Positions 1 to 64,000 of a DNA stretch of 64,000 bases are shown here, piece after piece. The translations under genes were made by a program, and so were the position numbers. How positions within the stretch are numbered: position 1 is the first letter of the stretch; each line of letters starts with the position of its first letter. The notes below the pieces were generated by a model. That model had not been told where the DNA came from, ran no database searches, and worked only from the letters and a program-made list of their open reading frames with translations. Origin of the DNA: Candidatus Nitrosymbiomonas proteolyticus (GTDB lineage Bacteria; Armatimonadota; Fimbriimonadia; Fimbriimonadales; Fimbriimonadaceae); NCBI GenBank assembly GCA_017347465.1, contig AP021858.1:930001-994000 (forward strand). The letters run 5' to 3'.

Positions 1-1311
1 GAGTTCGATCAAGAACCGTTCGCCGTCCTTCCGCAAGACTTCGATCTCCGTGCGGACGCGCTCAAAATCGGGTTGGGACTCGAACAGCGCCTCTACGTCC
101 AATGGATGCCCCGAGCGCTCTTCGGCAGGAACGACCAGGTGCAGCAACTTCCTGCCCAGCGTCTCCTCTCGCGTGTAACCGAAGATCTCGTGCGCCGCCG
201 AGTTCCAGCCGATGATCTGGCCGTTCTCGTCGAGGGTGATGACGGCGTCGAGCGCGCTGTCGATGATGTTCCGCGTCCGCTCTTCGCTGGCCCTGAGGGC
301 CCGCTCCATTCGGAGCCGGTCCGAGACGTCTCGGGCGTTCAGAATGAGCACCATCTCGCCCAGTTCGTTGCGATGCAGCGAGGGCATACATTCGAGGTAC
401 CTGTAAAGACCGTCCTGGTGGAGGAAAGCGAGCCGGGTCGGCGGAAGGTTGGTCGCGTCGATCCGAGCGTTCTGAAAGAGCGTTTCGATGTCCGCGTCAG
501 CCGACTTTCGAAGGTACTCGTGGACGTTCTTTCCTTCCAGGTCGGAGGGCTCCCAATCGAGCACGCTCTTCACGGAGGGGCTGGCGTAGGTGATTTTGCC
601 GTCCAGTTCGAGGGTCAGAATCACGTCGCGCCCGTGCTCGATCAGGCACCGGAACTTGGACTCGCTGTTTCGGAGCCTCTCTTCCCATTTCTTTCGGTCG
701 GTGATGTCTACGTTGGCGCAGAGAGCGGCGACCACATTGCCGTTGGGGTCTCGCAGCGGGAAGATGCTGCTCAGCACCCACGACCGGTTCTGCCGACTCG
801 ACTTGAGCTCGACCTCGAAAGGATCGGACTTGCGGCCCGCAAACACTCTTGCAAGGCGTGCGCGGACCGACTTGGAGACCCCTTCCGGCCAAAGGAGATC
901 GAACATGGATTGCTCGAACACTTCGCTCGCGGGGTATCCCCAGAGCTTTTCGGACTCGCGATTCCATTCGTAGATCGTGCCTTTGGCGTCCGTGGTGAAG
1001 CAGGCGATCGGGAGGCCGCTGAAAAGCTCCTCGAAGCGCCTGGCGGCTTGCCAGTAGATTTCAGATCGTCGTTCGAGTTCGGCCACACGCTCCGACGTGG
1101 TCTGTGGATGCCCGATGATCTCGTCGCAATCTATGAGTTCAAGTGATCGCGGGGCCTTGCTCCTCAGGTGTCGCAGCATCATGAAAGCGCACGCGAGGAC
1201 CGCCAGCGCTGCTGGGGGGAGCCAATGTTGGGTGAGGGCAGCGGACGCCGCGCCCAAGATCAGCAAGATCAAGAGGACCGATCCCCGAACCCAATCGACG
1301 CGATGTGCCAT
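1..1311 (-). CDS. multi-PAS sensor protein, probable histidine kinase (3' part outside window)
   Basis: This is an open reading frame of 437 codons running off the left edge of the window, so only the N-terminal part is visible. It starts at ATG 1309-1311. The first ~45 residues form two hydrophobic segments (LLILLILGAASAAL and LAVLACAFMML) that could be a membrane hairpin. Three PAS domains follow: the first near residues 90-205 (FTTDAKGTIYEWN, then NVDITDRKKWEERL), the second near 215-330 (ending ARDVSDRLRMERAL) and the third from about 345 (DAVITLDENGQIIGWNSAA, IFGYTREETLG). PAS arrays of this kind normally precede a histidine kinase or diguanylate cyclase output domain, which would lie left of the window. 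The family is clear; the output domain and the signal are unknown. Confidence 0.85.
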   Translation of the reverse strand, partial: MAHRVDWVRGSVLLILLILGAASAALTQHWLPPAALAVLACAFMMLRHLRSKAPRSLELIDCDEIIGHPQTTSERVAELERRSEIYWQAARRFEELFSGLPIACFTTDAKGTIYEWNRESEKLWGYPASEVFEQSMFDLLWPEGVSKSVRARLARVFAGRKSDPFEVELKSSRQNRSWVLSSIFPLRDPNGNVVAALCANVDITDRKKWEERLRNSESKFRCLIEHGRDVILTLELDGKITYASPSVKSVLDWEPSDLEGKNVHEYLRKSADADIETLFQNARIDATNLPPTRLAFLHQDGLYRYLECMPSLHRNELGEMVLILNARDVSDRLRMERALRASEERTRNIIDSALDAVITLDENGQIIGWNSAAHEIFGYTREETLGRKLLHLVVPAEERSGHPLDVEALFESQPDFERVRTEIEVLRKDGERFLIEL

Positions 1312-1448
1312 AGATGTGCGACCTGACGCGCAGCCTCAAAAGCCCTGTCCGCCAAGACTTCAAGTCATATATCGGCATTTGAGGGAACGAAACATAGGCG
1401 TAGCGAGGGCGTTGCGCGAGTTGCCGCGAACTTGCGCGCCCAAAAACG

Positions 1449-2354
1449 TCAGATTGAAGAAGCCAGTCCAGCGAGGCGCAACCGCGCCGACCTTGCCGCC
1501 TCCAACTCCTCCCGAAGCGAAATGGCAGCGTCGAGGTCGATGAACTCGAACTCGACCTCGGAACCTGGGGCCGACTGCCCGATCCGATCGAGGTCCGCCC
1601 CACAAACGACGGCGACTCGGGGGTATCCGCCGAGGGTAGGGCCGTCGGGACCGATCACCAGAAGCTCGCCGGAGGCCGTCAGTTGGACGCACCCCTCGCA
1701 CACAGGGGTGCTCGATCGCTCAGCGAACCCCGGCACTGCCGGCCCGCGAAGTCGGATGCCGCGCCGGTCCGAGTCCGACCGTACGGAAAAGCTACCCTGG
1801 CGGAGGGCTTCAATCTGAAGGGGCAGGGCCTCGGGAGTGGGAAGACATCGGATGGGACCGGGCGCAAGGCTTTCGCTCGGCCCATCGAGGGAGATCGTGC
1901 GAGCCCTAGATTCGGGGGTCTCGACTTTGGGGCCCAGCGTTTGGCCCCGGGCGACCTGCAACCCGCTTACGCTGCCGAGGACTCTTCTCCCGATCCACCC
2001 GCCGGGGGTCGCGAGATAAAGGGCGTTCCCGTGCCGAAACGGGCCGACCTCGAACAGATCGCCGGGCTCCAGCGTGGCTGATCCCCCGTTCTCGAAATCG
2101 CGGCCGGCGGCGCTGACCCTGGCGATGCAACCCGCCCATGCGACGCGGACCCTTGATTGAGCCCGGAACCGACCCCCCAAGCCGAGCATTTCGAGCGCAG
2201 TGGCCGAGGGATCGTTGCCGCAAAGCGCGTTGGCCAAGCCCATCGAATGGCGGTCGGAGGCGCCTCCTCTCGGAACGCCGTAATGTCGCCAGCCGTACCG
2301 CCCCCTATCCTGCAGCGTCGACGCCCCACCGATGGCGAGGACTTCCAAGCTCAT
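1449..2354 (-). CDS. pxpC: 5-oxoprolinase subunit C (KipA/biotin-dependent carboxyltransferase family)
   Basis: A 301-residue protein of the AHS2/KipA family. Together with PxpA and PxpB it forms the ATP-dependent 5-oxoprolinase that opens pyroglutamate to glutamate. Visible hallmarks are the N-terminal GGASTLQDRGRYGWRHYGVP, a run typical of the family, and later GPDGPTLGGYPRVAVV. The start is ATG 2352-2354, whose ATGA overlaps the stop of pxpA, so the genes are translationally coupled. A reading frame extends 29 codons further upstream but that part overlaps pxpA and is not family-like. It is the last gene of the pxpB-pxpA-pxpC operon. The C-terminus (about residue 270 on) is Arg/Ala/Leu-rich. 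Confidence 0.9.
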   Translation of the reverse strand: MSLEVLAIGGASTLQDRGRYGWRHYGVPRGGASDRHSMGLANALCGNDPSATALEMLGLGGRFRAQSRVRVAWAGCIARVSAAGRDFENGGSATLEPGDLFEVGPFRHGNALYLATPGGWIGRRVLGSVSGLQVARGQTLGPKVETPESRARTISLDGPSESLAPGPIRCLPTPEALPLQIEALRQGSFSVRSDSDRRGIRLRGPAVPGFAERSSTPVCEGCVQLTASGELLVIGPDGPTLGGYPRVAVVCGADLDRIGQSAPGSEVEFEFIDLDAAISLREELEAARSARLRLAGLASSI

Positions 2355-3019
2355 GCGCCGATCCTGTATCCGGCTGAAAGAAGCGCTTCCGTCGCGGCCC
2401 GGATGTTCTCGACACAGAGCGGATGGTCTCCATGAAAGCACAGAGAATCCACGTTGGGCGCAAGCAGCAAGGCCTGCCGAGCGACCTCCTTGGGGTCCAC
2501 GAGCAACGCCCCCGGCTTCCCTCGCGGAATCAGTCGTCCATCGGGCAAGAGCCCCCTGTCCGCAAACCCCTCGGCGAAAAATACGTGGGCTGCGCGCTCG
2601 TGGGCGGTCCCCTTCAGGCCCATAAGCGGCAAGGCGAATTCGGCGAGGAGGTCGAGGAGGATCCCGTGCGCGGCGTGGCCCTCGAGAGTGGATTCGTTAT
2701 AGAAAGCGCCGTGGGGCTTCACGTAAGCGGGCGGGACGAAGTAGTAGAACCGCTCCGCTTGGCGAAGAACGGACTCCTTATAGGCCCCCAACTGGTCAGG
2801 CGGCATCGGAGCGCGGCCCATGCTCGCGCGATCGGGGTAGCCCGGGTGCATCCCGATCCGAACGCCGTTCTTAAGGCACAGCCCGACGGTTTCCTCTACC
2901 AGTTCCCAACTCCCCGCATGGACCCCGCAGCAAACGTTCGCCGAGCTAGCATTGATCAGCAGCTCGCCGTCGTACGGCATCCCCTCGCCGATATCGACGT
3001 TAAGGTCGACGGCCTTCAT
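2351..3019 (-). CDS. pxpA: 5-oxoprolinase subunit A (LamB/YcsF family)
   Basis: A 222-residue LamB/YcsF protein, the third component of the prokaryotic 5-oxoprolinase complex (pyroglutamate salvage in the cytoplasm). Diagnostic motifs are VDLNVDIGEG at the N-terminus, SANVCCGVHAGS near residue 27, and VKPHGAFYN and FHGDHPLCVENI later in the chain. It is somewhat shorter than the ~245-255 residues common in the family; the N-terminal metal-site region and the C-terminal FHGD segment are both present, so the shortness is internal. It overlaps pxpB upstream and pxpC downstream by 4 bases (ATGA) each, which marks one translationally coupled operon. Confidence 0.93.
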   Translation of the reverse strand: MKAVDLNVDIGEGMPYDGELLINASSANVCCGVHAGSWELVEETVGLCLKNGVRIGMHPGYPDRASMGRAPMPPDQLGAYKESVLRQAERFYYFVPPAYVKPHGAFYNESTLEGHAAHGILLDLLAEFALPLMGLKGTAHERAAHVFFAEGFADRGLLPDGRLIPRGKPGALLVDPKEVARQALLLAPNVDSLCFHGDHPLCVENIRAATEALLSAGYRIGA

Positions 3020-3651
3020 GCTCCGGCGATCTCCTCGAAGCGGCCGAGAGGAATCGGCACGAACACGACCGAGTCACCCGGAGCGATCAGAAAGGAGGGT
3101 TCTTCCAGGTTGACGATTTCGAAAGGCGTTCGCCCGATCAGCCTCCACCCACCAGGTAACTCGTCGGGATAGATGCCGGTCTGCCGCCCCGCAATTCCCA
3201 CCGAACCCTTGGGGACCCGGACTCGAGGCGAGCTCAGGCGCGGCACCCCGGCGAGGGAGGGATCGACGTACCCTAGGTACGGGAATCCTGGCGCGAATCC
3301 CACCGCAAAGCACCGGTACTCGGCGTTCGAGTGGCGGCTGATGAACTCTTCGCTGGATAGGCCGAGGATGCCGCAGACTTCTGCCAGGTCCTCGCCAAGT
3401 TCATAGCACACGGGCACCTCGACGCGCTTCGGCTCGGAGCGGCTCACCGGAAGGGGTGCGCGAAGGAGGGCTTCCAGAGAAGGCTCCTCAAACCGTTCGG
3501 GATCGACAATCAGCCCCACCGACTCATAGCAGGGCACAACTTCTTCGACTCCGGGGATCGCACCGGCCTCAATCGCGTCCCGAAGTCGTACGGCTTGTTC
3601 GCCGCAGTCTTCGATTACGATCAACCGTTCCCCAATGCGCTCGGTCCTCAT
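3016..3651 (-). CDS. pxpB: 5-oxoprolinase subunit B (KipI/AHS1 family)
   Basis: A 211-residue KipI-family (AHS1) protein. It binds PxpC and forms the ATP-dependent 5-oxoprolinase with it and PxpA. The family core is visible in the C-terminal half: CFAVGFAPGFPYLGYV, then RLSSPRVRVPKGSVGIAGRQTG and GGWRLIGRTP, followed by FLIAPGDSVVFVPI. First gene of the pxpB-pxpA-pxpC operon, transcribed divergently from the aldo/keto reductase at 3714. Order and overlaps match the usual pxp cluster. In Bacillus the same proteins also act as sporulation kinase inhibitors (KipI), but the presence of pxpA next door favours the metabolic role. Confidence 0.93.
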   Translation of the reverse strand: MRTERIGERLIVIEDCGEQAVRLRDAIEAGAIPGVEEVVPCYESVGLIVDPERFEEPSLEALLRAPLPVSRSEPKRVEVPVCYELGEDLAEVCGILGLSSEEFISRHSNAEYRCFAVGFAPGFPYLGYVDPSLAGVPRLSSPRVRVPKGSVGIAGRQTGIYPDELPGGWRLIGRTPFEIVNLEEPSFLIAPGDSVVFVPIPLGRFEEIAGA

Positions 3652-3713
3652 TTGTTCCAGGGGAAAGGCTACCCGTGAGCCCCGAGGCCCTGCCGATTGT
3701 GTCAGGATGAAAC

Positions 3714-4640
3714 ATGGACCTTTCGCGAAGGTCGTTTTGCGTCGCTGCCGGCGCGGCGACTGCGGGCTTGATGAGGGGGCGGATTTTGCCCAACGGCACG
3801 GCGCAACCCGAGATCGCCAAGAGGAAACTCGGCAAGACCGGTTGGAACGCCACCATTTACGCGCTGGGCTCGGCCGAGATTCCCCCGGACGCCGAGGCGA
3901 GTCGGGCGATCAGCCGACTCGTCGACGCAGGCGTCAACTACCTGGACACCGCACCCAGCTATCAGAGCGCGCGTAGTGAAAAGGTGATCGGCGCGGTCAT
4001 CCGAAACCGAAGAGAGAAGGTGTTCCTCGCGACGAAAACCCTCGCCCGCGACGCCGAGGGCGCTTACCGAGAGGTCCTGGCGAGCCTCGAACGTCTGCAG
4101 ACCGACCGGATCGACCTTTTGCAGGTTCACGCGGTCAACGATTCGGGGACGCTCGATCAGGTCTTGCGGAAGGGCGGGGCGGTCGAGGGCCTCGAACGAG
4201 CGCGGCGGGAAGGCAAGATTCGGTTCGTCGGGATTACGGGGCACACGCGGCCTGAGGTGATTGCGAGCGCTCTGAACCGGTACCCCTTCGATTCCATCCT
4301 CATCCCCGTGAGCCCGCTCGACGTACACCTTGGGGACTTTGCGGAAGGGGTGATCCCTCAAGCCGAGAAACTGGGGATCGCCCTAGTGGGGATGAAGGCC
4401 CTGAAAGGGATCGAGCGAGCCACCGGTGGGCGGTTCGAACCCGGGCGCTTCCTCCGCTATGCGCTCTCCCTGCGGCTTTCCACCCTAACCATCGGCTTGC
4501 GTCGCGAGTCTGAAGTCGACGAGAACCTTCGCATCGTGCAGAACTTCCAGCCGATGGAGAAGGACGAGCGCCTCGCCTTCGAGAAGGAAATGAGGCAACA
4601 CGCCAACGACTCGACTCTTTGGTGGAAGAAGACAGGATAG
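3714..4640 (+). CDS. Tat-exported aldo/keto reductase
   Basis: A 308-residue NADPH-type aldo/keto reductase. The first ~30 residues form a twin-arginine signal ([18 protein letters not shown]), so the enzyme is probably exported folded with its cofactor. The catalytic barrel starts near residue 37 with the AKR opening [20 protein letters not shown]. The DxxxxY motif follows in [19 protein letters not shown] (active-site Asp and Tyr), then the Lys strand KVFLATKT and the His strand [10 protein letters not shown], giving a complete Asp/Tyr/Lys/His tetrad. The C-terminus has the usual [11 protein letters not shown] cofactor-binding segment. The start ATG lies 62 bases from the divergent pxpB. 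The substrate cannot be told from sequence. Confidence 0.88.
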
Positions 4641-4642
4641 CT

Positions 4643-5119
4643 ATGGAAGCGGCAAACGACCTCCTGCAACGACCCAACGAAGGCTCCCGGACGCTGGAGT
4701 TGCCCGTCACCTTGGAGCCTGGAGCGGTGCCTCCGGCTTATCAGACTTCGGGCGCTGCCGGGATGGACCTTCACTCGAACGAGGGCGTTGTGCTCGAACC
4801 CCTCCAGAGGAAGCTCGTCCGAACGGGGGTCCGCATCGCCGTTCCTCCGGGATTCGAAGCCCAGGTCCGACCCCGATCGGGGCTCGCCCTCCGGCTTGGG
4901 CTCTCGATGGTGAACTCGCCCGGCACGATCGACTCGGATTACCGTGGCGAAATCGCGATCATTCTGATCAATTTGGGATCGGAAGTCGTCAAACTCGAAC
5001 ACGGCGAGCGCATCGCCCAATTGGTGGTTTGCCCGGTGGCTCGGGCAGAAGTGAGGATCGTGGCCGAATTGAGCGAAACCGATCGAGGAGAAGGCGGCTT
5101 TGGGAGCACCGGAAGATAA
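4643..5119 (+). CDS. dut: dUTP diphosphatase
   Basis: A 158-residue trimeric-type dUTPase that hydrolyses dUTP to dUMP, keeping uracil out of DNA and supplying dTMP synthesis. All five family motifs are present in order: [18 protein letters not shown], the catalytic stretch [25 protein letters not shown], and the C-terminal glycine-rich arm [11 protein letters not shown]. The start is ATG 4643, two bases after the stop of the upstream reductase. An alternative TTG at 4619 would overlap that gene and is less likely. The 3' end overlaps the next gene by 20 bases, so the two are probably co-translated. Confidence 0.95.
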
Positions 5120-6176
5120 CCCGACCCCCAGGGTCTGCGATCGCTGTTTTGCCTCATTGGCGCCGGACGCCGAGTTCTGTGTCGAATGCGGCGCGCCTGT
5201 ACCCGACGCGGCATCGGCGGAAGGTAGCGACGGCACGATCTACCCCCAGCTCGCCCGCGCGAACCTCTTTCGAATGCGCGGCGACTATCGCCAAGCGGAG
5301 GAGATTTGTCTGGCGATTTTGCGGCGGTATCCCAACAACGCCACAGCAAACGCGCTCTTAGGGGACATCAGCCAGGAGAGGGGCGACCTCGAACAGGCTG
5401 CGGAGTGGTATGACCTCGCCCTCGATTTGACCCCTGACTCGGTGCCGATCCGGCAGAAGCTCACCGTGGTCAAGGAGCGGATGGCCGAACGCGATACCGC
5501 CAACACGGCCAAACAACTCGGCCTCCCTACAACCCGGCCCAAGATCGGCTTGTACGTTTTTGGCGTGCTCGCGTTTCTGTTGGGAACCGGCGCGGCGGCG
5601 TTCTATTTGGGCCGCAACTGGCCCGTTCCCGAGTCGATCAACGTCGTCGAACAGCCGTTGGAGCTGGGCGCGACGCGCCGTTCCTCGACTGAGCCAGAAG
5701 CTCCGCCCCAGGCGCAGCCTTCAACGAGGGCCGCTGCGCCGCTCGCGAATACGGACACGGACCGCGCGCTCATCGAAGCCGTCGCCCAGCGGAACCCGAG
5801 TGGCAGCGCCGTGCTGGACATCGACTACTTCCCTAGGGGCCAGTTTGCGTTCGTGACCTATTCCGCCGGGGATGAAGACGACCCGCGAGTTCTTGGAGCC
5901 AGCATTGCCAGTTCCGTTCTCGAACAGATGCCTGAATGTCAGTCCGTCGTCCTGCGGGCAATCCGGCATTCGCAGGTGGTCTTCATCGCCGACGTCACGC
6001 GGGAATCGGTCGCTTTGACGGCTCAAACGGATTGGCAGGCGAATTACTCCAAGGTGCCCGGCGCGTTCGCCGACGCCGTGCTGAGTAGGGAGTGGACGCC
6101 GAACGCGCCTGCGCTCTCTCCCACCGATTCAGAGACTCGGCCCGCCGACCGGGGCGGCGAACAGCCCGGCGACTGA
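5100..6176 (+). CDS. zinc-ribbon, TPR and single-pass membrane protein
   Basis: A 358-residue protein of unknown role. The start is probably TTG 5100-5102: it is preceded by a strong GGAGAAGG ribosome site at 5087-5094, and there is no ATG before codon 58. Residues 13-34 form a zinc ribbon ([19 protein letters not shown]). Residues ~50-125 contain two to three tetratricopeptide-like repeats ([39 protein letters not shown]). A transmembrane helix lies near 150-170 ([20 protein letters not shown]), followed by a Pro/Ala-rich linker and a C-terminal globular domain of ~140 residues that I do not recognise. The layout suggests a cytoplasmic Zn/TPR module with an extracytoplasmic domain. It overlaps dut by 20 bases. 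Confidence 0.75.
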
Positions 6177-6218
6177 GTCTCGTTGCCAACTCTCCGAACG
6201 GTAGCGCACAATGGGCTC

Positions 6219-6965
6219 ATGAAGCTCTCGGTCCAGCTTTTCACCCTACGCTCGAGCTGCGCGGATGACCTGGAAGGGACGCTCGAAGCCATCCGGGCGA
6301 TGGGGCTAAGGTACGTCGAATTCGCTGGGCTTCACGACCACTCCCCTCTGCACGTCCGCTCATTTCTCGAAAGGCTGGGGCTGGAGCCCTCGGGATGCCA
6401 CGTCTCCCTCGAACGGCTTCGGGAAGGGCTCGACGAAGTGATCGCAGAGAGCAAACTGCTCCACAACCGCCACGTGGTTCTTCCTTGGGTCCCGGCGGAC
6501 TTCTTCGGGAGCGGTTGGGCCTCCTGCGCCCCGGAACTGGAATCGATCGGCGAAAGGCTTGCCTCGGAAGGGCTGGTTTTCTGCTACCACAACCACGCTT
6601 TCGAGATGGAGTTCGAAGGCGCGAAGCCGGGACTCGATGTTCTTTTCGAGTCGACGAGCCCCGAGTCTCTTCAAGCGCAAATCGACTGCTATTGGGTCCA
6701 GTGGGGAGGACAGGACCCCGCAACCTACATCCGCGACCTTGCCGGGAGGATTCCGACCGTTCATCTGAAGGACGGTTTGATGGGGAGCGAACCGCAGGAC
6801 GCCATCGCCGGGCAAGGCGCTCTCGATTGGAATTCGATTCTGGCCGCGTGCGCAGAGGCTCGCGTCGAGTTCGGAGTGGTTGAAATGGACCACCCGCCCG
6901 GCGACCCGCTCGATGCCGTCCGTCGATGCGTGGAGTTCTTCCGCTCCCGAGGCGTTGCGGAGTAA
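6219..6965 (+). CDS. sugar phosphate isomerase/epimerase (AP endonuclease 2-like TIM barrel)
   Basis: A 248-residue TIM-barrel protein of the xylose-isomerase-like/AP-endonuclease-family-2 superfamily. It has the expected divalent-metal residues: YVEFAGLHDHS early, VFCYHNHAFEME mid-chain, AQIDCYWVQWGG, then PTVHLKDG and a closing FGVVEMDHP. Members typically isomerise or epimerise sugars, inositols or their phosphates in the cytoplasm; the substrate is not predictable here. The ATG at 6219 begins the family-like MKLSVQLFTLRS; an upstream TTG at 6183 is less likely. A weak -10-like CACAAT lies 7 bases before the ATG. Confidence 0.85.
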   Translation: MKLSVQLFTLRSSCADDLEGTLEAIRAMGLRYVEFAGLHDHSPLHVRSFLERLGLEPSGCHVSLERLREGLDEVIAESKLLHNRHVVLPWVPADFFGSGWASCAPELESIGERLASEGLVFCYHNHAFEMEFEGAKPGLDVLFESTSPESLQAQIDCYWVQWGGQDPATYIRDLAGRIPTVHLKDGLMGSEPQDAIAGQGALDWNSILAACAEARVEFGVVEMDHPPGDPLDAVRRCVEFFRSRGVAE

Positions 6966-7013
6966 TCGACGGATGCCCCAATCGGCGCGACGATTTTGCG
7001 GCTGGGCGCTCTC

Positions 7014-8300
7014 ATGACAAGGGGCGGAAAGCAAGGGTTGTCTTCGGCGCGCGCGATGTTCGCCTACCTCCGTTCCAAAGGGTTCTTCGCCCTGCTGACA
7101 GGCAACTTCCTGGGCCAGTTCCTTAGTTTCACGGCCCTCTTGGTCGTCGCGAAGACCCTCTCCAAGGCCGAGCTCGGCGACGCGCGGCTTCTGCAATCGT
7201 TCGGTTGGCTTGGAGGAGCGCTGGCGATGTTTGGCGCGAACACCGCCGTGCTCAAGTACTGCAGCGAGAACCGGGGCGCGGACGAGCGAGAAGGCATCTT
7301 CGCCTACGCTTTGCGGCGGCTTGCGCTAACGTCTCTGCTGACCCTCGGACTTATCTTCCTGTTGCGGGAGGTGGGGTGGCTCACGGCCTCGGCAGGAGTT
7401 CGGCAGTGGGTCTTGGCCTACGCCTTTTCGATCCCGCTGCTCGCCCTTGCCGATCTCACGCTTTATTATCTGCAATCCCAGAAGCGGGTGCATCGCGGCG
7501 CGCGGATGTTGGCCTGGGTGAGGGCGCAGTCCTTCGTCTTGATCGTCGCGCTCACGCTCGTTTTCGGCTTCCGCGGGTTCGTTTGGGGCGTCCTTGCGGG
7601 GTCCTTCCTTGCCCTGGTTCCTTTGGGCCGCGAGTTGGTATCTGGGTGGCGCGCTCGCCCCCTTCGGCTTCCCGGATTCGACCGGCTCACATGGGTGACC
7701 CTCTGGGCCAACGCCGCGAGCGTCGCCATGATGTATGCGGACCTGCTCATTCTCGACAGGTTCAACGCCGACCGGTCGGAGATCGGGCTGTATTCTCTCG
7801 GCGCGCTATTTGCGCTTGCCGCGGGGCAGGTGAGTTCGACCGCCATGACGATCGCGACGCCGTACTTCAGCGAACGCGCGGGCGACTTGGAGTGGCTCAG
7901 ACCCACGCTCTTTCGCCACCAACTTAAGCTGGCTCTCGGCAGCGTTGCCCTGGCCGCCCTTACCGTCGCCCTCGCGTGGGGACTGATCGAGGCCGTTTAC
8001 GGTCCCTCCTATCGCCCCACCCTTCTCTATACCGGCATCCTGCTCGGAAGGTTCATCGCGGTCAGTTCGGTGAGCCTCATCGGCGCGGCGCTCCTCTCGA
8101 ACGGCCTTCATAAGTTCAACGCCTGGGCGACGACCGCTGGGCTTGCGGCGGCGATCGCTCTCGGAGTGCTCGGGTTTTTGCAGGGAGGCTTCTGGGGCGT
8201 GGCGCTGGGGCAGGTGGGAGCTGGCGTTGTCTATGCGGGCGTCGTGTTGGCAGGGGGCAGGCTCTTGCTTTCGGGCCGCGGCTCTCTCCCGAAAGGATAG
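7014..8300 (+). CDS. polysaccharide flippase (MOP/MATE superfamily)
   Basis: A ~428-residue integral membrane protein with about 12 predicted helices. It resembles the Wzx/RfbX branch of the MOP superfamily, which flips lipid-linked sugars across the inner membrane. The N-terminus (FFALLTGNFLGQFLSFTALLVVAKTLSKAELG) has the amphipathic helix plus TM1 layout typical of O-antigen translocases, and the acidic/basic loops between helices fit. The start is uncertain: ATG 7014, ATG 7056 (MFAYLRSKG) or an upstream TTG. No glycosyltransferase sits beside it; a second flippase lies in the exopolysaccharide cluster at 57907. It ends 7 bases from a convergent gene. Confidence 0.8.
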   Translation: MTRGGKQGLSSARAMFAYLRSKGFFALLTGNFLGQFLSFTALLVVAKTLSKAELGDARLLQSFGWLGGALAMFGANTAVLKYCSENRGADEREGIFAYALRRLALTSLLTLGLIFLLREVGWLTASAGVRQWVLAYAFSIPLLALADLTLYYLQSQKRVHRGARMLAWVRAQSFVLIVALTLVFGFRGFVWGVLAGSFLALVPLGRELVSGWRARPLRLPGFDRLTWVTLWANAASVAMMYADLLILDRFNADRSEIGLYSLGALFALAAGQVSSTAMTIATPYFSERAGDLEWLRPTLFRHQLKLALGSVALAALTVALAWGLIEAVYGPSYRPTLLYTGILLGRFIAVSSVSLIGAALLSNGLHKFNAWATTAGLAAAIALGVLGFLQGGFWGVALGQVGAGVVYAGVVLAGGRLLLSGRGSLPKG

Positions 8301-8307
8301 ATCGCCC

Positions 8308-8787
8308 TCAGTCGCCGAATTCGAGGCTGGCAGCGCGTTGGGGGAGTTGGCTCAGCATCCTCGCGCAAGCGTTCCATCGCAGAATCGCCGAGTCGTTGCC
8401 GGGCGGCCGATACTCCTCCGCCTTTTCGTAGGACTCCATCGCGGAGAGCAGCCAGTTCGTCGCGAGCGTGGCTTTCGTCTCGTCTTGCAGCATGGCTCTG
8501 CCCCAGCGTTCGAGAACGATGCCGCCGTAGTACGCCCGATCGTAGTCGGTCATCAGCGAAGCGGCGAGTTCTCGTGCTTCGTCGAGGCTGGGGGCGCGCT
8601 TTTGGCCGAATTGGTCGGTCATCGCCAAGAGAAGCGCCTTCATCGCTCGCTCGTTTCCGGGTTCGGCGATTAGAACGTCGCGGCAGATGCTCACAGCCTG
8701 CTCAGGTTCATTGAGCAGCCGGTACCTTTCGGCGAGGTCGAGGGCGGCCTTGATCGAGTCGGTCGAAATCTTCTTGAGTTCCATCAT
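8308..8787 (-). CDS. small TPR-like helical protein linked to sdhB
   Basis: A 159-residue soluble, alpha-helical protein. Residues ~8-60 read like a tetratricopeptide pair (ALDLAERYRLLNEPEQAVSI, CRDVLIAEPGNERAMKALLL). A Tyr/Trp-rich middle (DYDRAYYGGIVLERWGRAML) and a helical tail (LSAMESYEKAEEYRPP) follow. It begins ATGATG inside the end of the iron-sulfur subunit gene (4-base overlap with the sdhB TGA), so it is translationally coupled to it. I recognise no named family. The coupling suggests an assembly or scaffolding role for a succinate dehydrogenase/fumarate reductase, but this is inference only. Confidence 0.75.
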   Translation of the reverse strand: MMELKKISTDSIKAALDLAERYRLLNEPEQAVSICRDVLIAEPGNERAMKALLLAMTDQFGQKRAPSLDEARELAASLMTDYDRAYYGGIVLERWGRAMLQDETKATLATNWLLSAMESYEKAEEYRPPGNDSAILRWNACARMLSQLPQRAASLEFGD

Positions 8788-9533
8788 TTCTTCGTTCCTG
8801 TCAGAACCCTAAGCAGCTTGGCCACGGGGTCGTAATAGACGTCGGCGACGCGTTCTTTGAGAGGGATGATCGCGTTGTCCGTGATCTTGATGTGTTCCGG
8901 ACAGACGACCGTGCAGCACTTCGTGATGTTGCAGTAGCCGATGCCATCGGTGCGCCGGAGCTCTTCCAAACGGTCTTCCGTATCGAGTGGATGCATTTCC
9001 AGCGCGGCGGCATACACGAAGAAGCGCGGACCGATGAATCCCTCGAACTTCTCGTGCTCGCGCAAAACGTGGCAGACGTTCTGGCAAAGAAAACACTCGA
9101 TGCACTTGCGGAACTCCTGGGGCCGGTCGATGTCGTCTTGGAACATTCTCCAAGTCCCGTCGGGCGCGTCTGGCTGCCGAGGTCGAAACGGCTTGATGCG
9201 TTTCTTGACTTCAAAATTCCAGCTTACATCGGTGACGAGGTCCTTGATGAGGGGAAACGCCTTCATGGGCTCGATGGTGATGGGCTTGGAGGTTTCGAGG
9301 TCCCCCAGTCGGGTCATGCACATGAGCCGGGGCATGCCGTTCACCTCGGCCGAACACGAACCGCACTTGCCCGCCTTGCAGTTCCACCTCACAGCGAGGT
9401 CGGGCGCAAGCTCCGCCTGAATCCGATGGACCGCGTCGAGAACGACCATCCCCTCGCCGATTTCGATCGTATAGTCCGCAAACTCCCCGCTCGATCTCGA
9501 GCCGCGCCAAATCCGAAACGTCGCTTGAGCCAC
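8784..9533 (-). CDS. sdhB: succinate dehydrogenase/fumarate reductase iron-sulfur subunit
   Basis: A 249-residue SdhB/FrdB-type protein carrying the electron relay between flavoprotein and quinone site. The N-terminal ferredoxin domain has the 2Fe-2S pattern C-x4-C-x2-C-x11-C (WNCKAGKCGSCSAEVNG, then LMC). The C-terminal domain has CIECFLCQNVC for the 4Fe-4S cluster and CNITKCCTVVCPEH completing the 3Fe-4S/4Fe-4S ligands. The start is GTG 9531-9533. The flavoprotein (SdhA) and membrane anchor are not adjacent: upstream is the 206-base gap to the PEP-CTERM gene. It is coupled by 4 bases to the TPR-like gene downstream. It could be SdhB or FrdB; sequence alone does not decide. Confidence 0.92.
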   Translation of the reverse strand: MAQATFRIWRGSRSSGEFADYTIEIGEGMVVLDAVHRIQAELAPDLAVRWNCKAGKCGSCSAEVNGMPRLMCMTRLGDLETSKPITIEPMKAFPLIKDLVTDVSWNFEVKKRIKPFRPRQPDAPDGTWRMFQDDIDRPQEFRKCIECFLCQNVCHVLREHEKFEGFIGPRFFVYAAALEMHPLDTEDRLEELRRTDGIGYCNITKCCTVVCPEHIKITDNAIIPLKERVADVYYDPVAKLLRVLTGTKK

Positions 9534-9649
9534 AAGACAGGTTTCTCGCTCGTGGGAGAGATTCCTTCTTTCGAACCTAACGAGGGGCGGGTGAAGCGAA
9601 GGGCTGACGCCAGGTCTAAGAACTGGCAGGAATACTGGGCACTTTATCG
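9534..9649. other. intergenic, no gene seen
   Basis: This stretch separates the divergent sdhB and the PEP-CTERM gene. I see no open frame with coding character, no tRNA fold and no clear terminator. The promoter of the PEP-CTERM gene begins at its right end; the sdhB promoter must also lie here but I cannot pick out its boxes. Confidence 0.5.
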
Positions 9650-9677
9650 TTGAACTTCAGAAGTGCTGCCGTATAAT
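9650..9677 (+). promoter_or_regulatory. sigma-70-type promoter of the PEP-CTERM gene
   Basis: TTGAAC at 9650-9655 and a perfect TATAAT at 9672-9677 are separated by 16 bases. It is the best -35/-10 pair in the window. Transcription would start near 9684, giving a leader of roughly 55 bases. Confidence 0.8.
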
Positions 9678-9687
9678 GATCGCCAGG

Positions 9688-9731
9688 TACCCCGTTGGGG
9701 GACCGTGCCCCGTAGTAGGGGCGCTGAGGAG
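9688..9731 (+). promoter_or_regulatory. structured 5' leader with ribosome site
   Basis: The leader of the PEP-CTERM gene holds a CCCC/GGGG inverted repeat at ~9690-9700 and a perfect small hairpin GCCCC-GTAGTA-GGGGC at 9707-9722. The GAGGAG ribosome site follows at 9726-9731, 8 bases before ATG 9740. The hairpin ends just 3 bases before the ribosome site, so it could affect translation. Confidence 0.5.
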
Positions 9732-9739
9732 TATTTGGA

Positions 9740-10279
9740 ATGAAGAAGGTGGTATTTGGTGTCTTGGCGCTTGCGTCTGCTGCAATTTCCCAAGCGATCA
9801 TTATCGAGTCCGAGCCGAACAACACCCCGTTGACGGCGAATGCGATTAGTCGAGGGGCCGCTCCTTGGGCCGATGTGGGCGTGATGAGCCTTGCTGATGG
9901 CGGCGGAGACGTCGACTACTTCAGCATCACGCTGTTTGCCGGTGAGGTTATCACAGCCATTACAACGCCGCTCGAAGTCACGTTCACGGTGCCCGACACG
10001 TTGATGCACCTTTTGGATTCCAGCTTCTCGGAACTGGTTTTCAACGATGACGGTGGCGGTCCGTCGGGGCAGTACGGTTCTGCGATCCGGTACGAGATCA
10101 CTTCATCGGGAACGTACTACATCGGCGTCACCGGCTACGGCGATCGTTCCTTCGTGGGAACGCACTCGGAAGAGGGCGACTATGCGCTGACCGTGAGCGT
10201 GGTCCCCGAGCCTGCGACTTTGCTTGCGTTGGGCGCGGGAGTCGCGGCGATCTTCGGCCGCCGACGAAAGTCATCCTGA
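9740..10279 (+). CDS. PEP-CTERM secreted protein with PPC-like domain
   Basis: A 179-residue exported protein. The signal peptide is MKKVVFGVLALASAAISQA. The mature part begins ESEPNNTPLTANAI and continues with DVDYFSITLFAGEVITAI and SSGTYYIGVTGYGD, the pattern of bacterial pre-peptidase C-terminal (PPC) beta-sandwich domains. The tail VVPEPATLLALGAGVAAIFG followed by RRRKSS is a textbook PEP-CTERM signal: Pro-Glu-Pro, a membrane helix and basic residues. It is thus a substrate for an exosortase that would anchor or release it at the surface. No exosortase is in the window, but an exopolysaccharide cluster, with which PEP-CTERM systems usually co-occur, is. It is a single-gene unit with its own promoter and terminator. 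Confidence 0.93.
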   Translation: MKKVVFGVLALASAAISQAIIIESEPNNTPLTANAISRGAAPWADVGVMSLADGGGDVDYFSITLFAGEVITAITTPLEVTFTVPDTLMHLLDSSFSELVFNDDGGGPSGQYGSAIRYEITSSGTYYIGVTGYGDRSFVGTHSEEGDYALTVSVVPEPATLLALGAGVAAIFGRRRKSS

Positions 10280-10301
10280 GGCAACCACCGTCGAAGCGAG
10301 C

Positions 10302-10339
10302 GAGCGGCCGAGGCGACCCCTGGGCCGCTCTTGCTTTTT
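10302..10339 (+). terminator. rho-independent terminator
   Basis: A perfect 8-base stem, GAGCGGCC (10302-10309) with GGCCGCTC (10323-10330), encloses a 13-base loop and is followed by TTGCTTTTT. It lies 22 bases after the PEP-CTERM stop codon and isolates that gene from the rhamnosidase. Confidence 0.85.
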
Positions 10340-10388
10340 GAGAGGTCCTTCGGAAGGAGTTCGAAGCTCGAAGGCGTATTAGCTTTCG

Positions 10389-13300
10389 ATGATGCCCTGG
10401 GTTTTCCTCGCCATGATCGACGATCCCATCGCCCCTCCCTACGCGCTCATTCCAACTCACCTGACCTGCGAATACCAGATCGACCCCAAGGGGATCGGCG
10501 CGCGCGAGCCCTTGCTTTCGTGGCAGATCGTCTCGAGCAACCCGAACGCACGCAACCAGTTTCCCACGGCATACCGGGTCCTGGTCGCTTCGGAGCGGGA
10601 GCTTCTCGATATGGGGCGGGGCGATCTGTGGGACTCGGGAAAGGTCGATTCAGCCGACTCAAGGTACGTGCGCTGGGGCGGACAGCCTCTCCCAAGCCGC
10701 CAACGAGCTTTCTGGAAGGTGAGGATTTGGGACCAGGACGGCGTCGAGCAGCCCTGGAGCGCCGACGCTTCCTTCAGCGTGGGACTTCTCGAAAAAAGCG
10801 ATTGGCAAGCTGAGTGGATCGGCCACGATGCGCCGATCGCCGAATCCAGGGAGATGCCCGACTTCGAAGGCGCGCTCTGGATCGGCCACGAATCGGAAGT
10901 CAAGGGCGAGCAGCCTATGGCGACACGGGCCTTCCGGCACGAACTCTCATTGAATCCGAGCGAAGTCAGTCAGGCTTGGCTTCTCGTAACGGGCGACGAT
11001 GAGTTTGACGCCTATCTGAACGGGCGGCTGGTGGCTAAGAGCGACCAGCGGCCGCACTCTTGGACTCGCCCTGAAACGGTCGATGTCTCTCCACTCCTCC
11101 GACCCGGGCGCAACGTGATCGCCGTCAGGATTCGAAACACGCTCTCCGGTTGGGCCGGGCTTTTGGGGAAGCTCCTGCTGGCTCGGAAGGACGGCTCGAA
11201 GCTCGAATCGACGACTGGGCCGGATTGGAAGTGCGCCGACGGTTGGGACGATCGTTGGGCCGACCCTTCGTTCGACGATTCCGCTTGGCCCCAGGCGAAG
11301 ACCCTAGGCGAGTACGGCGATTCCCCTTGGGGAAGGGTCCCTCCGCGAGGGATGTTCCTCCCGCCGCCGCGATACCTAAGGCGAGGGTTCCAGATCGAAA
11401 AGCCTATCTCGCACGCGACGCTCCATGCGACCGCGCTCGGAATTTACGAAGCGCGAATTAACGGCAAGCGGGTCGCCGAGGCGCTGTTTCTCCCGGGCTG
11501 GACCGACTACAACCTCCGCATTCCCACCCATTCGTTCGACGTCACCGGCCTGCTGCAGCAGGGAGAGAACGTCTGGAGCGTTCTGCTGGCCGACGGGTGG
11601 TTTGCGGGGTACGTGGGATATGGGGGGCAGCGAAACCACTACGGCGACGCCTTGAGGTTCCTCGGCCAGCTTGAGATCGAATACGAAGACGGAACGAAGA
11701 AAACAGTTGCGACCGGACCCGATTGGAGGGCGAGCACGGGAGGGCTGCGAGAAGCCGACTTCCTAATGGGTGAGACTTTCGATTCGTCGGCCGAACCCTG
11801 GGGTTGGGACGCGAGGGGATTCGAAGAAAAGGACTGGCAGCCCGTCGAAATCGGGTCGGCGATTCAGCCCCTCATCGAACCCGCAAAACATCAGCCCGTA
11901 GCCGTGATCGCGCGGTTCGAACCCCTGTCCGTGAGCCAAGTCGGACCCGACGCCTACGTTCTCGATCTCGGGCAAAACATCGCCGGCTATGCCCAACTCG
12001 AACTCACCGCCGAGAGGGGGCGCGAGATCACTCTGCGCTACGCCGAGCGGCTCGATGCCGAGGGCAAGCTTTACACCACCAATCTTCGCGGCGCGCGGGC
12101 GGTCGATAAGTACGTTTGTAGGGGTGAGGGCATCGAAAGGTGGAGCCCTAGATTCACGTTTCACGGGTTCCAATTTATCGAGGTGTCCGGGTTGGGACGC
12201 GCCCCTCGACGGGGGGAAGTCGTCGGGCTCGCGGTCGCCAGCGATACCCCGATTACGGGCCATTTCGAATGTTCCGACCCGATGCTCAATCGACTGGCGA
12301 AGAACATTTACTGGACGCAGAGGATGAACTTCCTCGAGGTCCCGACGGACTGCCCCCAACGCGACGAGCGGCTCGGATGGACCGGCGACGCCCAGGTGTA
12401 CGCGACCACCGCTGCCTACTTCGCTGATGTCGAGGCTTTCTTCGACAAGTGGTTGATCGACCTCACGGACGCCCAGCGCGCCGACGGCCAGTTCCCGATG
12501 GTCGCTCCCCTCAAGGTCGCGGGACCCGATGGGGGCCCGGCTTGGGCGGACGCAGGCGTGATCGTCCCGTGGGAGCTTTATCGCATGACCGGCAACGTGA
12601 GCCTCTTGCGTCGGCAGTTCCCGTCGATGCTAAGGTTCGTTGAGTTCAGCTTCGCAAGGTGCGAGGAGGGCACGCTGCCTCCCAAAGAGTTTCACTGCTT
12701 TGGCGACTGGCTCAACATCGACGACCCCACGCCCAACGAGGTGCTCTTCTTGGCGTACTTGGTTCGAAGCGCCGACTTTGCGGCCGAGGCTGCCGACGTC
12801 TTAGGGAAGGCAGACAACTCGCGGCGACTCCGCGACATTGCCGCCGCCGCCCGGACGAGCTTCCAGAAGAACTACGTCGACTCGGACGGCCGGATCGCTG
12901 GGGATTCGCAGACCGCCTACGCGCTCGCGATCGACTTCGGTTTGTTGCCGCAAGCGGGTGAGGCACGAGCCGCCCAACACCTCGTCCGCAAGCTTGAGGA
13001 GCGAGGCGTCCGCCTTTCGACGGGCTTTGTCGGGACGAAGCCTCTCATGCGCTCTCTCGCCAAAGTCGGCCGCTTCGATCTGGCCTATCGGCTGCTTCAG
13101 AGCAAGGAGTTTCCTTCGTGGGGATTCACCATCGAGCACGGAGCGACCTCGATCTGGGAGCGGTGGAACGGCTGGACGCCAGAGGAGGGGTTTGCCGATC
13201 CCGGCATGAACTCGTTTGCCCACTACGCGTTTGGCGCGGTGGGAGAGTGGATGATGGAGCACGTCGCCGGGATTGCCCCACGGTCGCCAGGTTTCGCGCA

Positions 13301-13625
13301 AATCCTCATTCACCCCAAGCCCGGAGGGACTCTGACCTCCGTGCGTGCCTCCCATCATTCGCCTTACGGACCCATCCGAGTCGAATGGAGCCTCGAGGGT
13401 CGCCAATTCGAGTTGACGGTGGAAGTCCCTCCGGGGGGCCGGGCGGTCGTCCGAGTTCCTTCCTCCGACCCTTCGAGCGTTCTTGAGGAGTCCGAATTGG
13501 GATGGAAGGCGGTCGCCGGAAAGGCAGGAGCAGGCTATTCCGAGATTGAAGTGGGTTCGGGAACCTACCGATGGAAGTCGACCGAGTCGTCCAGCGAAGG
13601 CGGGCCGACACAAATGCCGCTTTGA
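10389..13625 (+). CDS. alpha-L-rhamnosidase (glycoside hydrolase family 78)
   Basis: A 1078-residue GH78-type alpha-L-rhamnosidase that releases terminal L-rhamnose from plant glycosides or polysaccharides. Domains in order: an Ig-like domain at ~15-130 (PTHLTCEYQIDPKGIGAREP, LLSWQI); beta-sandwich domains at ~140-510, including DGWFAGYVGYGG; an (alpha/alpha)6 barrel at ~600-950 with TDCPQRDERLGWTGDAQ, the family's acidic catalytic region, and EHGATSIWERWNGWTPEEGF; and a C-terminal beta domain. There is no signal peptide, so the enzyme appears cytoplasmic and would act on imported oligosaccharides. The start is ATG 10389, with TATTAG 6 bases upstream; ATG 10413 is an alternative. No transporter or rhamnose catabolic gene is adjacent. 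Confidence 0.9.
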   Translation: MMPWVFLAMIDDPIAPPYALIPTHLTCEYQIDPKGIGAREPLLSWQIVSSNPNARNQFPTAYRVLVASERELLDMGRGDLWDSGKVDSADSRYVRWGGQPLPSRQRAFWKVRIWDQDGVEQPWSADASFSVGLLEKSDWQAEWIGHDAPIAESREMPDFEGALWIGHESEVKGEQPMATRAFRHELSLNPSEVSQAWLLVTGDDEFDAYLNGRLVAKSDQRPHSWTRPETVDVSPLLRPGRNVIAVRIRNTLSGWAGLLGKLLLARKDGSKLESTTGPDWKCADGWDDRWADPSFDDSAWPQAKTLGEYGDSPWGRVPPRGMFLPPPRYLRRGFQIEKPISHATLHATALGIYEARINGKRVAEALFLPGWTDYNLRIPTHSFDVTGLLQQGENVWSVLLADGWFAGYVGYGGQRNHYGDALRFLGQLEIEYEDGTKKTVATGPDWRASTGGLREADFLMGETFDSSAEPWGWDARGFEEKDWQPVEIGSAIQPLIEPAKHQPVAVIARFEPLSVSQVGPDAYVLDLGQNIAGYAQLELTAERGREITLRYAERLDAEGKLYTTNLRGARAVDKYVCRGEGIERWSPRFTFHGFQFIEVSGLGRAPRRGEVVGLAVASDTPITGHFECSDPMLNRLAKNIYWTQRMNFLEVPTDCPQRDERLGWTGDAQVYATTAAYFADVEAFFDKWLIDLTDAQRADGQFPMVAPLKVAGPDGGPAWADAGVIVPWELYRMTGNVSLLRRQFPSMLRFVEFSFARCEEGTLPPKEFHCFGDWLNIDDPTPNEVLFLAYLVRSADFAAEAADVLGKADNSRRLRDIAAAARTSFQKNYVDSDGRIAGDSQTAYALAIDFGLLPQAGEARAAQHLVRKLEERGVRLSTGFVGTKPLMRSLAKVGRFDLAYRLLQSKEFPSWGFTIEHGATSIWERWNGWTPEEGFADPGMNSFAHYAFGAVGEWMMEHVAGIAPRSPGFAQILIHPKPGGTLTSVRASHHSPYGPIRVEWSLEGRQFELTVEVPPGGRAVVRVPSSDPSSVLEESELGWKAVAGKAGAGYSEIEVGSGTYRWKSTESSSEGGPTQMPL

Positions 13626-13626
13626 G

Positions 13627-15870
13627 TTGCCTCAGTCCGCGCTGAAGCGGGATACTGGGAGGACCTTGCGGCTGGCATTCGTTCTGGCGGTGTTTCTCGG
13701 CTCTGCGCTGATCTTCGTCGTGCAACCGATGATCGCGAAAATGATCCTCCCTTTCTACGGTGGGACGCCGATGGTTTGGAACGCCGCGATGGTTTTCTTT
13801 CAGGGAGCGTTGCTCGTGGGCTATGGCTACGCGCACCTGACATCGCGGCTTCTGCCGACGGGGATACAGGTCGCGGTCCACCTTGCGCTCCTTCTCGGCG
13901 CGGCCCTGCTCCTTCCGTTTGGGATTTCGCTGAGCTTTGATCCCGCCGCATGGGGTGGTAGTTCCTCGTGGGGCGTGATTCTGTTACTGGCGACGGTCGT
14001 GGGCGCGCCATTTGCTATCGTATCCGCTGGTGCGCCACTGGTGCAAAAGTGGTACGGGTCCACCTCGGCGCGGGACGCCTCCGATCCGTACTTTCTCTAT
14101 GCCGCCAGCAACGTAGGAAGCCTCTTGGCTCTCTTGGCCTATCCGCTCGTCGTCGAACCCCTCCTCACCCTCAACGAGCAGGCGAGCTTCTGGCGATGGG
14201 GATATTGGGGATTGGTGGGGCTGCTCGCGCTCGTGGGGGTTCCTGCGATTCGCTCACGCGGAAGTGTCGGTTCGCCGCAACAGCCCACCGCAGCAGCCGC
14301 TTCCGCGGCCGTGGTTACGTCGCGCCGCAGACTCACTTGGGTGGTCCTTGCTGCCGTTCCTTCGAGCCTCCTCCTAGGAGTCACCACTTATCTCACGACC
14401 AACCTCGCCGCCGCGCCGTTGCTGTGGGTCATTCCCCTGGCTCTGTACCTACTCACTTACATCGTCGCCTTCAGCCGCAAGCGACTGCTTCCTACCGTGG
14501 CCTTGGGTCGATTTGCCGCCTTGTTGCTGGTTCCGATGTCGCTGGTGGTGATCCTGGAAGCGACCGAGCCGATCTGGGCGCTGGCGCTCCTTCACCTGGC
14601 CGTGTTCACCGTGGGAGCCCTGTACTGTCACCAACGGCTTGCCGACGACCGCCCTGAGGTCACCCATCTGACCGAGTTCTACTTGTGGATCGCGGTGGGG
14701 GGCGTTGTCGGCGGGATATTCAACGCCTTGCTGGCGCCCAGCGTGTTTGCGACCCTTGCCGAGTACCCGATCGCGCTGGTGGCGCTTGCGGCCTTGCGAC
14801 TTCCTGAGGCTTCAGCCGAGGGGAAGAGGCTCTTCGACTTCGCGTTCGCTGGCGCGCTTCTGCTGCTGAGCCTTTCCACCATGGTCCTTGTGCAGAGCCT
14901 CGGAGTCCTTCCGGGGCCGATACGGACCGGGATTACGATCGGCTTGCCGTTGATTCTGGGGTTTCTCGCCGTCGATCGGCCGATTCGCTACGCTCTCTCG
15001 CTCGGCGCGGTGTTCCTTGCGGCCCACTTGACCGAGATCAACTCGCCCGGTAACGTGATTCTCTCCCACCGCAGCTTCTTTGGAGTGCATCGGGTGATTT
15101 CGGTCGAAGGGAAGTTCCACTCATTGTTCCACGGCAACACCGCCCACGGGAAGCAGAATCTCGATCCCGCCAAGGCCGCGACCCCGCTCGCCTACTACCA
15201 CCCGACCGGCCCGATCGGACAACTAATGGGAGGGACCAGGAGGTTCAGCAACGTCGGATTGGTGGGTCTGGGCGTGGGTTCTTTAGCCGCTTACGGCAGA
15301 CCGGGGGACGCGTACGCTTACTTCGAAATCGACCCCATCGTCATCTCCATCGCAAACGATCCGAAGCTGTTTACGTTCTTGAGAGACACTCAGGCCGAAG
15401 TGCGGATCGTCGAAGGCGACGCTCGGCTTACGATCCGGCATGAACCCGATTCCTCGTTCGACCTGATCGTGCTCGATGCCTTCAGCTCGGATTCCATCCC
15501 GATCCATGTGATCACTCGTGAGGCGCTCGCCCTGTACTTGGCCAAGCTCCAGCCGGGGGGTCTGATCGCGATTCACATCTCCAACCGCTACGTCGACCTT
15601 CAACAGCCTCTCGCCCATTCCGCCCGGGAATTGGGTCTCAGGGCCTTGGTGCGCGCCGACCTCGACGTCGAAGACGAAGAGGCACAGGAGGGCAAGGATC
15701 GCTCGACATGGGTGGCCCTAGCGCGGGACGAGGCCGATTTCGGCGAGTTGAACAAGGACGCGCGATGGCTCCCATTGGATCCCCTGCCTTGGGGCCGAGC
15801 TTGGACCGACGACTACTCCAACATCGTCATGGCGCTTTATCTCGTCGAGGAATGGCTGGGTAGGGACTAG
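13627..15870 (+). CDS. fused multi-pass membrane / spermidine-synthase-like protein
   Basis: A ~747-residue protein. The N-terminal ~480 residues hold about a dozen hydrophobic helices (FVLAVFLGSALIFVVQPMIA, and LGVTTYLTTNLAAAPLLWVI, a conserved core of this family). The C-terminal ~200 residues are a Rossmann methyltransferase fold like spermidine synthase: VGLGVGSLAAYG, YFEIDPIVISIA, VEGDARLTI, VLDAFSSDSIPIHVITREAL. Such fusions are widespread but their substrate is unsettled; polyamine synthesis should not be assumed. The start is uncertain. TTG 13627 directly follows the rhamnosidase stop and TTG 13666 follows a GGGAGGA; a longer frame reaches back to 13483 inside the rhamnosidase. Its end overlaps the convergent response regulator by 4 bases. 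Confidence 0.82.
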   Translation: MPQSALKRDTGRTLRLAFVLAVFLGSALIFVVQPMIAKMILPFYGGTPMVWNAAMVFFQGALLVGYGYAHLTSRLLPTGIQVAVHLALLLGAALLLPFGISLSFDPAAWGGSSSWGVILLLATVVGAPFAIVSAGAPLVQKWYGSTSARDASDPYFLYAASNVGSLLALLAYPLVVEPLLTLNEQASFWRWGYWGLVGLLALVGVPAIRSRGSVGSPQQPTAAAASAAVVTSRRRLTWVVLAAVPSSLLLGVTTYLTTNLAAAPLLWVIPLALYLLTYIVAFSRKRLLPTVALGRFAALLLVPMSLVVILEATEPIWALALLHLAVFTVGALYCHQRLADDRPEVTHLTEFYLWIAVGGVVGGIFNALLAPSVFATLAEYPIALVALAALRLPEASAEGKRLFDFAFAGALLLLSLSTMVLVQSLGVLPGPIRTGITIGLPLILGFLAVDRPIRYALSLGAVFLAAHLTEINSPGNVILSHRSFFGVHRVISVEGKFHSLFHGNTAHGKQNLDPAKAATPLAYYHPTGPIGQLMGGTRRFSNVGLVGLGVGSLAAYGRPGDAYAYFEIDPIVISIANDPKLFTFLRDTQAEVRIVEGDARLTIRHEPDSSFDLIVLDAFSSDSIPIHVITREALALYLAKLQPGGLIAIHISNRYVDLQQPLAHSARELGLRALVRADLDVEDEEAQEGKDRSTWVALARDEADFGELNKDARWLPLDPLPWGRAWTDDYSNIVMALYLVEEWLGRD

Positions 15871-16304
15871 ACCTGAGCGTGAGCGGCCCGCTCCCAAAGC
15901 TCGACGGTCCTGATGTCCCGCAACCGGCGATCGAGCGCGGCGCGTACCTTTTCGGTGAGAACCTCGTAAGTGTCGACGCCCGGCTGGTTCTTCTCCACGT
16001 AGTCGAAGGCGCCCCGCTTCATGCACTCGACTGCGTTGGCGACGTTGCCATAGGCGGTCATGACGATGACTTCGGCAAAGAGGTCACGTGAGAATGCCGT
16101 TTGAAGCACGGCGAGCCCGGACGCGGGGTCCTCCATGCTCATATCGGTGACGATGACGTCGTAGGGGAGATCGGCTTGCAGGATCTTGCCCATGCCCTGC
16201 TCGGAGTTCGACGCCGGAGTGACATCGTAGCCTTCCCGCTTGAGTCTACGGGAAACGGCCAGAAGAACGTCCTCTTCGTCGTCGATGATCAATACGCGAG
16301 CCAT
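15867..16304 (-). CDS. single-domain response regulator
   Basis: A 145-residue receiver-domain protein with no DNA-binding output. It has the acidic pocket VLIIDDEED (residues 4-12), the phospho-acceptor Asp in YDVIVTDMSME (~residue 54), the Thr switch in VIVMTAYGN and a degenerate Lys region (VEKNQPG). The short helical tail (VRAALDRRLRDIRTVELWER) may dimerise. It lies downstream of csrA in the flagellar cluster, so a link to motility or to the PAS sensor is possible but unproven. A TATACT box sits 9 bases before the ATG, suggesting its own promoter and a very short or absent leader. Confidence 0.88.
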   Translation of the reverse strand: MARVLIIDDEEDVLLAVSRRLKREGYDVTPASNSEQGMGKILQADLPYDVIVTDMSMEDPASGLAVLQTAFSRDLFAEVIVMTAYGNVANAVECMKRGAFDYVEKNQPGVDTYEVLTEKVRAALDRRLRDIRTVELWERAAHAQV

Positions 16305-16313
16305 CAGGTTGAA

Positions 16314-16319
16314 AGTATA
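16314..16319 (-). promoter_or_regulatory. -10-like box TATACT, 9 bases before the response regulator start
   Basis: On the minus strand TATACT ends 9 bases before ATG 16304. No convincing -35 is visible. The spacing would put the transcription start at or next to the start codon. Confidence 0.5.
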
Positions 16320-16378
16320 TCTTGTGAACTCAGTTTGGACGGTCTGGGTAGGCCGGAAGAGCCAGCGGATTCGCAGGC

Positions 16379-16585
16379 CTACTCGGGTACGTCCTCGGCG
16401 CGAACTTCGCTCGCTTCCACGTTCTCTTGGTGAATCTGCTCGTAGATCTCCTTCCTATGGACGGTGACGTTTCGAGGAGCGCGAATTCCCAGCCGAACTT
16501 GTTCTCCACGGACCTCCAACACGACGACCTCGATGTCGTCGCCGATGACTATGCTTTGGTGCACCTTGCGGGTAAGTACGAGCAT
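16379..16585 (-). CDS. csrA: carbon storage regulator, RNA-binding translational repressor
   Basis: A 68-residue CsrA. The family core [20 protein letters not shown] opens it, followed by [20 protein letters not shown], with the conserved Leu4/Thr5/Arg6 and Arg44-region residues used for GGA-loop RNA binding. The ATG at 16583-16585 follows a GGAGGGC ribosome site (16594-16600), itself a GGA motif that CsrA could recognise. It sits just after fliW, as in many flagellated bacteria, where FliW sequesters CsrA until flagellin is exported and CsrA represses flagellin mRNA. Flagellin is not in the window. Confidence 0.96.
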
Positions 16586-16640
16586 TCGTTGTCGCCCTCC
16601 ATGGCATTCGCGAGTCTCAGCGCTGATCGAAAGCCCCAGC

Positions 16641-17099
16641 CTACGCTGCGGGGCGTTCTTCGATCTCGCGGTCGGAGAACACGCGATATTTGATAGTATA
16701 CGCTTCGTTCTCCACAACGAACTGTCTTCCGATCCGTTCTTGTACGTTGATGAGGATCGGGCCCGCAAGATTGAGCGAGGTCTGCTCAGGTCTTCCGTGC
16801 GGGATCGAAACCGTCGTCAGGAGGAGCCGGGGTGTGGAATCGAGAAGCCTCATCTCAACCCGGAGGCTCTCGCTTAGGATCGGCTCGTATTCATCGACGA
16901 AAAGCGCCGGATCGGTCACGAGGAACGAAAGAGTGGGCTCGTCGACCGACTGGAGCCATGCGAACGCCGAACCCTCCTTTGAGGGGATCAAGAGAAAGCG
17001 CTTGAGGGCGTCGAAGCCGATCAGGCCTTGCTCGAACTGGATCACGTCTGCATCGGCGAATTCGACGTCGCCGAACCGGGTACCTGGGAGTAAGGGCAT
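16641..17099 (-). CDS. fliW: flagellar assembly factor FliW, CsrA antagonist
   Basis: A 152-residue FliW. Family features are visible: [20 protein letters not shown] near the N-terminus, [20 protein letters not shown] in the centre, and a C-terminal [20 protein letters not shown]. FliW binds both CsrA and flagellin, coupling flagellin synthesis to its secretion. The start is ATG 17097-17099, 7 bases after the flgL stop; an upstream TTG at 17126 would overlap flgL and is less likely. The csrA gene follows after 55 bases. Confidence 0.94.
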
Positions 17100-17106
17100 A
17101 GTTGTT

Positions 17107-17991
17107 CTAACCTTGGATGAAGTCAATGAGACTCAGCCCAAATCCCTGGCTGACGGTGGCGAGGGCGGCATGATATGCCGTCTCCGCGACCCTGAGTTTC
17201 ACCACCGCATCCGTCATGTCCACCTCTTCGATGTCCGCTGAACGTGCGGTGAGTTCGTCGATCCTTCGAGTGTGTTCCACCTTCAGATTCGAGATCGTGT
17301 TGAGCCTTGAGCCCACCACGCCTCGCAACTGAGCGATGGAATCGAGTTGATTCTGCAGTTCGGGAATGTCTTGGCCGCTGAGCGCTCCCAGATTCCCGCC
17401 CTGCAAATTGGTCTTCAGGCTCTCAAGCGCATTGTAGAGCCCAGTAAACAGGTCTTCGCCGGGGAGGTTGGCCGTGAGGACTTGGTTGGGGCCGACCTCC
17501 ACCGTGTACGCGTTGTTGTCGCCTGAGAATGTGATCCCCGACGGGCCGAGCGCGAACGGCTGAGTCTTCGTCGAGTGCCCTGCAAAGATGAACTGGTTCT
17601 GCGGGCCCCTGGAGTTTCCTAGGTCGATCAGTCGGCGCTGGATTTCCTCGACTTCCGTGACCATGCCTTGGCGGCTCGCTTGGTCGGTTGCGCCGTTGGC
17701 GCCGCGCACCGCGAATTCATAGGCTCGACGGGTCAGCGTCGTAAGTTCCCCCAGCGCCGTTTCCGTAAACCCAAGGTAGCCCTCCGCTGCGCTTACGTTT
17801 TTGCCGTATTGCTCGATCGAGGCTCGCAACTTGGAGTAGCTCAAAAGAATGCCCGATCCGAGCGGATCGTCGCTGGGCTTGTTGAGCCGCTTGCCCGAGG
17901 AAACCTGCAATTGCGCCTCGGTGTAGCGCTCGAGCGCGCCGGCCACCTGTGCCTTGTAGGATTCATATTGGAAGTTCGAACTGATCCTCAT
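17107..17991 (-). CDS. flgL: flagellar hook-associated protein 3 (hook-filament junction)
   Basis: A 294-residue FlgL, the second hook-filament junction protein, exported through the flagellar type III apparatus. The flagellin-like D0/D1 halves are present: N-terminal MRISSNFQYESYKAQVAGAL with QVSSGKRLNKPSDDPLGSGI, and C-terminal VKLRVAETAYHAALATVSQG ending SLIDFIQG. The middle has QFIFAGHSTKTQPF, the usual FlgL/flagellin-type turn. It lies 22 bases after flgK and before fliW, the common order in flagellar late operons. Confidence 0.95.
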   Translation of the reverse strand: MRISSNFQYESYKAQVAGALERYTEAQLQVSSGKRLNKPSDDPLGSGILLSYSKLRASIEQYGKNVSAAEGYLGFTETALGELTTLTRRAYEFAVRGANGATDQASRQGMVTEVEEIQRRLIDLGNSRGPQNQFIFAGHSTKTQPFALGPSGITFSGDNNAYTVEVGPNQVLTANLPGEDLFTGLYNALESLKTNLQGGNLGALSGQDIPELQNQLDSIAQLRGVVGSRLNTISNLKVEHTRRIDELTARSADIEEVDMTDAVVKLRVAETAYHAALATVSQGFGLSLIDFIQG

Positions 17992-18013
17992 GCGTGCCTG
18001 GCAAACCTACGGG

Positions 18014-19396
18014 TTATCGAAGCATCGTTAGTAAATCTTCGGTCACTTGATCGAAGATCGAAAGGGCTTTTGCGGCGGCTTGGTAGCTTCGTTGCAGCCG
18101 CAGCATTTCGGCCATCTCCTCGTCGAGCGATACGCCGCTGATCGCCTGCCTCTGCTGATCGATCTGAATCGCCAGCGCCTCCTGGGTGCCTCTGGACGTG
18201 TTTGCGGACTCGATCGACCGGGCCAAATCGACCAGAACTCCGGAGTAGAAGTCATGGTACGTGCTCCCTCCGAGCCCCGTCATGGGCTGCTCGCGCAGGG
18301 CGGCAATGGCTTGAGCCAGCGCGCCATCGCCCGGCGCTCCCGAAGTTCCGTGGCCGATCCGACTCGCATCTGACTTGAGGTTTGCCGCAAGATCGAAATC
18401 TCCCGCCCCGGTGGTCGGTGGGATAGCGGTTTCGTTGAAGAAGGGCAGGTTCGTCTCGCCATAGGAGTTGGTGGCCGTGCGAAAAAGCGCGTTGACCCCT
18501 TCTCGAAGGCCGTCGGCGAGGCTGTCCAGGCTTGCCCGGTTCGCGGCCATGCGATTGAGAGCCTCCATCGACCCGAAAAGCGTTCCGGTAGGCACGGCGT
18601 ACGAGTTGAGCCCATCGCTCACCGTATACGTTGCTGCGTCGAAGGTCTGCGGATACGGCCTCGCGCCTCCTCGGTCGACCAGAGTCAGCGCGCCCGCGTA
18701 CACCGAGATGGAGCCGTCGGGCTGGCTGTAGGTTTGAATGTCGGTGATTCGGCTCAGTTCTTCGATGGCGAGGTCGCGCTGGTCGAGCAAATCGTTCGGA
18801 ATCGCGCCCGTCGCCGACGCGGCGGTGATCTCCTTATTCAGTTTGTCGATGCGTGTCGTGATCTTGTCGATCTCTCCCATCGTGGCCGTGATCTGGCCCT
18901 CGAGGGCTTTCTCGGTTGCGACCACCTCTTCAAAGGCTCTACGAATTCTTCGCGCGAGTTCGATGCCGGACTGCTGCACTTCGAGTTGGGCCGCCGGAGT
19001 GCCGGGGTTAGCCGAAAGGCTCGACCACGAGTTGAAGAACCGATCGAGCGCAGCGGCAATGCCGTTTGCGCCCGGTTCGTTGTAGATGGCCTCCACTTGA
19101 GATAGGGCCGTCGAAAGGGTGCTGAAGCGTCCGAGTTCGGCTTGAACGCCCTGGAACCGCTTCTGAACGAACCCGTCGTGAGCGCGGGCGATCGAGGAGA
19201 TCGCGACGCCCGTGCCCAGCGAAAGCGCTCTCATCGACCAGAACTGGCTGGGATTCGTCGCGCCGTACGAGACGATCTGGCGGTTGTAACCCTTCGTGCC
19301 GACGTTGGCGATGTTGTGTCCAACAACGTCGAGTCCCCGCTGGAACGCGCTTAGCGCCTTGCTCGCGATATTAATGCTGTTGAATGGACTGGGCAT
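18014..19396 (-). CDS. flgK: flagellar hook-associated protein 1
   Basis: A 460-residue FlgK, the first hook-filament junction protein. The N-terminal rod/hook signature is FNSINIASKALSAFQRGLDV then VGHNIANVGTKGYNRQ; the C-terminus is DEEMAEMLRLQRSYQAAAKA with FDQVTEDLLTMLR. Extensive coiled-coil-like helices lie at ~90-190. The central region is compact compared with enteric FlgK (about 545 residues). It is 9 bases downstream of flgN, whose product is its likely export chaperone. Confidence 0.95.
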   Translation of the reverse strand: MPSPFNSINIASKALSAFQRGLDVVGHNIANVGTKGYNRQIVSYGATNPSQFWSMRALSLGTGVAISSIARAHDGFVQKRFQGVQAELGRFSTLSTALSQVEAIYNEPGANGIAAALDRFFNSWSSLSANPGTPAAQLEVQQSGIELARRIRRAFEEVVATEKALEGQITATMGEIDKITTRIDKLNKEITAASATGAIPNDLLDQRDLAIEELSRITDIQTYSQPDGSISVYAGALTLVDRGGARPYPQTFDAATYTVSDGLNSYAVPTGTLFGSMEALNRMAANRASLDSLADGLREGVNALFRTATNSYGETNLPFFNETAIPPTTGAGDFDLAANLKSDASRIGHGTSGAPGDGALAQAIAALREQPMTGLGGSTYHDFYSGVLVDLARSIESANTSRGTQEALAIQIDQQRQAISGVSLDEEMAEMLRLQRSYQAAAKALSIFDQVTEDLLTMLR

Positions 19397-19405
19397 GGGG
19401 CCTCC

Positions 19406-19888
19406 TTATGCGGCCTGGTCCATCAGGACTGCGGCGGTGGGAGAGGGCCTCCGGTACTTCGTCTGAGTCTCCGGTTGCCCCTCAGCGGCTTGGGCGATGA
19501 GCGTTAGCGTGCCGTTGACGTACGTCATCTCGCTCTCGATAAGCGCGCGGTTGCGATTGAGGATTTGCGCGATGTTCCTCGCGGCTACCATGACTCGATT
19601 GGCGACGGACTGGACCTGCTGCGCTTCGGTCTTTTCCAGAACTTGCACTAAGCTTCGAAGGTTGGGCTCCGTGCCCAGACTTTCGGCCAGCGATTGGGCG
19701 CAAGCCGCAGCGCGGTCATCAATTCGTCGCAGTTGGTCGAGCAGGGAATCGAGGTCAGGCTGGAGCCTCTCGATCCTTGCGACGTCGCGGAGGGTAAGTG
19801 CGGCGGTCTGCTCGTGCAGCGTCCGGAGCAATCGCTCCGATGCGCCGAGCCATTCCCACCAATGGGTTTGCAGTTCACGTGTTTTCAT
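19406..19888 (-). CDS. flgN: flagellar export chaperone FlgN family
   Basis: A 160-residue, almost wholly alpha-helical protein (HWWEWLGASERLLRTLHEQT, LDSLLDQLRRIDDRAAACAQ, ILNRNRALIESEMTYVNGTL). The last stretch matches the FlgN region that binds FlgK/FlgL. It would keep the junction proteins soluble and deliver them to the export gate. Position immediately upstream of flgK, and the 4-base ATGA overlap with the preceding rod-binding gene, support the call more than sequence identity does. Confidence 0.85.
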   Translation of the reverse strand: MKTRELQTHWWEWLGASERLLRTLHEQTAALTLRDVARIERLQPDLDSLLDQLRRIDDRAAACAQSLAESLGTEPNLRSLVQVLEKTEAQQVQSVANRVMVAARNIAQILNRNRALIESEMTYVNGTLTLIAQAAEGQPETQTKYRRPSPTAAVLMDQAA

Positions 19889-20259
19889 GAGTTGTCCTTG
19901 GGAGTGAGGTTGAGGGGGTCTGAAGTCGACGGGCTCGTTTTCGAAGCGGTGGCCTCTTGAGCGAGTCGCTGAACTTCCTGGGCGAATGCCGACGGCGCAA
20001 GCTGCCGGAAGAGCATCGAACCGAAGCCGAAGGTCCCGCGCTTCGCGACCGAGTCGGCGATCGCCTGATTGAAGAGGTCGTCGTAGATTTCGGTCCCGTA
20101 CCCTTGCCCGAAGCCGGTTTTCGGGATCGACCTCCGCATGACCGAGATGAGGTCCTTGACGAACACCCCTTCGAGGTCGGAGGTCGTTTTCTTGAGCTTC
20201 GCGACGGTCGGGGCGGCCTGAAGAGCAAGGCCCAAGTTGTCAGTGAGCGGATTCATCAT
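19885..20259 (-). CDS. flgJ: flagellar rod-binding protein, FlgJ N-terminal domain only
   Basis: A 124-residue stand-alone rod-binding (Rod-bind) protein corresponding to the N-terminal half of FlgJ. The motif LEGVFVKDLISVMRRSIPKT with GQGYGTEIYDDLFNQAIADS is characteristic. The muramidase half of enteric FlgJ is absent, as in many non-proteobacterial flagella, so a separate peptidoglycan hydrolase must open the wall for the rod. It starts 2 bases after the flgI stop and overlaps flgN by 4 bases. Confidence 0.92.
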   Translation of the reverse strand: MMNPLTDNLGLALQAAPTVAKLKKTTSDLEGVFVKDLISVMRRSIPKTGFGQGYGTEIYDDLFNQAIADSVAKRGTFGFGSMLFRQLAPSAFAQEVQRLAQEATASKTSPSTSDPLNLTPKDNS

Positions 20260-20261
20260 GG

Positions 20262-21464
20262 CTACTGCACCTTGATCCTTGCCTTCAGCGAGCCTTGTTC
20301 CTGAAGCGCTTGCAGGATGGCGATGATGTCGGTCGGACTGACTCTCAGCGCCTGAAAGAGCTTGGCGAGGTCGGCGACGGTCGCGGTCGGAGCGATCAGT
20401 GCTACTTGCGCTTGGTCCTCTCGTGCGTCGACTCGGGTTTGGGGCACAACGGCGGTCTCCCCTTTGGAGAAAGGCGCGGGCTGACTCACAAGCAGATCGG
20501 TTTCGATCCTGACATTGAGGCTGCCCTTCGCCACGACCGCGGGTCCGAGCCGGACGTTACCCCCGACAACGATCGTTCCCGTTCGTTCGTTGATCACCAC
20601 CAGGGCGGCGGTGTCCGCGCGGACGGTCAGGAGTTCGATCTCGCTCATCGATTCGATGGGCAGTCGGTCGGGGGGGAGGTTGAGTTCGATGGTGCCCGCG
20701 GTCAGTGCCCTTGGGAGGTACTCCGGCCACACGGATGCGATCTTCTCGGCGACCCGCTTCGAGGTCGTAAGGTCCGCTTCGTCGAGTTCCAAGAATAGCT
20801 TTCCGTCAAAGACGGTCTGCGTGGTCACGGCCGTTTCGACGAACGCGCCCGAGGGGATTCGTCCGACCGTCGAGTGGTTCTTCTGTACCGAGTTGCCGCC
20901 CGAGCCAACGTTGAACCCACCGATGCTGACCGAACCCTGCGCGGCGGCGTAGACAACGTCCTTGCTGTTGGCAGCGTACAGGGGCGCCTGCAACAGCGTC
21001 CCGCCCTGAAGGCTCTTCGCGTCCCCAATCGACTGAACGGTCACGTCGATCCGGTTGCCCGGCGTCGAGAAGGGGGGAAGCTCGGCGGTGATGGCTACAA
21101 CCGCCACATTCTTCACCTTGAGGAAGTTCGGGTCGACCGCCGTACCTGCGAACTTCATGGCGTTCGCAAGGAGTGTTTGCGTAAACGGGGTGTTCTTGGT
21201 GTCGCCAGTCCCTTCCAGGCCCACGACCAGCCCGTAGCCGAGTAGCTGGTTGCTCCTGACCCCACGGAACCTGGCGATGTCCTTGATTCGCACTTCGATG
21301 CCGTTCTTTTCAGCGTCGATGATGCTTTCCAGTCTCTTGGCCGCGCGCTGCAGGGCTTCTTGCGAGATGACCGCACCGGACTGGTCGCCACCCTGGCCGG
21401 GGTACGACTGAGCCCCCAACGGGCTTGCGGCGAAAACGAATACGAAGGCAAGTAAGAATCTCAT
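20262..21464 (-). CDS. flgI: flagellar P-ring protein
   Basis: A 400-residue FlgI with a signal peptide (MRFLLAFVFVFAASPLGAQS); it forms the P-ring around the rod in the periplasm. Conserved segments: VRIKDIARFRGVRSNQLLGY with GLVVGLEGTGDT, FLKVKNVAVVAITAELPPFS, GDAKSLQGGTLLQAPLYAA, INERTGTIVVGGNVRLGP and the C-terminal LKARIKVQ. A 30-residue Gln/Gly/Ala-rich insert between the signal peptide and the conserved domain is a lineage extra. P- and L-ring genes imply a Gram-negative envelope. FlgA (22067) is its assembly chaperone. Confidence 0.96.
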   Translation of the reverse strand: MRFLLAFVFVFAASPLGAQSYPGQGGDQSGAVISQEALQRAAKRLESIIDAEKNGIEVRIKDIARFRGVRSNQLLGYGLVVGLEGTGDTKNTPFTQTLLANAMKFAGTAVDPNFLKVKNVAVVAITAELPPFSTPGNRIDVTVQSIGDAKSLQGGTLLQAPLYAANSKDVVYAAAQGSVSIGGFNVGSGGNSVQKNHSTVGRIPSGAFVETAVTTQTVFDGKLFLELDEADLTTSKRVAEKIASVWPEYLPRALTAGTIELNLPPDRLPIESMSEIELLTVRADTAALVVINERTGTIVVGGNVRLGPAVVAKGSLNVRIETDLLVSQPAPFSKGETAVVPQTRVDAREDQAQVALIAPTATVADLAKLFQALRVSPTDIIAILQALQEQGSLKARIKVQ

Positions 21465-21473
21465 GTTTCGCTC

Positions 21474-22070
21474 CTAAAACAGCCAGTCGAGAATTCGCGT
21501 GAGGATGCCCCGCTGCTGTCGGTCGCTGATCATCCCCTTGCCGTCGACGGTGATGCTCGCCTCGGCGATGTGCTCGCTGAGCACCGTGTTGTCGCTACGA
21601 ATGTCGTCGCGGCGCACGACTCCAGTGAGGCGAAACGTCTGAACTTGCTTGTTGACTTGCACCGAGCGCGTGCCTTCGAGCACGAGCTGGCCGTTCGGAA
21701 GGACCTGCTTCACGATTCCTGTCATCCGGGCCACCAACCGGCCCGATTGACTCGTGTTGCCCTTTCCGTCCACGGTGGATGATGCAGCCGTCGAGAGAGC
21801 GGGAATGAGCTTGTCGATGAGAGGGCCGACAGCTCGCGTAATCGCATTGTCGTCCGACTTGGACGCCTTGGTGCTGGCGGCAAACGAAGCGATGGTCGAT
21901 TCGCTGATGAGAATCGTCACCACGTCGCCCTCGGCCCGCGCGGTCCGATCCATCATCGGGTTGATGTAATGGGTCGGCCATAGTGAGCCAGGGTTGTTGG
22001 GATCGACGGCTTGCGCGCCCGCGATTCCAGCGAGCAGCAACGTCGCCACACATGAGGACAAGGCTTTCAT
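21474..22070 (-). CDS. flgH: flagellar L-ring protein, without lipobox
   Basis: A 198-residue FlgH, the L-ring of the flagellar basal body in the outer membrane. Family motifs: DVVTILISESTIASFAAS, VTGIVKQVLPNGQLVLEGTR-like segment (MTGIVKQVLPNGQLVLEG), VQTFRLTGVVRRDDI and the C-terminal WLF. The signal peptide is MKALSSCVATLLLAGIAGAQ. Its only Cys is residue 7, before the hydrophobic core, so the lipidated cysteine found after the signal in enteric FlgH is missing here. The ATGA at its start overlaps the end of flgA. Confidence 0.94.
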   Translation of the reverse strand: MKALSSCVATLLLAGIAGAQAVDPNNPGSLWPTHYINPMMDRTARAEGDVVTILISESTIASFAASTKASKSDDNAITRAVGPLIDKLIPALSTAASSTVDGKGNTSQSGRLVARMTGIVKQVLPNGQLVLEGTRSVQVNKQVQTFRLTGVVRRDDIRSDNTVLSEHIAEASITVDGKGMISDRQQRGILTRILDWLF

Positions 22071-23227
22071 AGTTTCACCTCCACGATGCCCGGCGCTTTC
22101 ACGACGCCGAGGTGGGTTGTTTGGGTGGGGGGCTGGCCGAGGGAGAGGCTCACTTCGACCGCTTGGCCCACGAATGCGTTGGACTTTGCCCGTCCGGAGA
22201 GTTCAGCTACGACGCCGCCCGATCGGACAAGGACTTTCACCGTCGAGCCGGCCTTGACGCCCGCCTCGGCCGAATCGACGGACAGGCGGATCGTCCGAGA
22301 ATTGAACTTCGATCCGCCGATATAGACGGCCAGCACGACCGAAACCGAACTGTTGGCAGTTCGCACCGATTCGGCGCGAAGTTCGACCTCCCCGACCGGC
22401 GCAATGAAGTCTCGCTCGTCGGCTTCGCTTGAAAACGGGAGGTCGCCCAGCTCGCGCTTTGCAGCCTCACGCGCGGCAGTCACCAGCTGAGCAGCGGGGA
22501 TTGCCTGGGACCGCGTGACGACTTCGATGAGGGGCGGGAGTTCGTCGACGATTTGGGAGGGCGCGAGCCCTGCGGTTTGAACCCGGGCTACGACACGGGC
22601 TTTGGAAATCTTCAGCGAAACGCCGACCGGGGGCGCTTGCGCGATCTCGATCGATTCCAGCAAGCGATGCCACTCCGTCCGGCCTTCCAGTCGAAGGAGG
22701 TCGAGAAGTCGAACCGGTCCAGGGTCGACCTCGACTCGCTCCGGGGCTCGCAGAATCAAGCTGCCCGGGGTGAGGAGAGGGCTTATCGTCGGGTCTACTG
22801 CCGGCTCCGTTCGGAGGGAAACGCCCACCTTCCCGGAAACCACCTTGCCCCAGCCTTCGCTTGCTGGGAAACCCACGCGAGGGCGCTGGCTGAAGGCCAT
22901 GAGCCCCGCCTCCAGAAGCGTCGGGCTGCCCGCAACTTGCGCGAGAACGATCCGCCCCAATCGCGACTCGCTCGACTGAGAACGTCCCTCGACCCACCCG
23001 TCTTCGGTGATCGAGAGCGATTCCAGCGCCGCTGGCGCGGGAACCGTGGGAACCAGGGGCGCTCCTGTCGGGTGAGTGAGCCTTCCGCCCTGCACCTGAA
23101 GCGTTGCGCTCTTGGCGTAAACGATCCTTCCTTCGAGAGCGAACCTCAGGTATCCGGGCCCGTCGATCGAAACGTCGACCGAGAGCCAGACGCCGGTAGC
23201 AAGGGTGAGGGCTGCGAGGGTCGTCAT
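22067..23227 (-). CDS. flgA: FlgA, P-ring assembly chaperone with a FlgG-like N-terminal domain
   Basis: A 386-residue protein, larger than a usual FlgA (~220-330). The C-terminal part is FlgA: a winged/SAF region near 145-220 (DPGPVRLLDLLRLEGR, APPVGVSLKISKARVVARVQ) and the chaperone beta domain near 230-386 (VKAGSTVKVLVRSGGVVAEL, HLGVVKAPGIVEVKL). Residues ~16-130 do not look like FlgA but align with residues ~92-213 of the neighbouring FlgG: GPGYLRFALEG against GEGFFEIELPNG, and TGAPLVPTVPAP against DGYPLSPSITIP. The N-terminus (MTTLAALTLATGVWLS) is a weak signal peptide. It lies 6 bases after flgG and overlaps flgH by 4. Confidence 0.88.
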   Translation of the reverse strand: MTTLAALTLATGVWLSVDVSIDGPGYLRFALEGRIVYAKSATLQVQGGRLTHPTGAPLVPTVPAPAALESLSITEDGWVEGRSQSSESRLGRIVLAQVAGSPTLLEAGLMAFSQRPRVGFPASEGWGKVVSGKVGVSLRTEPAVDPTISPLLTPGSLILRAPERVEVDPGPVRLLDLLRLEGRTEWHRLLESIEIAQAPPVGVSLKISKARVVARVQTAGLAPSQIVDELPPLIEVVTRSQAIPAAQLVTAAREAAKRELGDLPFSSEADERDFIAPVGEVELRAESVRTANSSVSVVLAVYIGGSKFNSRTIRLSVDSAEAGVKAGSTVKVLVRSGGVVAELSGRAKSNAFVGQAVEVSLSLGQPPTQTTHLGVVKAPGIVEVKL

Positions 23228-23233
23228 TTCGAA

Positions 23234-24022
23234 TTACCTCTTGAGGTTGTTGAGCATCCCGAGCATGTCGTCGGCGGTCTGGATCGCCTTGGAGTTGATT
23301 TCGTAGGCCCTCTGGGCGAGGATCATCCGCACCATCTCCTCGACGATCTGAACGTTGGACCCCTCGAGGAACCCCGCTTGAATCCGGCCGGAGCCCTCTT
23401 CGCCGGGATTGACCGTGGTGGGAGTGCCGCTTGCCCCGCCCGCTTCGTAGAGGTTCTGACCCAGCCGGATCAGACCCGAAGGGTTCGGGAAAATCGCCAC
23501 GGTCAGTTGTCCCAGTTCTTGGGGTTCGTTCGTGTCCGGCAGCAGCGCGCTGATGACGCCCGATTCGCTGACCGAGACCGCCGTGACTCCGGTGGGGATC
23601 GTAATGCTGGGCGAGAGCGGATAACCGTCGCTCGTTACGAGAATCCCGTTTGCATCGACCTTGAACGACCCATCACGGGTGTAGGCAAGGGTTCCGTTCG
23701 GGAGTTCGATTTCGAAGAACCCTTCGCCAGAAATCGCGAGATCGAGCGGGTTGCCGGTCGCCAGAAGGGGACCTGAGTTGAATGAAGTGGCGTTGGCCGA
23801 GAACTTCGATCCGAGTCCCACGTTGAGCGTAATCGGCTGTTGCGCGCCCGCTCCCGTGCTGGTCCCTGAGACCTTGTAGATTTGGTACATCAGGTCCTGG
23901 AACTCGGCTCGCTGCTGCTTGAAGGCTGTGGTGTTGACGTTTGCGAGGTTGTTCGCAATCGTGTCCAGATTCATTTGTTGGGCGACCATGCCGGTGCCCG
24001 CGGTTGTCAAAGATCGCATCAT
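23234..24022 (-). CDS. flgG: flagellar distal rod protein
   Basis: A 262-residue FlgG, the distal rod. N-terminal MMRSLTTAGTGMVAQQMNLD and TIANNLANVNTTAFKQQRAE form the D0 segment and the rod/hook signature. The central D1 domain (~92-213) begins AISGEGFFEIELPNG; the C-terminus is RMILAQRAYEINSKAIQTAD ending MLNNLKR. Length equals that of enteric FlgG. The start is the double ATG at 24017-24022, preceded by an AAGGAGAA ribosome site; upstream codons in frame are not protein-like. It lies 122 bases after flgF and shares its D1 domain with FlgA. Confidence 0.96.
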   Translation of the reverse strand: MMRSLTTAGTGMVAQQMNLDTIANNLANVNTTAFKQQRAEFQDLMYQIYKVSGTSTGAGAQQPITLNVGLGSKFSANATSFNSGPLLATGNPLDLAISGEGFFEIELPNGTLAYTRDGSFKVDANGILVTSDGYPLSPSITIPTGVTAVSVSESGVISALLPDTNEPQELGQLTVAIFPNPSGLIRLGQNLYEAGGASGTPTTVNPGEEGSGRIQAGFLEGSNVQIVEEMVRMILAQRAYEINSKAIQTADDMLGMLNNLKR

Positions 24023-24144
24023 GACTGTGCCGTATTCTCCTTGCGTCTCCCGACGCCGGTGTCGCGGCCTTCTTCGATCCTTCGCGGCGAGTTCATCGGC
24101 TCGCCTGACCCGCCTCCTGGCCTTCCTGGCCAAGGTCCGGCTGA
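24023..24144. other. intergenic between flgF and flgG
   Basis: The 122-base gap is the largest within the flagellar operon. On the minus strand it contains an inverted repeat GGCGAG-N8-CTCGCC and a TGGCC-N5-GGCCA repeat, then the flgG ribosome site. No U-tract follows, so these are not simple terminators. I see no coding character and no convincing promoter. Confidence 0.5.
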
Positions 24145-24867
24145 TTAGGAGTTGTGAAGGCTCTGAATGAGTTTTTGTGTCAGTTCGTCTTGTTGCTGAA
24201 TCGACCTCTGGGCGAGTTCGAACGCTCTCCCGACTTCGATCAGTTGGATCATCGATTGGATGGGGTTCACGTTGGAGGATTCGAGCGCGCGCCACTGCAC
24301 CCGAAGCTCAGGGTCGGGCTCGGCGTCTTGAGACTGGAACCGTCCCGCTCCGTCCTTTGCGAACGTGCCGTCAAAAACGCCCAACCGGGCGACGACGACT
24401 CCGTCGGCCGAAATGCTTCCGTCTTCGGAGGTCGCAATCTCGCCTTGAGGAATCTGAATCGGAAGTCCTCCGTCGTCCAAGACGGGCTCGCCCCGCACGG
24501 TCGAGAGCATTCCGTCGGAGTTGAGCGTAAACGCTCCGTCCCGCGTGTAGCGAACGCCGGCCTCGGTCTGAATGGCAAACATCCCGCGATTCGAGGCCAT
24601 AGCGACGTCGAACGGCCGCCCCGTGGTCTCCAAAGCGCCTTGCTCGAAGACCGTAAAGGAGGCAGCGACCCCGACGCCTGGCAGAGGCTTATCGATCGGA
24701 TCGTTGCCGTTGGGAACCCCGATTTGCCGCGAGAGCGTCTCCCCGAACGCCAAGCCGTCGCGTTTGTAGCCCCTTGTCGAGGCGTTGGCGAGGTTGTTCG
24801 CGATCAGGTCCATCGCTCGCTGGCTCGCAAGCATCCCTATGGCAGTTGTTTCAATTCCGCGGTTCAT
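24145..24867 (-). CDS. flgF: flagellar proximal rod protein FlgF
   Basis: A 240-residue rod protein paralogous to FlgG. N-terminus MNRGIETTAIGMLASQRAMD with LIANNLANASTRGYKRDGLA is the FlgF/FlgG rod signature; the D1 domain has FAIQTEAGVRYTRDGAFTLN; the C-terminal D0 ends IQLIEVGRAFELAQRSIQQQ. First gene of the operon. The family-typical start is ATG 24865-24867; a GTG at 24888 would add seven residues. I call it FlgF from its place before flgG and its shorter, more divergent D1; some annotators would name it FlgG-like. Confidence 0.9.
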   Translation of the reverse strand: MNRGIETTAIGMLASQRAMDLIANNLANASTRGYKRDGLAFGETLSRQIGVPNGNDPIDKPLPGVGVAASFTVFEQGALETTGRPFDVAMASNRGMFAIQTEAGVRYTRDGAFTLNSDGMLSTVRGEPVLDDGGLPIQIPQGEIATSEDGSISADGVVVARLGVFDGTFAKDGAGRFQSQDAEPDPELRVQWRALESSNVNPIQSMIQLIEVGRAFELAQRSIQQQDELTQKLIQSLHNS

Positions 24868-25005
24868 CCCCAAATCAGAAGTCGGCACGCAACTTTGCGG
24901 GGATTAGGGTTCAAACTTCGCAATCGACTTCAGGTTTTGGAGATTCTCGCCCATCCCCAATCGTCCGGGCCCCCTATAGGCCCCTGATCGTGTACGCTAT
25001 TTCCT
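24868..25005. other. divergent regulatory region flgF / priA
   Basis: 138 bases between two divergent genes. It must hold the promoter of the ~8.4-kb flagellar operon. I find neither a sigma-28 consensus (TAAA-N15-GCCGATAA) nor a sigma-54 GG/GC pair. A TACGCT at 24993-24998 lies 7 bases before the priA GTG and fits the start-proximal -10 pattern seen elsewhere in the window. Confidence 0.5.
24993..24998 (+). promoter_or_regulatory. -10-like box TACGCT, 7 bases before priA
   Basis: TANNNT-type box directly upstream of the GTG start with no ribosome site between them; suggests a leaderless priA transcript. Confidence 0.4.
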
Positions 25006-27438
25006 GTGGCTACGAAACGCGACGATCGAACCCTGAAAGTCGCCGACGTGGCTCTCGATGCGAAGACCGGCGGGCTCCATTCGGTCTTCACGTATGCCGC
25101 AACCCCGCAGATGAAAGTCGGTGACGCCGTCGCCGTTCCGGTCGGCCCGCGCACCGCGTTGGGATTCGTCGTGGGCCTGCGCGAGGTCTCGCAAGAGGAA
25201 CTCGGATTCCCGGCTTCTCAACTGAAAGGGGCCCAGTCGACGATTTCGGGGTTTGCTCTCCCTCAAGAGGTGATTCAGCTCGTCAGGCACGTCACCGAGG
25301 AGTATTTGTGCCCGCTTCCGGTGGCGATTACCGCCGCTCTTCCTCCAGGCGCGCATGGATTGATCACCCGCGCTTGGAGTGTGCGTGCCGATGCGGATCG
25401 GGGGGGCGAATCGACGCTCGCCGTCCACGAGCGAGAGGTCCTTGCCATGCTCAAGGACCTGGGGAAGCCCCTCGTCGAGCCTCGAACGAAGAAGCTCGAC
25501 CCTGGGCTCTTGCGAGCGCTGAAATCTCTCAGGAATCAGGGCTTCGTCGAAGACTCGATCGTTGCGGACGTTCCGACGGAATCACGAAAAGCAGGGGTTT
25601 TGCTCAAACTCACGGACGACGCCGATAAGATCGAGCGGTTTCTCAAGGCGAACACCCGCAAGCGACCCGCTCAAGCGCTCACGCTCGTCAGGCTGCAAGA
25701 AATCGATCACCCGGCTCTTGCGGCCAGCGACATCCGCGCCCTCTGCGGGGTCACCGAAACCACGATCCGAGCGCTGACTGACGCGGGCCTGCTCACTCCC
25801 TTGCAGCAAGACGCCAGCGTAGCGACCCCAGCGCACACGCCCAACCGCCATCAAGCGATCGCCATCGACGCCCTTATTGCGGCCGTGGAGTCGCGGAGTT
25901 TGCAGAGGTTCTTGCTCTTCGGGGTGACGGGCAGCGGCAAGACCGAAGTCTATCTTCGGGCCGCCCAATCAGCGCTCAAAATGGGCCGCCAGGTCCTGTT
26001 CCTCGTTCCGGAGATCGCACTGGCAAGCCAAGCGGTCTCGCTGCTGCGCGAACGTTTTGGGGGCCGCGTCGCCCTTCTGCACAGCGACCTTACTGCCTCG
26101 CAGCGCATCGAGAGTTGGATGTCGGTCCGGTCAGGCGAGGCTCCGGTGGTGATTGGGGCTCGGAGCGCGGCGTTTGCGCCCCTCTCGAACCTGGGGCTCA
26201 TCGTTATGGACGAGGAGCATGAGGGTAGCTACAAACAAGAGGCCGCCCCAAGGTACCACGCCAGATCGCTTGGGGAGGCTCTGAGTCGAATCCACTCCTG
26301 CCCGATCGTGTTTGGTTCCGCGACGCCCAGCGTCGAGACGTTCCACGAGGCCGACGAAGACAAAATCACGCTGCTTTCGCTCCCGGAGCGGGCGGCTAAG
26401 GCGCAGTTGCCTACCGTCGAAATCGTCGACCTCCGAGAGGGGTTTCGAACCGGCCAGCCCTCGCTGTTCGCGCCGAGATTCGTCGAGCGACTCCGGGAAA
26501 CGCTTGATCGCGGGGAGCAGGCGATCCTGTTCCTCAACCGCCGAGCCTACGCACCGTTTCTTGTGTGCCGCGATTGCGGATTCCAATTCAAGTGCCCCAA
26601 TTGCGCGGTGTCGCTTTCCTATAGCAAGCGAACGCACCGGCTGCGGTGCCATCACTGTCTCTATCAAACCTCCGCGCCGGAGATTTGCCCGAGTTGTGAG
26701 GGATCGAGGATTCGCGTTTTTGGGGTGGGGACGGAGCGAGTGGAGGATTCGATCCGGGAGCTATTCCCCGACGCGAGGGTGGCGCGACTCGACCGGGACG
26801 TGGCGCAAAAGCGCGGCGCCTTGGAGCAGGTCCTCGCTGGATTCGCTGCCCGCGAGATCGACATCTTGGTCGGCACTCAGATGGTCGCCAAGGGCCTCAA
26901 CTTCCCTCATGTGACGATGGTCGGGGTGGTCGCCGCCGACATCTCCCTCAACGTGCCTGACTTCCGAGCGACCGAGCGCACGTTTCAACTTCTCGCCCAG
27001 GTCGCGGGAAGGGCGGGACGCGGACAGTCCCCGGGTTACGTGGTGATCCAAACGATGAATCCCGACCACCCGGCGCTGCAAAGGGTCGTCGAACACGACT
27101 ACCTTGGGCTCTTCGAAGCAGAGAGGGCCGAACGCGCCGCCGTTCGTTATCCGCCCTTCGTGAGACTAGTCAATGTGGTCCTAAGCGGCGAATCGAGGAA
27201 GGACGTGGAGTCCGCTTCCTCCGAGGCCGCCCAGCGAATCCGCAGGGCGAACGCTGAGGCAACCCTCTTAGGGCCGACCGACTGCGCCATCGAACGGCTC
27301 AACAACCGGTGGCGGAGGCACCTGCTGTTGAAGCTGAACCCGCAGGAACCGCTGAACTGGGTGGGCCAGGCGCTTGCCGGTTTCGAGCCGCACGGCGTCC
27401 AGGTGGTGATCGACGTGGATCCCAACTCGCTCGTTTAG
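25006..27438 (+). CDS. priA: primosomal protein N' (replication restart helicase)
   Basis: An 810-residue PriA, the 3'-5' helicase that reloads the replisome at stalled forks. Order: an N-terminal 3'-end-binding domain (~10-110; GDAVAVPVGPRTALGFVVGL), a winged-helix region (~220-270), Walker A GVTGSGKTEVYLRA (~306-319), the DEEH box VMDEEHEGSYKQE, and FGSATPSVETF. A zinc domain has eight cysteines as four pairs (CRDC, CPNC, CHHC, CPSC). Helicase motifs V-VI (GTQMVAKGLNFPHV, QVAGRAGRG) and a C-terminal domain follow. The start is GTG 25006; its stop overlaps that of the convergent gene by 4 bases. Confidence 0.97.
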   Translation: MATKRDDRTLKVADVALDAKTGGLHSVFTYAATPQMKVGDAVAVPVGPRTALGFVVGLREVSQEELGFPASQLKGAQSTISGFALPQEVIQLVRHVTEEYLCPLPVAITAALPPGAHGLITRAWSVRADADRGGESTLAVHEREVLAMLKDLGKPLVEPRTKKLDPGLLRALKSLRNQGFVEDSIVADVPTESRKAGVLLKLTDDADKIERFLKANTRKRPAQALTLVRLQEIDHPALAASDIRALCGVTETTIRALTDAGLLTPLQQDASVATPAHTPNRHQAIAIDALIAAVESRSLQRFLLFGVTGSGKTEVYLRAAQSALKMGRQVLFLVPEIALASQAVSLLRERFGGRVALLHSDLTASQRIESWMSVRSGEAPVVIGARSAAFAPLSNLGLIVMDEEHEGSYKQEAAPRYHARSLGEALSRIHSCPIVFGSATPSVETFHEADEDKITLLSLPERAAKAQLPTVEIVDLREGFRTGQPSLFAPRFVERLRETLDRGEQAILFLNRRAYAPFLVCRDCGFQFKCPNCAVSLSYSKRTHRLRCHHCLYQTSAPEICPSCEGSRIRVFGVGTERVEDSIRELFPDARVARLDRDVAQKRGALEQVLAGFAAREIDILVGTQMVAKGLNFPHVTMVGVVAADISLNVPDFRATERTFQLLAQVAGRAGRGQSPGYVVIQTMNPDHPALQRVVEHDYLGLFEAERAERAAVRYPPFVRLVNVVLSGESRKDVESASSEAAQRIRRANAEATLLGPTDCAIERLNNRWRRHLLLKLNPQEPLNWVGQALAGFEPHGVQVVIDVDPNSLV

Positions 27439-28127
27439 CGAGAGGGCGGTTCGGGCTGCTTGAAGCCCAATGTATTCGAAAGAACTTGCATCGCTCCCGA
27501 GAACGCCGCCCGCCCGAGCCATTCCGCGCGTCGCTTGGATTCCAGCAAGATCATTTGGGCGATGTCGTCGGGGTTGCCCGTGATCTCCCCGCTGCGGGTC
27601 GTCCCGAAGTAGGGGCCCTGCGCGAGACCAGTGATCGCGCGCTTCGACCCGTCCGCGAGCCACTTGGCATCGGGTACGGAGGCCACCCAAGTCCGCACCT
27701 CGACCTTCGATTCACTAAGGGGCCGTCCCGGGTTGCTGAGGATCGACGAGACCTCGGCGTTCTTCTGGCTTTCCTTGCCGACCTGGATCAGAATTACGAA
27801 CTGGGCCTCGACCTGCGTGCCGAGACTGGTGAGTTGGGCGAGGTTCCGATGTCGGCCGTTGGCAAAGTCGATCCCCAGGTCCTTGGCCGCTGGTCCCGTC
27901 TTCTCTCGGCCGACCAGCCGGTAGCCTGAGGATTCGGCGGACTTTGAAAGGAGATTCTCGATCCATCCGTCCATCTCGGCCCGGACGAACTCCTTGTCCG
28001 CATGGGGGAACTTGGGATCGCACGTGTTGACAATCGGCGCGAGCGCAATTGCGAGGCGCGGCGCTTCTTGCGGGAGAGAATCCCAGCCGAGAACTCCCGT
28101 TAGCGCGAGGGCCAGTATCGTTCCCAT
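27435..28127 (-). CDS. exported protein of unknown function
   Basis: A 230-residue protein with a short signal peptide (MGTILALALTGVLGW). The mature part reads like a periplasmic alpha/beta domain: RLAIALAPIVNTCD, then FVRAEMDGWIENLLSKSAES and SGYRLVGREKTGP, and VEAQFVILIQVGKESQK. This resembles the open-ended fold of TolB-N or CsgG-like lipoproteins that compute a named protein's stability or secretion state, but I cannot assign a family with confidence. A Cys in VNTCDPK is the only cysteine. It is located between priA (convergent, 4-base overlap) and gyrB, 36 bases beyond the gyrB stop, and may be co-transcribed with gyrB... as an earlier or separate unit is unclear from sequence. Confidence 0.65.
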   Translation of the reverse strand: MGTILALALTGVLGWDSLPQEAPRLAIALAPIVNTCDPKFPHADKEFVRAEMDGWIENLLSKSAESSGYRLVGREKTGPAAKDLGIDFANGRHRNLAQLTSLGTQVEAQFVILIQVGKESQKNAEVSSILSNPGRPLSESKVEVRTWVASVPDAKWLADGSKRAITGLAQGPYFGTTRSGEITGNPDDIAQMILLESKRRAEWLGRAAFSGAMQVLSNTLGFKQPEPPSR

Positions 28128-28163
28128 TTGCCTATCCGACGAGCGAGCGCCCTTGGGCCTTCG

Positions 28164-32461
<4,298 letters not shown>

Positions 32462-32474
32462 TTTCGTTGTCTCC

Positions 32475-33260
32475 TCACTCGAAACCGGCCCTATCCGAAC
32501 CTCCGGCGGCCGAGCCCTGCTCCCCTTCGCGTCCCTTGCTTCGCCAACGTCGAACCACTCCCCCTTGCAGCCCAACCAGAATCGGGGCCACTACGAGCGC
32601 GGGCAGATAGGTCGCGGCGGCAAGGCTCTTGACCTCTAGCAGCCCTAACCCGATCGCGACAAGCAGCAACCCTCCGACTGCTGTGGTCTCTGCCAAGCGG
32701 TCGTTGTGGCGCGCCAAGAACTTGAGCCGGGTGGCGCCGTTCGTCAAGGCTCCCTGAAATACCAATACGACCAGCGCCGAGACCAAGACTCCCGCTCCGA
32801 GCGTAGCAGAAAGAAACAGCGCCGCGAAGCCATCGAGCGTCGATTTGATCGCGAGCAACTCAACCTTGCCTTCGAGCCCGTCCTGCAGGCACCCCAAGAG
32901 CGTCATCGGGCCGACGCAAAAGAGCACGCTCGCGGTGATCAAACCCTCCTCGAAGCGGCCGTCCTCGGCTGCGCCCAGAGTCGACTTGGCGAACTCAGCG
33001 AAGGCGCGGAGTCCCTCGTCGAGACGCAAGAGGAGGCCCAGAACCCCTCCTAAGACGATGGCCGCAACTACGATCAAGACGCTCTTGGTTTCTAAGAACA
33101 TCTTGACGCCAAGCCCCAGTGTCGCCAGCCCGATCCCCGCCGTGGCGACGACCTTGTATTCAGGAGGAACTGCCGCGCCCGCAGCCAAGCCCACGACCGA
33201 ACCCACGACGACCGTGGCCGTGTTGAGCGCGGTTCCCTTGCCGACGAGGTATGGGGTCAC
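32475..33260 (-). CDS. DUF554 (YqgA-like) membrane protein
   Basis: A 261-residue integral membrane protein of the DUF554 family, with about seven helices. The N-terminal glycine-rich GKGTALNTATVVVGSVVGLA matches the family opening (usually GTLINAxxVxxG), and GLITASVLFCVGPMTLLGCL carries the conserved signature GxxxASLLFCVGxM. The biochemical role of the family is unknown; small-molecule transport has been suggested. The start is probably GTG 33258-33260, whose TAGTG overlaps the serC stop by one base; an ATG at 33311 would lie inside serC. It is 13 bases upstream of the S9 peptidase. Confidence 0.85.
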   Translation of the reverse strand: MTPYLVGKGTALNTATVVVGSVVGLAAGAAVPPEYKVVATAGIGLATLGLGVKMFLETKSVLIVVAAIVLGGVLGLLLRLDEGLRAFAEFAKSTLGAAEDGRFEEGLITASVLFCVGPMTLLGCLQDGLEGKVELLAIKSTLDGFAALFLSATLGAGVLVSALVVLVFQGALTNGATRLKFLARHNDRLAETTAVGGLLLVAIGLGLLEVKSLAAATYLPALVVAPILVGLQGGVVRRWRSKGREGEQGSAAGGSDRAGFE

Positions 33261-34354
33261 TATCCGTTTCTTCGAGCGAAGGCTCCCATGAAGTCCGCAA
33301 GCGCTTCGCATCCTTCCTTGGGGAAGGCGTTGTAGATGCTGGCGCGGATTCCGCCGATCGACCGGTGACCCTTGAGCCCGTCCAGCCCCAAGGCTTCCGA
33401 CTCCTTCACAAACGCGTTGGTGAGTTCTTCGTTCGGCAGGGTAAATGTAACATTCATTACAGACCGGCAGTGCTTTTGTGAATGACCGCTATAAAAGCCT
33501 CCCGATGAGTCGATCGCATCGTACAGAAGCTGGGATTTGGCTTGTGCTTGTTCTTGCATCCTTGCTACGCCGCCCTGACGCACGACCCATTTGTAAACCA
33601 GCCCGCACACGTAGATCGCGAAGCAAGGCGGTGTGTTATAGAGGGAGGCGTTCGCCGTGTGGAGCCGGTAATCCAGCATCGGGTGATGGTCCTTTGGGCA
33701 GCGGTCGAGGAGGTCTTGGCTGATCACGACGACCGTAGCTCCCGCCGGGCCCATGTTCTTCTGCGCTCCGGCATAGATCAGGTTATAGCGCGAGATGTCG
33801 ATCGGGCGAGAAAGGATGTCCGACGACATATCGCAAACTGCGGGCACGCTGAACGCGAGGTCCTCGAAGAACTGAACGCCTTGGATGGTCTCGTTGCTGG
33901 TGTAGTGGACGTACGCCGCTCCTGGGGTCGTCTGGAGCGCTGCAGGCTCGGGCGTGCGGTCGTAATTGTGGGCTTTCCCGTCCCAAAGAACCTGAATCTG
34001 GCCCACCCTGCGCGCCGCTTCCGCCGACTTCTGACCCCACGAACCGGTTACCACGTAGTCCGCGCTCCCACCTTCGGGGAGAAGGCTCATGGGGATCATC
34101 GTGTTTTGGAGCGAAGCGCCGCCCTGCAAGAAGAGTACGTGGTACGACTCAGGGATTCCCAGCAGAGAACGGAAGTCGGCCTCAGCCTCTTCGATGATGC
34201 TGCCGAAATGCTTGCTCCGGTGGCTGAGTTCCATGACGCTCATTCCGGAGCCGTTCCAGTTGAGCAACTCGTCGCGAACCTGCTCAAGGACTTCGACGGG
34301 CAGCGTGCAGGGGCCGGCAGAGAAGTTATAGACCCGGTTGTAGGGCTGACTCAT
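33260..34354 (-). CDS. serC: phosphoserine aminotransferase
   Basis: A 364-residue class V aminotransferase converting 3-phosphohydroxypyruvate to phosphoserine in serine biosynthesis; it can also act in pyridoxine synthesis. N-terminus VYNFSAGPCTLPVEVL is diagnostic. The PLP lysine lies in LIYAGAQKNMGPAG (~residue 196), preceded by VCDMSSDILSRPIDI holding the PLP-ring Asp. The phosphate-binding C-terminal region is CRSVMNVTFTLP and RSIGGIRASIYNAFP. The start is ATG 34352-34354. It lies inside an envelope operon, unusual company for serC, and is coupled to the DUF554 gene. Confidence 0.96.
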   Translation of the reverse strand: MSQPYNRVYNFSAGPCTLPVEVLEQVRDELLNWNGSGMSVMELSHRSKHFGSIIEEAEADFRSLLGIPESYHVLFLQGGASLQNTMIPMSLLPEGGSADYVVTGSWGQKSAEAARRVGQIQVLWDGKAHNYDRTPEPAALQTTPGAAYVHYTSNETIQGVQFFEDLAFSVPAVCDMSSDILSRPIDISRYNLIYAGAQKNMGPAGATVVVISQDLLDRCPKDHHPMLDYRLHTANASLYNTPPCFAIYVCGLVYKWVVRQGGVARMQEQAQAKSQLLYDAIDSSGGFYSGHSQKHCRSVMNVTFTLPNEELTNAFVKESEALGLDGLKGHRSIGGIRASIYNAFPKEGCEALADFMGAFARRNG

Positions 34355-34364
34355 AGGCCCGGTT

Positions 34365-35120
34365 TTACCCCGAGAGTCCCTCAGAAGCCTCAAACCGTTC
34401 GAGCGCGGCCAGCCAGCGGGCCCATCGGCTCGATCGCACGACCCGGGCTGCGAGCGGTTCGGGATGCGAAGGATGCCGGAAGTCGGTCCATTTCGCGGGC
34501 CTCATGACCTCCCTTTGCGCCAGCGGAGGACGGTCCGGAGAGAGTTTCTGAAGCAACGAGTACCAAACGAGCAGGGTCCGAAGATGCTGGCTCGGGTAGC
34601 AGGCCAGCAAACGGCGCTTCAGTTCGGTCTCCTCCTCGCTCAACTCCAAGACCTCGCGCCGGTCGGGCATGCTGAACTCATTGATGACCTGCACTGGCTG
34701 AGCGTAGGTGTGGTAGAGAGGTACTTCAAAGACCGGTCCCGAAAACGACCGGACGACCGCGACGTGGGTGGCGTCATGGTCGAGGTGCCCCTGCTCGAAC
34801 GCGCAGGTGACCACTCGGTCGGGACGCAACTCTTCGAGGACCTCGCTCAGGGCGTTCCTCATGAGGGACAGGTTCTCGGCAAGGTACCGATCCGGGAAGT
34901 TGAGAGTGGCCAATTTTGCGTCGTCCAGGCCCAGGAGCCGAGCGCAGTCACCTGCCTCGGCAAACCTCTCTGGCGTTCCGTGAGTGAAGATCAGATCGAC
35001 GCGCGCCCCGGCCCGGGTGAGCCGCCGAATCCAAGCCGCGATCGAAAGCTCGTCGTCGGGGTGCGCGAACACAAACGCCCAGCTTTGATCGGGGTCTGGA
35101 TCGAACGCAGGTCGGATCAT
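34365..35120 (-). CDS. PIG-L family zinc deacetylase
   Basis: A 251-residue PIG-L/LmbE-like N-acetylglucosamine-type deacetylase. The zinc motif AHPDDE is near residue 19-24 (WAFVFAHPDDELSIAAWIRR) and the second His motif is EQGHLDHDATH near 125. This family removes acetyl groups from GlcNAc in glycolipids, mycothiol or antibiotics. The C-terminal third (CYPSQHLRTLLVWYSLLQKL, REVMRPAKWTDFRHPSHPEP) is not needed for the core and may bind the acceptor. Its position between the heptosyltransferase-like genes and serC, with an ATGA overlap, suggests it trims an LPS core sugar; this is inferred. Confidence 0.88.
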   Translation of the reverse strand: MIRPAFDPDPDQSWAFVFAHPDDELSIAAWIRRLTRAGARVDLIFTHGTPERFAEAGDCARLLGLDDAKLATLNFPDRYLAENLSLMRNALSEVLEELRPDRVVTCAFEQGHLDHDATHVAVVRSFSGPVFEVPLYHTYAQPVQVINEFSMPDRREVLELSEEETELKRRLLACYPSQHLRTLLVWYSLLQKLSPDRPPLAQREVMRPAKWTDFRHPSHPEPLAARVVRSSRWARWLAALERFEASEGLSG

Positions 35121-36058
35121 CGCAGAGCCCTCGTAATCCTTTCTCGCACGGCTTCGACGGAGATCTGCGCCATGCCTGTGGGTTCGTAGAGGCAGTTCCC
35201 GATCTGGCCGTAGGGGCACGTTCGCTGGGGATCGGTTGCGGAATAGAGTCCGATGGCGGGCCGGTTCAGCGCGGCGGCAATGTGAGTCGAACCCGTGTCG
35301 CCACCCACATGGAACTTGCACCCTTCGATCAATGCGACAAGCGCGCCCAAGTTTGTTTTCCCCGCAAGCGACACGATGGCCTGCCCGCCTGCGCGAACGG
35401 CCGCTTCGGCAGCTTCGAGGTCGGCCGGAGCCTTGCCGCCAATCACGACGCAGCGGAGGCCCTCCGCGTGGAGCTTGGCTGCAAGTTCAGCGAAGGAAGA
35501 CGGCGGCCAGCGCTTGGCGGCGTGTGCCGAAGTGGGGTTGAGAACCGCGTAGTCTCCTTCGATGCCGGACTCAGCAAGCAACGAAAGCGCATGCTGCCGG
35601 TCCTCCTGAGTCGCCGACAATCCGAACTCAGCCCGGGCGGCAACGCCGCCCACCGCCCGCGCGACGTCGACGTACTGATCGACTACGTGCGCGCTCGTGG
35701 GATCGGGAGTCACCGGCGACGAAAACAGGCCAGCGGCTTCGCGCTGCCAATGGAACCCCACCTTCCGCTTGGCACGCGACCGCCCGACGATGATCGCGCT
35801 CTTGAAGAGGCCCTGGACGTCCAGTGCCGCGTCAAACTCGCCTTCGGGCTTGGGCCACGTCGTCGGTGAGACCTTGGGCGACGCCAAAACGACCTTGTCG
35901 ACGAACGCGCAGCGGTCCACGAGGGCGGAGAACCTCGGGTCGGCGTACCAAACGACCTCACAATCGGGGAAGCCCCTCTTGAGCGCCCCGGCCACAGGAA
36001 GCGAGCAAACCACATCGCCGAGGGCGGAGAGCCGGCTAATGAGAAATCGCGCGCGCAT
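35117..36058 (-). CDS. glycosyltransferase family 9 (ADP-heptose:LPS heptosyltransferase-like), first
   Basis: A 313-residue GT9 enzyme. The N-terminal Rossmann domain begins RARFLISRLSALGDVVCSLP, the classic heptosyltransferase start. The C-terminal domain has YAVLNPTSAHAAKRWPPSSF and HVGGDTGSTHIAAALNRPAI, with the conserved nucleotide/phosphate-binding GGDTGxxH motif, then GLYSATDPQRTCPYG. Such enzymes add L,D-heptose to the LPS core (WaaC/WaaF). It overlaps the preceding GT9 by 23 bases and the PIG-L gene by 4. ATG 36056-36058 is the natural start. Which core step it performs is not resolvable. Confidence 0.9.
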   Translation of the reverse strand: MRARFLISRLSALGDVVCSLPVAGALKRGFPDCEVVWYADPRFSALVDRCAFVDKVVLASPKVSPTTWPKPEGEFDAALDVQGLFKSAIIVGRSRAKRKVGFHWQREAAGLFSSPVTPDPTSAHVVDQYVDVARAVGGVAARAEFGLSATQEDRQHALSLLAESGIEGDYAVLNPTSAHAAKRWPPSSFAELAAKLHAEGLRCVVIGGKAPADLEAAEAAVRAGGQAIVSLAGKTNLGALVALIEGCKFHVGGDTGSTHIAAALNRPAIGLYSATDPQRTCPYGQIGNCLYEPTGMAQISVEAVRERITRALR

Positions 36059-37004
36059 TCCTCTCCCACAACTCAGTTGCTGCCTGAAGAACCTGACTCG
36101 GATCGAGCGTCGCCGGTGAGCCTTCGCCCTCAAGCACGACCCCGTTGTCCGTATAGGGGCGAAACCTCGCGGCAGGCGTAGCTCCAAACAGCGACACGAC
36201 TGGCACTCCATAACCCGCAGCGATGTGTCCTGAGCCGGTGTCGGCGGCGAGGTGAAGGGCGCTCGAAGCGACGACGGCCATCGATTCGCGCAGACGCAGC
36301 CGGCCGACGTAATCGATCGCGCCGGGAATCTGCGGAGCCCGCACCTCCGGCCCGCCCAGCAACGCTACGGCAAACCCACGGGCGATCAAACCTTGCGCCA
36401 CCTCGGCCCATTTCTCCGCCGGATACGCCTTGTTCGAGTGACCTGCGCCGACGCTGAGACTCGCCAACGGAGTTTCGGCGGGCCAATCCTGGCGAAGCCG
36501 ATCTCGAATGTCTCGGTATTCGGGGAGGATCGGGGCCGCGTCTCCCGGGAAGTCGCCCAGTTCGCCGAGGGCAGCGAGATTCCTCTCCACGACATGCAGG
36601 GAGGGGTCGTAACCCTTCATCGAAGGTACCAGCATCCGCGATAGGGCGTCTTTGCCGCCTACGGAGAGCGTTCTTCTGGGTCTTGCGAAGGCGAGGCAGA
36701 GCGCGGTCTTGGGGTAGCCCTGCAGGTCCAATCCGAGATCGAACTTGTGCTTTCGCAACGACAACCAGAACCTGAGTTTCGGTCCCCAAGAGCGGGGACC
36801 CTGCCTCCTCCACTTGGTTCGCTCGTCGACGGCAACGACGTCGATCAGTCTTTCGGAGTCCACGACGTCGGCGCACCGATCTTCGATCGCCCACACGAGG
36901 AACGAATTCGGGTGGCTGCGCCGAATTCGGGACGGCACGGGCGCGGCCATCACGCAATCGCCGATCGCGGAATACCGGGCAATGAGAACTCGCGGCGCGC
37001 TCAT
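36036..37004 (-). CDS. glycosyltransferase family 9 (heptosyltransferase-like), second
   Basis: A 322-residue GT9 enzyme paralogous to the next gene. N-terminus SAPRVLIARYSAIGDCVMAA; C-terminal LASLSVGAGHSNKAYPAEKW and HLAADTGSGHIAAGYGVPVV, SLFGATPAARFRPY. Residues KAYP..KW correspond to the K(R)WP..xF segment of heptosyltransferases. It starts at ATG 37002-37004, overlapping the upstream acyltransferase stop (ATGA). With two tandem GT9 genes next to lpxK and lpxL, a WaaC/WaaF-like inner-core pair is the simplest reading; the nucleotide sugar itself is unknown. Confidence 0.9.
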   Translation of the reverse strand: MSAPRVLIARYSAIGDCVMAAPVPSRIRRSHPNSFLVWAIEDRCADVVDSERLIDVVAVDERTKWRRQGPRSWGPKLRFWLSLRKHKFDLGLDLQGYPKTALCLAFARPRRTLSVGGKDALSRMLVPSMKGYDPSLHVVERNLAALGELGDFPGDAAPILPEYRDIRDRLRQDWPAETPLASLSVGAGHSNKAYPAEKWAEVAQGLIARGFAVALLGGPEVRAPQIPGAIDYVGRLRLRESMAVVASSALHLAADTGSGHIAAGYGVPVVSLFGATPAARFRPYTDNGVVLEGEGSPATLDPSQVLQAATELWERNARAISH

Positions 37005-37987
37005 AGGAGTCCTGCTTGCCTTGCCGAGCGCCATCGGTCGTGGAACCATAGGTACTGATCTGGGTACTTGCGAACTGCGGCTTCGACGGCCTGATTGTAG
37101 GCCGTCATCAGACCTTCGGATTCCTTTTCCCAATCCCCGCAAGGCTGCAAGGGCGGCTGAAACCAGACGCTATGCCTGCCGTTCGGATCCTTGGCGCTGA
37201 ACGCGGGCACCATCGGCGATCCGGTTCTGAGGCTGAGGACAGCAGGACCAAGTACGGTCCCGGTAGGGTGGCCGAAGAACGGCAAGTAGGACTCGCTTGA
37301 ATTCTGATCCGCGAGCACGACCACGACTTTTCCAGCTCGGAGGGCCCGCAGCATCGACGCCGCTGCGTTGCCCCTCGAAAAGACCTCGACGCCCTGCGAT
37401 TCGCGCCGCTTTTGGATCTCCCGTTCAAGCGAGGGTTCGTCGATCCTCCGCGTGACCGCCGAGCAAGGGATGCCCAACGTGGAGAGGACGTAGGGCAACA
37501 GCTCCCACTCGCCGAAGTGAGCCGTCATCAAGAGCACCCCATCTCCCTTCTCGTAGGCCGCCACGATGTGTTCCGTGCCGGCGAGGTCGATCTCCGCGGA
37601 CGCCGCGCGGTCCAGGTCCATGTCGCCGACGGCAAACCGGAGCGAAATCGTTCCGAAGTGCTCGAACACCCGAACCGCCATCCTTTCGACTCGGGCGGAG
37701 TCGAGTTCGGGGAACGCGAGTTCGAGGTTGGCCCTGCACCGCACTCGGTACTTCCTGGAAACGGCGCGGAATGCCCGCCCCAGCCTTGCTCCGAGCTTCG
37801 CTTTCGTTCGTTGGCTGCGGCCCTTTAGTAGCGCGCGCAGCCCTCGAAAGAGCACGACCCCTACCTTCCCGGCCAAACGACGCCTAAATGCCTGACGCAA
37901 GGGCAGACCGGAGCCACTCGGCGAACGAACCTGCTGGCTCGATGGCGACGGATTGCTGCGCGAACCAGAACTGGTGCTGTTGGACAT
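37001..37987 (-). CDS. lpxL: lipid A acyltransferase, LpxL/HtrB family
   Basis: A lysophospholipid-acyltransferase-fold protein that adds secondary acyl chains to lipid A at the inner membrane. The catalytic HX4E motif is TAHFGEWELLPYV (His/Glu), with LADQNSSESYLPFFG and DQYLWFHDRWRS later, all LpxL-type. From ATG 37987 it has 328 residues, but the first ~37 are Ser/Pro-rich and overlap lpxK by 104 bases. A GTG at 37855 (284 residues, AAGG ribosome-site remnant) or TTG 37876/37900 may be the true start, placing the helix VLFRGLRALL at the N-terminus as in other LpxL. LpxM-like alternatives cannot be excluded. Confidence 0.85.
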   Translation of the reverse strand: MSNSTSSGSRSNPSPSSQQVRSPSGSGLPLRQAFRRRLAGKVGVVLFRGLRALLKGRSQRTKAKLGARLGRAFRAVSRKYRVRCRANLELAFPELDSARVERMAVRVFEHFGTISLRFAVGDMDLDRAASAEIDLAGTEHIVAAYEKGDGVLLMTAHFGEWELLPYVLSTLGIPCSAVTRRIDEPSLEREIQKRRESQGVEVFSRGNAAASMLRALRAGKVVVVLADQNSSESYLPFFGHPTGTVLGPAVLSLRTGSPMVPAFSAKDPNGRHSVWFQPPLQPCGDWEKESEGLMTAYNQAVEAAVRKYPDQYLWFHDRWRSARQAGLL

Positions 37988-38867
37988 CGGGCCTTGACTT
38001 GAGTTTCACCCAGTCCTTGGCGGTGACGACAATCGCCAATCCTGGGTCGAACGACCGCAAGAGGTTACCTCCGTCCAAGGGGTCATGGTCGGGCAGCAAC
38101 CGCTTCTGGGCGATCTCAATCCCCGCGGCCTCGAGTGCCGCGACGAACCTCTCAGGGGAACCGATCGCGCAAAGCACGGCGACCCTCTGGCCGCTTTTCG
38201 GCGTGAGGGGAGTCCCTGTCGAACCCATTACGAACCGAAGGGGCTCCTCGGAGACCCGGAACTTTCCCGGCAGGACCAAGTCCGCGCGTTTCAGTCCGCT
38301 GCGGGGCTCACGGAAGGGGCCTGCGGGCAGGCACCTTGAGTTCTTTCCGGCAGGGTCGTGCAAGACCAGATACTTGCTCGCTTGCAGTCGGAGGTGCTGA
38401 AACCCATCGTCGAGGACCAGCACGGCATCGGGGAACTCTCGCTCGGCGATCTGGGCGGAATGCACCCTGTCCCGTCCCACGATAAGGGGCGTTTCCGGGA
38501 GCAGGTCTCGCAGGAGAGCGGCTTCATCTCCCCACTGCCCCGCAGAAAGGGGACCCTCCGGCGCAAGCGATGCCCCCGATTCAGACGCGCCGCGATACCC
38601 CGAACAAGACACCACCACAGTCGCCCCGAGCCGCCGAAGAGCATTCACTAAGTGGATCGTCACTGGGGTCTTGCCGCTGCCGCCGACGGTGAGGTTGCCA
38701 ACGCACAGGCTCACTACGGAAGGGCGGTAGGCCCGCTTCAGCCCCAAGGCATACATCGCCTCATACGACTTCCAGCCCGCGGCGTAAAGCCACGAGAAAG
38801 GGGTCAGCAGGGCCCGCAAGGCACGGGCTGCGAGGCCGGAACCGTACCAAACGTCCTGCGCCCGCAT
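37884..38867 (-). CDS. lpxK: tetraacyldisaccharide 4'-kinase
   Basis: A 327-residue LpxK phosphorylating lipid IV-A precursor at the 4' position on the inner membrane's cytoplasmic face. It has an N-terminal amphipathic/hydrophobic helix, the Walker A VGNLTVGGSGKTPVTIHLVN (~residues 57-70), and DEAALLRDLL then LVLDDGFQHLRL, the LpxK Walker B/catalytic Asp-His region. The start is ATG 38865-38867. A CATAAT lies 6 bases before it with no ribosome site between, so the transcript is probably leaderless. First gene of the eight-gene envelope operon ending at the S9 peptidase. It shows the organism makes lipid A. Confidence 0.95.
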   Translation of the reverse strand: MRAQDVWYGSGLAARALRALLTPFSWLYAAGWKSYEAMYALGLKRAYRPSVVSLCVGNLTVGGSGKTPVTIHLVNALRRLGATVVVSCSGYRGASESGASLAPEGPLSAGQWGDEAALLRDLLPETPLIVGRDRVHSAQIAEREFPDAVLVLDDGFQHLRLQASKYLVLHDPAGKNSRCLPAGPFREPRSGLKRADLVLPGKFRVSEEPLRFVMGSTGTPLTPKSGQRVAVLCAIGSPERFVAALEAAGIEIAQKRLLPDHDPLDGGNLLRSFDPGLAIVVTAKDWVKLKSRPDVQQHQFWFAQQSVAIEPAGSFAEWLRSALASGI

Positions 38868-38873
38868 GGGGCC

Positions 38874-38879
38874 ATTATG
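38874..38879 (-). promoter_or_regulatory. -10-like box CATAAT, 6 bases before lpxK
   Basis: Minus-strand CATAAT in the 38-base gap between the divergent lpxK and mtaB starts. No -35 consensus is seen. Confidence 0.5.
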
Positions 38880-38893
38880 GCAGGGCGTCGAAG

Positions 38894-38899
38894 TACACT
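38894..38899 (+). promoter_or_regulatory. -10-like box TACACT, 6 bases before mtaB
   Basis: Plus-strand TACACT in the same 38-base divergent gap, 6 bases from GTG 38906; the spacing again suggests a leaderless message. Confidence 0.45.
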
Positions 38900-38905
38900 T
38901 TGGGA

Positions 38906-40228
38906 GTGCCGAAGGCAGCGTTTACCACCTTGGGCTGCAAGGTCAATCAGTACGAAACCCAGCGCATTATCGAGAGCTTTGCCGGAGCGGGATTCGAGAT
39001 TGTGCCGTTCGATGCTGTCGCAGACGTTTATGTGATCAACTCGTGCAGCGTAACTTCCGTTGCCGAGGGCAAGAGCCGTTACACGATTCGAAGGGCCGCC
39101 CGGACGAACCCGCTGGCCAAGGTCGTCGTGACCGGATGCGCCGCGCAAATTGCTTTGAACAAGAACGAGGCGATCGAGGGCGCGCACGTCGTAGTTCCGA
39201 ACCCTGAAAAGCTCGACGCGCTCAAATACCTCTTCGAGTTCGCTCCTGACCTCGAGCGCGCGGCCCGTGAGAGCGGTTCGGCGATCACGCCAAGCGCCAC
39301 CCTGGGCCGGACCCGCGCGACGGTGAAGCTGCAAGACGGCTGCAACGTCCATTGCGCCTACTGCTCGATTCCCTTTACGCGGCCCGGAATGGTCTCGCGC
39401 GAGGCCAGTCAGGTCCTGGCGGAGGTTCGGAGGCTGGCGGAATTAGGATATCGCGAGGTGGTTCTCACCGGCGTTCTTATCGGCGCGTACGGGCCCGAAA
39501 GCGGTAGCGGGGGGCCGGGCTTCGAAGACATCGTCGGGAGCATCGCCCAAGTCGAAGGCGTCGAGCGGGTTCGAATCAGCAGCATCGAAATGCACCAAGT
39601 TTCGGACCGTCTGATCGACTTGATGCGGGCCGGCAAGGTCGTGCCGCACCTCCACATCCCGCTCCAGAGTGGCGACGACGAGGTGCTGGCTGACATGAAC
39701 CGTCGCTATCGCAAGTCCGACTACTTGGCGCTTTGCGACCGCCTCTACCGGGAGGTCGCCGACATCTCGCTCACGACCGACATCATGGTGGGGTTTCCCA
39801 CCGAGACTCCCGAAGCGTTCGCCTCGACCGCAGAAGTGTGCGAGCGGGCCGCTTACCTGAAGGCCCACGTGTTCCGGTTCAGCCCGAGATATGGGACTCC
39901 GGCGGACCAGTGGGGCGACCCCATCGACCCCGCCGAAAAGCAAGACCGAAGCAAGGTCTTGATGGGGATTGCGGCACGGACGAGCGAAGCTCACAAGCGG
40001 AGGTTTCTCGGGCGGACGATGCGAGTATTGATCGAGGGCCGGTCGGCGGGGTCGGGCCTGCTCTCCGGGCTCACGGACAATTACCTCGAAGTGAAGTTGA
40101 GCGGCCCGAAGGAATGGGTGGGAAGGTGCGTCGATGTCCGTCTCGACGAGTTGTCGAACGGAGCGCTTTTGGGCGAGCGCGTGACGGCCTCCCGCACCTC
40201 CGAGCTGCTGCTTTCTGCGGCTCGATAG
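38906..40228 (+). CDS. mtaB: tRNA t6A37 methylthiotransferase (MtaB/RimO-MiaB family)
   Basis: A 440-residue radical-SAM methylthiotransferase that converts t6A37 to ms2t6A37 in ANN-decoding tRNAs. The N-terminal UPF0004 domain supplies three cluster cysteines (TLGCKVNQYE, NSCSVT, TGCAAQ). The radical-SAM CxxxCxxC is CNVHCAYC (~residue 146), and VPHLHIPLQSGDDEVLADMN is the diagnostic family run. A C-terminal TRAM domain (~375-430) binds RNA. Start chosen at GTG 38906, giving the typical MPKAAFTTLGCKVNQYE opening; TTG 38900 is also in frame. MiaB and RimO are alternatives, but the N-terminal signature favours MtaB. Confidence 0.92.
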   Translation: MPKAAFTTLGCKVNQYETQRIIESFAGAGFEIVPFDAVADVYVINSCSVTSVAEGKSRYTIRRAARTNPLAKVVVTGCAAQIALNKNEAIEGAHVVVPNPEKLDALKYLFEFAPDLERAARESGSAITPSATLGRTRATVKLQDGCNVHCAYCSIPFTRPGMVSREASQVLAEVRRLAELGYREVVLTGVLIGAYGPESGSGGPGFEDIVGSIAQVEGVERVRISSIEMHQVSDRLIDLMRAGKVVPHLHIPLQSGDDEVLADMNRRYRKSDYLALCDRLYREVADISLTTDIMVGFPTETPEAFASTAEVCERAAYLKAHVFRFSPRYGTPADQWGDPIDPAEKQDRSKVLMGIAARTSEAHKRRFLGRTMRVLIEGRSAGSGLLSGLTDNYLEVKLSGPKEWVGRCVDVRLDELSNGALLGERVTASRTSELLLSAAR

Positions 40229-40281
40229 ATTTCTGGAAGGGTTCTCGCCACGCCAGGGCGAAACTTGAGGCAAGGAGCCAA

Positions 40282-40614
40282 ATGCCCACGCTGTTTACGC
40301 GGATTTTGCAGGGGGAGATCCCGGCTAAGATCGTCTACCAGGACGAACACTGCTTTGCGTTCGAGGACATCAACCCTCAAGCGCCCGTTCACGTCTTGAT
40401 CGTGCCGCGCGAGGAGATCGCGGGCGTTGCCGAGGCGCCCGATTCAGGCGATCATCAGTTCCTCCTGAACGCGGCAAGGAAGATCGCCGAGCAGATGGGA
40501 TTGGACTCTGGATTTCGGCTTGTGATCAACCAAGGCATGGACGCAGGGCAAACGGTCGATCACCTGCACGTCCACCTGTTGGCGGGTAGGCCGTTTTCGT
40601 GGCCTCCAGGCTAA
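40282..40614 (+). CDS. HIT family nucleotide hydrolase
   Basis: A 110-residue histidine-triad protein of the HINT/PKCI type, hydrolysing nucleoside phosphoramidates and aminoacyl-AMPs. The triad is DHLHVHLLAGRPFSWPPG near the C-terminus (HxHxH). The N-terminus TLFTRILQGEIPAKIVYQDE with CFAFEDINPQAPVHVLIVP is typical. The start ATG 40282 follows an AAGGAG ribosome site (40272-40277). It is 53 bases downstream of mtaB on the same strand and ends 15 bases before the oxidoreductase. Confidence 0.95.
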   Translation: MPTLFTRILQGEIPAKIVYQDEHCFAFEDINPQAPVHVLIVPREEIAGVAEAPDSGDHQFLLNAARKIAEQMGLDSGFRLVINQGMDAGQTVDHLHVHLLAGRPFSWPPG

Positions 40615-40629
40615 GGACTTGGCCGCCTG

Positions 40630-41748
40630 ATGCACCCAGATTTTCTCCCGACCGGAAAACCCGTCGTAGGCCGACGCCGGGGGTACGGAGAACTCCCGCT
40701 CGACAAGAGGCTGGGGGTGGGGATTCTCGGACTCCACGAAGGACACACGCTGCTCGTCGCCTTGCGCGCTTCCGGGCTTTGCCGGGCGGTCGCAGGGTGT
40801 GACCTTGCCGAAGAGAAGCGCGCGGCGGCACGACTCGCCTGCCCAGACCTGCACGTCTACGAGCGCTACGAGGACATGCTCGCCGACCCTGAGGTCAGGA
40901 TCGTCGCCCTTTACACCCCCGATCCGATGCACGCGGACCACATCGCCCAGGCCTTCATCGCAGGCAAGCACGTGATTTGCACCAAACCGCTCCTCACGTC
41001 GCTCGAACGGGCCGATGAGTTGCTGGCGCTAGCCCAGGATTCGGGGGTTCGGCTGCAAGTCGGGCAGTCCACGAGGTTCTTTGAGCCGTTCCAGCGCCAA
41101 CGAGAACTGTTCGAATCGGGTGTGATGGGCGAGGTCGAGGCCTTGGACGCCCACTACGTCCACCGGATGGACTGGTGGTACGAAAAGAGCCCCTGGACGC
41201 AAGGCTCGACGCACTGGGCCTTTCTCGGACTGAGCCACCCCATCGATTTGGCAAGGTGGTACTTGGGGGAGATCGACGAGGTTCATGCGCTCGGTTCCAT
41301 ATCGAGGTTGGCTCGGACCTACGGGATGCCCTCGCCGGATATTCTGTGCGTCAACCTTCGCGCCGCCGACTGCCGTGTCGCGCGGGTGTTCGGGCATTAC
41401 GGAGTTTCGGAGCACCCCCAAGGGCGGTCGCTGATCGAGTGCTGGCTGATGGGCTCGGAAGGGTCGTCGGTGGCGAGGTATCCGGACTTGAGGCTCACCT
41501 ACGCCCTCGAAAGGGATGGAATCGAGCACGAGGAAAACTACGAACGCGCGATGTCCGGCTACTACTTCCGGCACGAACTGAAGGGGATGCACTACGGCGA
41601 GTTCTGCAACTACGCGGACTATTTCGCCTCTAAGCTCCTGTCCGGCGAACCCAACAGCCCCGACCTCGCAGAAGGGATCGGCACGGTCGCGGTTCTCGTG
41701 GCTGTCGTGCGATCGCTCGAATCGGGCCAGCCGGTCCGAGTCGGCTAA
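40630..41748 (+). CDS. Gfo/Idh/MocA family oxidoreductase
   Basis: A 372-residue NAD(P)-dependent sugar oxidoreductase. The Rossmann loop LGVGILGLHEGHTLLVALRA starts at residue ~28, with an unusual GxHEGH in place of the common GxG(x)xG, which may shift cofactor use. VALYTPDPMHADHIAQAFIA and GKHVICTKPLLTSLERADEL are the canonical NxxH-like and xKP segments (Thr-Lys-Pro instead of Glu-Lys-Pro). The C-terminal domain has the catalytic Asp/His region STHWAFLGLSHPIDLARWYL. Substrate unknown; the TIM-barrel isomerases in the window could act in the same sugar or inositol pathways. Confidence 0.88.
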   Translation: MHPDFLPTGKPVVGRRRGYGELPLDKRLGVGILGLHEGHTLLVALRASGLCRAVAGCDLAEEKRAAARLACPDLHVYERYEDMLADPEVRIVALYTPDPMHADHIAQAFIAGKHVICTKPLLTSLERADELLALAQDSGVRLQVGQSTRFFEPFQRQRELFESGVMGEVEALDAHYVHRMDWWYEKSPWTQGSTHWAFLGLSHPIDLARWYLGEIDEVHALGSISRLARTYGMPSPDILCVNLRAADCRVARVFGHYGVSEHPQGRSLIECWLMGSEGSSVARYPDLRLTYALERDGIEHEENYERAMSGYYFRHELKGMHYGEFCNYADYFASKLLSGEPNSPDLAEGIGTVAVLVAVVRSLESGQPVRVG

Positions 41749-41770
41749 GGACGAAGCCCCCAAAACCCTC

Positions 41771-42670
41771 TCAGCTAGCGAACTGAAACACCTTCGCGTC
41801 GAACTTCTGATTGAAGTTCCATCCGGCCGACCAGTGGAGCCGGTACGGGCTCCCTTTGGCGTCCTTCCGGTCGACGCGGATTGTGACGGGAAGCTTTCGG
41901 TCTGCGTCGAACACCATCTCGATGGTGCACTCGCCGAGCTTCTTGGCCGAACTCGCCTTCCGAACCGCAAGGACTCGGAAATTGCGCACGATCTTGTCGC
42001 CGACCTTTCTTTCCCGTTCCTCGACCGTGGTCTCGAATCCGCCCTCGCCTCGCGCCAGACCCATCAGAACCGGCTTCCAGGCGTCCTTGCCGTCCACGAG
42101 GCCCCGGAACATGAGCCGCGAAAACTCGTAGGGCCACTTTTCGACCAGTTCCGTATCCGTCAGGTTAGCGTCCGCGCTCGCTGTTCCGACCGGAGTCTGA
42201 TCGGTTACGCCCTTGCCGCTGAACGATGCCTTCGTCGTGCCGTCGCTCTTGAGGCTCGCCGAACTCGGCGCTTCCTTGCCGACGAAGTAATCCACATGGA
42301 AATGTTTGGCGTCGGCAATCCGAATCACGCTCTTGTGCTGGCCCTTTCCTGCGGCGGTCAGGATGAGAGTCCGGGCCTCTCCATAGACCCCATTCAGATT
42401 CGCCATCGCGCCCGCAACTTCGTCGGCGAGCTGAGCGGCGGCAAGCTCGGTTTTCGTCCAGCCTTTGCTGCCTTTGGGGGGAGGCTCCGAAGGCTCGGCG
42501 AATTCAGGGGGGCTGGGCAGAAGCCCTTCGGGGATCGGCGAGTCGACGCCGGGCTTGGGGGAGTTGGACCCCACTGCGTTGGGCTTCGTGTCATCGGGCT
42601 TCTTGCTGGAGCAACCTGCCAGCACCAACGCTCCGACACAAAGAATCGTGATGGACCGGCTATTCACCAC
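41771..42670 (-). CDS. lipoprotein, LolA-like fold suspected
   Basis: A 299-residue lipoprotein. The signal SITILCVGALVLAGCSSKK has a clear lipobox (LAGC). A 60-residue Pro/Ser/Asp-rich linker follows, then a ~220-residue domain of alternating strands (GEARTLILTAAGKGQHKSVI, KHFHVDYFVGKEA, CTIEMVFDADRKLPVTIRV, WNFNQKFDAKVFQFAS). The pattern of N-terminal helix, long antiparallel sheet and the closing NxxFDxxxFxF resembles LolA/outer-membrane lipoprotein sorting or DUF2092 domains that bind acyl chains. The start is one of two tandem GTG codons (42668 or 42665). It ends 22 bases from the convergent oxidoreductase and sits just downstream of the GH57 gene. Confidence 0.75.
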   Translation of the reverse strand: MVNSRSITILCVGALVLAGCSSKKPDDTKPNAVGSNSPKPGVDSPIPEGLLPSPPEFAEPSEPPPKGSKGWTKTELAAAQLADEVAGAMANLNGVYGEARTLILTAAGKGQHKSVIRIADAKHFHVDYFVGKEAPSSASLKSDGTTKASFSGKGVTDQTPVGTASADANLTDTELVEKWPYEFSRLMFRGLVDGKDAWKPVLMGLARGEGGFETTVEERERKVGDKIVRNFRVLAVRKASSAKKLGECTIEMVFDADRKLPVTIRVDRKDAKGSPYRLHWSAGWNFNQKFDAKVFQFAS

Positions 42671-42676
42671 TTCGTT

Positions 42677-44395
42677 TTACCTCTTGGCGGCTTCAGAAGT
42701 TCCCCCGGCGGGGCGTTCTAACTTGGCCCAGTGGCCGAGATTAAGCTGCTGGAAGGCGGCATCTTTTTGCCTGCATTCTTGGAAGTACTCCTCCTCGGAT
42801 GGACTCAACGCTCCGCCCGCGTGGACCTTCTCCGCCATGCCCGCCAGTCGCTTGAACCTCTCGATATGATCGGCGAACCGCACCTCGGCATAGTCCCGAG
42901 CCGAAAACGTGGAGATGAGGAACTGCCAGTCGCTGGCTTCGGCAAGCAGCAGTTCGCGGGCGGCCTGTTCGACGATGCCGCGCGCGGGGCCGTCGCCATA
43001 GTCCCGAGCCATCCTCCGAAGCTCTCGCTCGGCCGGATAGAGCTCCTTCCACGTCCAGAAGTTGTCGTTGTTGAGCCAGACGTAGTGGTACCCCCCTTCT
43101 CCCCAGGAGCCCTCCGGCAAGGTCAGGGCGTGCCGCGCAGGCTCTTCGTCGAGGACTTCCGATCCAGTGGCGCATTGAACGTCCGGGTCGTTGTGGAGCC
43201 GTAGCGCGAGCTCGTAGAGGAACTCGGGACCTTCGAACCACCAATGGCCGAAGAGCTCGGTGTCGTACATAGCGACGAGCGTCCCCGATCGGCCCGCCTC
43301 ACCTCGGTAGAGCGCCAACTGCGACTTGAGCGTAGCCACGAGGTCTTCGGCGTGGCCGCCCAACCTCTCGAACGCCTGCCACGGGTCGTAGGGCTGCTTG
43401 GCGCCGAGGTTTCGCTTGTCTTCGCTGATCCGCCAGTACCTCAGTCGGCCCGGATAGAGCTGCTTATGGAACTCAAGGTAGTAAGGATCGCCCGGATAGC
43501 CGTGCTCACCCGACCACACCTTGATGGTCGTCTGCGGATCGCGCGCAAAACAAACGCTCCCGTTCGGAAGGGCGTAATGCTCGTATTCGCTCCGCGCTTC
43601 GGGCGGCGGCGTAAAGAACCGGCTGCTTTGAGCGAACAACTCGGCGAGCTGAGGGAATTGGAAGTGATAGGTCCCCAGCGGCGCCCCGCCCCGGATCATG
43701 TGCGAATCCACAAAGAAGTACTCGATCCCGTTTTCCGCCAGGTACTCCTCGACGCCCTTGCGAGGCCAAGCCACCTCTTCGCGCGAGAGCGGTGACCGCC
43801 ATTCGTAGGACGGCCGATAGGCGCACTCCGGAAGCCAAATGCCGCGGGGAGGCTTGCCGAAGTGCCCCTTGTGGGTGTCGACGGCGAGCTTCACTTGGGC
43901 TTGGCACGATTCGTCCGTGCCCAAGAGCGGCAAGTACCCGTGCGTGGCGGCGCAGGTGATGATCTCGATGGACCCCTGCTCCTGAAAGAACCGAAACCCC
44001 TCGAGGATTTGACGCCCCCAGACATGCTTGAACTGGACCAGCGCCCGGGTGTAGTAGCGTTGCCAGAACCCGGCAAGGCCCTCCATCCAAAGCGGCCCCT
44101 CGCCGTGGAAGCGCTTCTGGTCTTCGAGGGCGAAGTCGATCTTCGATTGGCAATACCCCTCGAACTCATCGCCGAAGCTTGGGTCCGCGAGTTGCTCGCA
44201 GAGGATTGGGGTCAAGTTGATCGTCCAGCGTGGCCGGATTCCCTGCCGATGCAGGCGGTCGAGCACGTCGAGAATCGGCAGATAGCACTCGGCCGCCGAC
44301 TCCATCAGCCAGTCGGTGCCGTGGGGCGATTTGCCGTGCGAGAGCACGTACGGCATGTGGGAGTGGAGGCAAAGGAGGAAGCGCCCGAACGGCAT
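42677..44395 (-). CDS. GH57 1,4-alpha-glucan branching enzyme
   Basis: A 572-residue GH57 enzyme with C-terminal DUF1957, the layout of archaeal and Thermus-type branching enzymes. The catalytic nucleophile is Glu190 in RGIWLPECAYRPS and the acid/base is Asp378 in AMYDTELFGHWWFEGPEF. The N-terminus LLCLHSHMPYVLSHGKSPHG has the GH57 HxHxP motif. Conserved IEIITCAATHGYLPLLGTD and the QHLGxGxH region (KVWSGEHGYPGDPYYLEFH) are both present. It introduces alpha-1,6 branches in glycogen. No glycogen synthase is nearby. CACAAT lies 6 bases before the ATG. Confidence 0.92.
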   Translation of the reverse strand: MPFGRFLLCLHSHMPYVLSHGKSPHGTDWLMESAAECYLPILDVLDRLHRQGIRPRWTINLTPILCEQLADPSFGDEFEGYCQSKIDFALEDQKRFHGEGPLWMEGLAGFWQRYYTRALVQFKHVWGRQILEGFRFFQEQGSIEIITCAATHGYLPLLGTDESCQAQVKLAVDTHKGHFGKPPRGIWLPECAYRPSYEWRSPLSREEVAWPRKGVEEYLAENGIEYFFVDSHMIRGGAPLGTYHFQFPQLAELFAQSSRFFTPPPEARSEYEHYALPNGSVCFARDPQTTIKVWSGEHGYPGDPYYLEFHKQLYPGRLRYWRISEDKRNLGAKQPYDPWQAFERLGGHAEDLVATLKSQLALYRGEAGRSGTLVAMYDTELFGHWWFEGPEFLYELALRLHNDPDVQCATGSEVLDEEPARHALTLPEGSWGEGGYHYVWLNNDNFWTWKELYPAERELRRMARDYGDGPARGIVEQAARELLLAEASDWQFLISTFSARDYAEVRFADHIERFKRLAGMAEKVHAGGALSPSEEEYFQECRQKDAAFQQLNLGHWAKLERPAGGTSEAAKR

Positions 44396-44401
44396 GGCGG
44401 T

Positions 44402-44407
44402 ATTGTG
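44402..44407 (-). promoter_or_regulatory. -10-like box CACAAT, 6 bases before the GH57 gene
   Basis: Fits the start-proximal -10 pattern seen at other genes in this window. No ribosome site lies between it and the ATG. Confidence 0.35.
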
Positions 44408-44481
44408 GCATGGCCGCTTGGCTCGGAAACGGAGTAACCCTGAGAATGATCTCGGAGTCTAACCCTGTGGAGGGACGTTGC

Positions 44482-45213
44482 ATGAAACGCCTTGTCGCCG
44501 CCTTGTGCGGTCTTTCGGCAGGTTGGGGGGTTATCGGTTGCGGAGAGTTGTCTTCGGAGCCACGCGCGTCTCAGCCGCAGGAGCCGACGCCCCAGACGTT
44601 CTTGGCGTTCACCGAACGGTGGTTTGAGCTTCAGGCCGACTCCCTAAGGATCAACTCGAAAGCTCTCGCTGAACTCTATCGGCAGCAGAAGGAAGATCCG
44701 CCCATCGATCCGAAGACGGGCAAGCCCCGCGAGGTCAATCCGCTCTCGATCATTCACACGTACTCCAACCTTGGATACAGATTTCCGATGATGTCCCCGG
44801 CGTTCAACACCTTCCAGCCGCATGTACTGGGCGCGAAGTCGGGGCTGATTCAGACGATCGACCCCGAGGCCGCTCGTCTCAGGATTTGGATCGAAGATTC
44901 CAAGCGATCCGTCGTGTGGCAGTTTTTCGCGCTCGAACAACTCGCTCGGCCGAACCCCCGGCCGAACTTCGTCGACGCGCCCGACGGGGTTCCTAGCGAA
45001 ATCAAGCCTGGCGAGTTCGTCGCCGTCGCGAAGAAGGCCCTGTCCGGCTCCCAAACCACCCTTTCTAGTGATAGCGATACCGCGACTTGGGTCGCAAGGC
45101 GGATGGACTACTTCGATGAGTCGTGTCTCGCGTGCCACCCCAAGGTGAAGTTGGGCGAACCCGCAGGCTGGATGATCTACGCAATGGGGAAGTCTCCCAG
45201 AAAGGAGCCCTGA
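44482..45213 (+). CDS. haem-binding lipoprotein with Tll0287-like (DUF3365) domain
   Basis: A 243-residue exported lipoprotein with one c-type haem. The signal VAALCGLSAGWGVIGCGELS has a lipobox-like VIGC at Cys21. Residues ~60-235 match the Tll0287-like (DUF3365) family: NPLSIIHTYSNLGYRFPMMS, RRMDYFDESCLACHPKVKLG with the CLACH haem motif, then GEPAGWMIYAMGK. This PAS-like sensor/haem fold is often tied to redox sensing or electron transfer. The start ATG 44482 has a GGAGGG ribosome site (44469-44474). It is convergent with tgt and divergent from GH57. The role here is unproven. Confidence 0.85.
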   Translation: MKRLVAALCGLSAGWGVIGCGELSSEPRASQPQEPTPQTFLAFTERWFELQADSLRINSKALAELYRQQKEDPPIDPKTGKPREVNPLSIIHTYSNLGYRFPMMSPAFNTFQPHVLGAKSGLIQTIDPEAARLRIWIEDSKRSVVWQFFALEQLARPNPRPNFVDAPDGVPSEIKPGEFVAVAKKALSGSQTTLSSDSDTATWVARRMDYFDESCLACHPKVKLGEPAGWMIYAMGKSPRKEP

Positions 45214-45227
45214 CGCGGGCACGGAGG

Positions 45228-46346
45228 TCAGGCCCTTTCGTACCGGGTCAGCAGATCGTCCCAAGTTCCCGTGGAGATCGCTTGCCGAATCTCCTCCATC
45301 AGCCGGGCGTAGAACGCCAGGTTGTGCAGTGTGGCTAACCGGGGACCGAGCGGCTCGGCCGCTTTGAAGAGGTGCCGGACGTAGGCTGCGCTGTAGCGCT
45401 GGGTGGGGGCAAAGACGCTCGCCGGATCGAACGGCCCTTTGTGCTTGGACCACCGCTCGTTGAGAATGTTGACGCGGCCCTGCAACGTGTAGAGGCAATG
45501 GTGGCGGGCCATCCGGGTCGGCAAGACGCAATCGAAGAGGTCGATGCCGCAAGACACAGCGTGAAGGATGTCCTGGGGGTGCCCCACTCCCATCAGATAG
45601 CGCGGCTTCTCTTGGGGGAGCAATGGGGCGACCTGGCGCACCACAGGCCTCTGCAACTCGGTGGGCTCGCCAACGCTCACGCCGCCGATCGCAAACCCAT
45701 CGAACGGCGCGTTGGAAATGAACTCGGCGGACTCACGGCGCAGGTCTTCGTGGACCCCGCCTTGGACGATTCCAAAGAGCGCCGGCCTTCGGGATTCGGG
45801 AAGCGAGAGTCGGGATTCCAGGTTCCTTGGCGCCCAAAGGTGCGTCAGCCGCATCGCCTCGGCGGCCTCCTCGCGCGCACAGGGGTAGGGCGGGCACACG
45901 TCGAGTGACATCGCAATATCGACTCCCAATTCCGATTGGATTCGGACCGATTCCTCAGGGCTCAAGAACAACTCACTGCCGTCGAGATGGGATCGAAACC
46001 GAACCCCCTCGTCGGTGAGAGACCTTCGCGACGACAGGCTCATCACCTGGTACCCGCCTGAGTCCGATAGAACCGCGCCGCACCAGCCCATGAACTTATG
46101 AATCCCGCCCAACTCGCGGACGGCCTCGGCCCCTGGGCGGAGGGCGAGGTGATAGGTGTTGGCTAGGATCAGCCGGTATCCCAGCGACTCCAAATCTTCG
46201 CTGCCGACGGTTTTCACCGCCCCTTGGGTTCCGACCGGCATAAAGGCGGGCGTCTCGACCACCCCTCCCGGCGTGCGTAAGAGCCCCCGGCGCGCCCCGG
46301 TCCGAGGGCACTCGGCGACGACTTCGAACGCGACGCGACCGTCCAC
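45228..46346 (-). CDS. tgt: tRNA-guanine transglycosylase lacking zinc-site cysteines
   Basis: A 372-residue TGT that swaps guanine-34 for preQ1 in GUN-anticodon tRNAs (queuosine pathway). Family core: RTPGGVVETPAFMPVGTQG, the Asp95 region AVLSDSGGYQVMSL, GIVQGGVHEDLR, MGVGHPQDI, and the nucleophile Asp272 in GIDLFDCVLPTRMARH. The usual zinc motif C-x-C-x2-C-x25-H is degenerate: Ser310, Phe312 and Thr315 replace the three cysteines while His341 (TLHNLAFY) remains. The start is GTG 46344-46346, giving the normal length; a frame extends to ATG 46403 into rnhC. CATAAT lies 7 bases before it. No other queuosine genes are in the window. Confidence 0.88.
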   Translation of the reverse strand: MDGRVAFEVVAECPRTGARRGLLRTPGGVVETPAFMPVGTQGAVKTVGSEDLESLGYRLILANTYHLALRPGAEAVRELGGIHKFMGWCGAVLSDSGGYQVMSLSSRRSLTDEGVRFRSHLDGSELFLSPEESVRIQSELGVDIAMSLDVCPPYPCAREEAAEAMRLTHLWAPRNLESRLSLPESRRPALFGIVQGGVHEDLRRESAEFISNAPFDGFAIGGVSVGEPTELQRPVVRQVAPLLPQEKPRYLMGVGHPQDILHAVSCGIDLFDCVLPTRMARHHCLYTLQGRVNILNERWSKHKGPFDPASVFAPTQRYSAAYVRHLFKAAEPLGPRLATLHNLAFYARLMEEIRQAISTGTWDDLLTRYERA

Positions 46347-46353
46347 AGACTCG

Positions 46354-46359
46354 ATTATG
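46354..46359 (-). promoter_or_regulatory. -10-like box CATAAT, 7 bases before tgt
   Basis: Minus-strand CATAAT in the 40-base gap between the divergent tgt and rnhC starts. Confidence 0.45.
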
Positions 46360-46372
46360 GATGCGCCGTAGG

Positions 46373-46378
46373 TATGCT
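46373..46378 (+). promoter_or_regulatory. -10-like box TATGCT, 8 bases before rnhC
   Basis: Plus-strand TATGCT in the same divergent gap, 8 bases from GTG 46387 with no ribosome site between. Confidence 0.45.
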
Positions 46379-46386
46379 CGCCCACT

Positions 46387-47013
46387 GTGCGCGAAGGACA
46401 CATCGGAGTCGATGAAAGCGGGAAGGGGGACTTTTTCGGGCCGTTGGTCGTTGCCGCTTGCTACGTCGGCCCGGAGCACCTTGCCGAACTGGACGGCGTC
46501 CGGGACTCGAAAAAGCTGGCCGATGGCGTTGCGAAGAAGCTGGCCGCGACGATCAAGCGGACATGTCCGCACAAGGTCCTGACGATTCTTCCCCATAAAT
46601 ACAACGATCTCTATCGCCAGATCGGCAACCTCAACCGACTCCTTGCTTGGGGCCATGCGAGAGCGATCGAAGAGGTGTTGGAGCTCCAGCCCTGTTCTCA
46701 GGTGATCAGCGACCAGTTCGCGGACCCCGAAGTTCTGAAGCGCAGGCTGTTCGAAAAGGGCAAGCGGATCGAGCTCATCTCGATGGTCCGGGGCGAGCAA
46801 GACATCGCCGTCGCCGCCGCCTCGATCCTCGCCCGTGCGGAGTTCCTATGGCGCTTGGAGGCACTTTCGAAGGAGTTCGGCGTCGATCTCCCTAAGGGCG
46901 CGTCTCCGGCGGTCGTCGCCGCAGGAAAACGATTCGTCGAGCGGTACGGCCGGGAGGCCCTCGACAAGGTCGCAAAGCTGCATTTCAAGACCACGCACAA
47001 CGTGTTAGGTTGA
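46387..47013 (+). CDS. rnhC: ribonuclease HIII-like, without N-terminal TBP-like domain
   Basis: A 208-residue RNase H type 2 enzyme that cuts RNA in RNA/DNA hybrids. The opening GHIGVDESGKGDFFGPLVVA is the RNase HIII version of the family motif (RNase HII has DExGRG). Asp9/Glu10, Asp109 (VISDQFADP) and the acidic GEQDIAVAAASILARAEF supply the active-site set. Typical RNase HIII (~300 residues) has an ~80-residue TBP-like substrate-binding domain before this; here it is absent, and the upstream 40 bases to the divergent tgt leave no room for it. The start is GTG 46387. Confidence 0.88.
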   Translation: MREGHIGVDESGKGDFFGPLVVAACYVGPEHLAELDGVRDSKKLADGVAKKLAATIKRTCPHKVLTILPHKYNDLYRQIGNLNRLLAWGHARAIEEVLELQPCSQVISDQFADPEVLKRRLFEKGKRIELISMVRGEQDIAVAAASILARAEFLWRLEALSKEFGVDLPKGASPAVVAAGKRFVERYGREALDKVAKLHFKTTHNVLG

Positions 47014-47062
47014 ACGAGTCGACGCACAGAACAATCACCGGCGCAGGACGTCGTAACCCCAC

Positions 47063-47671
47063 ATGGTAGTGACGACGCTCGCGCTGGCCTTACTCATGGC
47101 GACCCCTGTTGAGGGAACTCAACGCCCGAACCTCCAACGCGCCGATCGCGGCGGAATCCAGGTCGGACAGGCCGCCAAGGACTTCGAGCTCAAATCGCTG
47201 GACGGCAAGTCCACCTTTAAACTGAGTTCGAACTACGGTAAGAAGCCGACCGTGCTGATCTTCGGCAGCTATACGTGACCGCCCTTCCGCGCCCAGGCGG
47301 GTGCGATCGAAAAGTGGTATCAGGCGACGAAGACGCAAGCGGACTTCTACATTGTCTACATTCGGGAGGCCCACCCCGAGGACGGACGGCAGGTGCAAGC
47401 CAACAGGCGCGACGGCGTGATCGTGAAGACCGCCAAGAGCGAAGAAGACCGCAAGGAGGCCGCCCAAGCCTGTTCAGTCGGACTCGAAGTCTCGCTGCCG
47501 ATGATCGTCGACGGCATGGACGATGCAGTCGAGAGAGCCTATCAGGGGTGGCCCGACCGCATCTACATCGTCGATCTAAAGGGAAACGTTTGGTATCGGA
47601 GCGCACAGGGACCTGCGGGTTTCAAGCCCGCTGAAGCCGAGCAATCGTTACGCAACCTGCTGAAAGGCTAA
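47063..47671 (+). CDS. deiodinase-like selenoprotein (in-frame UGA read as selenocysteine)
   Basis: A 202-residue thioredoxin-fold protein if TGA 47276-47278 (codon 72) is read as selenocysteine (Sec). The signal peptide is MVVTTLALALLMATPVEG. The sequence before the TGA, KPTVLIFGSYT, and after it, PPFRAQAGAIEKWYQ, gives GSYT-Sec-PPF, matching the GSCT-Sec-PPF active site of iodothyronine deiodinases. The match continues with ADFYIVYIREAHPEDG, LPMIVDGMDDAVERAY, WPDRIYIVDLKGNVWYRSAQ and GPAGFKPAE, all deiodinase-like along the whole domain. A 7-bp hairpin lies at 47288-47305. TAA stands in frame nine bases before ATG 47063, so the start is secure. Its stop overlaps the convergent tautomerase by 4 bases. 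Bacterial relatives are probably thiol/peroxide redox enzymes rather than hormone deiodinases. Confidence 0.87.
47276..47305 (+). promoter_or_regulatory. UGA selenocysteine codon and putative bacterial SECIS hairpin
   Basis: After TGA 47276-47278, CGCGCCC (47288-47294) pairs with GGGTGCG (47299-47305) in a 7-bp stem with one G-U pair and an AGGC apical loop. Sixteen bases separate the UGA from the loop-side end of the 5' arm, and G is the second loop base. Both features fit the general bacterial SECIS pattern. A competing 5-bp stem (47279-47283 with 47296-47300) is possible. Confidence 0.65.
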
Positions 47672-48045
47672 TCGCCGTCGAGTCCGATAGGCAGGACGGA
47701 GACGTACCCGTTCTCCGAAAGCTCCCGCACCTCCAGCGAGATCGCGGCCTCCTTTTCGCCGTACGACTTGCCGAAGCACTCGACCAGCGTAGCAAAGAGC
47801 ACCTCGCGGATCGATTCGATCAGTTCTGGGGTCCGGCCAGCCTTAATCAGCACCTGGCAGTGGACGAACCCTGGAGGGGCGCCCTCTCCCATCGACCAGT
47901 TGTTGTGGAGCGTGTGATAAGCCTTGATGCGGCGGGGACGCACCGATTCGAAGGCCCCGAGCTCATGCACAAGCTTTCCGAGGATGTCGGGGATGTCCAC
48001 GTTTTCAACGAGGTCGGCGCTGGTGATCAGATGAATGTGTGGCAT
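47668..48045 (-). CDS. 5-carboxymethyl-2-hydroxymuconate isomerase-like tautomerase
   Basis: A 125-residue protein of the tautomerase superfamily, CHMI branch. After removal of Met the N-terminus is PHIHLITSADLVENVDIPDI, leaving the catalytic Pro1. GKLVHELGAFESVRPRRIKA and GFVHCQVLIKAGRTPELIES carry the conserved Arg and the trimer-forming strand. HpaF of homoprotocatechuate degradation is the model, but no other aromatic-degradation gene is nearby, so the substrate is open. A GGGG-type ribosome site precedes the ATG. It overlaps the selenoprotein stop by 4 bases on the opposite strand. Confidence 0.85.
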   Translation of the reverse strand: MPHIHLITSADLVENVDIPDILGKLVHELGAFESVRPRRIKAYHTLHNNWSMGEGAPPGFVHCQVLIKAGRTPELIESIREVLFATLVECFGKSYGEKEAAISLEVRELSENGYVSVLPIGLDGD

Positions 48046-48072
48046 GGATTCCCCAAGTTAGCTACGAGCCAA

Positions 48073-48612
48073 CTAGGGACTCTGACTGCAAGAAATGTTC
48101 CATTCGTCCCGGGTGAGGCCGTAGAGCCTGAGCGTCAGGTCATGGTAACGATCGGTCAGTTCGAGGAACTTTAGGCCAATCCGGTCGCAAACGGCGAGGG
48201 ATTTCTCGTTTTCGGCCCTCACAATGGCGAATATCTCCTCAAGGCCCCTCGTTTCAAACCCATATCTGAGGGCAGCTCCCCCGGCTTCGGTAGCGTACCC
48301 GTTGCCCCAATAGGCGCTTCCTAAGTGCCACCCGACCTCGACCCGCGTGTCTTGGGGGAGCGGCTTCAGAATGAGCGAACCGACAACCCGCGCATCTTGG
48401 GTCCGTTCAATAGCCCAGAACCCCAAACCAGGTGGATAAGACTTTGCGGTTTGAAAGTTCTTGGCCATCCGCTCCCTTGCTTCTTCTAGTGACCCAATGG
48501 CGGTGGCGAGGAGCGGTTCCATAACCTTGGGATCGCCATAGACTGCAAAGAACGCTTCGAGGTCGTCGAAGGTCCACGGGCGGATGGTGAGGCGTGAGGT
48601 GGAAATGATCAC
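48073..48612 (-). CDS. GNAT family N-acetyltransferase (RimJ/RimL type)
   Basis: A 179-residue acetyltransferase of the RimJ-RimL/Acetyltransf_3 branch. It opens ISTSRLTIRPWTFDDLEAFF AVYGDP-like (the standard TxRLxLRP start), has VEVGWHLGSAYWGNGYATEA for acetyl-CoA binding (GxGxA-type loop), and NEKSLAVCDRIGLKFLE, the common C-terminal segment. It acetylates an amino group on a protein or small molecule; the target is unknown. The start is chosen at GTG 48610-48612; a TTG at 48690 would add 26 residues that are not family-like. Confidence 0.87.
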   Translation of the reverse strand: MIISTSRLTIRPWTFDDLEAFFAVYGDPKVMEPLLATAIGSLEEARERMAKNFQTAKSYPPGLGFWAIERTQDARVVGSLILKPLPQDTRVEVGWHLGSAYWGNGYATEAGGAALRYGFETRGLEEIFAIVRAENEKSLAVCDRIGLKFLELTDRYHDLTLRLYGLTRDEWNISCSQSP

Positions 48613-48622
48613 GGAGTGGGCT

Positions 48623-48715
48623 TCAATCGGCAATCTCGAAAACTTCCTTTTCTGGACGACAGCGTCCGACACGAATGTCCGCTTCCCCAACAGAGATCAG
48701 CGTTTCAATGTCCAT
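48623..48715 (-). CDS. possible 30-residue open frame, unsure
   Basis: A short frame ATG 48713-48715 to TGA reading MDIETLISVGEADIRVGRCR and ending EKEVFEIAD lies between the methyltransferase stop and the GNAT start. Its codons look plausible but its length is compatible with chance. It may be a real small gene, a remnant, or noncoding. It is the only content I can see in the 120-base gap. Confidence 0.2.
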   Translation of the reverse strand: MDIETLISVGEADIRVGRCRPEKEVFEIAD

Positions 48716-48732
48716 ATTGAAGGTCGGATTGG

Positions 48733-49653
48733 TCAAAGCAACGACTCTTGGAGCTTGACCTGACCGTTGCGCAGCAGATCAGGGTCTGAAAACCTTAGCT
48801 CCGAATCTCGGGCATACGACTCGTTGATTTCCACGCCCAGCCAACGCCGACCAAGAGTCTCGGCGACTGCTCCAGTCGTATTGCTACCCGCAAACGGGTC
48901 CAGCACAAGGTCGCCAGGGTCGGTGAGGAAACGAATGAAGAACCTGGGCAGCTCGGCCGGAAACCGGGCGGGGTGAATCTGGGTTCCTTTCTCCTTGGAC
49001 CCCCGAATGTAATTGCTATTGCTCTCGTTGTTTCCGCATTGGATCAGATTGCTGGGGATCGACCCGGCATTCTCGGACGTGAACGAGCTCTTGATTACGT
49101 GGCCCGACGGTCGCACGCTCTGCTTCACTCCCCTGGCGACAAGCCGCTGCATATCGCGGCTATACGGGAGAAGCACGTTGTTGTTGTTGGCCTTTGGTCG
49201 GGGTGTTTTCGAGAGCCAGAACAGGTATTCGACCGAATCCTTGACCCGGATTCGCTGAACGTTGACCCACTCGGCGGGCGCGGGCATCTTCGCCGGGTTG
49301 TACCAAAACATTTCCTGCGCGAGATGGAAGCCCACCTCGTCGCACAGGGCCAGAAGCAGGCGGAAGTGGTAAAGCGACCGAACGGGCTTTCCCGGCGTCC
49401 AGGCTCCACCAATGTTCAGAACGAAGCTGCCCTCGGGCTTGAGGATTCGCTTGATCTCGGCGGCGAACGGAAGCATCCAAGCGATGTATTCGTGCTGATC
49501 CGCGTTGCCATATTCCTTCTTGAAGTGCAGGGCGTACGGCGGCGAGGTCATCACGAGGTCCACCGACGCCTCTTTGAGCCCGCGCATGAAAGCCAAGCTG
49601 TCCGCGCAGTGCATCTCTCCGAGTTCCGTCTTATAGACCAGCAAGTCTTTCAT
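48733..49653 (-). CDS. type II DNA methyltransferase, N4-cytosine/N6-adenine class
   Basis: A 306-residue site-specific DNA methyltransferase. Motif IV is MTSPPYALH (TSPPY at residues 36-40), near the N-terminus, and the AdoMet motif [20 protein letters not shown] (252-) is near the C-terminus, so it is a beta-class permuted enzyme; TSPPY is typical of m4C methyltransferases such as M.PvuII. The conserved [20 protein letters not shown] and [20 protein letters not shown] segments also resemble that group. It follows the endonuclease gene with a 23-base overlap and would protect the host from it. The recognition sequence is unknown. The start is ATG 49651-49653. Confidence 0.93.
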
Positions 49654-50176
49654 AGGCGTCGATTGCGTCCTGTAATCTCCCAAACCAACGGACGGGTAAA
49701 CCTTCCTTGAGCGTGATCGGATGCAGAACCTGAAGCTTGTCCCCGTGGAGCTTGTGGGAAGGAAGCTCCATGCATAGCGCGTACCTGAACTCGCTCCATT
49801 CGCCCGTGGCCCTTCCCATACAGACGGCAACGAGATCGAAGTGGTCGCGGTTGTAGTATCGGCTCGATGGATCGCCCTTAGCGGCTCGGGTCTTCTGTAG
49901 CTCCACTTGCAGCTTGGGACCGTCGCGAACCGTTTTCACCTCAACCCTGATCTCCGTGTGCCTCAGCGTTTCCACGCTGAAATCGTGCTTTCCGTCGATG
50001 TCGAAGCCTTCGTAGCTGGAAAGCCATCCTTCTCGCGTCGCGACCTTCAGCTTGCGCTCGAAGTGGACCTCGGCCACCGCTCCCTCAAGAGCAACCTTCA
50101 GCCGGAATCTCCGGTTGATCGCATCGAGCAGTTCTTGAGCCGTCAGCCCATACTTGATCTCAAGGTCGTGCGGCAC
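49631..50176 (-). CDS. type II restriction endonuclease, PD-(D/E)xK-like
   Basis: A ~181-residue protein encoded just before, and overlapping, the methyltransferase. [20 protein letters not shown] then [20 protein letters not shown] gives the spaced acidic D...ExK core (VEVK) of many type II endonucleases. The rest ([38 protein letters not shown]) has no family I can name. I chose GTG 50176 because TATACT lies 7 bases before it; a GTG at 50197 extends the frame by seven codons but lies upstream of that promoter-like box. By eye the region is less GC-rich than its surroundings, in line with transfer. Confidence 0.82.
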
Positions 50177-50183
50177 TTGTGCC

Positions 50184-50189
50184 AGTATA
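50184..50189 (-). promoter_or_regulatory. -10-like box TATACT, 7 bases before the endonuclease GTG
   Basis: A near-consensus -10 close to the proposed start. A 10-base perfect palindrome GACACGTGTC lies at 50193-50202 immediately upstream, where a regulator could bind. Confidence 0.45.
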
Positions 50190-50192
50190 GCA

Positions 50193-50202
50193 GACACGTG
50201 TC
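50193..50202. repeat. perfect palindrome GACACGTGTC upstream of the restriction pair
   Basis: Ten-base perfect dyad centred on CACGTG, just upstream of the TATACT box of the endonuclease gene. Controller-type or self-methylation sites often sit here in type II systems; no controller gene is seen. Confidence 0.5.
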
Positions 50203-50261
50203 GCAGTTTCTGCAGTTGATTCTTTCATTCACTTGTGAATAGAGGGCGTCACGAGTCGCCG

Positions 50262-51392
50262 CTATCCGCAGTAAATGGCCTTCTTCACTACTTGAATCAC
50301 CTTCCCTGCATCGCCCGTTGCCTGGGCAATCTCCAATTCCGACTTCTTGGCATAGATCTTCAGTGCCTTCTTCATGCAATTCGCAAAAAACTCGCGCGAG
50401 AGCGCCATCGACTCGACCTGCTCCGTGCGGTAGGTGAACTGATCTTCGCCAAACCAACCGTCGTATTCCGTGTCGACGGCGGCGTAGCAGAACTCGACCA
50501 ACCTCCAGATGTCGTCCGTCCCGGCGATGCGGTCTTCGTCGTTCGAATTGAACTTTGCGCCGTTGATGTGGAAGTTGGCGATCGGCACGCCCATCGTCTT
50601 GAGCAGATAAAGGGAGTCGGCCGGAGTGTTCCCTACCATTTGCTCGTGACCGTAGTCGATGACGACCCCCATGACCGTCTTGCCGAGGTTTTTGTTCACT
50701 TCGAGCGCCACCAGCGCAGCCTTGGCGACGGTGTTGATGATCATGTTGCCTTCGCGGGGCTCCTTCTGTTTGGACTCGTTCCCGAACTTGAGGCCGTTTC
50801 GGTCGCAGTGTTCGGCGATTTCTGTATTGCCCTCGATGTACCAGCGCAGTCTCTGGCCGTAATCGACCTCGAAGTGGTAATCCCAGCCGTCGGAGCCGGG
50901 CCACAAGTTGCAGGAAACGCAACCGAGTTCCTTGGCGAGGTCCACGCCCTTGTGGATCTGCGAAAGGCAGGCCTTCCTGACTCCTGCGTCCGGGTGCGTG
51001 ATCCCGCCGAACTTGTATTGAGGGTTCGTCCAGGTGTTGAAGTTCATGTTCGTGGGGACCACGTCGAACGTCTTCAGGGCGTCCTTCACTGCCTGCAGTT
51101 CGGTGTGGTTCACCGATCCATCTGGGTTGAGGAAAACCGCCTCGTGGAACTCGATCCCGGCGATCCCTGCCTTTGCGACCCGTTCGATCTGGGCGACGAC
51201 GGAGTTGTCGAAGTCGGGGTTGTCGGAGTTATAGCCAACGGGGCAGAACCGGTCGAAGAACTCTCCGGCGCACCAGTGCCCCGCGGCGAACTTGATGCCG
51301 AAGTCCCTGAGAAACTCGTCGACGACCGGCCCTTCGAGATAACCGTCGTATTCAGAGTCAAGCTTAGCCAGCGTGCGTGAGTCGAAGTTCAT
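50262..51392 (-). CDS. xylose-isomerase-like TIM barrel protein
   Basis: A 376-residue metal-dependent sugar isomerase-like barrel. Core: FGIKFAAGHWCAGEFFDRFC near the N-terminus, VAKAGIAGIEFHEAVFLNPD, LGCVSCNLWPGSDGWDYHFE, VMGVVIDYGHEQMVGNTPAD (metal-ligand Asp/His) and PIANFHINGAKFNSNDED. This resembles the L-rhamnose/xylose isomerase-like branch of the AP-endonuclease-2 superfamily. The substrate is uncertain, but an aldose-ketose isomerisation is likely; rhamnose released by the GH78 enzyme at 10389 is a possible source. It lies 36 bases upstream of the ABC genes on the same strand order but has a GGGAG ribosome site of its own. Confidence 0.85.
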   Translation of the reverse strand: MNFDSRTLAKLDSEYDGYLEGPVVDEFLRDFGIKFAAGHWCAGEFFDRFCPVGYNSDNPDFDNSVVAQIERVAKAGIAGIEFHEAVFLNPDGSVNHTELQAVKDALKTFDVVPTNMNFNTWTNPQYKFGGITHPDAGVRKACLSQIHKGVDLAKELGCVSCNLWPGSDGWDYHFEVDYGQRLRWYIEGNTEIAEHCDRNGLKFGNESKQKEPREGNMIINTVAKAALVALEVNKNLGKTVMGVVIDYGHEQMVGNTPADSLYLLKTMGVPIANFHINGAKFNSNDEDRIAGTDDIWRLVEFCYAAVDTEYDGWFGEDQFTYRTEQVESMALSREFFANCMKKALKIYAKKSELEIAQATGDAGKVIQVVKKAIYCG

Positions 51393-51427
51393 AGTGCGCT
51401 CCCTGCCGGTAAGTCTACCGGGGAGCG

Positions 51428-52198
51428 CTATTCTGCGTCTTCGCGAGGAAGATACGAATGCGTGCTAAACCACCAAGCCGCCAGCCAGCTTCCGACGACT
51501 ACAAATACGCCTAAAACGATCCAGCCCGTCGATGCGGCGATATGTTCAATCGACCTTTCGCCCGCGAGTGCGCCGAGCGCGCCGGCAGACCCTGAATTGG
51601 GCTTCTCGGCGATCGCCTTCAGATAACTGAAGATCGAAATCTTGTAGATGTTGCCGGCCATGTTCGCGACCATCGATTCCCAGCCGAACGCGAACAAGAG
51701 ATCGACGATCATCGCCCGGTTGATCCAAAGGCTGAACAGCGTGAAGAGCACGATGTAAGCCGCGGATCCCATCGCGAACGACTTCAGATCCCGCCAAAAG
51801 AACTCGTTGGAGAGAAACTGTCCCTGAAACACCGCGAGCGATACTGTCATGCCCGCCAAGGTCGTGAGGACGGCGGTAGCGATGGCGGCTGCGAGCATCC
51901 GCGAAAGAATCAGCGAACTCCTGGGGACTGGCCGGGTCACCCAATACACGATCGTTTTCTGATCGATCTCTTGGGTCAGCACGGCCGTGCTGAAAAGGGC
52001 TGCGGCAAGCATCAGGAGCCGGTAAACCAGGAGCGAACTAAGTTGATTGTAAGCGTCCTCTCGGGACATCTCGCCGTTGACGAACCTGAACAACAGCGCA
52101 ATGCCGAAGAGCGCCGCAATGAGAATCAACCAACCCACGACGCGCTGAGGCCGAGTGAACTGCCGAAGGGCCGCGCCGACCAAAAAGCCCTGGATCAT
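51428..52198 (-). CDS. ABC-2 type transporter permease
   Basis: A 256-residue membrane protein with six hydrophobic helices (GWLILIAALFGIALLFRFVN, LLVYRLLMLAAALFSTAVLT, ILSRMLAAAIATAVLTTLAG). The ABC-2 signature region is VLTQEIDQKTIVYWVTRPVP RSSLILSR-like. It is the partner of the ATPase at 52195, overlapping it by 4 bases, and would export an unknown substrate such as a drug, lipid or polysaccharide. Last gene of the four-gene ABC operon. Confidence 0.85.
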   Translation of the reverse strand: MIQGFLVGAALRQFTRPQRVVGWLILIAALFGIALLFRFVNGEMSREDAYNQLSSLLVYRLLMLAAALFSTAVLTQEIDQKTIVYWVTRPVPRSSLILSRMLAAAIATAVLTTLAGMTVSLAVFQGQFLSNEFFWRDLKSFAMGSAAYIVLFTLFSLWINRAMIVDLLFAFGWESMVANMAGNIYKISIFSYLKAIAEKPNSGSAGALGALAGERSIEHIAASTGWIVLGVFVVVGSWLAAWWFSTHSYLPREDAE

Positions 52199-53112
52199 CC
52201 GCCCACCAAGTACCGGAATACGGATTCCAGGTTGTTGTCGGGGCTCTCAATGGCGTGGAGGGGAAGACCCTTATCGAGCGCTAGGGTGGGCAAGAACTGG
52301 AAGAACTGATCGACTTCGCGAGTCTGCAGTTCGAGTGCGTCGCCTCCAGGCTCAAGGTGAACCGAGATCACATAAGGGAGCGCGACGATGTGCTCAGCCA
52401 CTTGCCGCGCGGCTGTCGATCGAATGCGAACGCGGTGGGGGTGCTTGTCGATCAACTCGCGAATCACCTTCAGATCTCCCGTGGCGAGCAGCCTGCCGCG
52501 ATGCAAGAGCAGGATGCTTCGCGTCATCTGCTCAACCTCGAAGAGGATGTGGCTGCTGACGAGGATCGCCTTGCCTTGGTCTCCCAACTCGTGAAGCACA
52601 TCGATAAACTCCCGGCGTCCGACGGGGTCGAGCCCATTGAGGGGTTCGTCGAGAAGGATGATCTCTGGGTCGTGGAGCATGGCCTGCGCGAGCTTGATCC
52701 TCTGCCTCATGCCCTTGCTGAAGCCACCGATCTTGCGGTCGGCGCGGTCCGCCATCCCGACCTTTTCGAGCATCCCTTGGGTGCGTTTCTCCGCGCCCTG
52801 CTGCGTGAAGCCCGACATTCGTCCCATCAGGTTCAAGAACTGGCGGCCGGTGAGCTCCTCGTAGAAGTTGTCGACATCGGGACAATAGCCCATCTTGCGG
52901 TAGACGCTGGGGTTCGCAAACGGGTCCTCGCCAAATACGCGAACCTCCCCGGCGGTGGGTCTCATCTGTCCGGTGACGAGCCGCATCAGCGTGGTTTTGC
53001 CTGCGCCGTTCATTCCGAGAAGCGCGGTAACGCCGCCCGAAATCGTAGCCGACACGTCGTTGAGCCCGATCACTTGGCCGTACCAGCGAGAGGCCGATCG
53101 CAACTCGATCAC
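52195..53112 (-). CDS. ABC transporter ATP-binding protein (second)
   Basis: A 305-residue ATPase of an ABC-2 exporter. It has Walker A GMNGAGKTTLMRLVTGQM, signature GFSKGMRQRIKLAQAMLHDP with Walker B EIILLDEPLNGLDPVGR and the SSHILFEVEQMTRS H-loop. The ~95-residue C-terminal extension (from VIRELIDKHPHRVRIRST) is typical of CcmA/NatA-type lineages. The start is GTG 53110-53112 with GGAGGTGG upstream; it overlaps the permease at 53109 (GTGA). With its permease partner (51428) it forms a complete exporter. Confidence 0.92.
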   Translation of the reverse strand: MIELRSASRWYGQVIGLNDVSATISGGVTALLGMNGAGKTTLMRLVTGQMRPTAGEVRVFGEDPFANPSVYRKMGYCPDVDNFYEELTGRQFLNLMGRMSGFTQQGAEKRTQGMLEKVGMADRADRKIGGFSKGMRQRIKLAQAMLHDPEIILLDEPLNGLDPVGRREFIDVLHELGDQGKAILVSSHILFEVEQMTRSILLLHRGRLLATGDLKVIRELIDKHPHRVRIRSTAARQVAEHIVALPYVISVHLEPGGDALELQTREVDQFFQFLPTLALDKGLPLHAIESPDNNLESVFRYLVGG

Positions 53113-54071
53113 TTCACCACCTCCACGGCCCGAATCCGAGTCCAAGCGACCCAAAGCATGAGAAGGCTAAGAGGCGTGATGATCGCGAGCGACCACCACA
53201 GAGGCGGCGCGGGCACGGTCTGAATGGGAGAAGGAAACCCAAAATAGGGGGTGCCGTCCGTCCCCAGAACGGCTTTCGCCAGCCCGATATGCTGCCCGTC
53301 CACCGAGGCGTAATAGAGCTTCTTCACCAGCGGAACGATGTCGGCGACGCCCCCGCCCCGCCGACCCTGCGAGGCCACCCACGTGAACACCATCATCTGA
53401 GTGAAGAAGTTGGTGAGGAAGTAGAGCGCCGCATAGACTGCCCCGGCGACGCGCCCCTGCTTGAACATCGAGCTGATGCCGATCATCATGCTCGCGTGGA
53501 ACGCCGACGAGAGCACGAGGAAGGACAGCAGCTTCGGCAGCAGCCATTTGTCCGAGAAGAAGCCGTAGTCGCCGTACGTGAGCGCCCCGTACACATAGAA
53601 GAACACGCTCGGCAATCCCATCGCCAGAATCAGGGTCAAGAACATACCGAACCACTTCCCCAGCAGGTAATCCCGCTTGTCGCAGGGCTTGCTCAGATAG
53701 ACAAGCAACGCGTTGGCTCGAAAGTCGTTCGATATCGAACCCGCGCCGACAAGAAGCACGATCATGAAGAACCAGAGCTGGCCCGTAGAGATCCCGTGAA
53801 CGAACTGGTCGATCCAGACGATCCGGCTGAGGAACTCGCGGAGCGTCTCTTCGCCGCGCGACGACGACAGCGCGAACTGTTCCATGAAGAACACGACCGC
53901 CTGAAACACGAAGTAGTAGCCGCCGGACATCACCGTAAGCCACCAGAGGCTCTTCTTCTTGAGGTTCTGCTGGAAGCTGACGCGGGCGATCACCCACCAT
54001 CGGCCCACGGGCGACGAGAGAGGTCCGGTGTAGTCCCGGTAGGAGAGATCCGCAATCGGCGAGCTAGCCAT
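53109..54071 (-). CDS. ABC-2 type transporter permease (first pair)
   Basis: A 320-residue membrane protein with about six helices (GGYYFVFQAVVFFMEQF, LWFFMIVLLVGAGSISNDFR, FLTLILAMGLPSVFFYVYG, SLAIITPLSLLMLWVAW). It has the long periplasmic loop and cytoplasmic DYLLGKWFG segment typical of ABC-2 permeases (Cu/NosY-like). Partner of the ATPase at 54064 (8-base overlap). The region FQQNLKKKSLWWLTVMSGGY is the family's coupling segment. Confidence 0.85.
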   Translation of the reverse strand: MASSPIADLSYRDYTGPLSSPVGRWWVIARVSFQQNLKKKSLWWLTVMSGGYYFVFQAVVFFMEQFALSSSRGEETLREFLSRIVWIDQFVHGISTGQLWFFMIVLLVGAGSISNDFRANALLVYLSKPCDKRDYLLGKWFGMFLTLILAMGLPSVFFYVYGALTYGDYGFFSDKWLLPKLLSFLVLSSAFHASMMIGISSMFKQGRVAGAVYAALYFLTNFFTQMMVFTWVASQGRRGGGVADIVPLVKKLYYASVDGQHIGLAKAVLGTDGTPYFGFPSPIQTVPAPPLWWSLAIITPLSLLMLWVAWTRIRAVEVVK

Positions 54072-54981
54072 TCACGGCCTCCAAGAACGCATCTTCGAGC
54101 GATCGCTGGGCGACTTGGAATCCGCGAATCTGGGAATCCACCGACCGGGCGCACTCGAACAGCTTACGAATGACCTCTTCGGGAGTTCCGGGAAGTTGAA
54201 CGCGATAGACCGACCCCCGCGCGGAGAGCAGTTCGCCTCCCGAGGCCATGATCGCGCTCGCGAACGCCCCGCTGGGGAGCTTGAGTTCCACGTCGACGGG
54301 CTGGCCCTCGATCTGCTGAAGGTCCTGAATCTTCCCGCAGGCGCGCATCCTTCCCCCGACCAATACGATCACTTCGTCGCTGATCCTCTCGATGTCGGGA
54401 AGCAGGTGGCTGCTGACGAGCACGTTGATGCCCTTCCCATGGGAAATAGAACGGACGAGCTCGAGCATCTCCTCGCGGCCCTTGGGGTCGAGACCGTTGG
54501 TCGGCTCGTCGAGGAGCAAGAGCTTGGGGCCGTGGACGATCGCCTGCGCCAGCTTGATGCGTTGCTTCATGCCGGTGGAATAGGTCTCCACGTTGCGATA
54601 CCGGGCCTCGCCCAATCCGCAATACTCCAGCACCTCATGCGCCCTAGCAACGGCCATTTCGGGCGGCATCCCAGCGAGTTCGCCCGCGAAGGCGACGAAC
54701 TGCACGGCGCTCATGCCCGGAATGTGGCAATCCTGTTCGGGCATAAACCCGACCCGCTGACGGATTTCCTTGCCTTGCCGAAAGATGTCGAAACCCAACA
54801 CTGTTCCCGATCCGCGAGAGGCATCGAGGAATCCGAGCAGCGTCTTGATGAGCGTGGTCTTGCCGGCCCCGTTGGGACCCAACAGTCCAACGCAACCTTC
54901 GGGAATCTCAACAGAAAAACCGTCAAGTGCGGTGAGCGATCCGTACTGGACGGTCAAATCTTTGATCGAGGCGACAGCCAC
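54064..54981 (-). CDS. ABC transporter ATP-binding protein (first)
   Basis: A 305-residue ABC ATPase. Walker A VGLLGPNGAGKTTLIKTLLG, signature TYSTGMKQRIKLAQAIVHGP, Walker B KLLLLDEPTNGLDPKGREEM, H-loop VLVSSHLLPDIERISDEVIV. The 90-residue C-terminal domain (LPSGAFASAIMASGGELLSA) resembles CcmA-type. It is the first gene of the four-gene operon ATPase-permease-ATPase-permease. The start is GTG 54979-54981; TAAACT lies 6 bases before it. The substrate is unknown; two pairs in one operon may work as one heteromeric exporter. Confidence 0.92.
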   Translation of the reverse strand: MAVASIKDLTVQYGSLTALDGFSVEIPEGCVGLLGPNGAGKTTLIKTLLGFLDASRGSGTVLGFDIFRQGKEIRQRVGFMPEQDCHIPGMSAVQFVAFAGELAGMPPEMAVARAHEVLEYCGLGEARYRNVETYSTGMKQRIKLAQAIVHGPKLLLLDEPTNGLDPKGREEMLELVRSISHGKGINVLVSSHLLPDIERISDEVIVLVGGRMRACGKIQDLQQIEGQPVDVELKLPSGAFASAIMASGGELLSARGSVYRVQLPGTPEEVIRKLFECARSVDSQIRGFQVAQRSLEDAFLEAVNG

Positions 54982-54987
54982 GAGAGA

Positions 54988-54993
54988 AGTTTA
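54988..54993 (-). promoter_or_regulatory. -10-like box TAAACT, 6 bases before the ABC operon
   Basis: Start-proximal box with no ribosome site between it and GTG 54981. A weak TTGCAG stands 20 bases further upstream. Confidence 0.45.
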
Positions 54994-55095
54994 CGCGAGC
55001 CGAGCCCGAGGGGCTGCAACGATGAGGAAAATGTCACGGATTGAGCGCAGGTATCCTTGGTTTCGGCCCGAACAGGGAGGGGCCAATCTCAAGGT

Positions 55096-55509
55096 ATGGA
55101 AACCACACTTGTTTTGATTAAGCCGGGCGGAGTCGCCCGCAATCTCATCGGAACGATCACCCAACGGATCGAACAGCGCGGTCTCCAAGTGAGCGGGCTT
55201 AAGCTTGTCGTTCCTGCGCGCGCCCTCGTCGAGGAGCACTACGCCGAGCATCGTGGCAGGCCGTTCTTCGAAGGCGTCGTGGGTTATCTTTGCAGCGGTC
55301 CGGTCGTCGCCATGGCGGTTTCAGGAACCAACGCAGTGAAGGCGATTCGGGCCATGATGGGCGCCACGAACCCGATAGAGGCGCTTCCAGGCACGGTGCG
55401 AGGCGACTTTGCCCTTTCGATCGAGGACAACCTCACCCACAGCAGCAGCGACCCCGAGGCAGCCGAACGGGAGCTAACTTTGTGGTTTCCGGAAGGCCTC
55501 GCTCGGTGA
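55096..55509 (+). CDS. ndk: nucleoside diphosphate kinase
   Basis: A 137-residue NDK transferring gamma-phosphate between NTPs and NDPs. N-terminus METTLVLIKPGGVARNLIGT; the catalytic His is in IEDNLTHSSSDPEAAEREL (equivalent to NLVHGSDSPESA), with MGATNPIEALPGTVRGDFAL before it. Four residues shorter than the common ~143. The start ATG 55096 lies at the end of a GGGAGGGG-containing leader (55075-55082), with a TATCCT -10-like box further upstream. It stands 114 bases from the divergent ABC ATPase and 44 bases from the M24 peptidase. Confidence 0.96.
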   Translation: METTLVLIKPGGVARNLIGTITQRIEQRGLQVSGLKLVVPARALVEEHYAEHRGRPFFEGVVGYLCSGPVVAMAVSGTNAVKAIRAMMGATNPIEALPGTVRGDFALSIEDNLTHSSSDPEAAERELTLWFPEGLAR

Positions 55510-55541
55510 TTTCGCCCACGGAGCCCGGTTTGCCGCAGGGG

Positions 55542-55547
55542 TAAAGT
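55542..55547 (+). promoter_or_regulatory. -10-like box TAAAGT, 6 bases before the M24 peptidase
   Basis: TANNNT-type box, then CACCCC, then ATG 55554. No ribosome site. Suggests a leaderless transcript separate from ndk. Confidence 0.45.
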
Positions 55548-55553
55548 CACCCC

Positions 55554-56762
55554 ATGCCCTCGATCACCCGTCAGAAGCTCGACCAGGCCGTTAGCCTGAT
55601 GACGGAATCGGGCATCGACGTTTGGCTGACCTTTGTGAGAGAAACCTCTGCGGGGAGCGATCCTGTCTTGCCGCTTCTCCTCGAGGGGAGCCTGACCTGG
55701 CAAAGCGCGCTGCTGGTTTCCCGAGACGGGCGAAAGGTCGCCGTAGTGGGAAACTACGACGCTCCAGCCCTGGAATCTTCGGGCGATTGGGATGAGGTTT
55801 TCTCCTACGTCAATGACATCCGGGAGGCTCTTGTCCGAGCGCTCGATTCGTTGTGCGACTCGGTTGCCCAGCCAAGAATCGGAGTCAACTTCTCCCCCGA
55901 CGACGACAAGGCGGACGGCCTAACCCATGGGATGTACCTGCTGTTGCAGCGGTACGCCCAAGACACCCGATTCGAAGGCTGTTTCGTGAGTGCCGCGCCG
56001 CTTGTGAGAGCGTTACGGGCGCGCAAAACCGAAGAAGAGGTCGAGCGGATTCAGACTGCCATCTCCCACACCGACTCCTTGTTCTCCCAAATCGCTCGGT
56101 TTGCCACGGTCGGCAAAAGCGAAGCAGAAGTCCAGCGGTTTGTCCACTCGCTCATCGACGAGGGGGGCTGGGGCTTCGGCTGGGAGCGAGCGGGCAACCC
56201 AATCGTGAACAGCGGACCCGATTCGATGGTGGGGCACGGCATCCCGTCCGACGCGATCTTCATGAGTCCCGGCCACGTTTTCCATGTAGACTTGGGTGTG
56301 GTCGTCGAGGGATACAGTTCGGACATTCAGCGTTGCTGGTACGTGCCGGCGGAGAGTGAAACTGCCGCGCCCGAAGACGTTATTCGAGCCTACGGGGCCG
56401 TCACTGCCGCGATTGAAGCCGGTTTCCGAGCGTTGCGCCCCGGCGCCCTTGGTTGGGAGGTTGACGCAGCCGCACGCGAAGCGATTCAGAGCCAGGGTTA
56501 TCCCGAGTACTTGCACGCCCTTGGCCACCAAGTGGGTCGATTGGCGCACGATGGGGGAGCGATCTTGGGTCCTCGGTGGGAGCGATATGGAGACACCCCG
56601 TTTCTTCCGGTCGAACCCGGTCACGTGTACACGCTCGAACTTGGAGTCGATGTCGAAGGACGCGGGTATCTCGGTTTAGAAGAGATGGTCGTCGTGGGAG
56701 AGTCGGGGGCGAAATGGCTGACCCATAGGTGGCCTCAGATTCCTTTGTTGGGAGGGTGGTGA
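55554..56762 (+). CDS. M24 family metallopeptidase (Xaa-Pro dipeptidase-like)
   Basis: A 402-residue pita-bread peptidase with an N-terminal creatinase-like domain (~1-150). The five metal ligands are in FHVDLGVVVEGYSSDIQRCW (two Asp), ALGHQVGRLAHDGGAILGPR (His), YTLELGVDVEGRGYLGLEEM (two Glu). It would cleave N-terminal X-Pro dipeptides in the cytoplasm. Since both PepQ-like and creatinase-type proteins share this core, the exact substrate is uncertain. It pairs functionally with the periplasmic DPP-IV peptidase at 30290 as a second proline-peptide enzyme. Confidence 0.9.
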   Translation: MPSITRQKLDQAVSLMTESGIDVWLTFVRETSAGSDPVLPLLLEGSLTWQSALLVSRDGRKVAVVGNYDAPALESSGDWDEVFSYVNDIREALVRALDSLCDSVAQPRIGVNFSPDDDKADGLTHGMYLLLQRYAQDTRFEGCFVSAAPLVRALRARKTEEEVERIQTAISHTDSLFSQIARFATVGKSEAEVQRFVHSLIDEGGWGFGWERAGNPIVNSGPDSMVGHGIPSDAIFMSPGHVFHVDLGVVVEGYSSDIQRCWYVPAESETAAPEDVIRAYGAVTAAIEAGFRALRPGALGWEVDAAAREAIQSQGYPEYLHALGHQVGRLAHDGGAILGPRWERYGDTPFLPVEPGHVYTLELGVDVEGRGYLGLEEMVVVGESGAKWLTHRWPQIPLLGGW

Positions 56763-56802
56763 ATGGCACGGTCCCTACACCCCTGAGGAGAAGCAGTTCC
56801 CC

Positions 56803-57924
56803 ATGAAGCAGTTGTGCGTAATCTGTCCCTTGATCGGCCAGCGGTCGGAGACCTTCATTCGAAGGCACGTTGTCGAACTCGCTCCGGGCAAAGTGACGGC
56901 GATCGCGTTGCGAAGGATGCCCGAAGAACAAAGGGGCTGGGATGTCGATTGTCCGACCCTCCTGCTCGAACCGATCCACTCCAAGCCGGTTCGGGCGATC
57001 GCCCGGGCGGCTCGCAGCCTTGCGCCCATCATCGACACTGCGCGGATCGGGACGTTCTTTCGGCAGCATGGGGTGCAGGTGGTGCTCGGCGAGTACCTCG
57101 ACTTCTCGTGGCGGTTCATGAACGCTTGTGACAAGGCTGGGGTGCGCCTCTTTGCCCACGCTCACGGCTACGACATTAGCACTCGGCTCAACAGCGCCAA
57201 GTGGGTGAAGCGATACCAAGACCTGGATCGGGTCACGGGGATCATCACGGTTGCCGAAGAAGGGAAGCGAAGGCTGCGAGAGATCGGTCTCTCAAAGGTC
57301 CCGATCCACGTGATCCCCTGCGGGGCGGTGCAGCCGATGGAGTTTCACCCCAGGTCGCAGGGCGAGACCGTGGTCGTCGTCGCCGTCGGGAGGTTCGTAC
57401 CCAAGAAGGCGCCGCTGAACACCATCCGAGCATTTGAAATCGCGCATCGAGGCAACCCTTCGCTGCGGCTCGAAATGGTGGGAGATGGGCCGCTTTTCGA
57501 GGAGGCGCGCGAGTACGTGCGGGAAAAGGGTCTGGGCGGGGTCGTATTGCTCCACGGCGCGAAGGGCCCCGATTTCGTGATGCCGCTGCTGTCACGCGCG
57601 CACATTTACGCGCAGCACAGCCTGGTCAGCCCGGTCGATGGCGACCGTGAGGGGCTCCCCGTGGCCGTCTTGGAGGCGATGGGAGCGGGGCTGCCGGTGG
57701 TGTCCACTCGCCACGCCGGGATTCCCGAGGCAGTCGTCGAAGGCGAGACGGGGCTTCTCGTCGATGAGGGCGACGTCGAAGGCATGGGTCAAGCGATGTC
57801 GAGGCTCGCAAGCGACGCGCCGCTGAGGGAGGAAATGGGCCGGGCTGGCTGGAAACGGGGCGGTGAGAGGTTCTCGTGGGACTACGAGAGATCGACTCTC
57901 CGGAAGCTACTCGGGCTCGATTGA
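56803..57924 (+). CDS. glycosyltransferase family 4
   Basis: A 373-residue GT-B enzyme of the exopolysaccharide cluster. The C-terminal donor domain has VVVVAVGRFVPKKAPLNTIR, LRLEMVGDGPLFEEAREYVR, and the Glu-x7-Glu motif DREGLPVAVLEAMGAGLPVV with STRHAGIPEAVVEGETGLLV. The N-terminal acceptor domain has HAHGYDISTR. The start ATG 56803 has GAGGAGAAG upstream, so this one is leadered. Its 3' end overlaps the convergent flippase by 18 bases. It adds one sugar, of unknown identity, to the lipid-linked repeat unit. Confidence 0.92.
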   Translation: MKQLCVICPLIGQRSETFIRRHVVELAPGKVTAIALRRMPEEQRGWDVDCPTLLLEPIHSKPVRAIARAARSLAPIIDTARIGTFFRQHGVQVVLGEYLDFSWRFMNACDKAGVRLFAHAHGYDISTRLNSAKWVKRYQDLDRVTGIITVAEEGKRRLREIGLSKVPIHVIPCGAVQPMEFHPRSQGETVVVVAVGRFVPKKAPLNTIRAFEIAHRGNPSLRLEMVGDGPLFEEAREYVREKGLGGVVLLHGAKGPDFVMPLLSRAHIYAQHSLVSPVDGDREGLPVAVLEAMGAGLPVVSTRHAGIPEAVVEGETGLLVDEGDVEGMGQAMSRLASDAPLREEMGRAGWKRGGERFSWDYERSTLRKLLGLD

Positions 57925-59439
57925 ATCGACTTTTTCGTTGGGAGCGGGTGAGTGGTCGCGTTGCCACTTCGCTAGAATCTTGTTTGCCAGCGCTTTTGGA
58001 TAGGGCGCTCCACAGAGCTTCACTTGCAGCAGATAACAGCCGCCCACAGCAAACGGCGCGGTCAGGCAAAGCCACAAGCTCTCGCGGGTTGAGTCGACGA
58101 AGGTCGTGCCCCAGCCCACCAGCCCTACGAAGACCCCCGCGACCGCGACCATCCCCACGCTCTTGGCAAACAACCTGCGTAGAGCGAGGTCGGGCGCATA
58201 GCGCCGTTTCACTCCGTAAAGTAGCGGCACGAGAATGAGCGTCGAGATCGCGGCGTTCATCACTCCCACGCCGACGATGCCCCACCCTCTCACCGCAAAG
58301 GCGGTAAGGGCGATCGTGAGAGTGGCATTCGTCGCGGTATAGGGGATCAATCGGTCCATGCGCGCGGCCGAGAAGTGGGCGATGCCGATGATGTTGTTCA
58401 GGAAGTCGGCCGACCGGTATACGCCGAGCAAGAGGGTGGTCCAGAGCGCGTATTCAACTTCCTTCGAAACCCAGAGCCGCAAAATGGGGTCCCCATACGC
58501 GCTCCCGACGAGAATCATGGAACTCGCGAAGCTGACGCCGATCAGAACGGTGCGCTCGACGGCGACGGAGAGTTCTTTGGGGCCCTTGACCATCGCGCGC
58601 GAGATCTCAGGGAACATCGTCTGATAGACCGGCACGAGGAGTTCCTGAAGAAGCTGGGCGACTTGGTAGCAGAGGGCGTAGGGCGTGAGCACCGTAGGCA
58701 CCGTGTTGCCGATGAGGATCCGGTCGATGGAAGTTCCAAACTGCGCGGACACCCTCGAGGCAAACCCTCGAAGTCCGGCTTGCAGGATGCTTCTCGTGCG
58801 GGAAGGGGCCTCGTGGCCGTGGGGCGCCTCCTTCCAAATCGGGGCCGCCAACACGAAGGCGGTGAGAGCGGCCAGGCAGAAGCCGAGGGAGGTCCCGGCC
58901 ACAACGCCCTGGGGGGATCGGGACACATAGGCGCCGACGATTCCCAGAGCCGGGGCCGCGGCACCGCCCGCAAGAAGCGAGACTCCAAGTCGGCGGAACC
59001 GGGCCGCACCGGCCAAGACTGCGTTGAGAAAGAGAAACGTCAGGTTGCCAAGGAGGTGAACGCCCCCAAAAAGGGCCATGAGCGGCATGGAGACCCGTAC
59101 GGTCTCGGAGAACGGCAGCTTCAGAACGGCCGCCAAAACGGCGTAGACTCCCCAGCCCGCCACGAGCGAGAGGGCCAGCATCTTCGCGCCGTCTTTGATC
59201 GTTCGCCGGATCGCCCACCGCTCGTCTTTGGCGTAAACCTCGAGCAACTCGCGCTGGAGGGCTGAAAGGATGCCAAGGTCGACGAGCAGGACATACCCCA
59301 TGATCGCCGTGAAGTACACGAACACCGCGTAGGCATCGTCGCCCAGAACCCGCACGTAGGTTCGAATGGAGGCGATCTGGAGACCGAGCGTGACGACCCT
59401 TGCGGCGACCAGCGGGACGACGTTGCGGGTGTTCGTCAT
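57907..59439 (-). CDS. polysaccharide flippase (Wzx-like)
   Basis: A 510-residue membrane protein with about 14 helices, resembling Wzx/MATE-type O-antigen flippases (VVPLVAARVVTLGLQIASIR, FGGVHLLGNLTFLFLNAVLA, LIGVSFASSMILVGSAYGDP). It would move the lipid-linked repeat to the periplasm for the polymerase at 59476. A short hydrophilic tail (LAKWQRDHSPAPNEKVDS) ends it. A second, shorter flippase is at 7014. It is at the 3' end of the minus-strand exopolysaccharide operon. Confidence 0.88.
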   Translation of the reverse strand: MTNTRNVVPLVAARVVTLGLQIASIRTYVRVLGDDAYAVFVYFTAIMGYVLLVDLGILSALQRELLEVYAKDERWAIRRTIKDGAKMLALSLVAGWGVYAVLAAVLKLPFSETVRVSMPLMALFGGVHLLGNLTFLFLNAVLAGAARFRRLGVSLLAGGAAAPALGIVGAYVSRSPQGVVAGTSLGFCLAALTAFVLAAPIWKEAPHGHEAPSRTRSILQAGLRGFASRVSAQFGTSIDRILIGNTVPTVLTPYALCYQVAQLLQELLVPVYQTMFPEISRAMVKGPKELSVAVERTVLIGVSFASSMILVGSAYGDPILRLWVSKEVEYALWTTLLLGVYRSADFLNNIIGIAHFSAARMDRLIPYTATNATLTIALTAFAVRGWGIVGVGVMNAAISTLILVPLLYGVKRRYAPDLALRRLFAKSVGMVAVAGVFVGLVGWGTTFVDSTRESLWLCLTAPFAVGGCYLLQVKLCGAPYPKALANKILAKWQRDHSPAPNEKVDSIEPE

Positions 59440-59475
59440 CGTCTCAAGCCAACGAAGCCATAGCTGAATCGAAGC

Positions 59476-60837
59476 TTAGGAAGAGGGCAGAGGCTCGCGT
59501 TCGTCTTCGTCAAACAGGGTGTAGCGTCGATGGAGCGCGACCTCTTCATCCGCGCTGGGCATGCACATTCCACCTACGATCATGAGAATGAAGAACGGCC
59601 ACTCCCAGTGGATGACGGTGTTGCCCGTCATTCCGATAAAGAGGCCGATCGCCGAGAGCAGGATCGTAATCGAAAGCGCCTTCCGGTCTGCCGACGACCT
59701 CCGGTTTCCCCAAACGACGAACGGAACCAATAGCGTGGCCGCCGCCACTCCCGCCGCCAGAGCCAATCCGACTAGGCCGTAGGCGCTCTCAATCGCCAGC
59801 CATCCACTTTCGAGAGACCTCTTCGGGGACCACTTGTCCGCGCCCAACTTCAGGTTCGTCAGGAGAGCCGGATCGGGCCCCAGTCCGGTCCACGGGAAGT
59901 TCTGGTTGATCATGTTGGCCTGAGTCCACGACACGTTCTGGCGCCACTTCAAGCTTCCGGCGTCAAGCCAGTTCTCGCCGAACGCATAGCCCAGCCGTTC
60001 CCATCCGAACACTACGAACACCATCCCGACGATCGTGAGGACGGTCATGTAAAACACTGCCCGTGCCCGCTCGGTTCGGATGACTTGAACCATATACACC
60101 AGGCTGACGAGCGCGAGGGCCGGCATGTGAGTTCGGGCTTGCGCCGTCAGCGAGGCGCCGGCAAAGAAGAGGAAGAGGATATGCTCCCAGCCTTTGAGCC
60201 GTCGCACGAAGGTCTGCCCGACGATCAGGGCGCAGATCATCATATCGGAGAGCGCCGCCGGGCCGGGGAAGATGCTGAATCCCCCTGCGCGAGTTCCTCC
60301 TCGAAGGTCCCAGTTCGTGGGGTCGATGTCCCAAGGGTTGGCTTGGGCGAGCGCTAGGGCGGGGCCGAAGTGCAGAAACTGGAGGTACTGCAAGACGGCG
60401 TTCACCCCGATGTAGAGGTAGAGAACCAGGGTCAAGCGCTGGCGGTTCTTGACGTCGATATAGACCAGCATCGACGCCATGAAGAACAAGAAGATGTACC
60501 GCAGGAACAGCACGTCGAAGTAGTTGATGGGGAACGACCTTCCCACCGACGCAGCCACCAGAGCCGAACTGATCGCACCCCAAGCCTGAAGGATCAGGAG
60601 AAGCGCGACGGGAAGGGCGACCTTCAGCGGAATCCTCTGCCGAAACGCGCCTACGGCGATCCAAAGCACACCGCTCACGACCGCCGTGTTTCTCAGGAGC
60701 GTGACGATTTCCAGCCCCACCATGTGGCTCGCGGCGACGGCGAGGACGATGGTGGCGTAGCCCCAAATGAGGAACGCCTTGGGGATGGTGCGCCAAGCCG
60801 CGAACTCAGTCCGTGCGATGATCGCGAGTTGGCTCAT
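59476..60837 (-). CDS. O-antigen ligase/polymerase-like membrane protein (Wzy/WaaL family)
   Basis: A 453-residue protein with ~11 membrane helices and a long periplasmic loop near 255-330 holding the pattern of Wzy/WaaL families (DAGSLKWRQNVSWTQANMIN, FPWTGLGPDPALLTNLKLGA). A conserved segment near the C-terminus is WGNRRSSADRKALSITILLS. It would polymerise repeat units or ligate the glycan to lipid A. Start ATG 60835-60837 follows a GGGAGC site. It is 16 bases after the Wzz gene, in one operon with it. Confidence 0.85.
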   Translation of the reverse strand: MSQLAIIARTEFAAWRTIPKAFLIWGYATIVLAVAASHMVGLEIVTLLRNTAVVSGVLWIAVGAFRQRIPLKVALPVALLLILQAWGAISSALVAASVGRSFPINYFDVLFLRYIFLFFMASMLVYIDVKNRQRLTLVLYLYIGVNAVLQYLQFLHFGPALALAQANPWDIDPTNWDLRGGTRAGGFSIFPGPAALSDMMICALIVGQTFVRRLKGWEHILFLFFAGASLTAQARTHMPALALVSLVYMVQVIRTERARAVFYMTVLTIVGMVFVVFGWERLGYAFGENWLDAGSLKWRQNVSWTQANMINQNFPWTGLGPDPALLTNLKLGADKWSPKRSLESGWLAIESAYGLVGLALAAGVAAATLLVPFVVWGNRRSSADRKALSITILLSAIGLFIGMTGNTVIHWEWPFFILMIVGGMCMPSADEEVALHRRYTLFDEDEREPLPSS

Positions 60838-60853
60838 GGGGCTCCCGATTCAG

Positions 60854-62929
60854 CTAATTCATCGATGCTGACCGCGCAGTAAAGGGCTCGTCGCCCGGGG
60901 AAGCGTCGCTAAGGACGACGCTGACCGACCGTGCGCCAGCCCGCTTCAGCAGCTCGGCCGCAAGCGGGATGTTTCGGAACGGGGTGTTTCGCGCCGAAAC
61001 CACCAAGAACACATCCTCGACGAATCCCCCGAGGACCGCAGCATCTGCGGCCTCATCGCAAGGCGGAGCGATGGTGACAACGAGATCGTAGTGCTCCTTC
61101 AGCGATTCGAGCCATGCCTCGACGTTCGCAGGGCCAAAGTCGGCAAGCGCCGCGTTCTGAGCCGTGCCGGTGGGGATGACGAAGAGGTTGGCATGAGGCG
61201 TCGCCTTGCCCGGAGCCCCTTCTTCTGCGCTCGGAAGCGCGCCCTTTTGAAGGATGTCGGTTACGCCCGGCTGATCGCCCATCTCAAAGGCGCGAGTGAC
61301 TCCCCGCTGCCCAAAGTCGCAGTCCACGATCACCGTGGGCACACCCATGCGCGCTGAGGAGATCGCAAACGACATCGCCGAGGTGGCTCGCCCCGTGCCC
61401 GCTCCCGCGCTGGTGAACAAGACCGATCGCTTGCGGCCCCGCTCTCCAGCGATCATAGAGACCGCAAGATAGCGAAACGCCTCATTCGGATCGGCTTTGC
61501 CTGAGGCCAACGACCGCATCTTCTGGCGCAACTGCCCTCGCCCCAGAGCGAGTTGGGAAGCGACGACCGGAAGACCGGTGAGTTCCTGCAACTGGCCCGA
61601 TGTGTGGACTCGGAGCTTCATCGATTCGATCGCAAACGTGTAGACGACGCCCAAGCAGATCCCGCCGATCACGCTGATGAAAACCAGCTTCGTCGCGTCG
61701 GGAGCAACGGGAATCGGGTTCGGCTGCGCCGGGAAGAACACTTCGGCTGCGCGTCCCGCGGTGTCGCGCCGATTGCTGAGGTCCTCCATCTGGGCTCGGA
61801 ACCTTCGGTAGTTCGCTTCGAGAACGTCCTTTTCACGAGCCAAATCGAGCAAATCGCCTTCCTTGGCCACGATCACTCCCATGAGCTTGTTGTTCGAAGC
61901 CTGCGCCTGATACGCCACGATCAGCCTTCGCTCCAGCCCTGCGAGCGCGGCCTGGTTTTGCGCGATTCGGGTTCGCAGAGATTCCTTGAATGGGCTGGGC
62001 CGCTGTGCTGATGAGTTGCGCCGGAACTCCCCGGACTGCTTGTAAGTATCCAGTTGGGCTTCGACCGAAGCAAGAGCCTCCGAAACCTGCTTGACGTTCG
62101 GGTGGTCGGGCAAATATCGACCCAGCAAGAGCGCCTTTTCCCGCTGCAAGTCAGCCATTTGGGCCTCGTATTGCTGGACGACGGGATCGCGAATGTCGAC
62201 GATCTGGTCGTCGATCAGGTCTGGCGTCCGGTTGTACTCCGCACGATCCACGGCGAGGTTGCCCTTTACGGCCGTGATTTCGGCCATCAGATTCTCGATC
62301 TGCTGCCGGTAGGTGAGGTCGTCTTTGGTGACCTCCGCGCCCGCGACTTCCAGATTGAGAACCCCGTTTTCTGTTCGGAATTGCCGAATCTTGGAGTCGA
62401 CGGCGTTGAGCGCGGCGCCGGTAAGTTCCACCTGGCGGTCGAGGTAAGTGATCGCCTGGTTAACGTTCTCGTTCATGCTCCGACGGCGGAACTCGTTGTA
62501 GAGGACCGTAATCTCGTTCGCGATGTCCGCGGCCACTTCGGCGTCATGGGCCTTGGCAACGATGATCGACACGTTCGAGACCACGTTGACGATCCGCTCG
62601 TTCTGTACGTCGTACATCAAGAACAGGTCCTCGGCGTCTTCGGCGAGTCCGGGGTCGTTTCGGCGCTCCGATACGTTCCGGACGGCCTGCAAGAAGAGGC
62701 CCTTGCCTCGCAATACGGCAGCCTCGCTCAAGGGGTCCTGCGCGAGGCCCAGTCTCAGAATCTGCATGACGTCGTCAGAAAGTTGAGTCACGCCTTGACG
62801 CAAGTCCGATCCCAAGATCAGTCCCGCCTGCGACTCGTAGACTTTGGGACTGGCGACAACGGCGATGATCGCCCCAACCAAGCCCAAGAAGCCAAATGTC
62901 AACACACGTCGAAGGTGAATTTTATACAT
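60854..62929 (-). CDS. Wzz-type chain-length regulator fused to a P-loop tyrosine-kinase-like domain
   Basis: A 691-residue protein. Residues 1-30 hold TM1 (VLTFGFLGLVGAIIAVVASP); ~35-425 is a periplasmic Wzz domain with long coiled coils; TM2 is near 440 (FISVIGGICLGVVYTFAI). From ~500 comes a BY-kinase-like P-loop domain: VLFTSAGAGTGRATSAMSFA, VIVDCDFGQRGVTRAFE (Walker A') and VEDVFLVVSARNTPFRN (Walker B-like). The Walker A lysine is Arg514 with Ala515 at the next position (GRA instead of GKT/S), and the C-terminal tyrosine cluster is missing. So this looks like a kinase-dead or structural form. First gene of the exopolysaccharide operon; a TATAAT promoter lies upstream. Confidence 0.88.
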   Translation of the reverse strand: MYKIHLRRVLTFGFLGLVGAIIAVVASPKVYESQAGLILGSDLRQGVTQLSDDVMQILRLGLAQDPLSEAAVLRGKGLFLQAVRNVSERRNDPGLAEDAEDLFLMYDVQNERIVNVVSNVSIIVAKAHDAEVAADIANEITVLYNEFRRRSMNENVNQAITYLDRQVELTGAALNAVDSKIRQFRTENGVLNLEVAGAEVTKDDLTYRQQIENLMAEITAVKGNLAVDRAEYNRTPDLIDDQIVDIRDPVVQQYEAQMADLQREKALLLGRYLPDHPNVKQVSEALASVEAQLDTYKQSGEFRRNSSAQRPSPFKESLRTRIAQNQAALAGLERRLIVAYQAQASNNKLMGVIVAKEGDLLDLAREKDVLEANYRRFRAQMEDLSNRRDTAGRAAEVFFPAQPNPIPVAPDATKLVFISVIGGICLGVVYTFAIESMKLRVHTSGQLQELTGLPVVASQLALGRGQLRQKMRSLASGKADPNEAFRYLAVSMIAGERGRKRSVLFTSAGAGTGRATSAMSFAISSARMGVPTVIVDCDFGQRGVTRAFEMGDQPGVTDILQKGALPSAEEGAPGKATPHANLFVIPTGTAQNAALADFGPANVEAWLESLKEHYDLVVTIAPPCDEAADAAVLGGFVEDVFLVVSARNTPFRNIPLAAELLKRAGARSVSVVLSDASPGDEPFTARSASMN

Positions 62930-62969
62930 CGCGTTCTACCGTGGACCTTACAGAACTCTGCTGCGAGCC

Positions 62970-62998
62970 ATTATACATTGCCCATTATCGGCTAAAAC
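62970..62998 (-). promoter_or_regulatory. promoter of the exopolysaccharide operon
   Basis: On the minus strand a perfect TATAAT (62970-62975) is preceded, 17 bases upstream, by GTTTTA (62993-62998), a poor -35. It lies 40 bases before ATG 62929, giving a leader of ~33 bases. Confidence 0.5.
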
Positions 62999-63171
62999 GC
63001 CCTCGAACGGAGTCCGAAGATCGTAGAAGCCGAAATGAGCCGCTCCAAGTTCCATGACGCAGGGAGCTAGTAGATGGTGCCGAAAACGCTGCTTCGCCGT
63101 CCGGCGTCGGGTCGTTTCCTGCCCACAGGCGGCGTACGGATTTCTCGCCAAAAGGCAATAATCCTGAACGA
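62999..63171. other. intergenic between the Wzz and WecG genes
   Basis: The remaining 173 bases of the divergent gap show no coding frame, tRNA or terminator that I can recognise. AATAAT lies 9 bases before the WecG ATG and may be its -10. Confidence 0.5.
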
Positions 63172-63963
63172 ATGAGCCCGAACCAACCTGTCCTTCGAGA
63201 TCTCCCCAGTGGTGAAGTTATGGGGACGCGGGTGAACGCGGTCACGATGGAAGAGGCATCTGAGCGGGTCCTCGAACTCGCAGCTCGGCCCGAATCGCAT
63301 TACGTCGTCGCCGCAGCGACCCATGCGATCGGCGTGGGCGCGGAAGACCCGTCATTTTGCGAGGCGCTCGAAGGGGCTTCGCTCTTGGTTCCGGATGGGC
63401 TGCCGGTGGCGCTGAGTTTGAGGCTCCAAGGGTTCCCGGATCAACCCCGCGTCGCAGGTCCTGACCTGATGCTCGAAGTCTGCCGACTCGCGGCGCAACG
63501 GGGAGTGCCGATCGGCCTCTTTGGGGGCCAGGAATCGAGCTTGCCCAAACTCGAACAGAACTTGAAAACGTGGTTCCCTGCGCTTCAAATCGCCTATTCG
63601 TTCTCCCCTCCCTTTCGGCCCTTAAGCGATGAGGAATGGGCCGTCGAGCGAGCGAAGATTCTCGGTTCCGAGGTTCGGCTGCTCTTCGTAGGGTTGGGGT
63701 GTCCGAAGCAAGAAAAGTGGATGGCCGCGCACTCGCCCGAGTTACCGCTCGTGTTGCTCGGGGTAGGCGCAGCGTTCGATTTTCACGCGGGCGTGGTCAA
63801 GCGCGCTCCGAAGTGGATGCGCAGGGTGGGGCTCGAATGGCTGCATAGGCTTTTGAGCAACCCGCGTCGGCTGTTTGCCCGTTATCTCCGCTACAACTCT
63901 CTCTTCTTGTGGCACCTGTTGAAGCTTCGATTTTCGTCCTCGGCCCGAGTCCGGCGCTCCTAG
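63172..63963 (+). CDS. WecG/TagA/CpsF family glycosyltransferase (GT26)
   Basis: A 263-residue GT26 enzyme. It has the family core: VMGTRVNAVTMEEASERVLE, HYVVAAATHAIGVGAEDPSF, VPDGLPVALSLRLQG with the conserved Asp, RVAGPDLMLEVCRLAAQRGV PIGLFGG, and LLFVGLGCPKQEKWMAAHSP. Members add N-acetylmannosaminuronic acid, mannosamine or glucose to undecaprenyl-linked acceptors. The C-terminal basic amphipathic segment (VKRAPKWMRRVGLEWLHRLL then SNPRRLFARYLRYN) is typical of this peripheral membrane family. It reads divergently from the Wzz operon, completing the exopolysaccharide set. Confidence 0.92.
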   Translation: MSPNQPVLRDLPSGEVMGTRVNAVTMEEASERVLELAARPESHYVVAAATHAIGVGAEDPSFCEALEGASLLVPDGLPVALSLRLQGFPDQPRVAGPDLMLEVCRLAAQRGVPIGLFGGQESSLPKLEQNLKTWFPALQIAYSFSPPFRPLSDEEWAVERAKILGSEVRLLFVGLGCPKQEKWMAAHSPELPLVLLGVGAAFDFHAGVVKRAPKWMRRVGLEWLHRLLSNPRRLFARYLRYNSLFLWHLLKLRFSSSARVRRS

Positions 63964-63982
63964 GCGAGCCGCCCCTAGCTGC

Positions 63983-63988
63983 CATAAT
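63983..63988 (+). promoter_or_regulatory. -10-like box CATAAT near the right edge
   Basis: CATAAT is followed after 7 bases by an ATG (63996), the same spacing as other genes in this window. A new gene may start at 63996, but only five bases of it are visible. Confidence 0.35.
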
Positions 63989-64000
63989 GGAATCTATGTC

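Follow-up and report, generated by a model that had tools for sequence, protein, structure and literature searches.

A deiodinase-family selenoprotein gene in an Armatimonadota bacterium, with a candidate resolving cysteine 65 residues after selenocysteine

Animal deiodinases are the enzymes that process thyroid hormone. The locus described here, on plus-strand DNA of an Armatimonadota bacterium, raises the question of whether a UGA that interrupts a deiodinase-like reading frame is decoded as selenocysteine (Sec) and, if so, what kind of enzyme is made. Two open reading frames (47063-47278 and 47393-47671) share a frame and are halves of one protein; with TGA taken as Sec, the gene is open from ATG to TAA and encodes 202 residues, with Sec at position 72 (U72) in the active site FGSYTUPPF. 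An earlier note on the window (the whole 64,000-nucleotide stretch analysed) had proposed that the frames join only by UGA read-through, that GSYT-(UGA)-PPF is the deiodinase site with Tyr for Cys, and that the similarity continues downstream of the TGA. All three proposals hold: bridging the TGA yields a single protein whose match to the Pfam T4_deiodinase profile spans that codon, alignments to DIO3 and DIO2 bear out the active site, and the profile match and the DIO alignments both continue beyond it. The observation of a real deiodinase-family selenoprotein gene in this bacterium is thus confirmed, and it is a clear example of a gene that standard annotation would split or truncate. On inspection by eye, the remaining in-frame UGA candidates of the window were no more than read-through of ordinary stops. 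The features that bear on decoding are:

47063-47671, plus strand: deiodinase-like selenoprotein gene, 202 amino acids and TAA (genome position G000:C1:977063-977668)
47276-47278, plus strand: in-frame UGA, the Sec codon, residue 72, in GSYT-Sec-PPF; the TGA column is common to the close homologues and CP054189.1
47288-47305, plus strand: putative bacterial SECIS hairpin, with a 7-bp stem (CGCGCCC/GGGUGCG) and the apical loop AGGC (47295-47298), which contains a G

A match at 1e-12 or below was found in 27 of 291 Armatimonadota genomes, and the Sec forms among them number 24 genes in 22 genomes: a main group of 15 (including the window gene, one same-species copy and three tandem genes in G031), six genes in G182-G187 and G275, and three distant ones (G249, G164 and G156). 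Cys homologues, which the earlier note had advised looking for, do occur in more distant relatives (G263, G264, G273, G276 and G281, with FGSxSCPVF or FGCITCPVY), and a second G144 gene is also a Cys form. Of 398 genomes sampled from a second phylum, the one to which the gammaproteobacterial locus L054 belongs, six gave matches, all of them Cys forms with GSYSCPHH, ASYSCPHH or GCYTCPVF. Cys forms are present in the phylum of G291. No homologue was found in a search of plasmid and phage relatives and viral contigs. The contig search that also returned the same species gave a gammaproteobacterial thioredoxin-like protein (FICNHC), which lies outside the family.

Within the Armatimonadota the TGA is conserved. 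All 20 close homologues, the second assembly of the species included, keep it at the aligned position, and each of the strong matches among 151 relatives has exactly one TGA, which is the active-site codon in every case except the second G144 gene. The nearest named record, CP054189.1 (a Chthonomonadaceae MAG, Armatimonadota), holds a copy 98% identical and is that second assembly. No other codon appears in this sequence, which still reads TGA at the 47276 position, and its downstream codon changes are 12 synonymous to 3 non-synonymous. The homologues in relatives, checked for frameshifted pseudogenes, proved to be intact and to share the in-frame TGA.

Two of the homologous loci deserve mention in their own right. 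The second G144 homologue (G144:C240, L050:1057-2001, minus strand; also L094) has Cys in its active site (GSCTCPRF) and, seven residues past it, a TGA (QRY-TGA-DKATF) at a position that is Lys or Arg in other members; this TGA probably reflects a mutation or an error of assembly, not a Sec codon. By eye, the N-terminal part of the same protein resembles repeated heavy-metal-associated domains. In the tandem array of G031 (G031:C134:3040-4948; L056, L049), all three deiodinase-like selenoprotein genes carry a TGA of their own. Lipobox-like N-termini are seen in two of them, and UGPF replaces UPPF in one.

The Sec machinery, which had earlier been inferred for this lineage, was found in full by a search of the host genome (2.81 Mb, a single contig, 99% complete). 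It comprises selB, selA and selD, which score 354, 446 and 350 bits respectively, and one tRNA-Sec of 74 bits with the anticodon TCA, which ARAGORN also calls as SeC (tca); all four exceed their curated cut-offs. Since selD (G000:C1:749280-750185, minus strand) itself carries a TGA for U in its active-site motif CAGUAAK, it is a second selenoprotein gene in the genome. Across the survey, selB exceeds its cut-off in 21 of the 22 Sec-form genomes and in none of the five genomes with Cys forms only (Fisher p ~7e-5, kinship ignored), against a background rate of 82 in 151 relatives. The sole Sec-form genome without selB above the cut-off, G095, is an assembly 88% complete in 320 contigs, and the genus-mate G001 has neither a deiodinase-like gene nor selB above the cut-off.

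Taken with the conserved codon, these findings strongly support, to near certainty, that the UGA at 47276 is decoded as Sec by SelB with Sec-tRNA(UCA) and the downstream hairpin. Mechanistically, SelB and the charged tRNA would read the UGA with the aid of the hairpin directly downstream. For the UGA to be a true stop, in a Cys gene that has decayed or been wrongly sequenced, there is the stop codon itself and nothing further; such a reading is highly improbable given that 20 close homologues from many genera share the TGA, that the codons beyond it show a purifying pattern, and that the machinery is complete. Decoding as Trp or another amino acid, through an altered code or a suppressor, would account for the open frame and for nothing else. 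It is scarcely credible, since TGA serves as an ordinary stop more often than any other codon in the window, ending 25 of the 54 predicted genes, so that the genetic code is unchanged, since the tRNA with a TCA anticodon is tRNA-Sec, and since the Cys-form homologues have Cys at the position of residue 72.

The hairpin itself is probably a SECIS element of the bacterial kind, which is characterized by a small apical loop with a G (PMC1088965). The structure noted earlier turns out to be real but modest. In the window gene, its region is more stable than protein-preserving codon shuffles (p = 0.018). Over 23 Sec-form genes the same shuffles gave a mean z of -1.0 and a Stouffer value of -4.8, a sum that overstates significance because the genes are related; control windows that began 45 and 60 nt away from the UGA gave +1.9 and +0.5. 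When 61 nt of the window gene alone were tested by dinucleotide shuffling, the result was not significant (z -0.9), and Rfam at its gathering thresholds returned no match in the window. Counting pairs in a fixed register gave only weak and unconvincing covariation, owing to a stem register that varies by one or two bases between genes; the G031 and G048 genes, for example, have the hairpin in a different register.

Turning to the protein, its family membership is well defined. The joined protein, once aligned to the T4_deiodinase profile as the earlier note had recommended, matched it (PF00837) over residues 34-196 at 97.8 bits (E 7.8e-28; gathering cut-off 27), with weaker Pfam matches to AhpC-TSA and Redoxin, and the only strong matches in a PDB sequence search were mouse DIO3 (4.9e-20) and DIO2 (1.2e-15). 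An AlphaFold2 model built from 14 family members (mean pLDDT 87.9) has the fold of the DIO catalytic domain. The two solved structures ranked first against it were mouse DIO2 (Z 22.5, 174 residues aligned, rmsd 3.0) and DIO3 (Z 21.8, 178 residues aligned, rmsd 5.1), followed by AhpE (Z 18.4) and ResA-type proteins (about 18).

The proton network reported for DIO1 and DIO3 (PMC9141512, PMC12025243) is largely retained in the active site. Its retained residues correspond to Ser69, Thr71, Tyr99 and Glu102, all invariant or nearly so in the family alignment A1, with Glu102 aligned to DIO1 Glu156 and DIO3 Glu200. The relay His (DIO1 His174, DIO3 His219) is Ala in the window protein and His, Pro or Ala across the family; the DIO1 mutant H174A remains active (PMC9141512). 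Also missing is the proximal Cys found two residues before Sec in DIO1 and DIO3, where the window protein has Tyr70; DIO2 likewise has no proximal Cys (PMC9141512). Two further sites are relevant here:

47366-47374, plus strand: Glu102-Ala-His104, equivalent to the deiodinase EAH, invariant in alignment A1 and aligned with DIO3 and DIO2
47471-47473, plus strand: TGT codon of Cys137, a candidate resolving thiol 65 residues after Sec and the only cysteine of the domain

Since Tyr70 replaces the proximal Cys of DIO1 and DIO3, Cys137 was proposed as the thiol that resolves the oxidised Sec. In the AlphaFold model it lies in a predicted helix (127-141) ahead of a strand (147-149). A cysteine census of 20 close Sec forms, from which the near-identical same-species copy was left out, found Cys at +65 in 19, and in 14 of those 19 it is the only cysteine of the domain. 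The one close Sec form that lacks it, G018, is also the only one to carry a Cys at the proximal -2 position, a single swap event. Among the distant Sec forms, G249 has Cys in the aligned column, while G164 and G156 do not, and nor does any of the nine aligned Cys forms. In DIO1, proximal Cys124 bonds with residue 126, and mutating the distal Cys was without clear effect (PMC9141512). In the animal enzymes the distal Cys comes about seven aligned residues after the column of Cys137, so the two are different positions. A mapping of Cys137 onto the resolving Cys of E. coli Tpx was also attempted, but the profile comparison aligned only the N-terminal half and the analogy was not confirmed.

A near-invariant +65 Cys paired with Sec suggests how the enzyme is recharged. 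In the proposed cycle, the Sec72 selenolate, held in the network of Ser69, Thr71, Tyr99 and Glu102, would attack an electrophile such as a peroxide or another reducible compound and become oxidised. From its helix ahead of the next core strand, Cys137 would then attack the oxidised Sec72, forming a selenenyl-sulfide that would be reduced either by an extracytoplasmic thioredoxin or by a membrane thiol relay of the CcdA/DsbD type. Judged from conservation, the chances that Cys137 resolves Sec72 in this manner, with that route of reduction, are about even. Extended to the family, the proposal becomes slightly more tentative: bacterial deiodinase-family selenoproteins may recycle through Sec and a distal helix Cys at +65 that is exchangeable with the -2 Cys of the DIO1/DIO3 type.

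In a different account, the enzyme would work with its one Sec, be recycled directly by an external thiol, and use Cys137 for structure. The distant Sec forms G164 and G156 are compatible with this, as they have no other cysteine in the domain, and so is the presence of AhpE, a 1-Cys peroxiredoxin, among the closest folds. It is nonetheless unlikely, because Cys137 is near-invariant in the Sec forms and absent from the nine aligned Cys forms, and because it has been exchanged for a -2 Cys in G018. Recycling through Cys137 is part of the preferred explanation. As a separate observation, the active-site sequence of G164 and G156 (L091, L092) is FGSYTUPITN.

The likely location of the protein follows from its N-terminus:

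47063-47119, plus strand: probable N-terminal signal peptide, MVVTTLALALLMATPVEG, seen in the sequence, with the charged n-region absent

The homologues have typical signal-peptide or lipobox-like N-termini. Together with the hydrophobic N-terminus of the window protein, they make it quite likely that the protein resides outside the cytoplasm. The host genome encodes one DsbD_TM protein, a possible supplier of electrons.

The gene neighbourhood provides little further guidance:

46387-47013, plus strand: upstream neighbour of the ribonuclease HII/HIII family (Pfam RNase_HII), with its TGA stop 49 nt upstream of the gene
47668-48045, minus strand: downstream convergent neighbour of the CHMI family (5-carboxymethyl-2-hydroxymuconate isomerase; Pfam CHMI, 43 bits)

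The neighbours as a whole comprise GH57, TGT, RNase HII family, CHMI, GNAT and DNA methylase genes. In the neighbourhood comparison, the RNase HII family gene was not conserved beside homologues, and no functional link was found for CHMI. A conserved operon partner was sought around the homologues and none emerged beyond a gene order common to G091, G095 and G097, which belong to one family. Since the neighbours are not conserved, they give no hint of a substrate. Further along the window (48736-50197, minus strand), the DNA methylase (N6_N4_Mtase) adjoins a 188-residue protein without a Pfam match, and the two are possibly a restriction-modification pair.

With these data in mind, the protein is probably a peroxiredoxin-like reductase that is exported and recycled by thiols, and not an iodothyronine deiodinase; belonging to the deiodinase fold family is not enough to make it an enzyme of thyroid hormone. 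A reductive dehalogenase acting on small halogenated aromatics, such as iodo- or bromo-tyrosine or phenols, in which Sec takes the halogen in the manner of the animal deiodinases and thiols recycle it, would agree with the family, the fold and the retention of most of the proton network, including Thr71, the equivalent of the essential DIO1 Thr125, which is T throughout alignment A1 except in G095. This alternative is decidedly doubtful, since the relay His is Ala and variable in the family (though the activity of DIO1 H174A softens that point), the residue matching the DIO3 Arg before Gly-Pro is unconserved in alignment A1, and no shared neighbour gene indicates halogen metabolism. The explanation preferred as a whole, to which we assign a probability of roughly 70%, is that the gene encodes an exported Sec-Cys counterpart of an atypical 2-Cys peroxiredoxin, within the deiodinase family and on the thioredoxin/peroxiredoxin fold.

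How much of this is new can be judged from related systems. Prokaryotic deiodinase-like selenoproteins were reported in 2005 from the Sargasso Sea metagenome, in Sec and Cys forms and with a proposed redox function (PMC1088965). Like the window protein, they are bacterial PF00837 proteins, and a bacterial SECIS lies downstream, as it probably does in the window gene. The NCBIfam model NF038285 (deiodinase_rel, 347 positions) matches window residues 30-197 at 207.1 bits, below its cut-off of 250, and only over model positions 174-341, the window protein lacking the N-terminal half. Given the 2005 report and this model, the kind of protein is already known. The N-terminal half of NF038285 is long, and the G117 and G144 homologues (L029, L030) have a long helical N-terminal extension. 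Reviews describe the prokaryotic family by the motif UxxC, with a function that is largely unknown (PMC9312934, PMC13188914), whereas the window protein has UPPF, with no Cys at +3 and its candidate partner at +65; it also comes from the Armatimonadota, a phylum unmentioned in the 2026 review.

Comparison with the animal enzymes and with peroxiredoxins is similarly mixed. DIO1-3 (solved structures 4tr3 and 9h48) share the fold (Z 21.8-22.5), Sec-Pro-Pro-Phe, the Ser/Thr/Tyr/Glu network and the EAHP.DG loop. However, the position of the proximal Cys of DIO1 and DIO3 is Tyr in the window protein and Ala in DIO2, the relay His is unconserved, the distal Cys is elsewhere, and the protein is bacterial, predicted to be exported, and encoded by a gene whose hairpin adjoins the UGA. 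Peroxiredoxins of the atypical 2-Cys (Tpx) type belong to the same fold class, and their resolving Cys in the helix before a core strand would be analogous, but the sequence similarity is weak and limited to the N-terminal half, and the window protein has the deiodinase insertion. The literature searched contained no description of the UPPF motif combined with Cys at +65, of the association of that pattern with Sec forms, or of the apparent exchange with the proximal Cys. What looks new is the combination of Tyr in place of the proximal Cys with a near-invariant +65 Cys that is usually the only cysteine of the domain.

Bacterial deiodinase-like selenoproteins have been known for twenty years and still lack a function. 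Since this branch is small, probably exported and mostly endowed with one cysteine besides Sec, its Sec-thiol chemistry can be tested free of competing cysteines. The findings are relevant to the distal cysteine of animal deiodinases, whose role is unsettled, and to the role of the family where thyroid hormone is absent. If the proposed recycling is true, the exchange between the +65 and -2 cysteines would represent two evolutionary solutions within one family for recycling an oxidised selenoenzyme.
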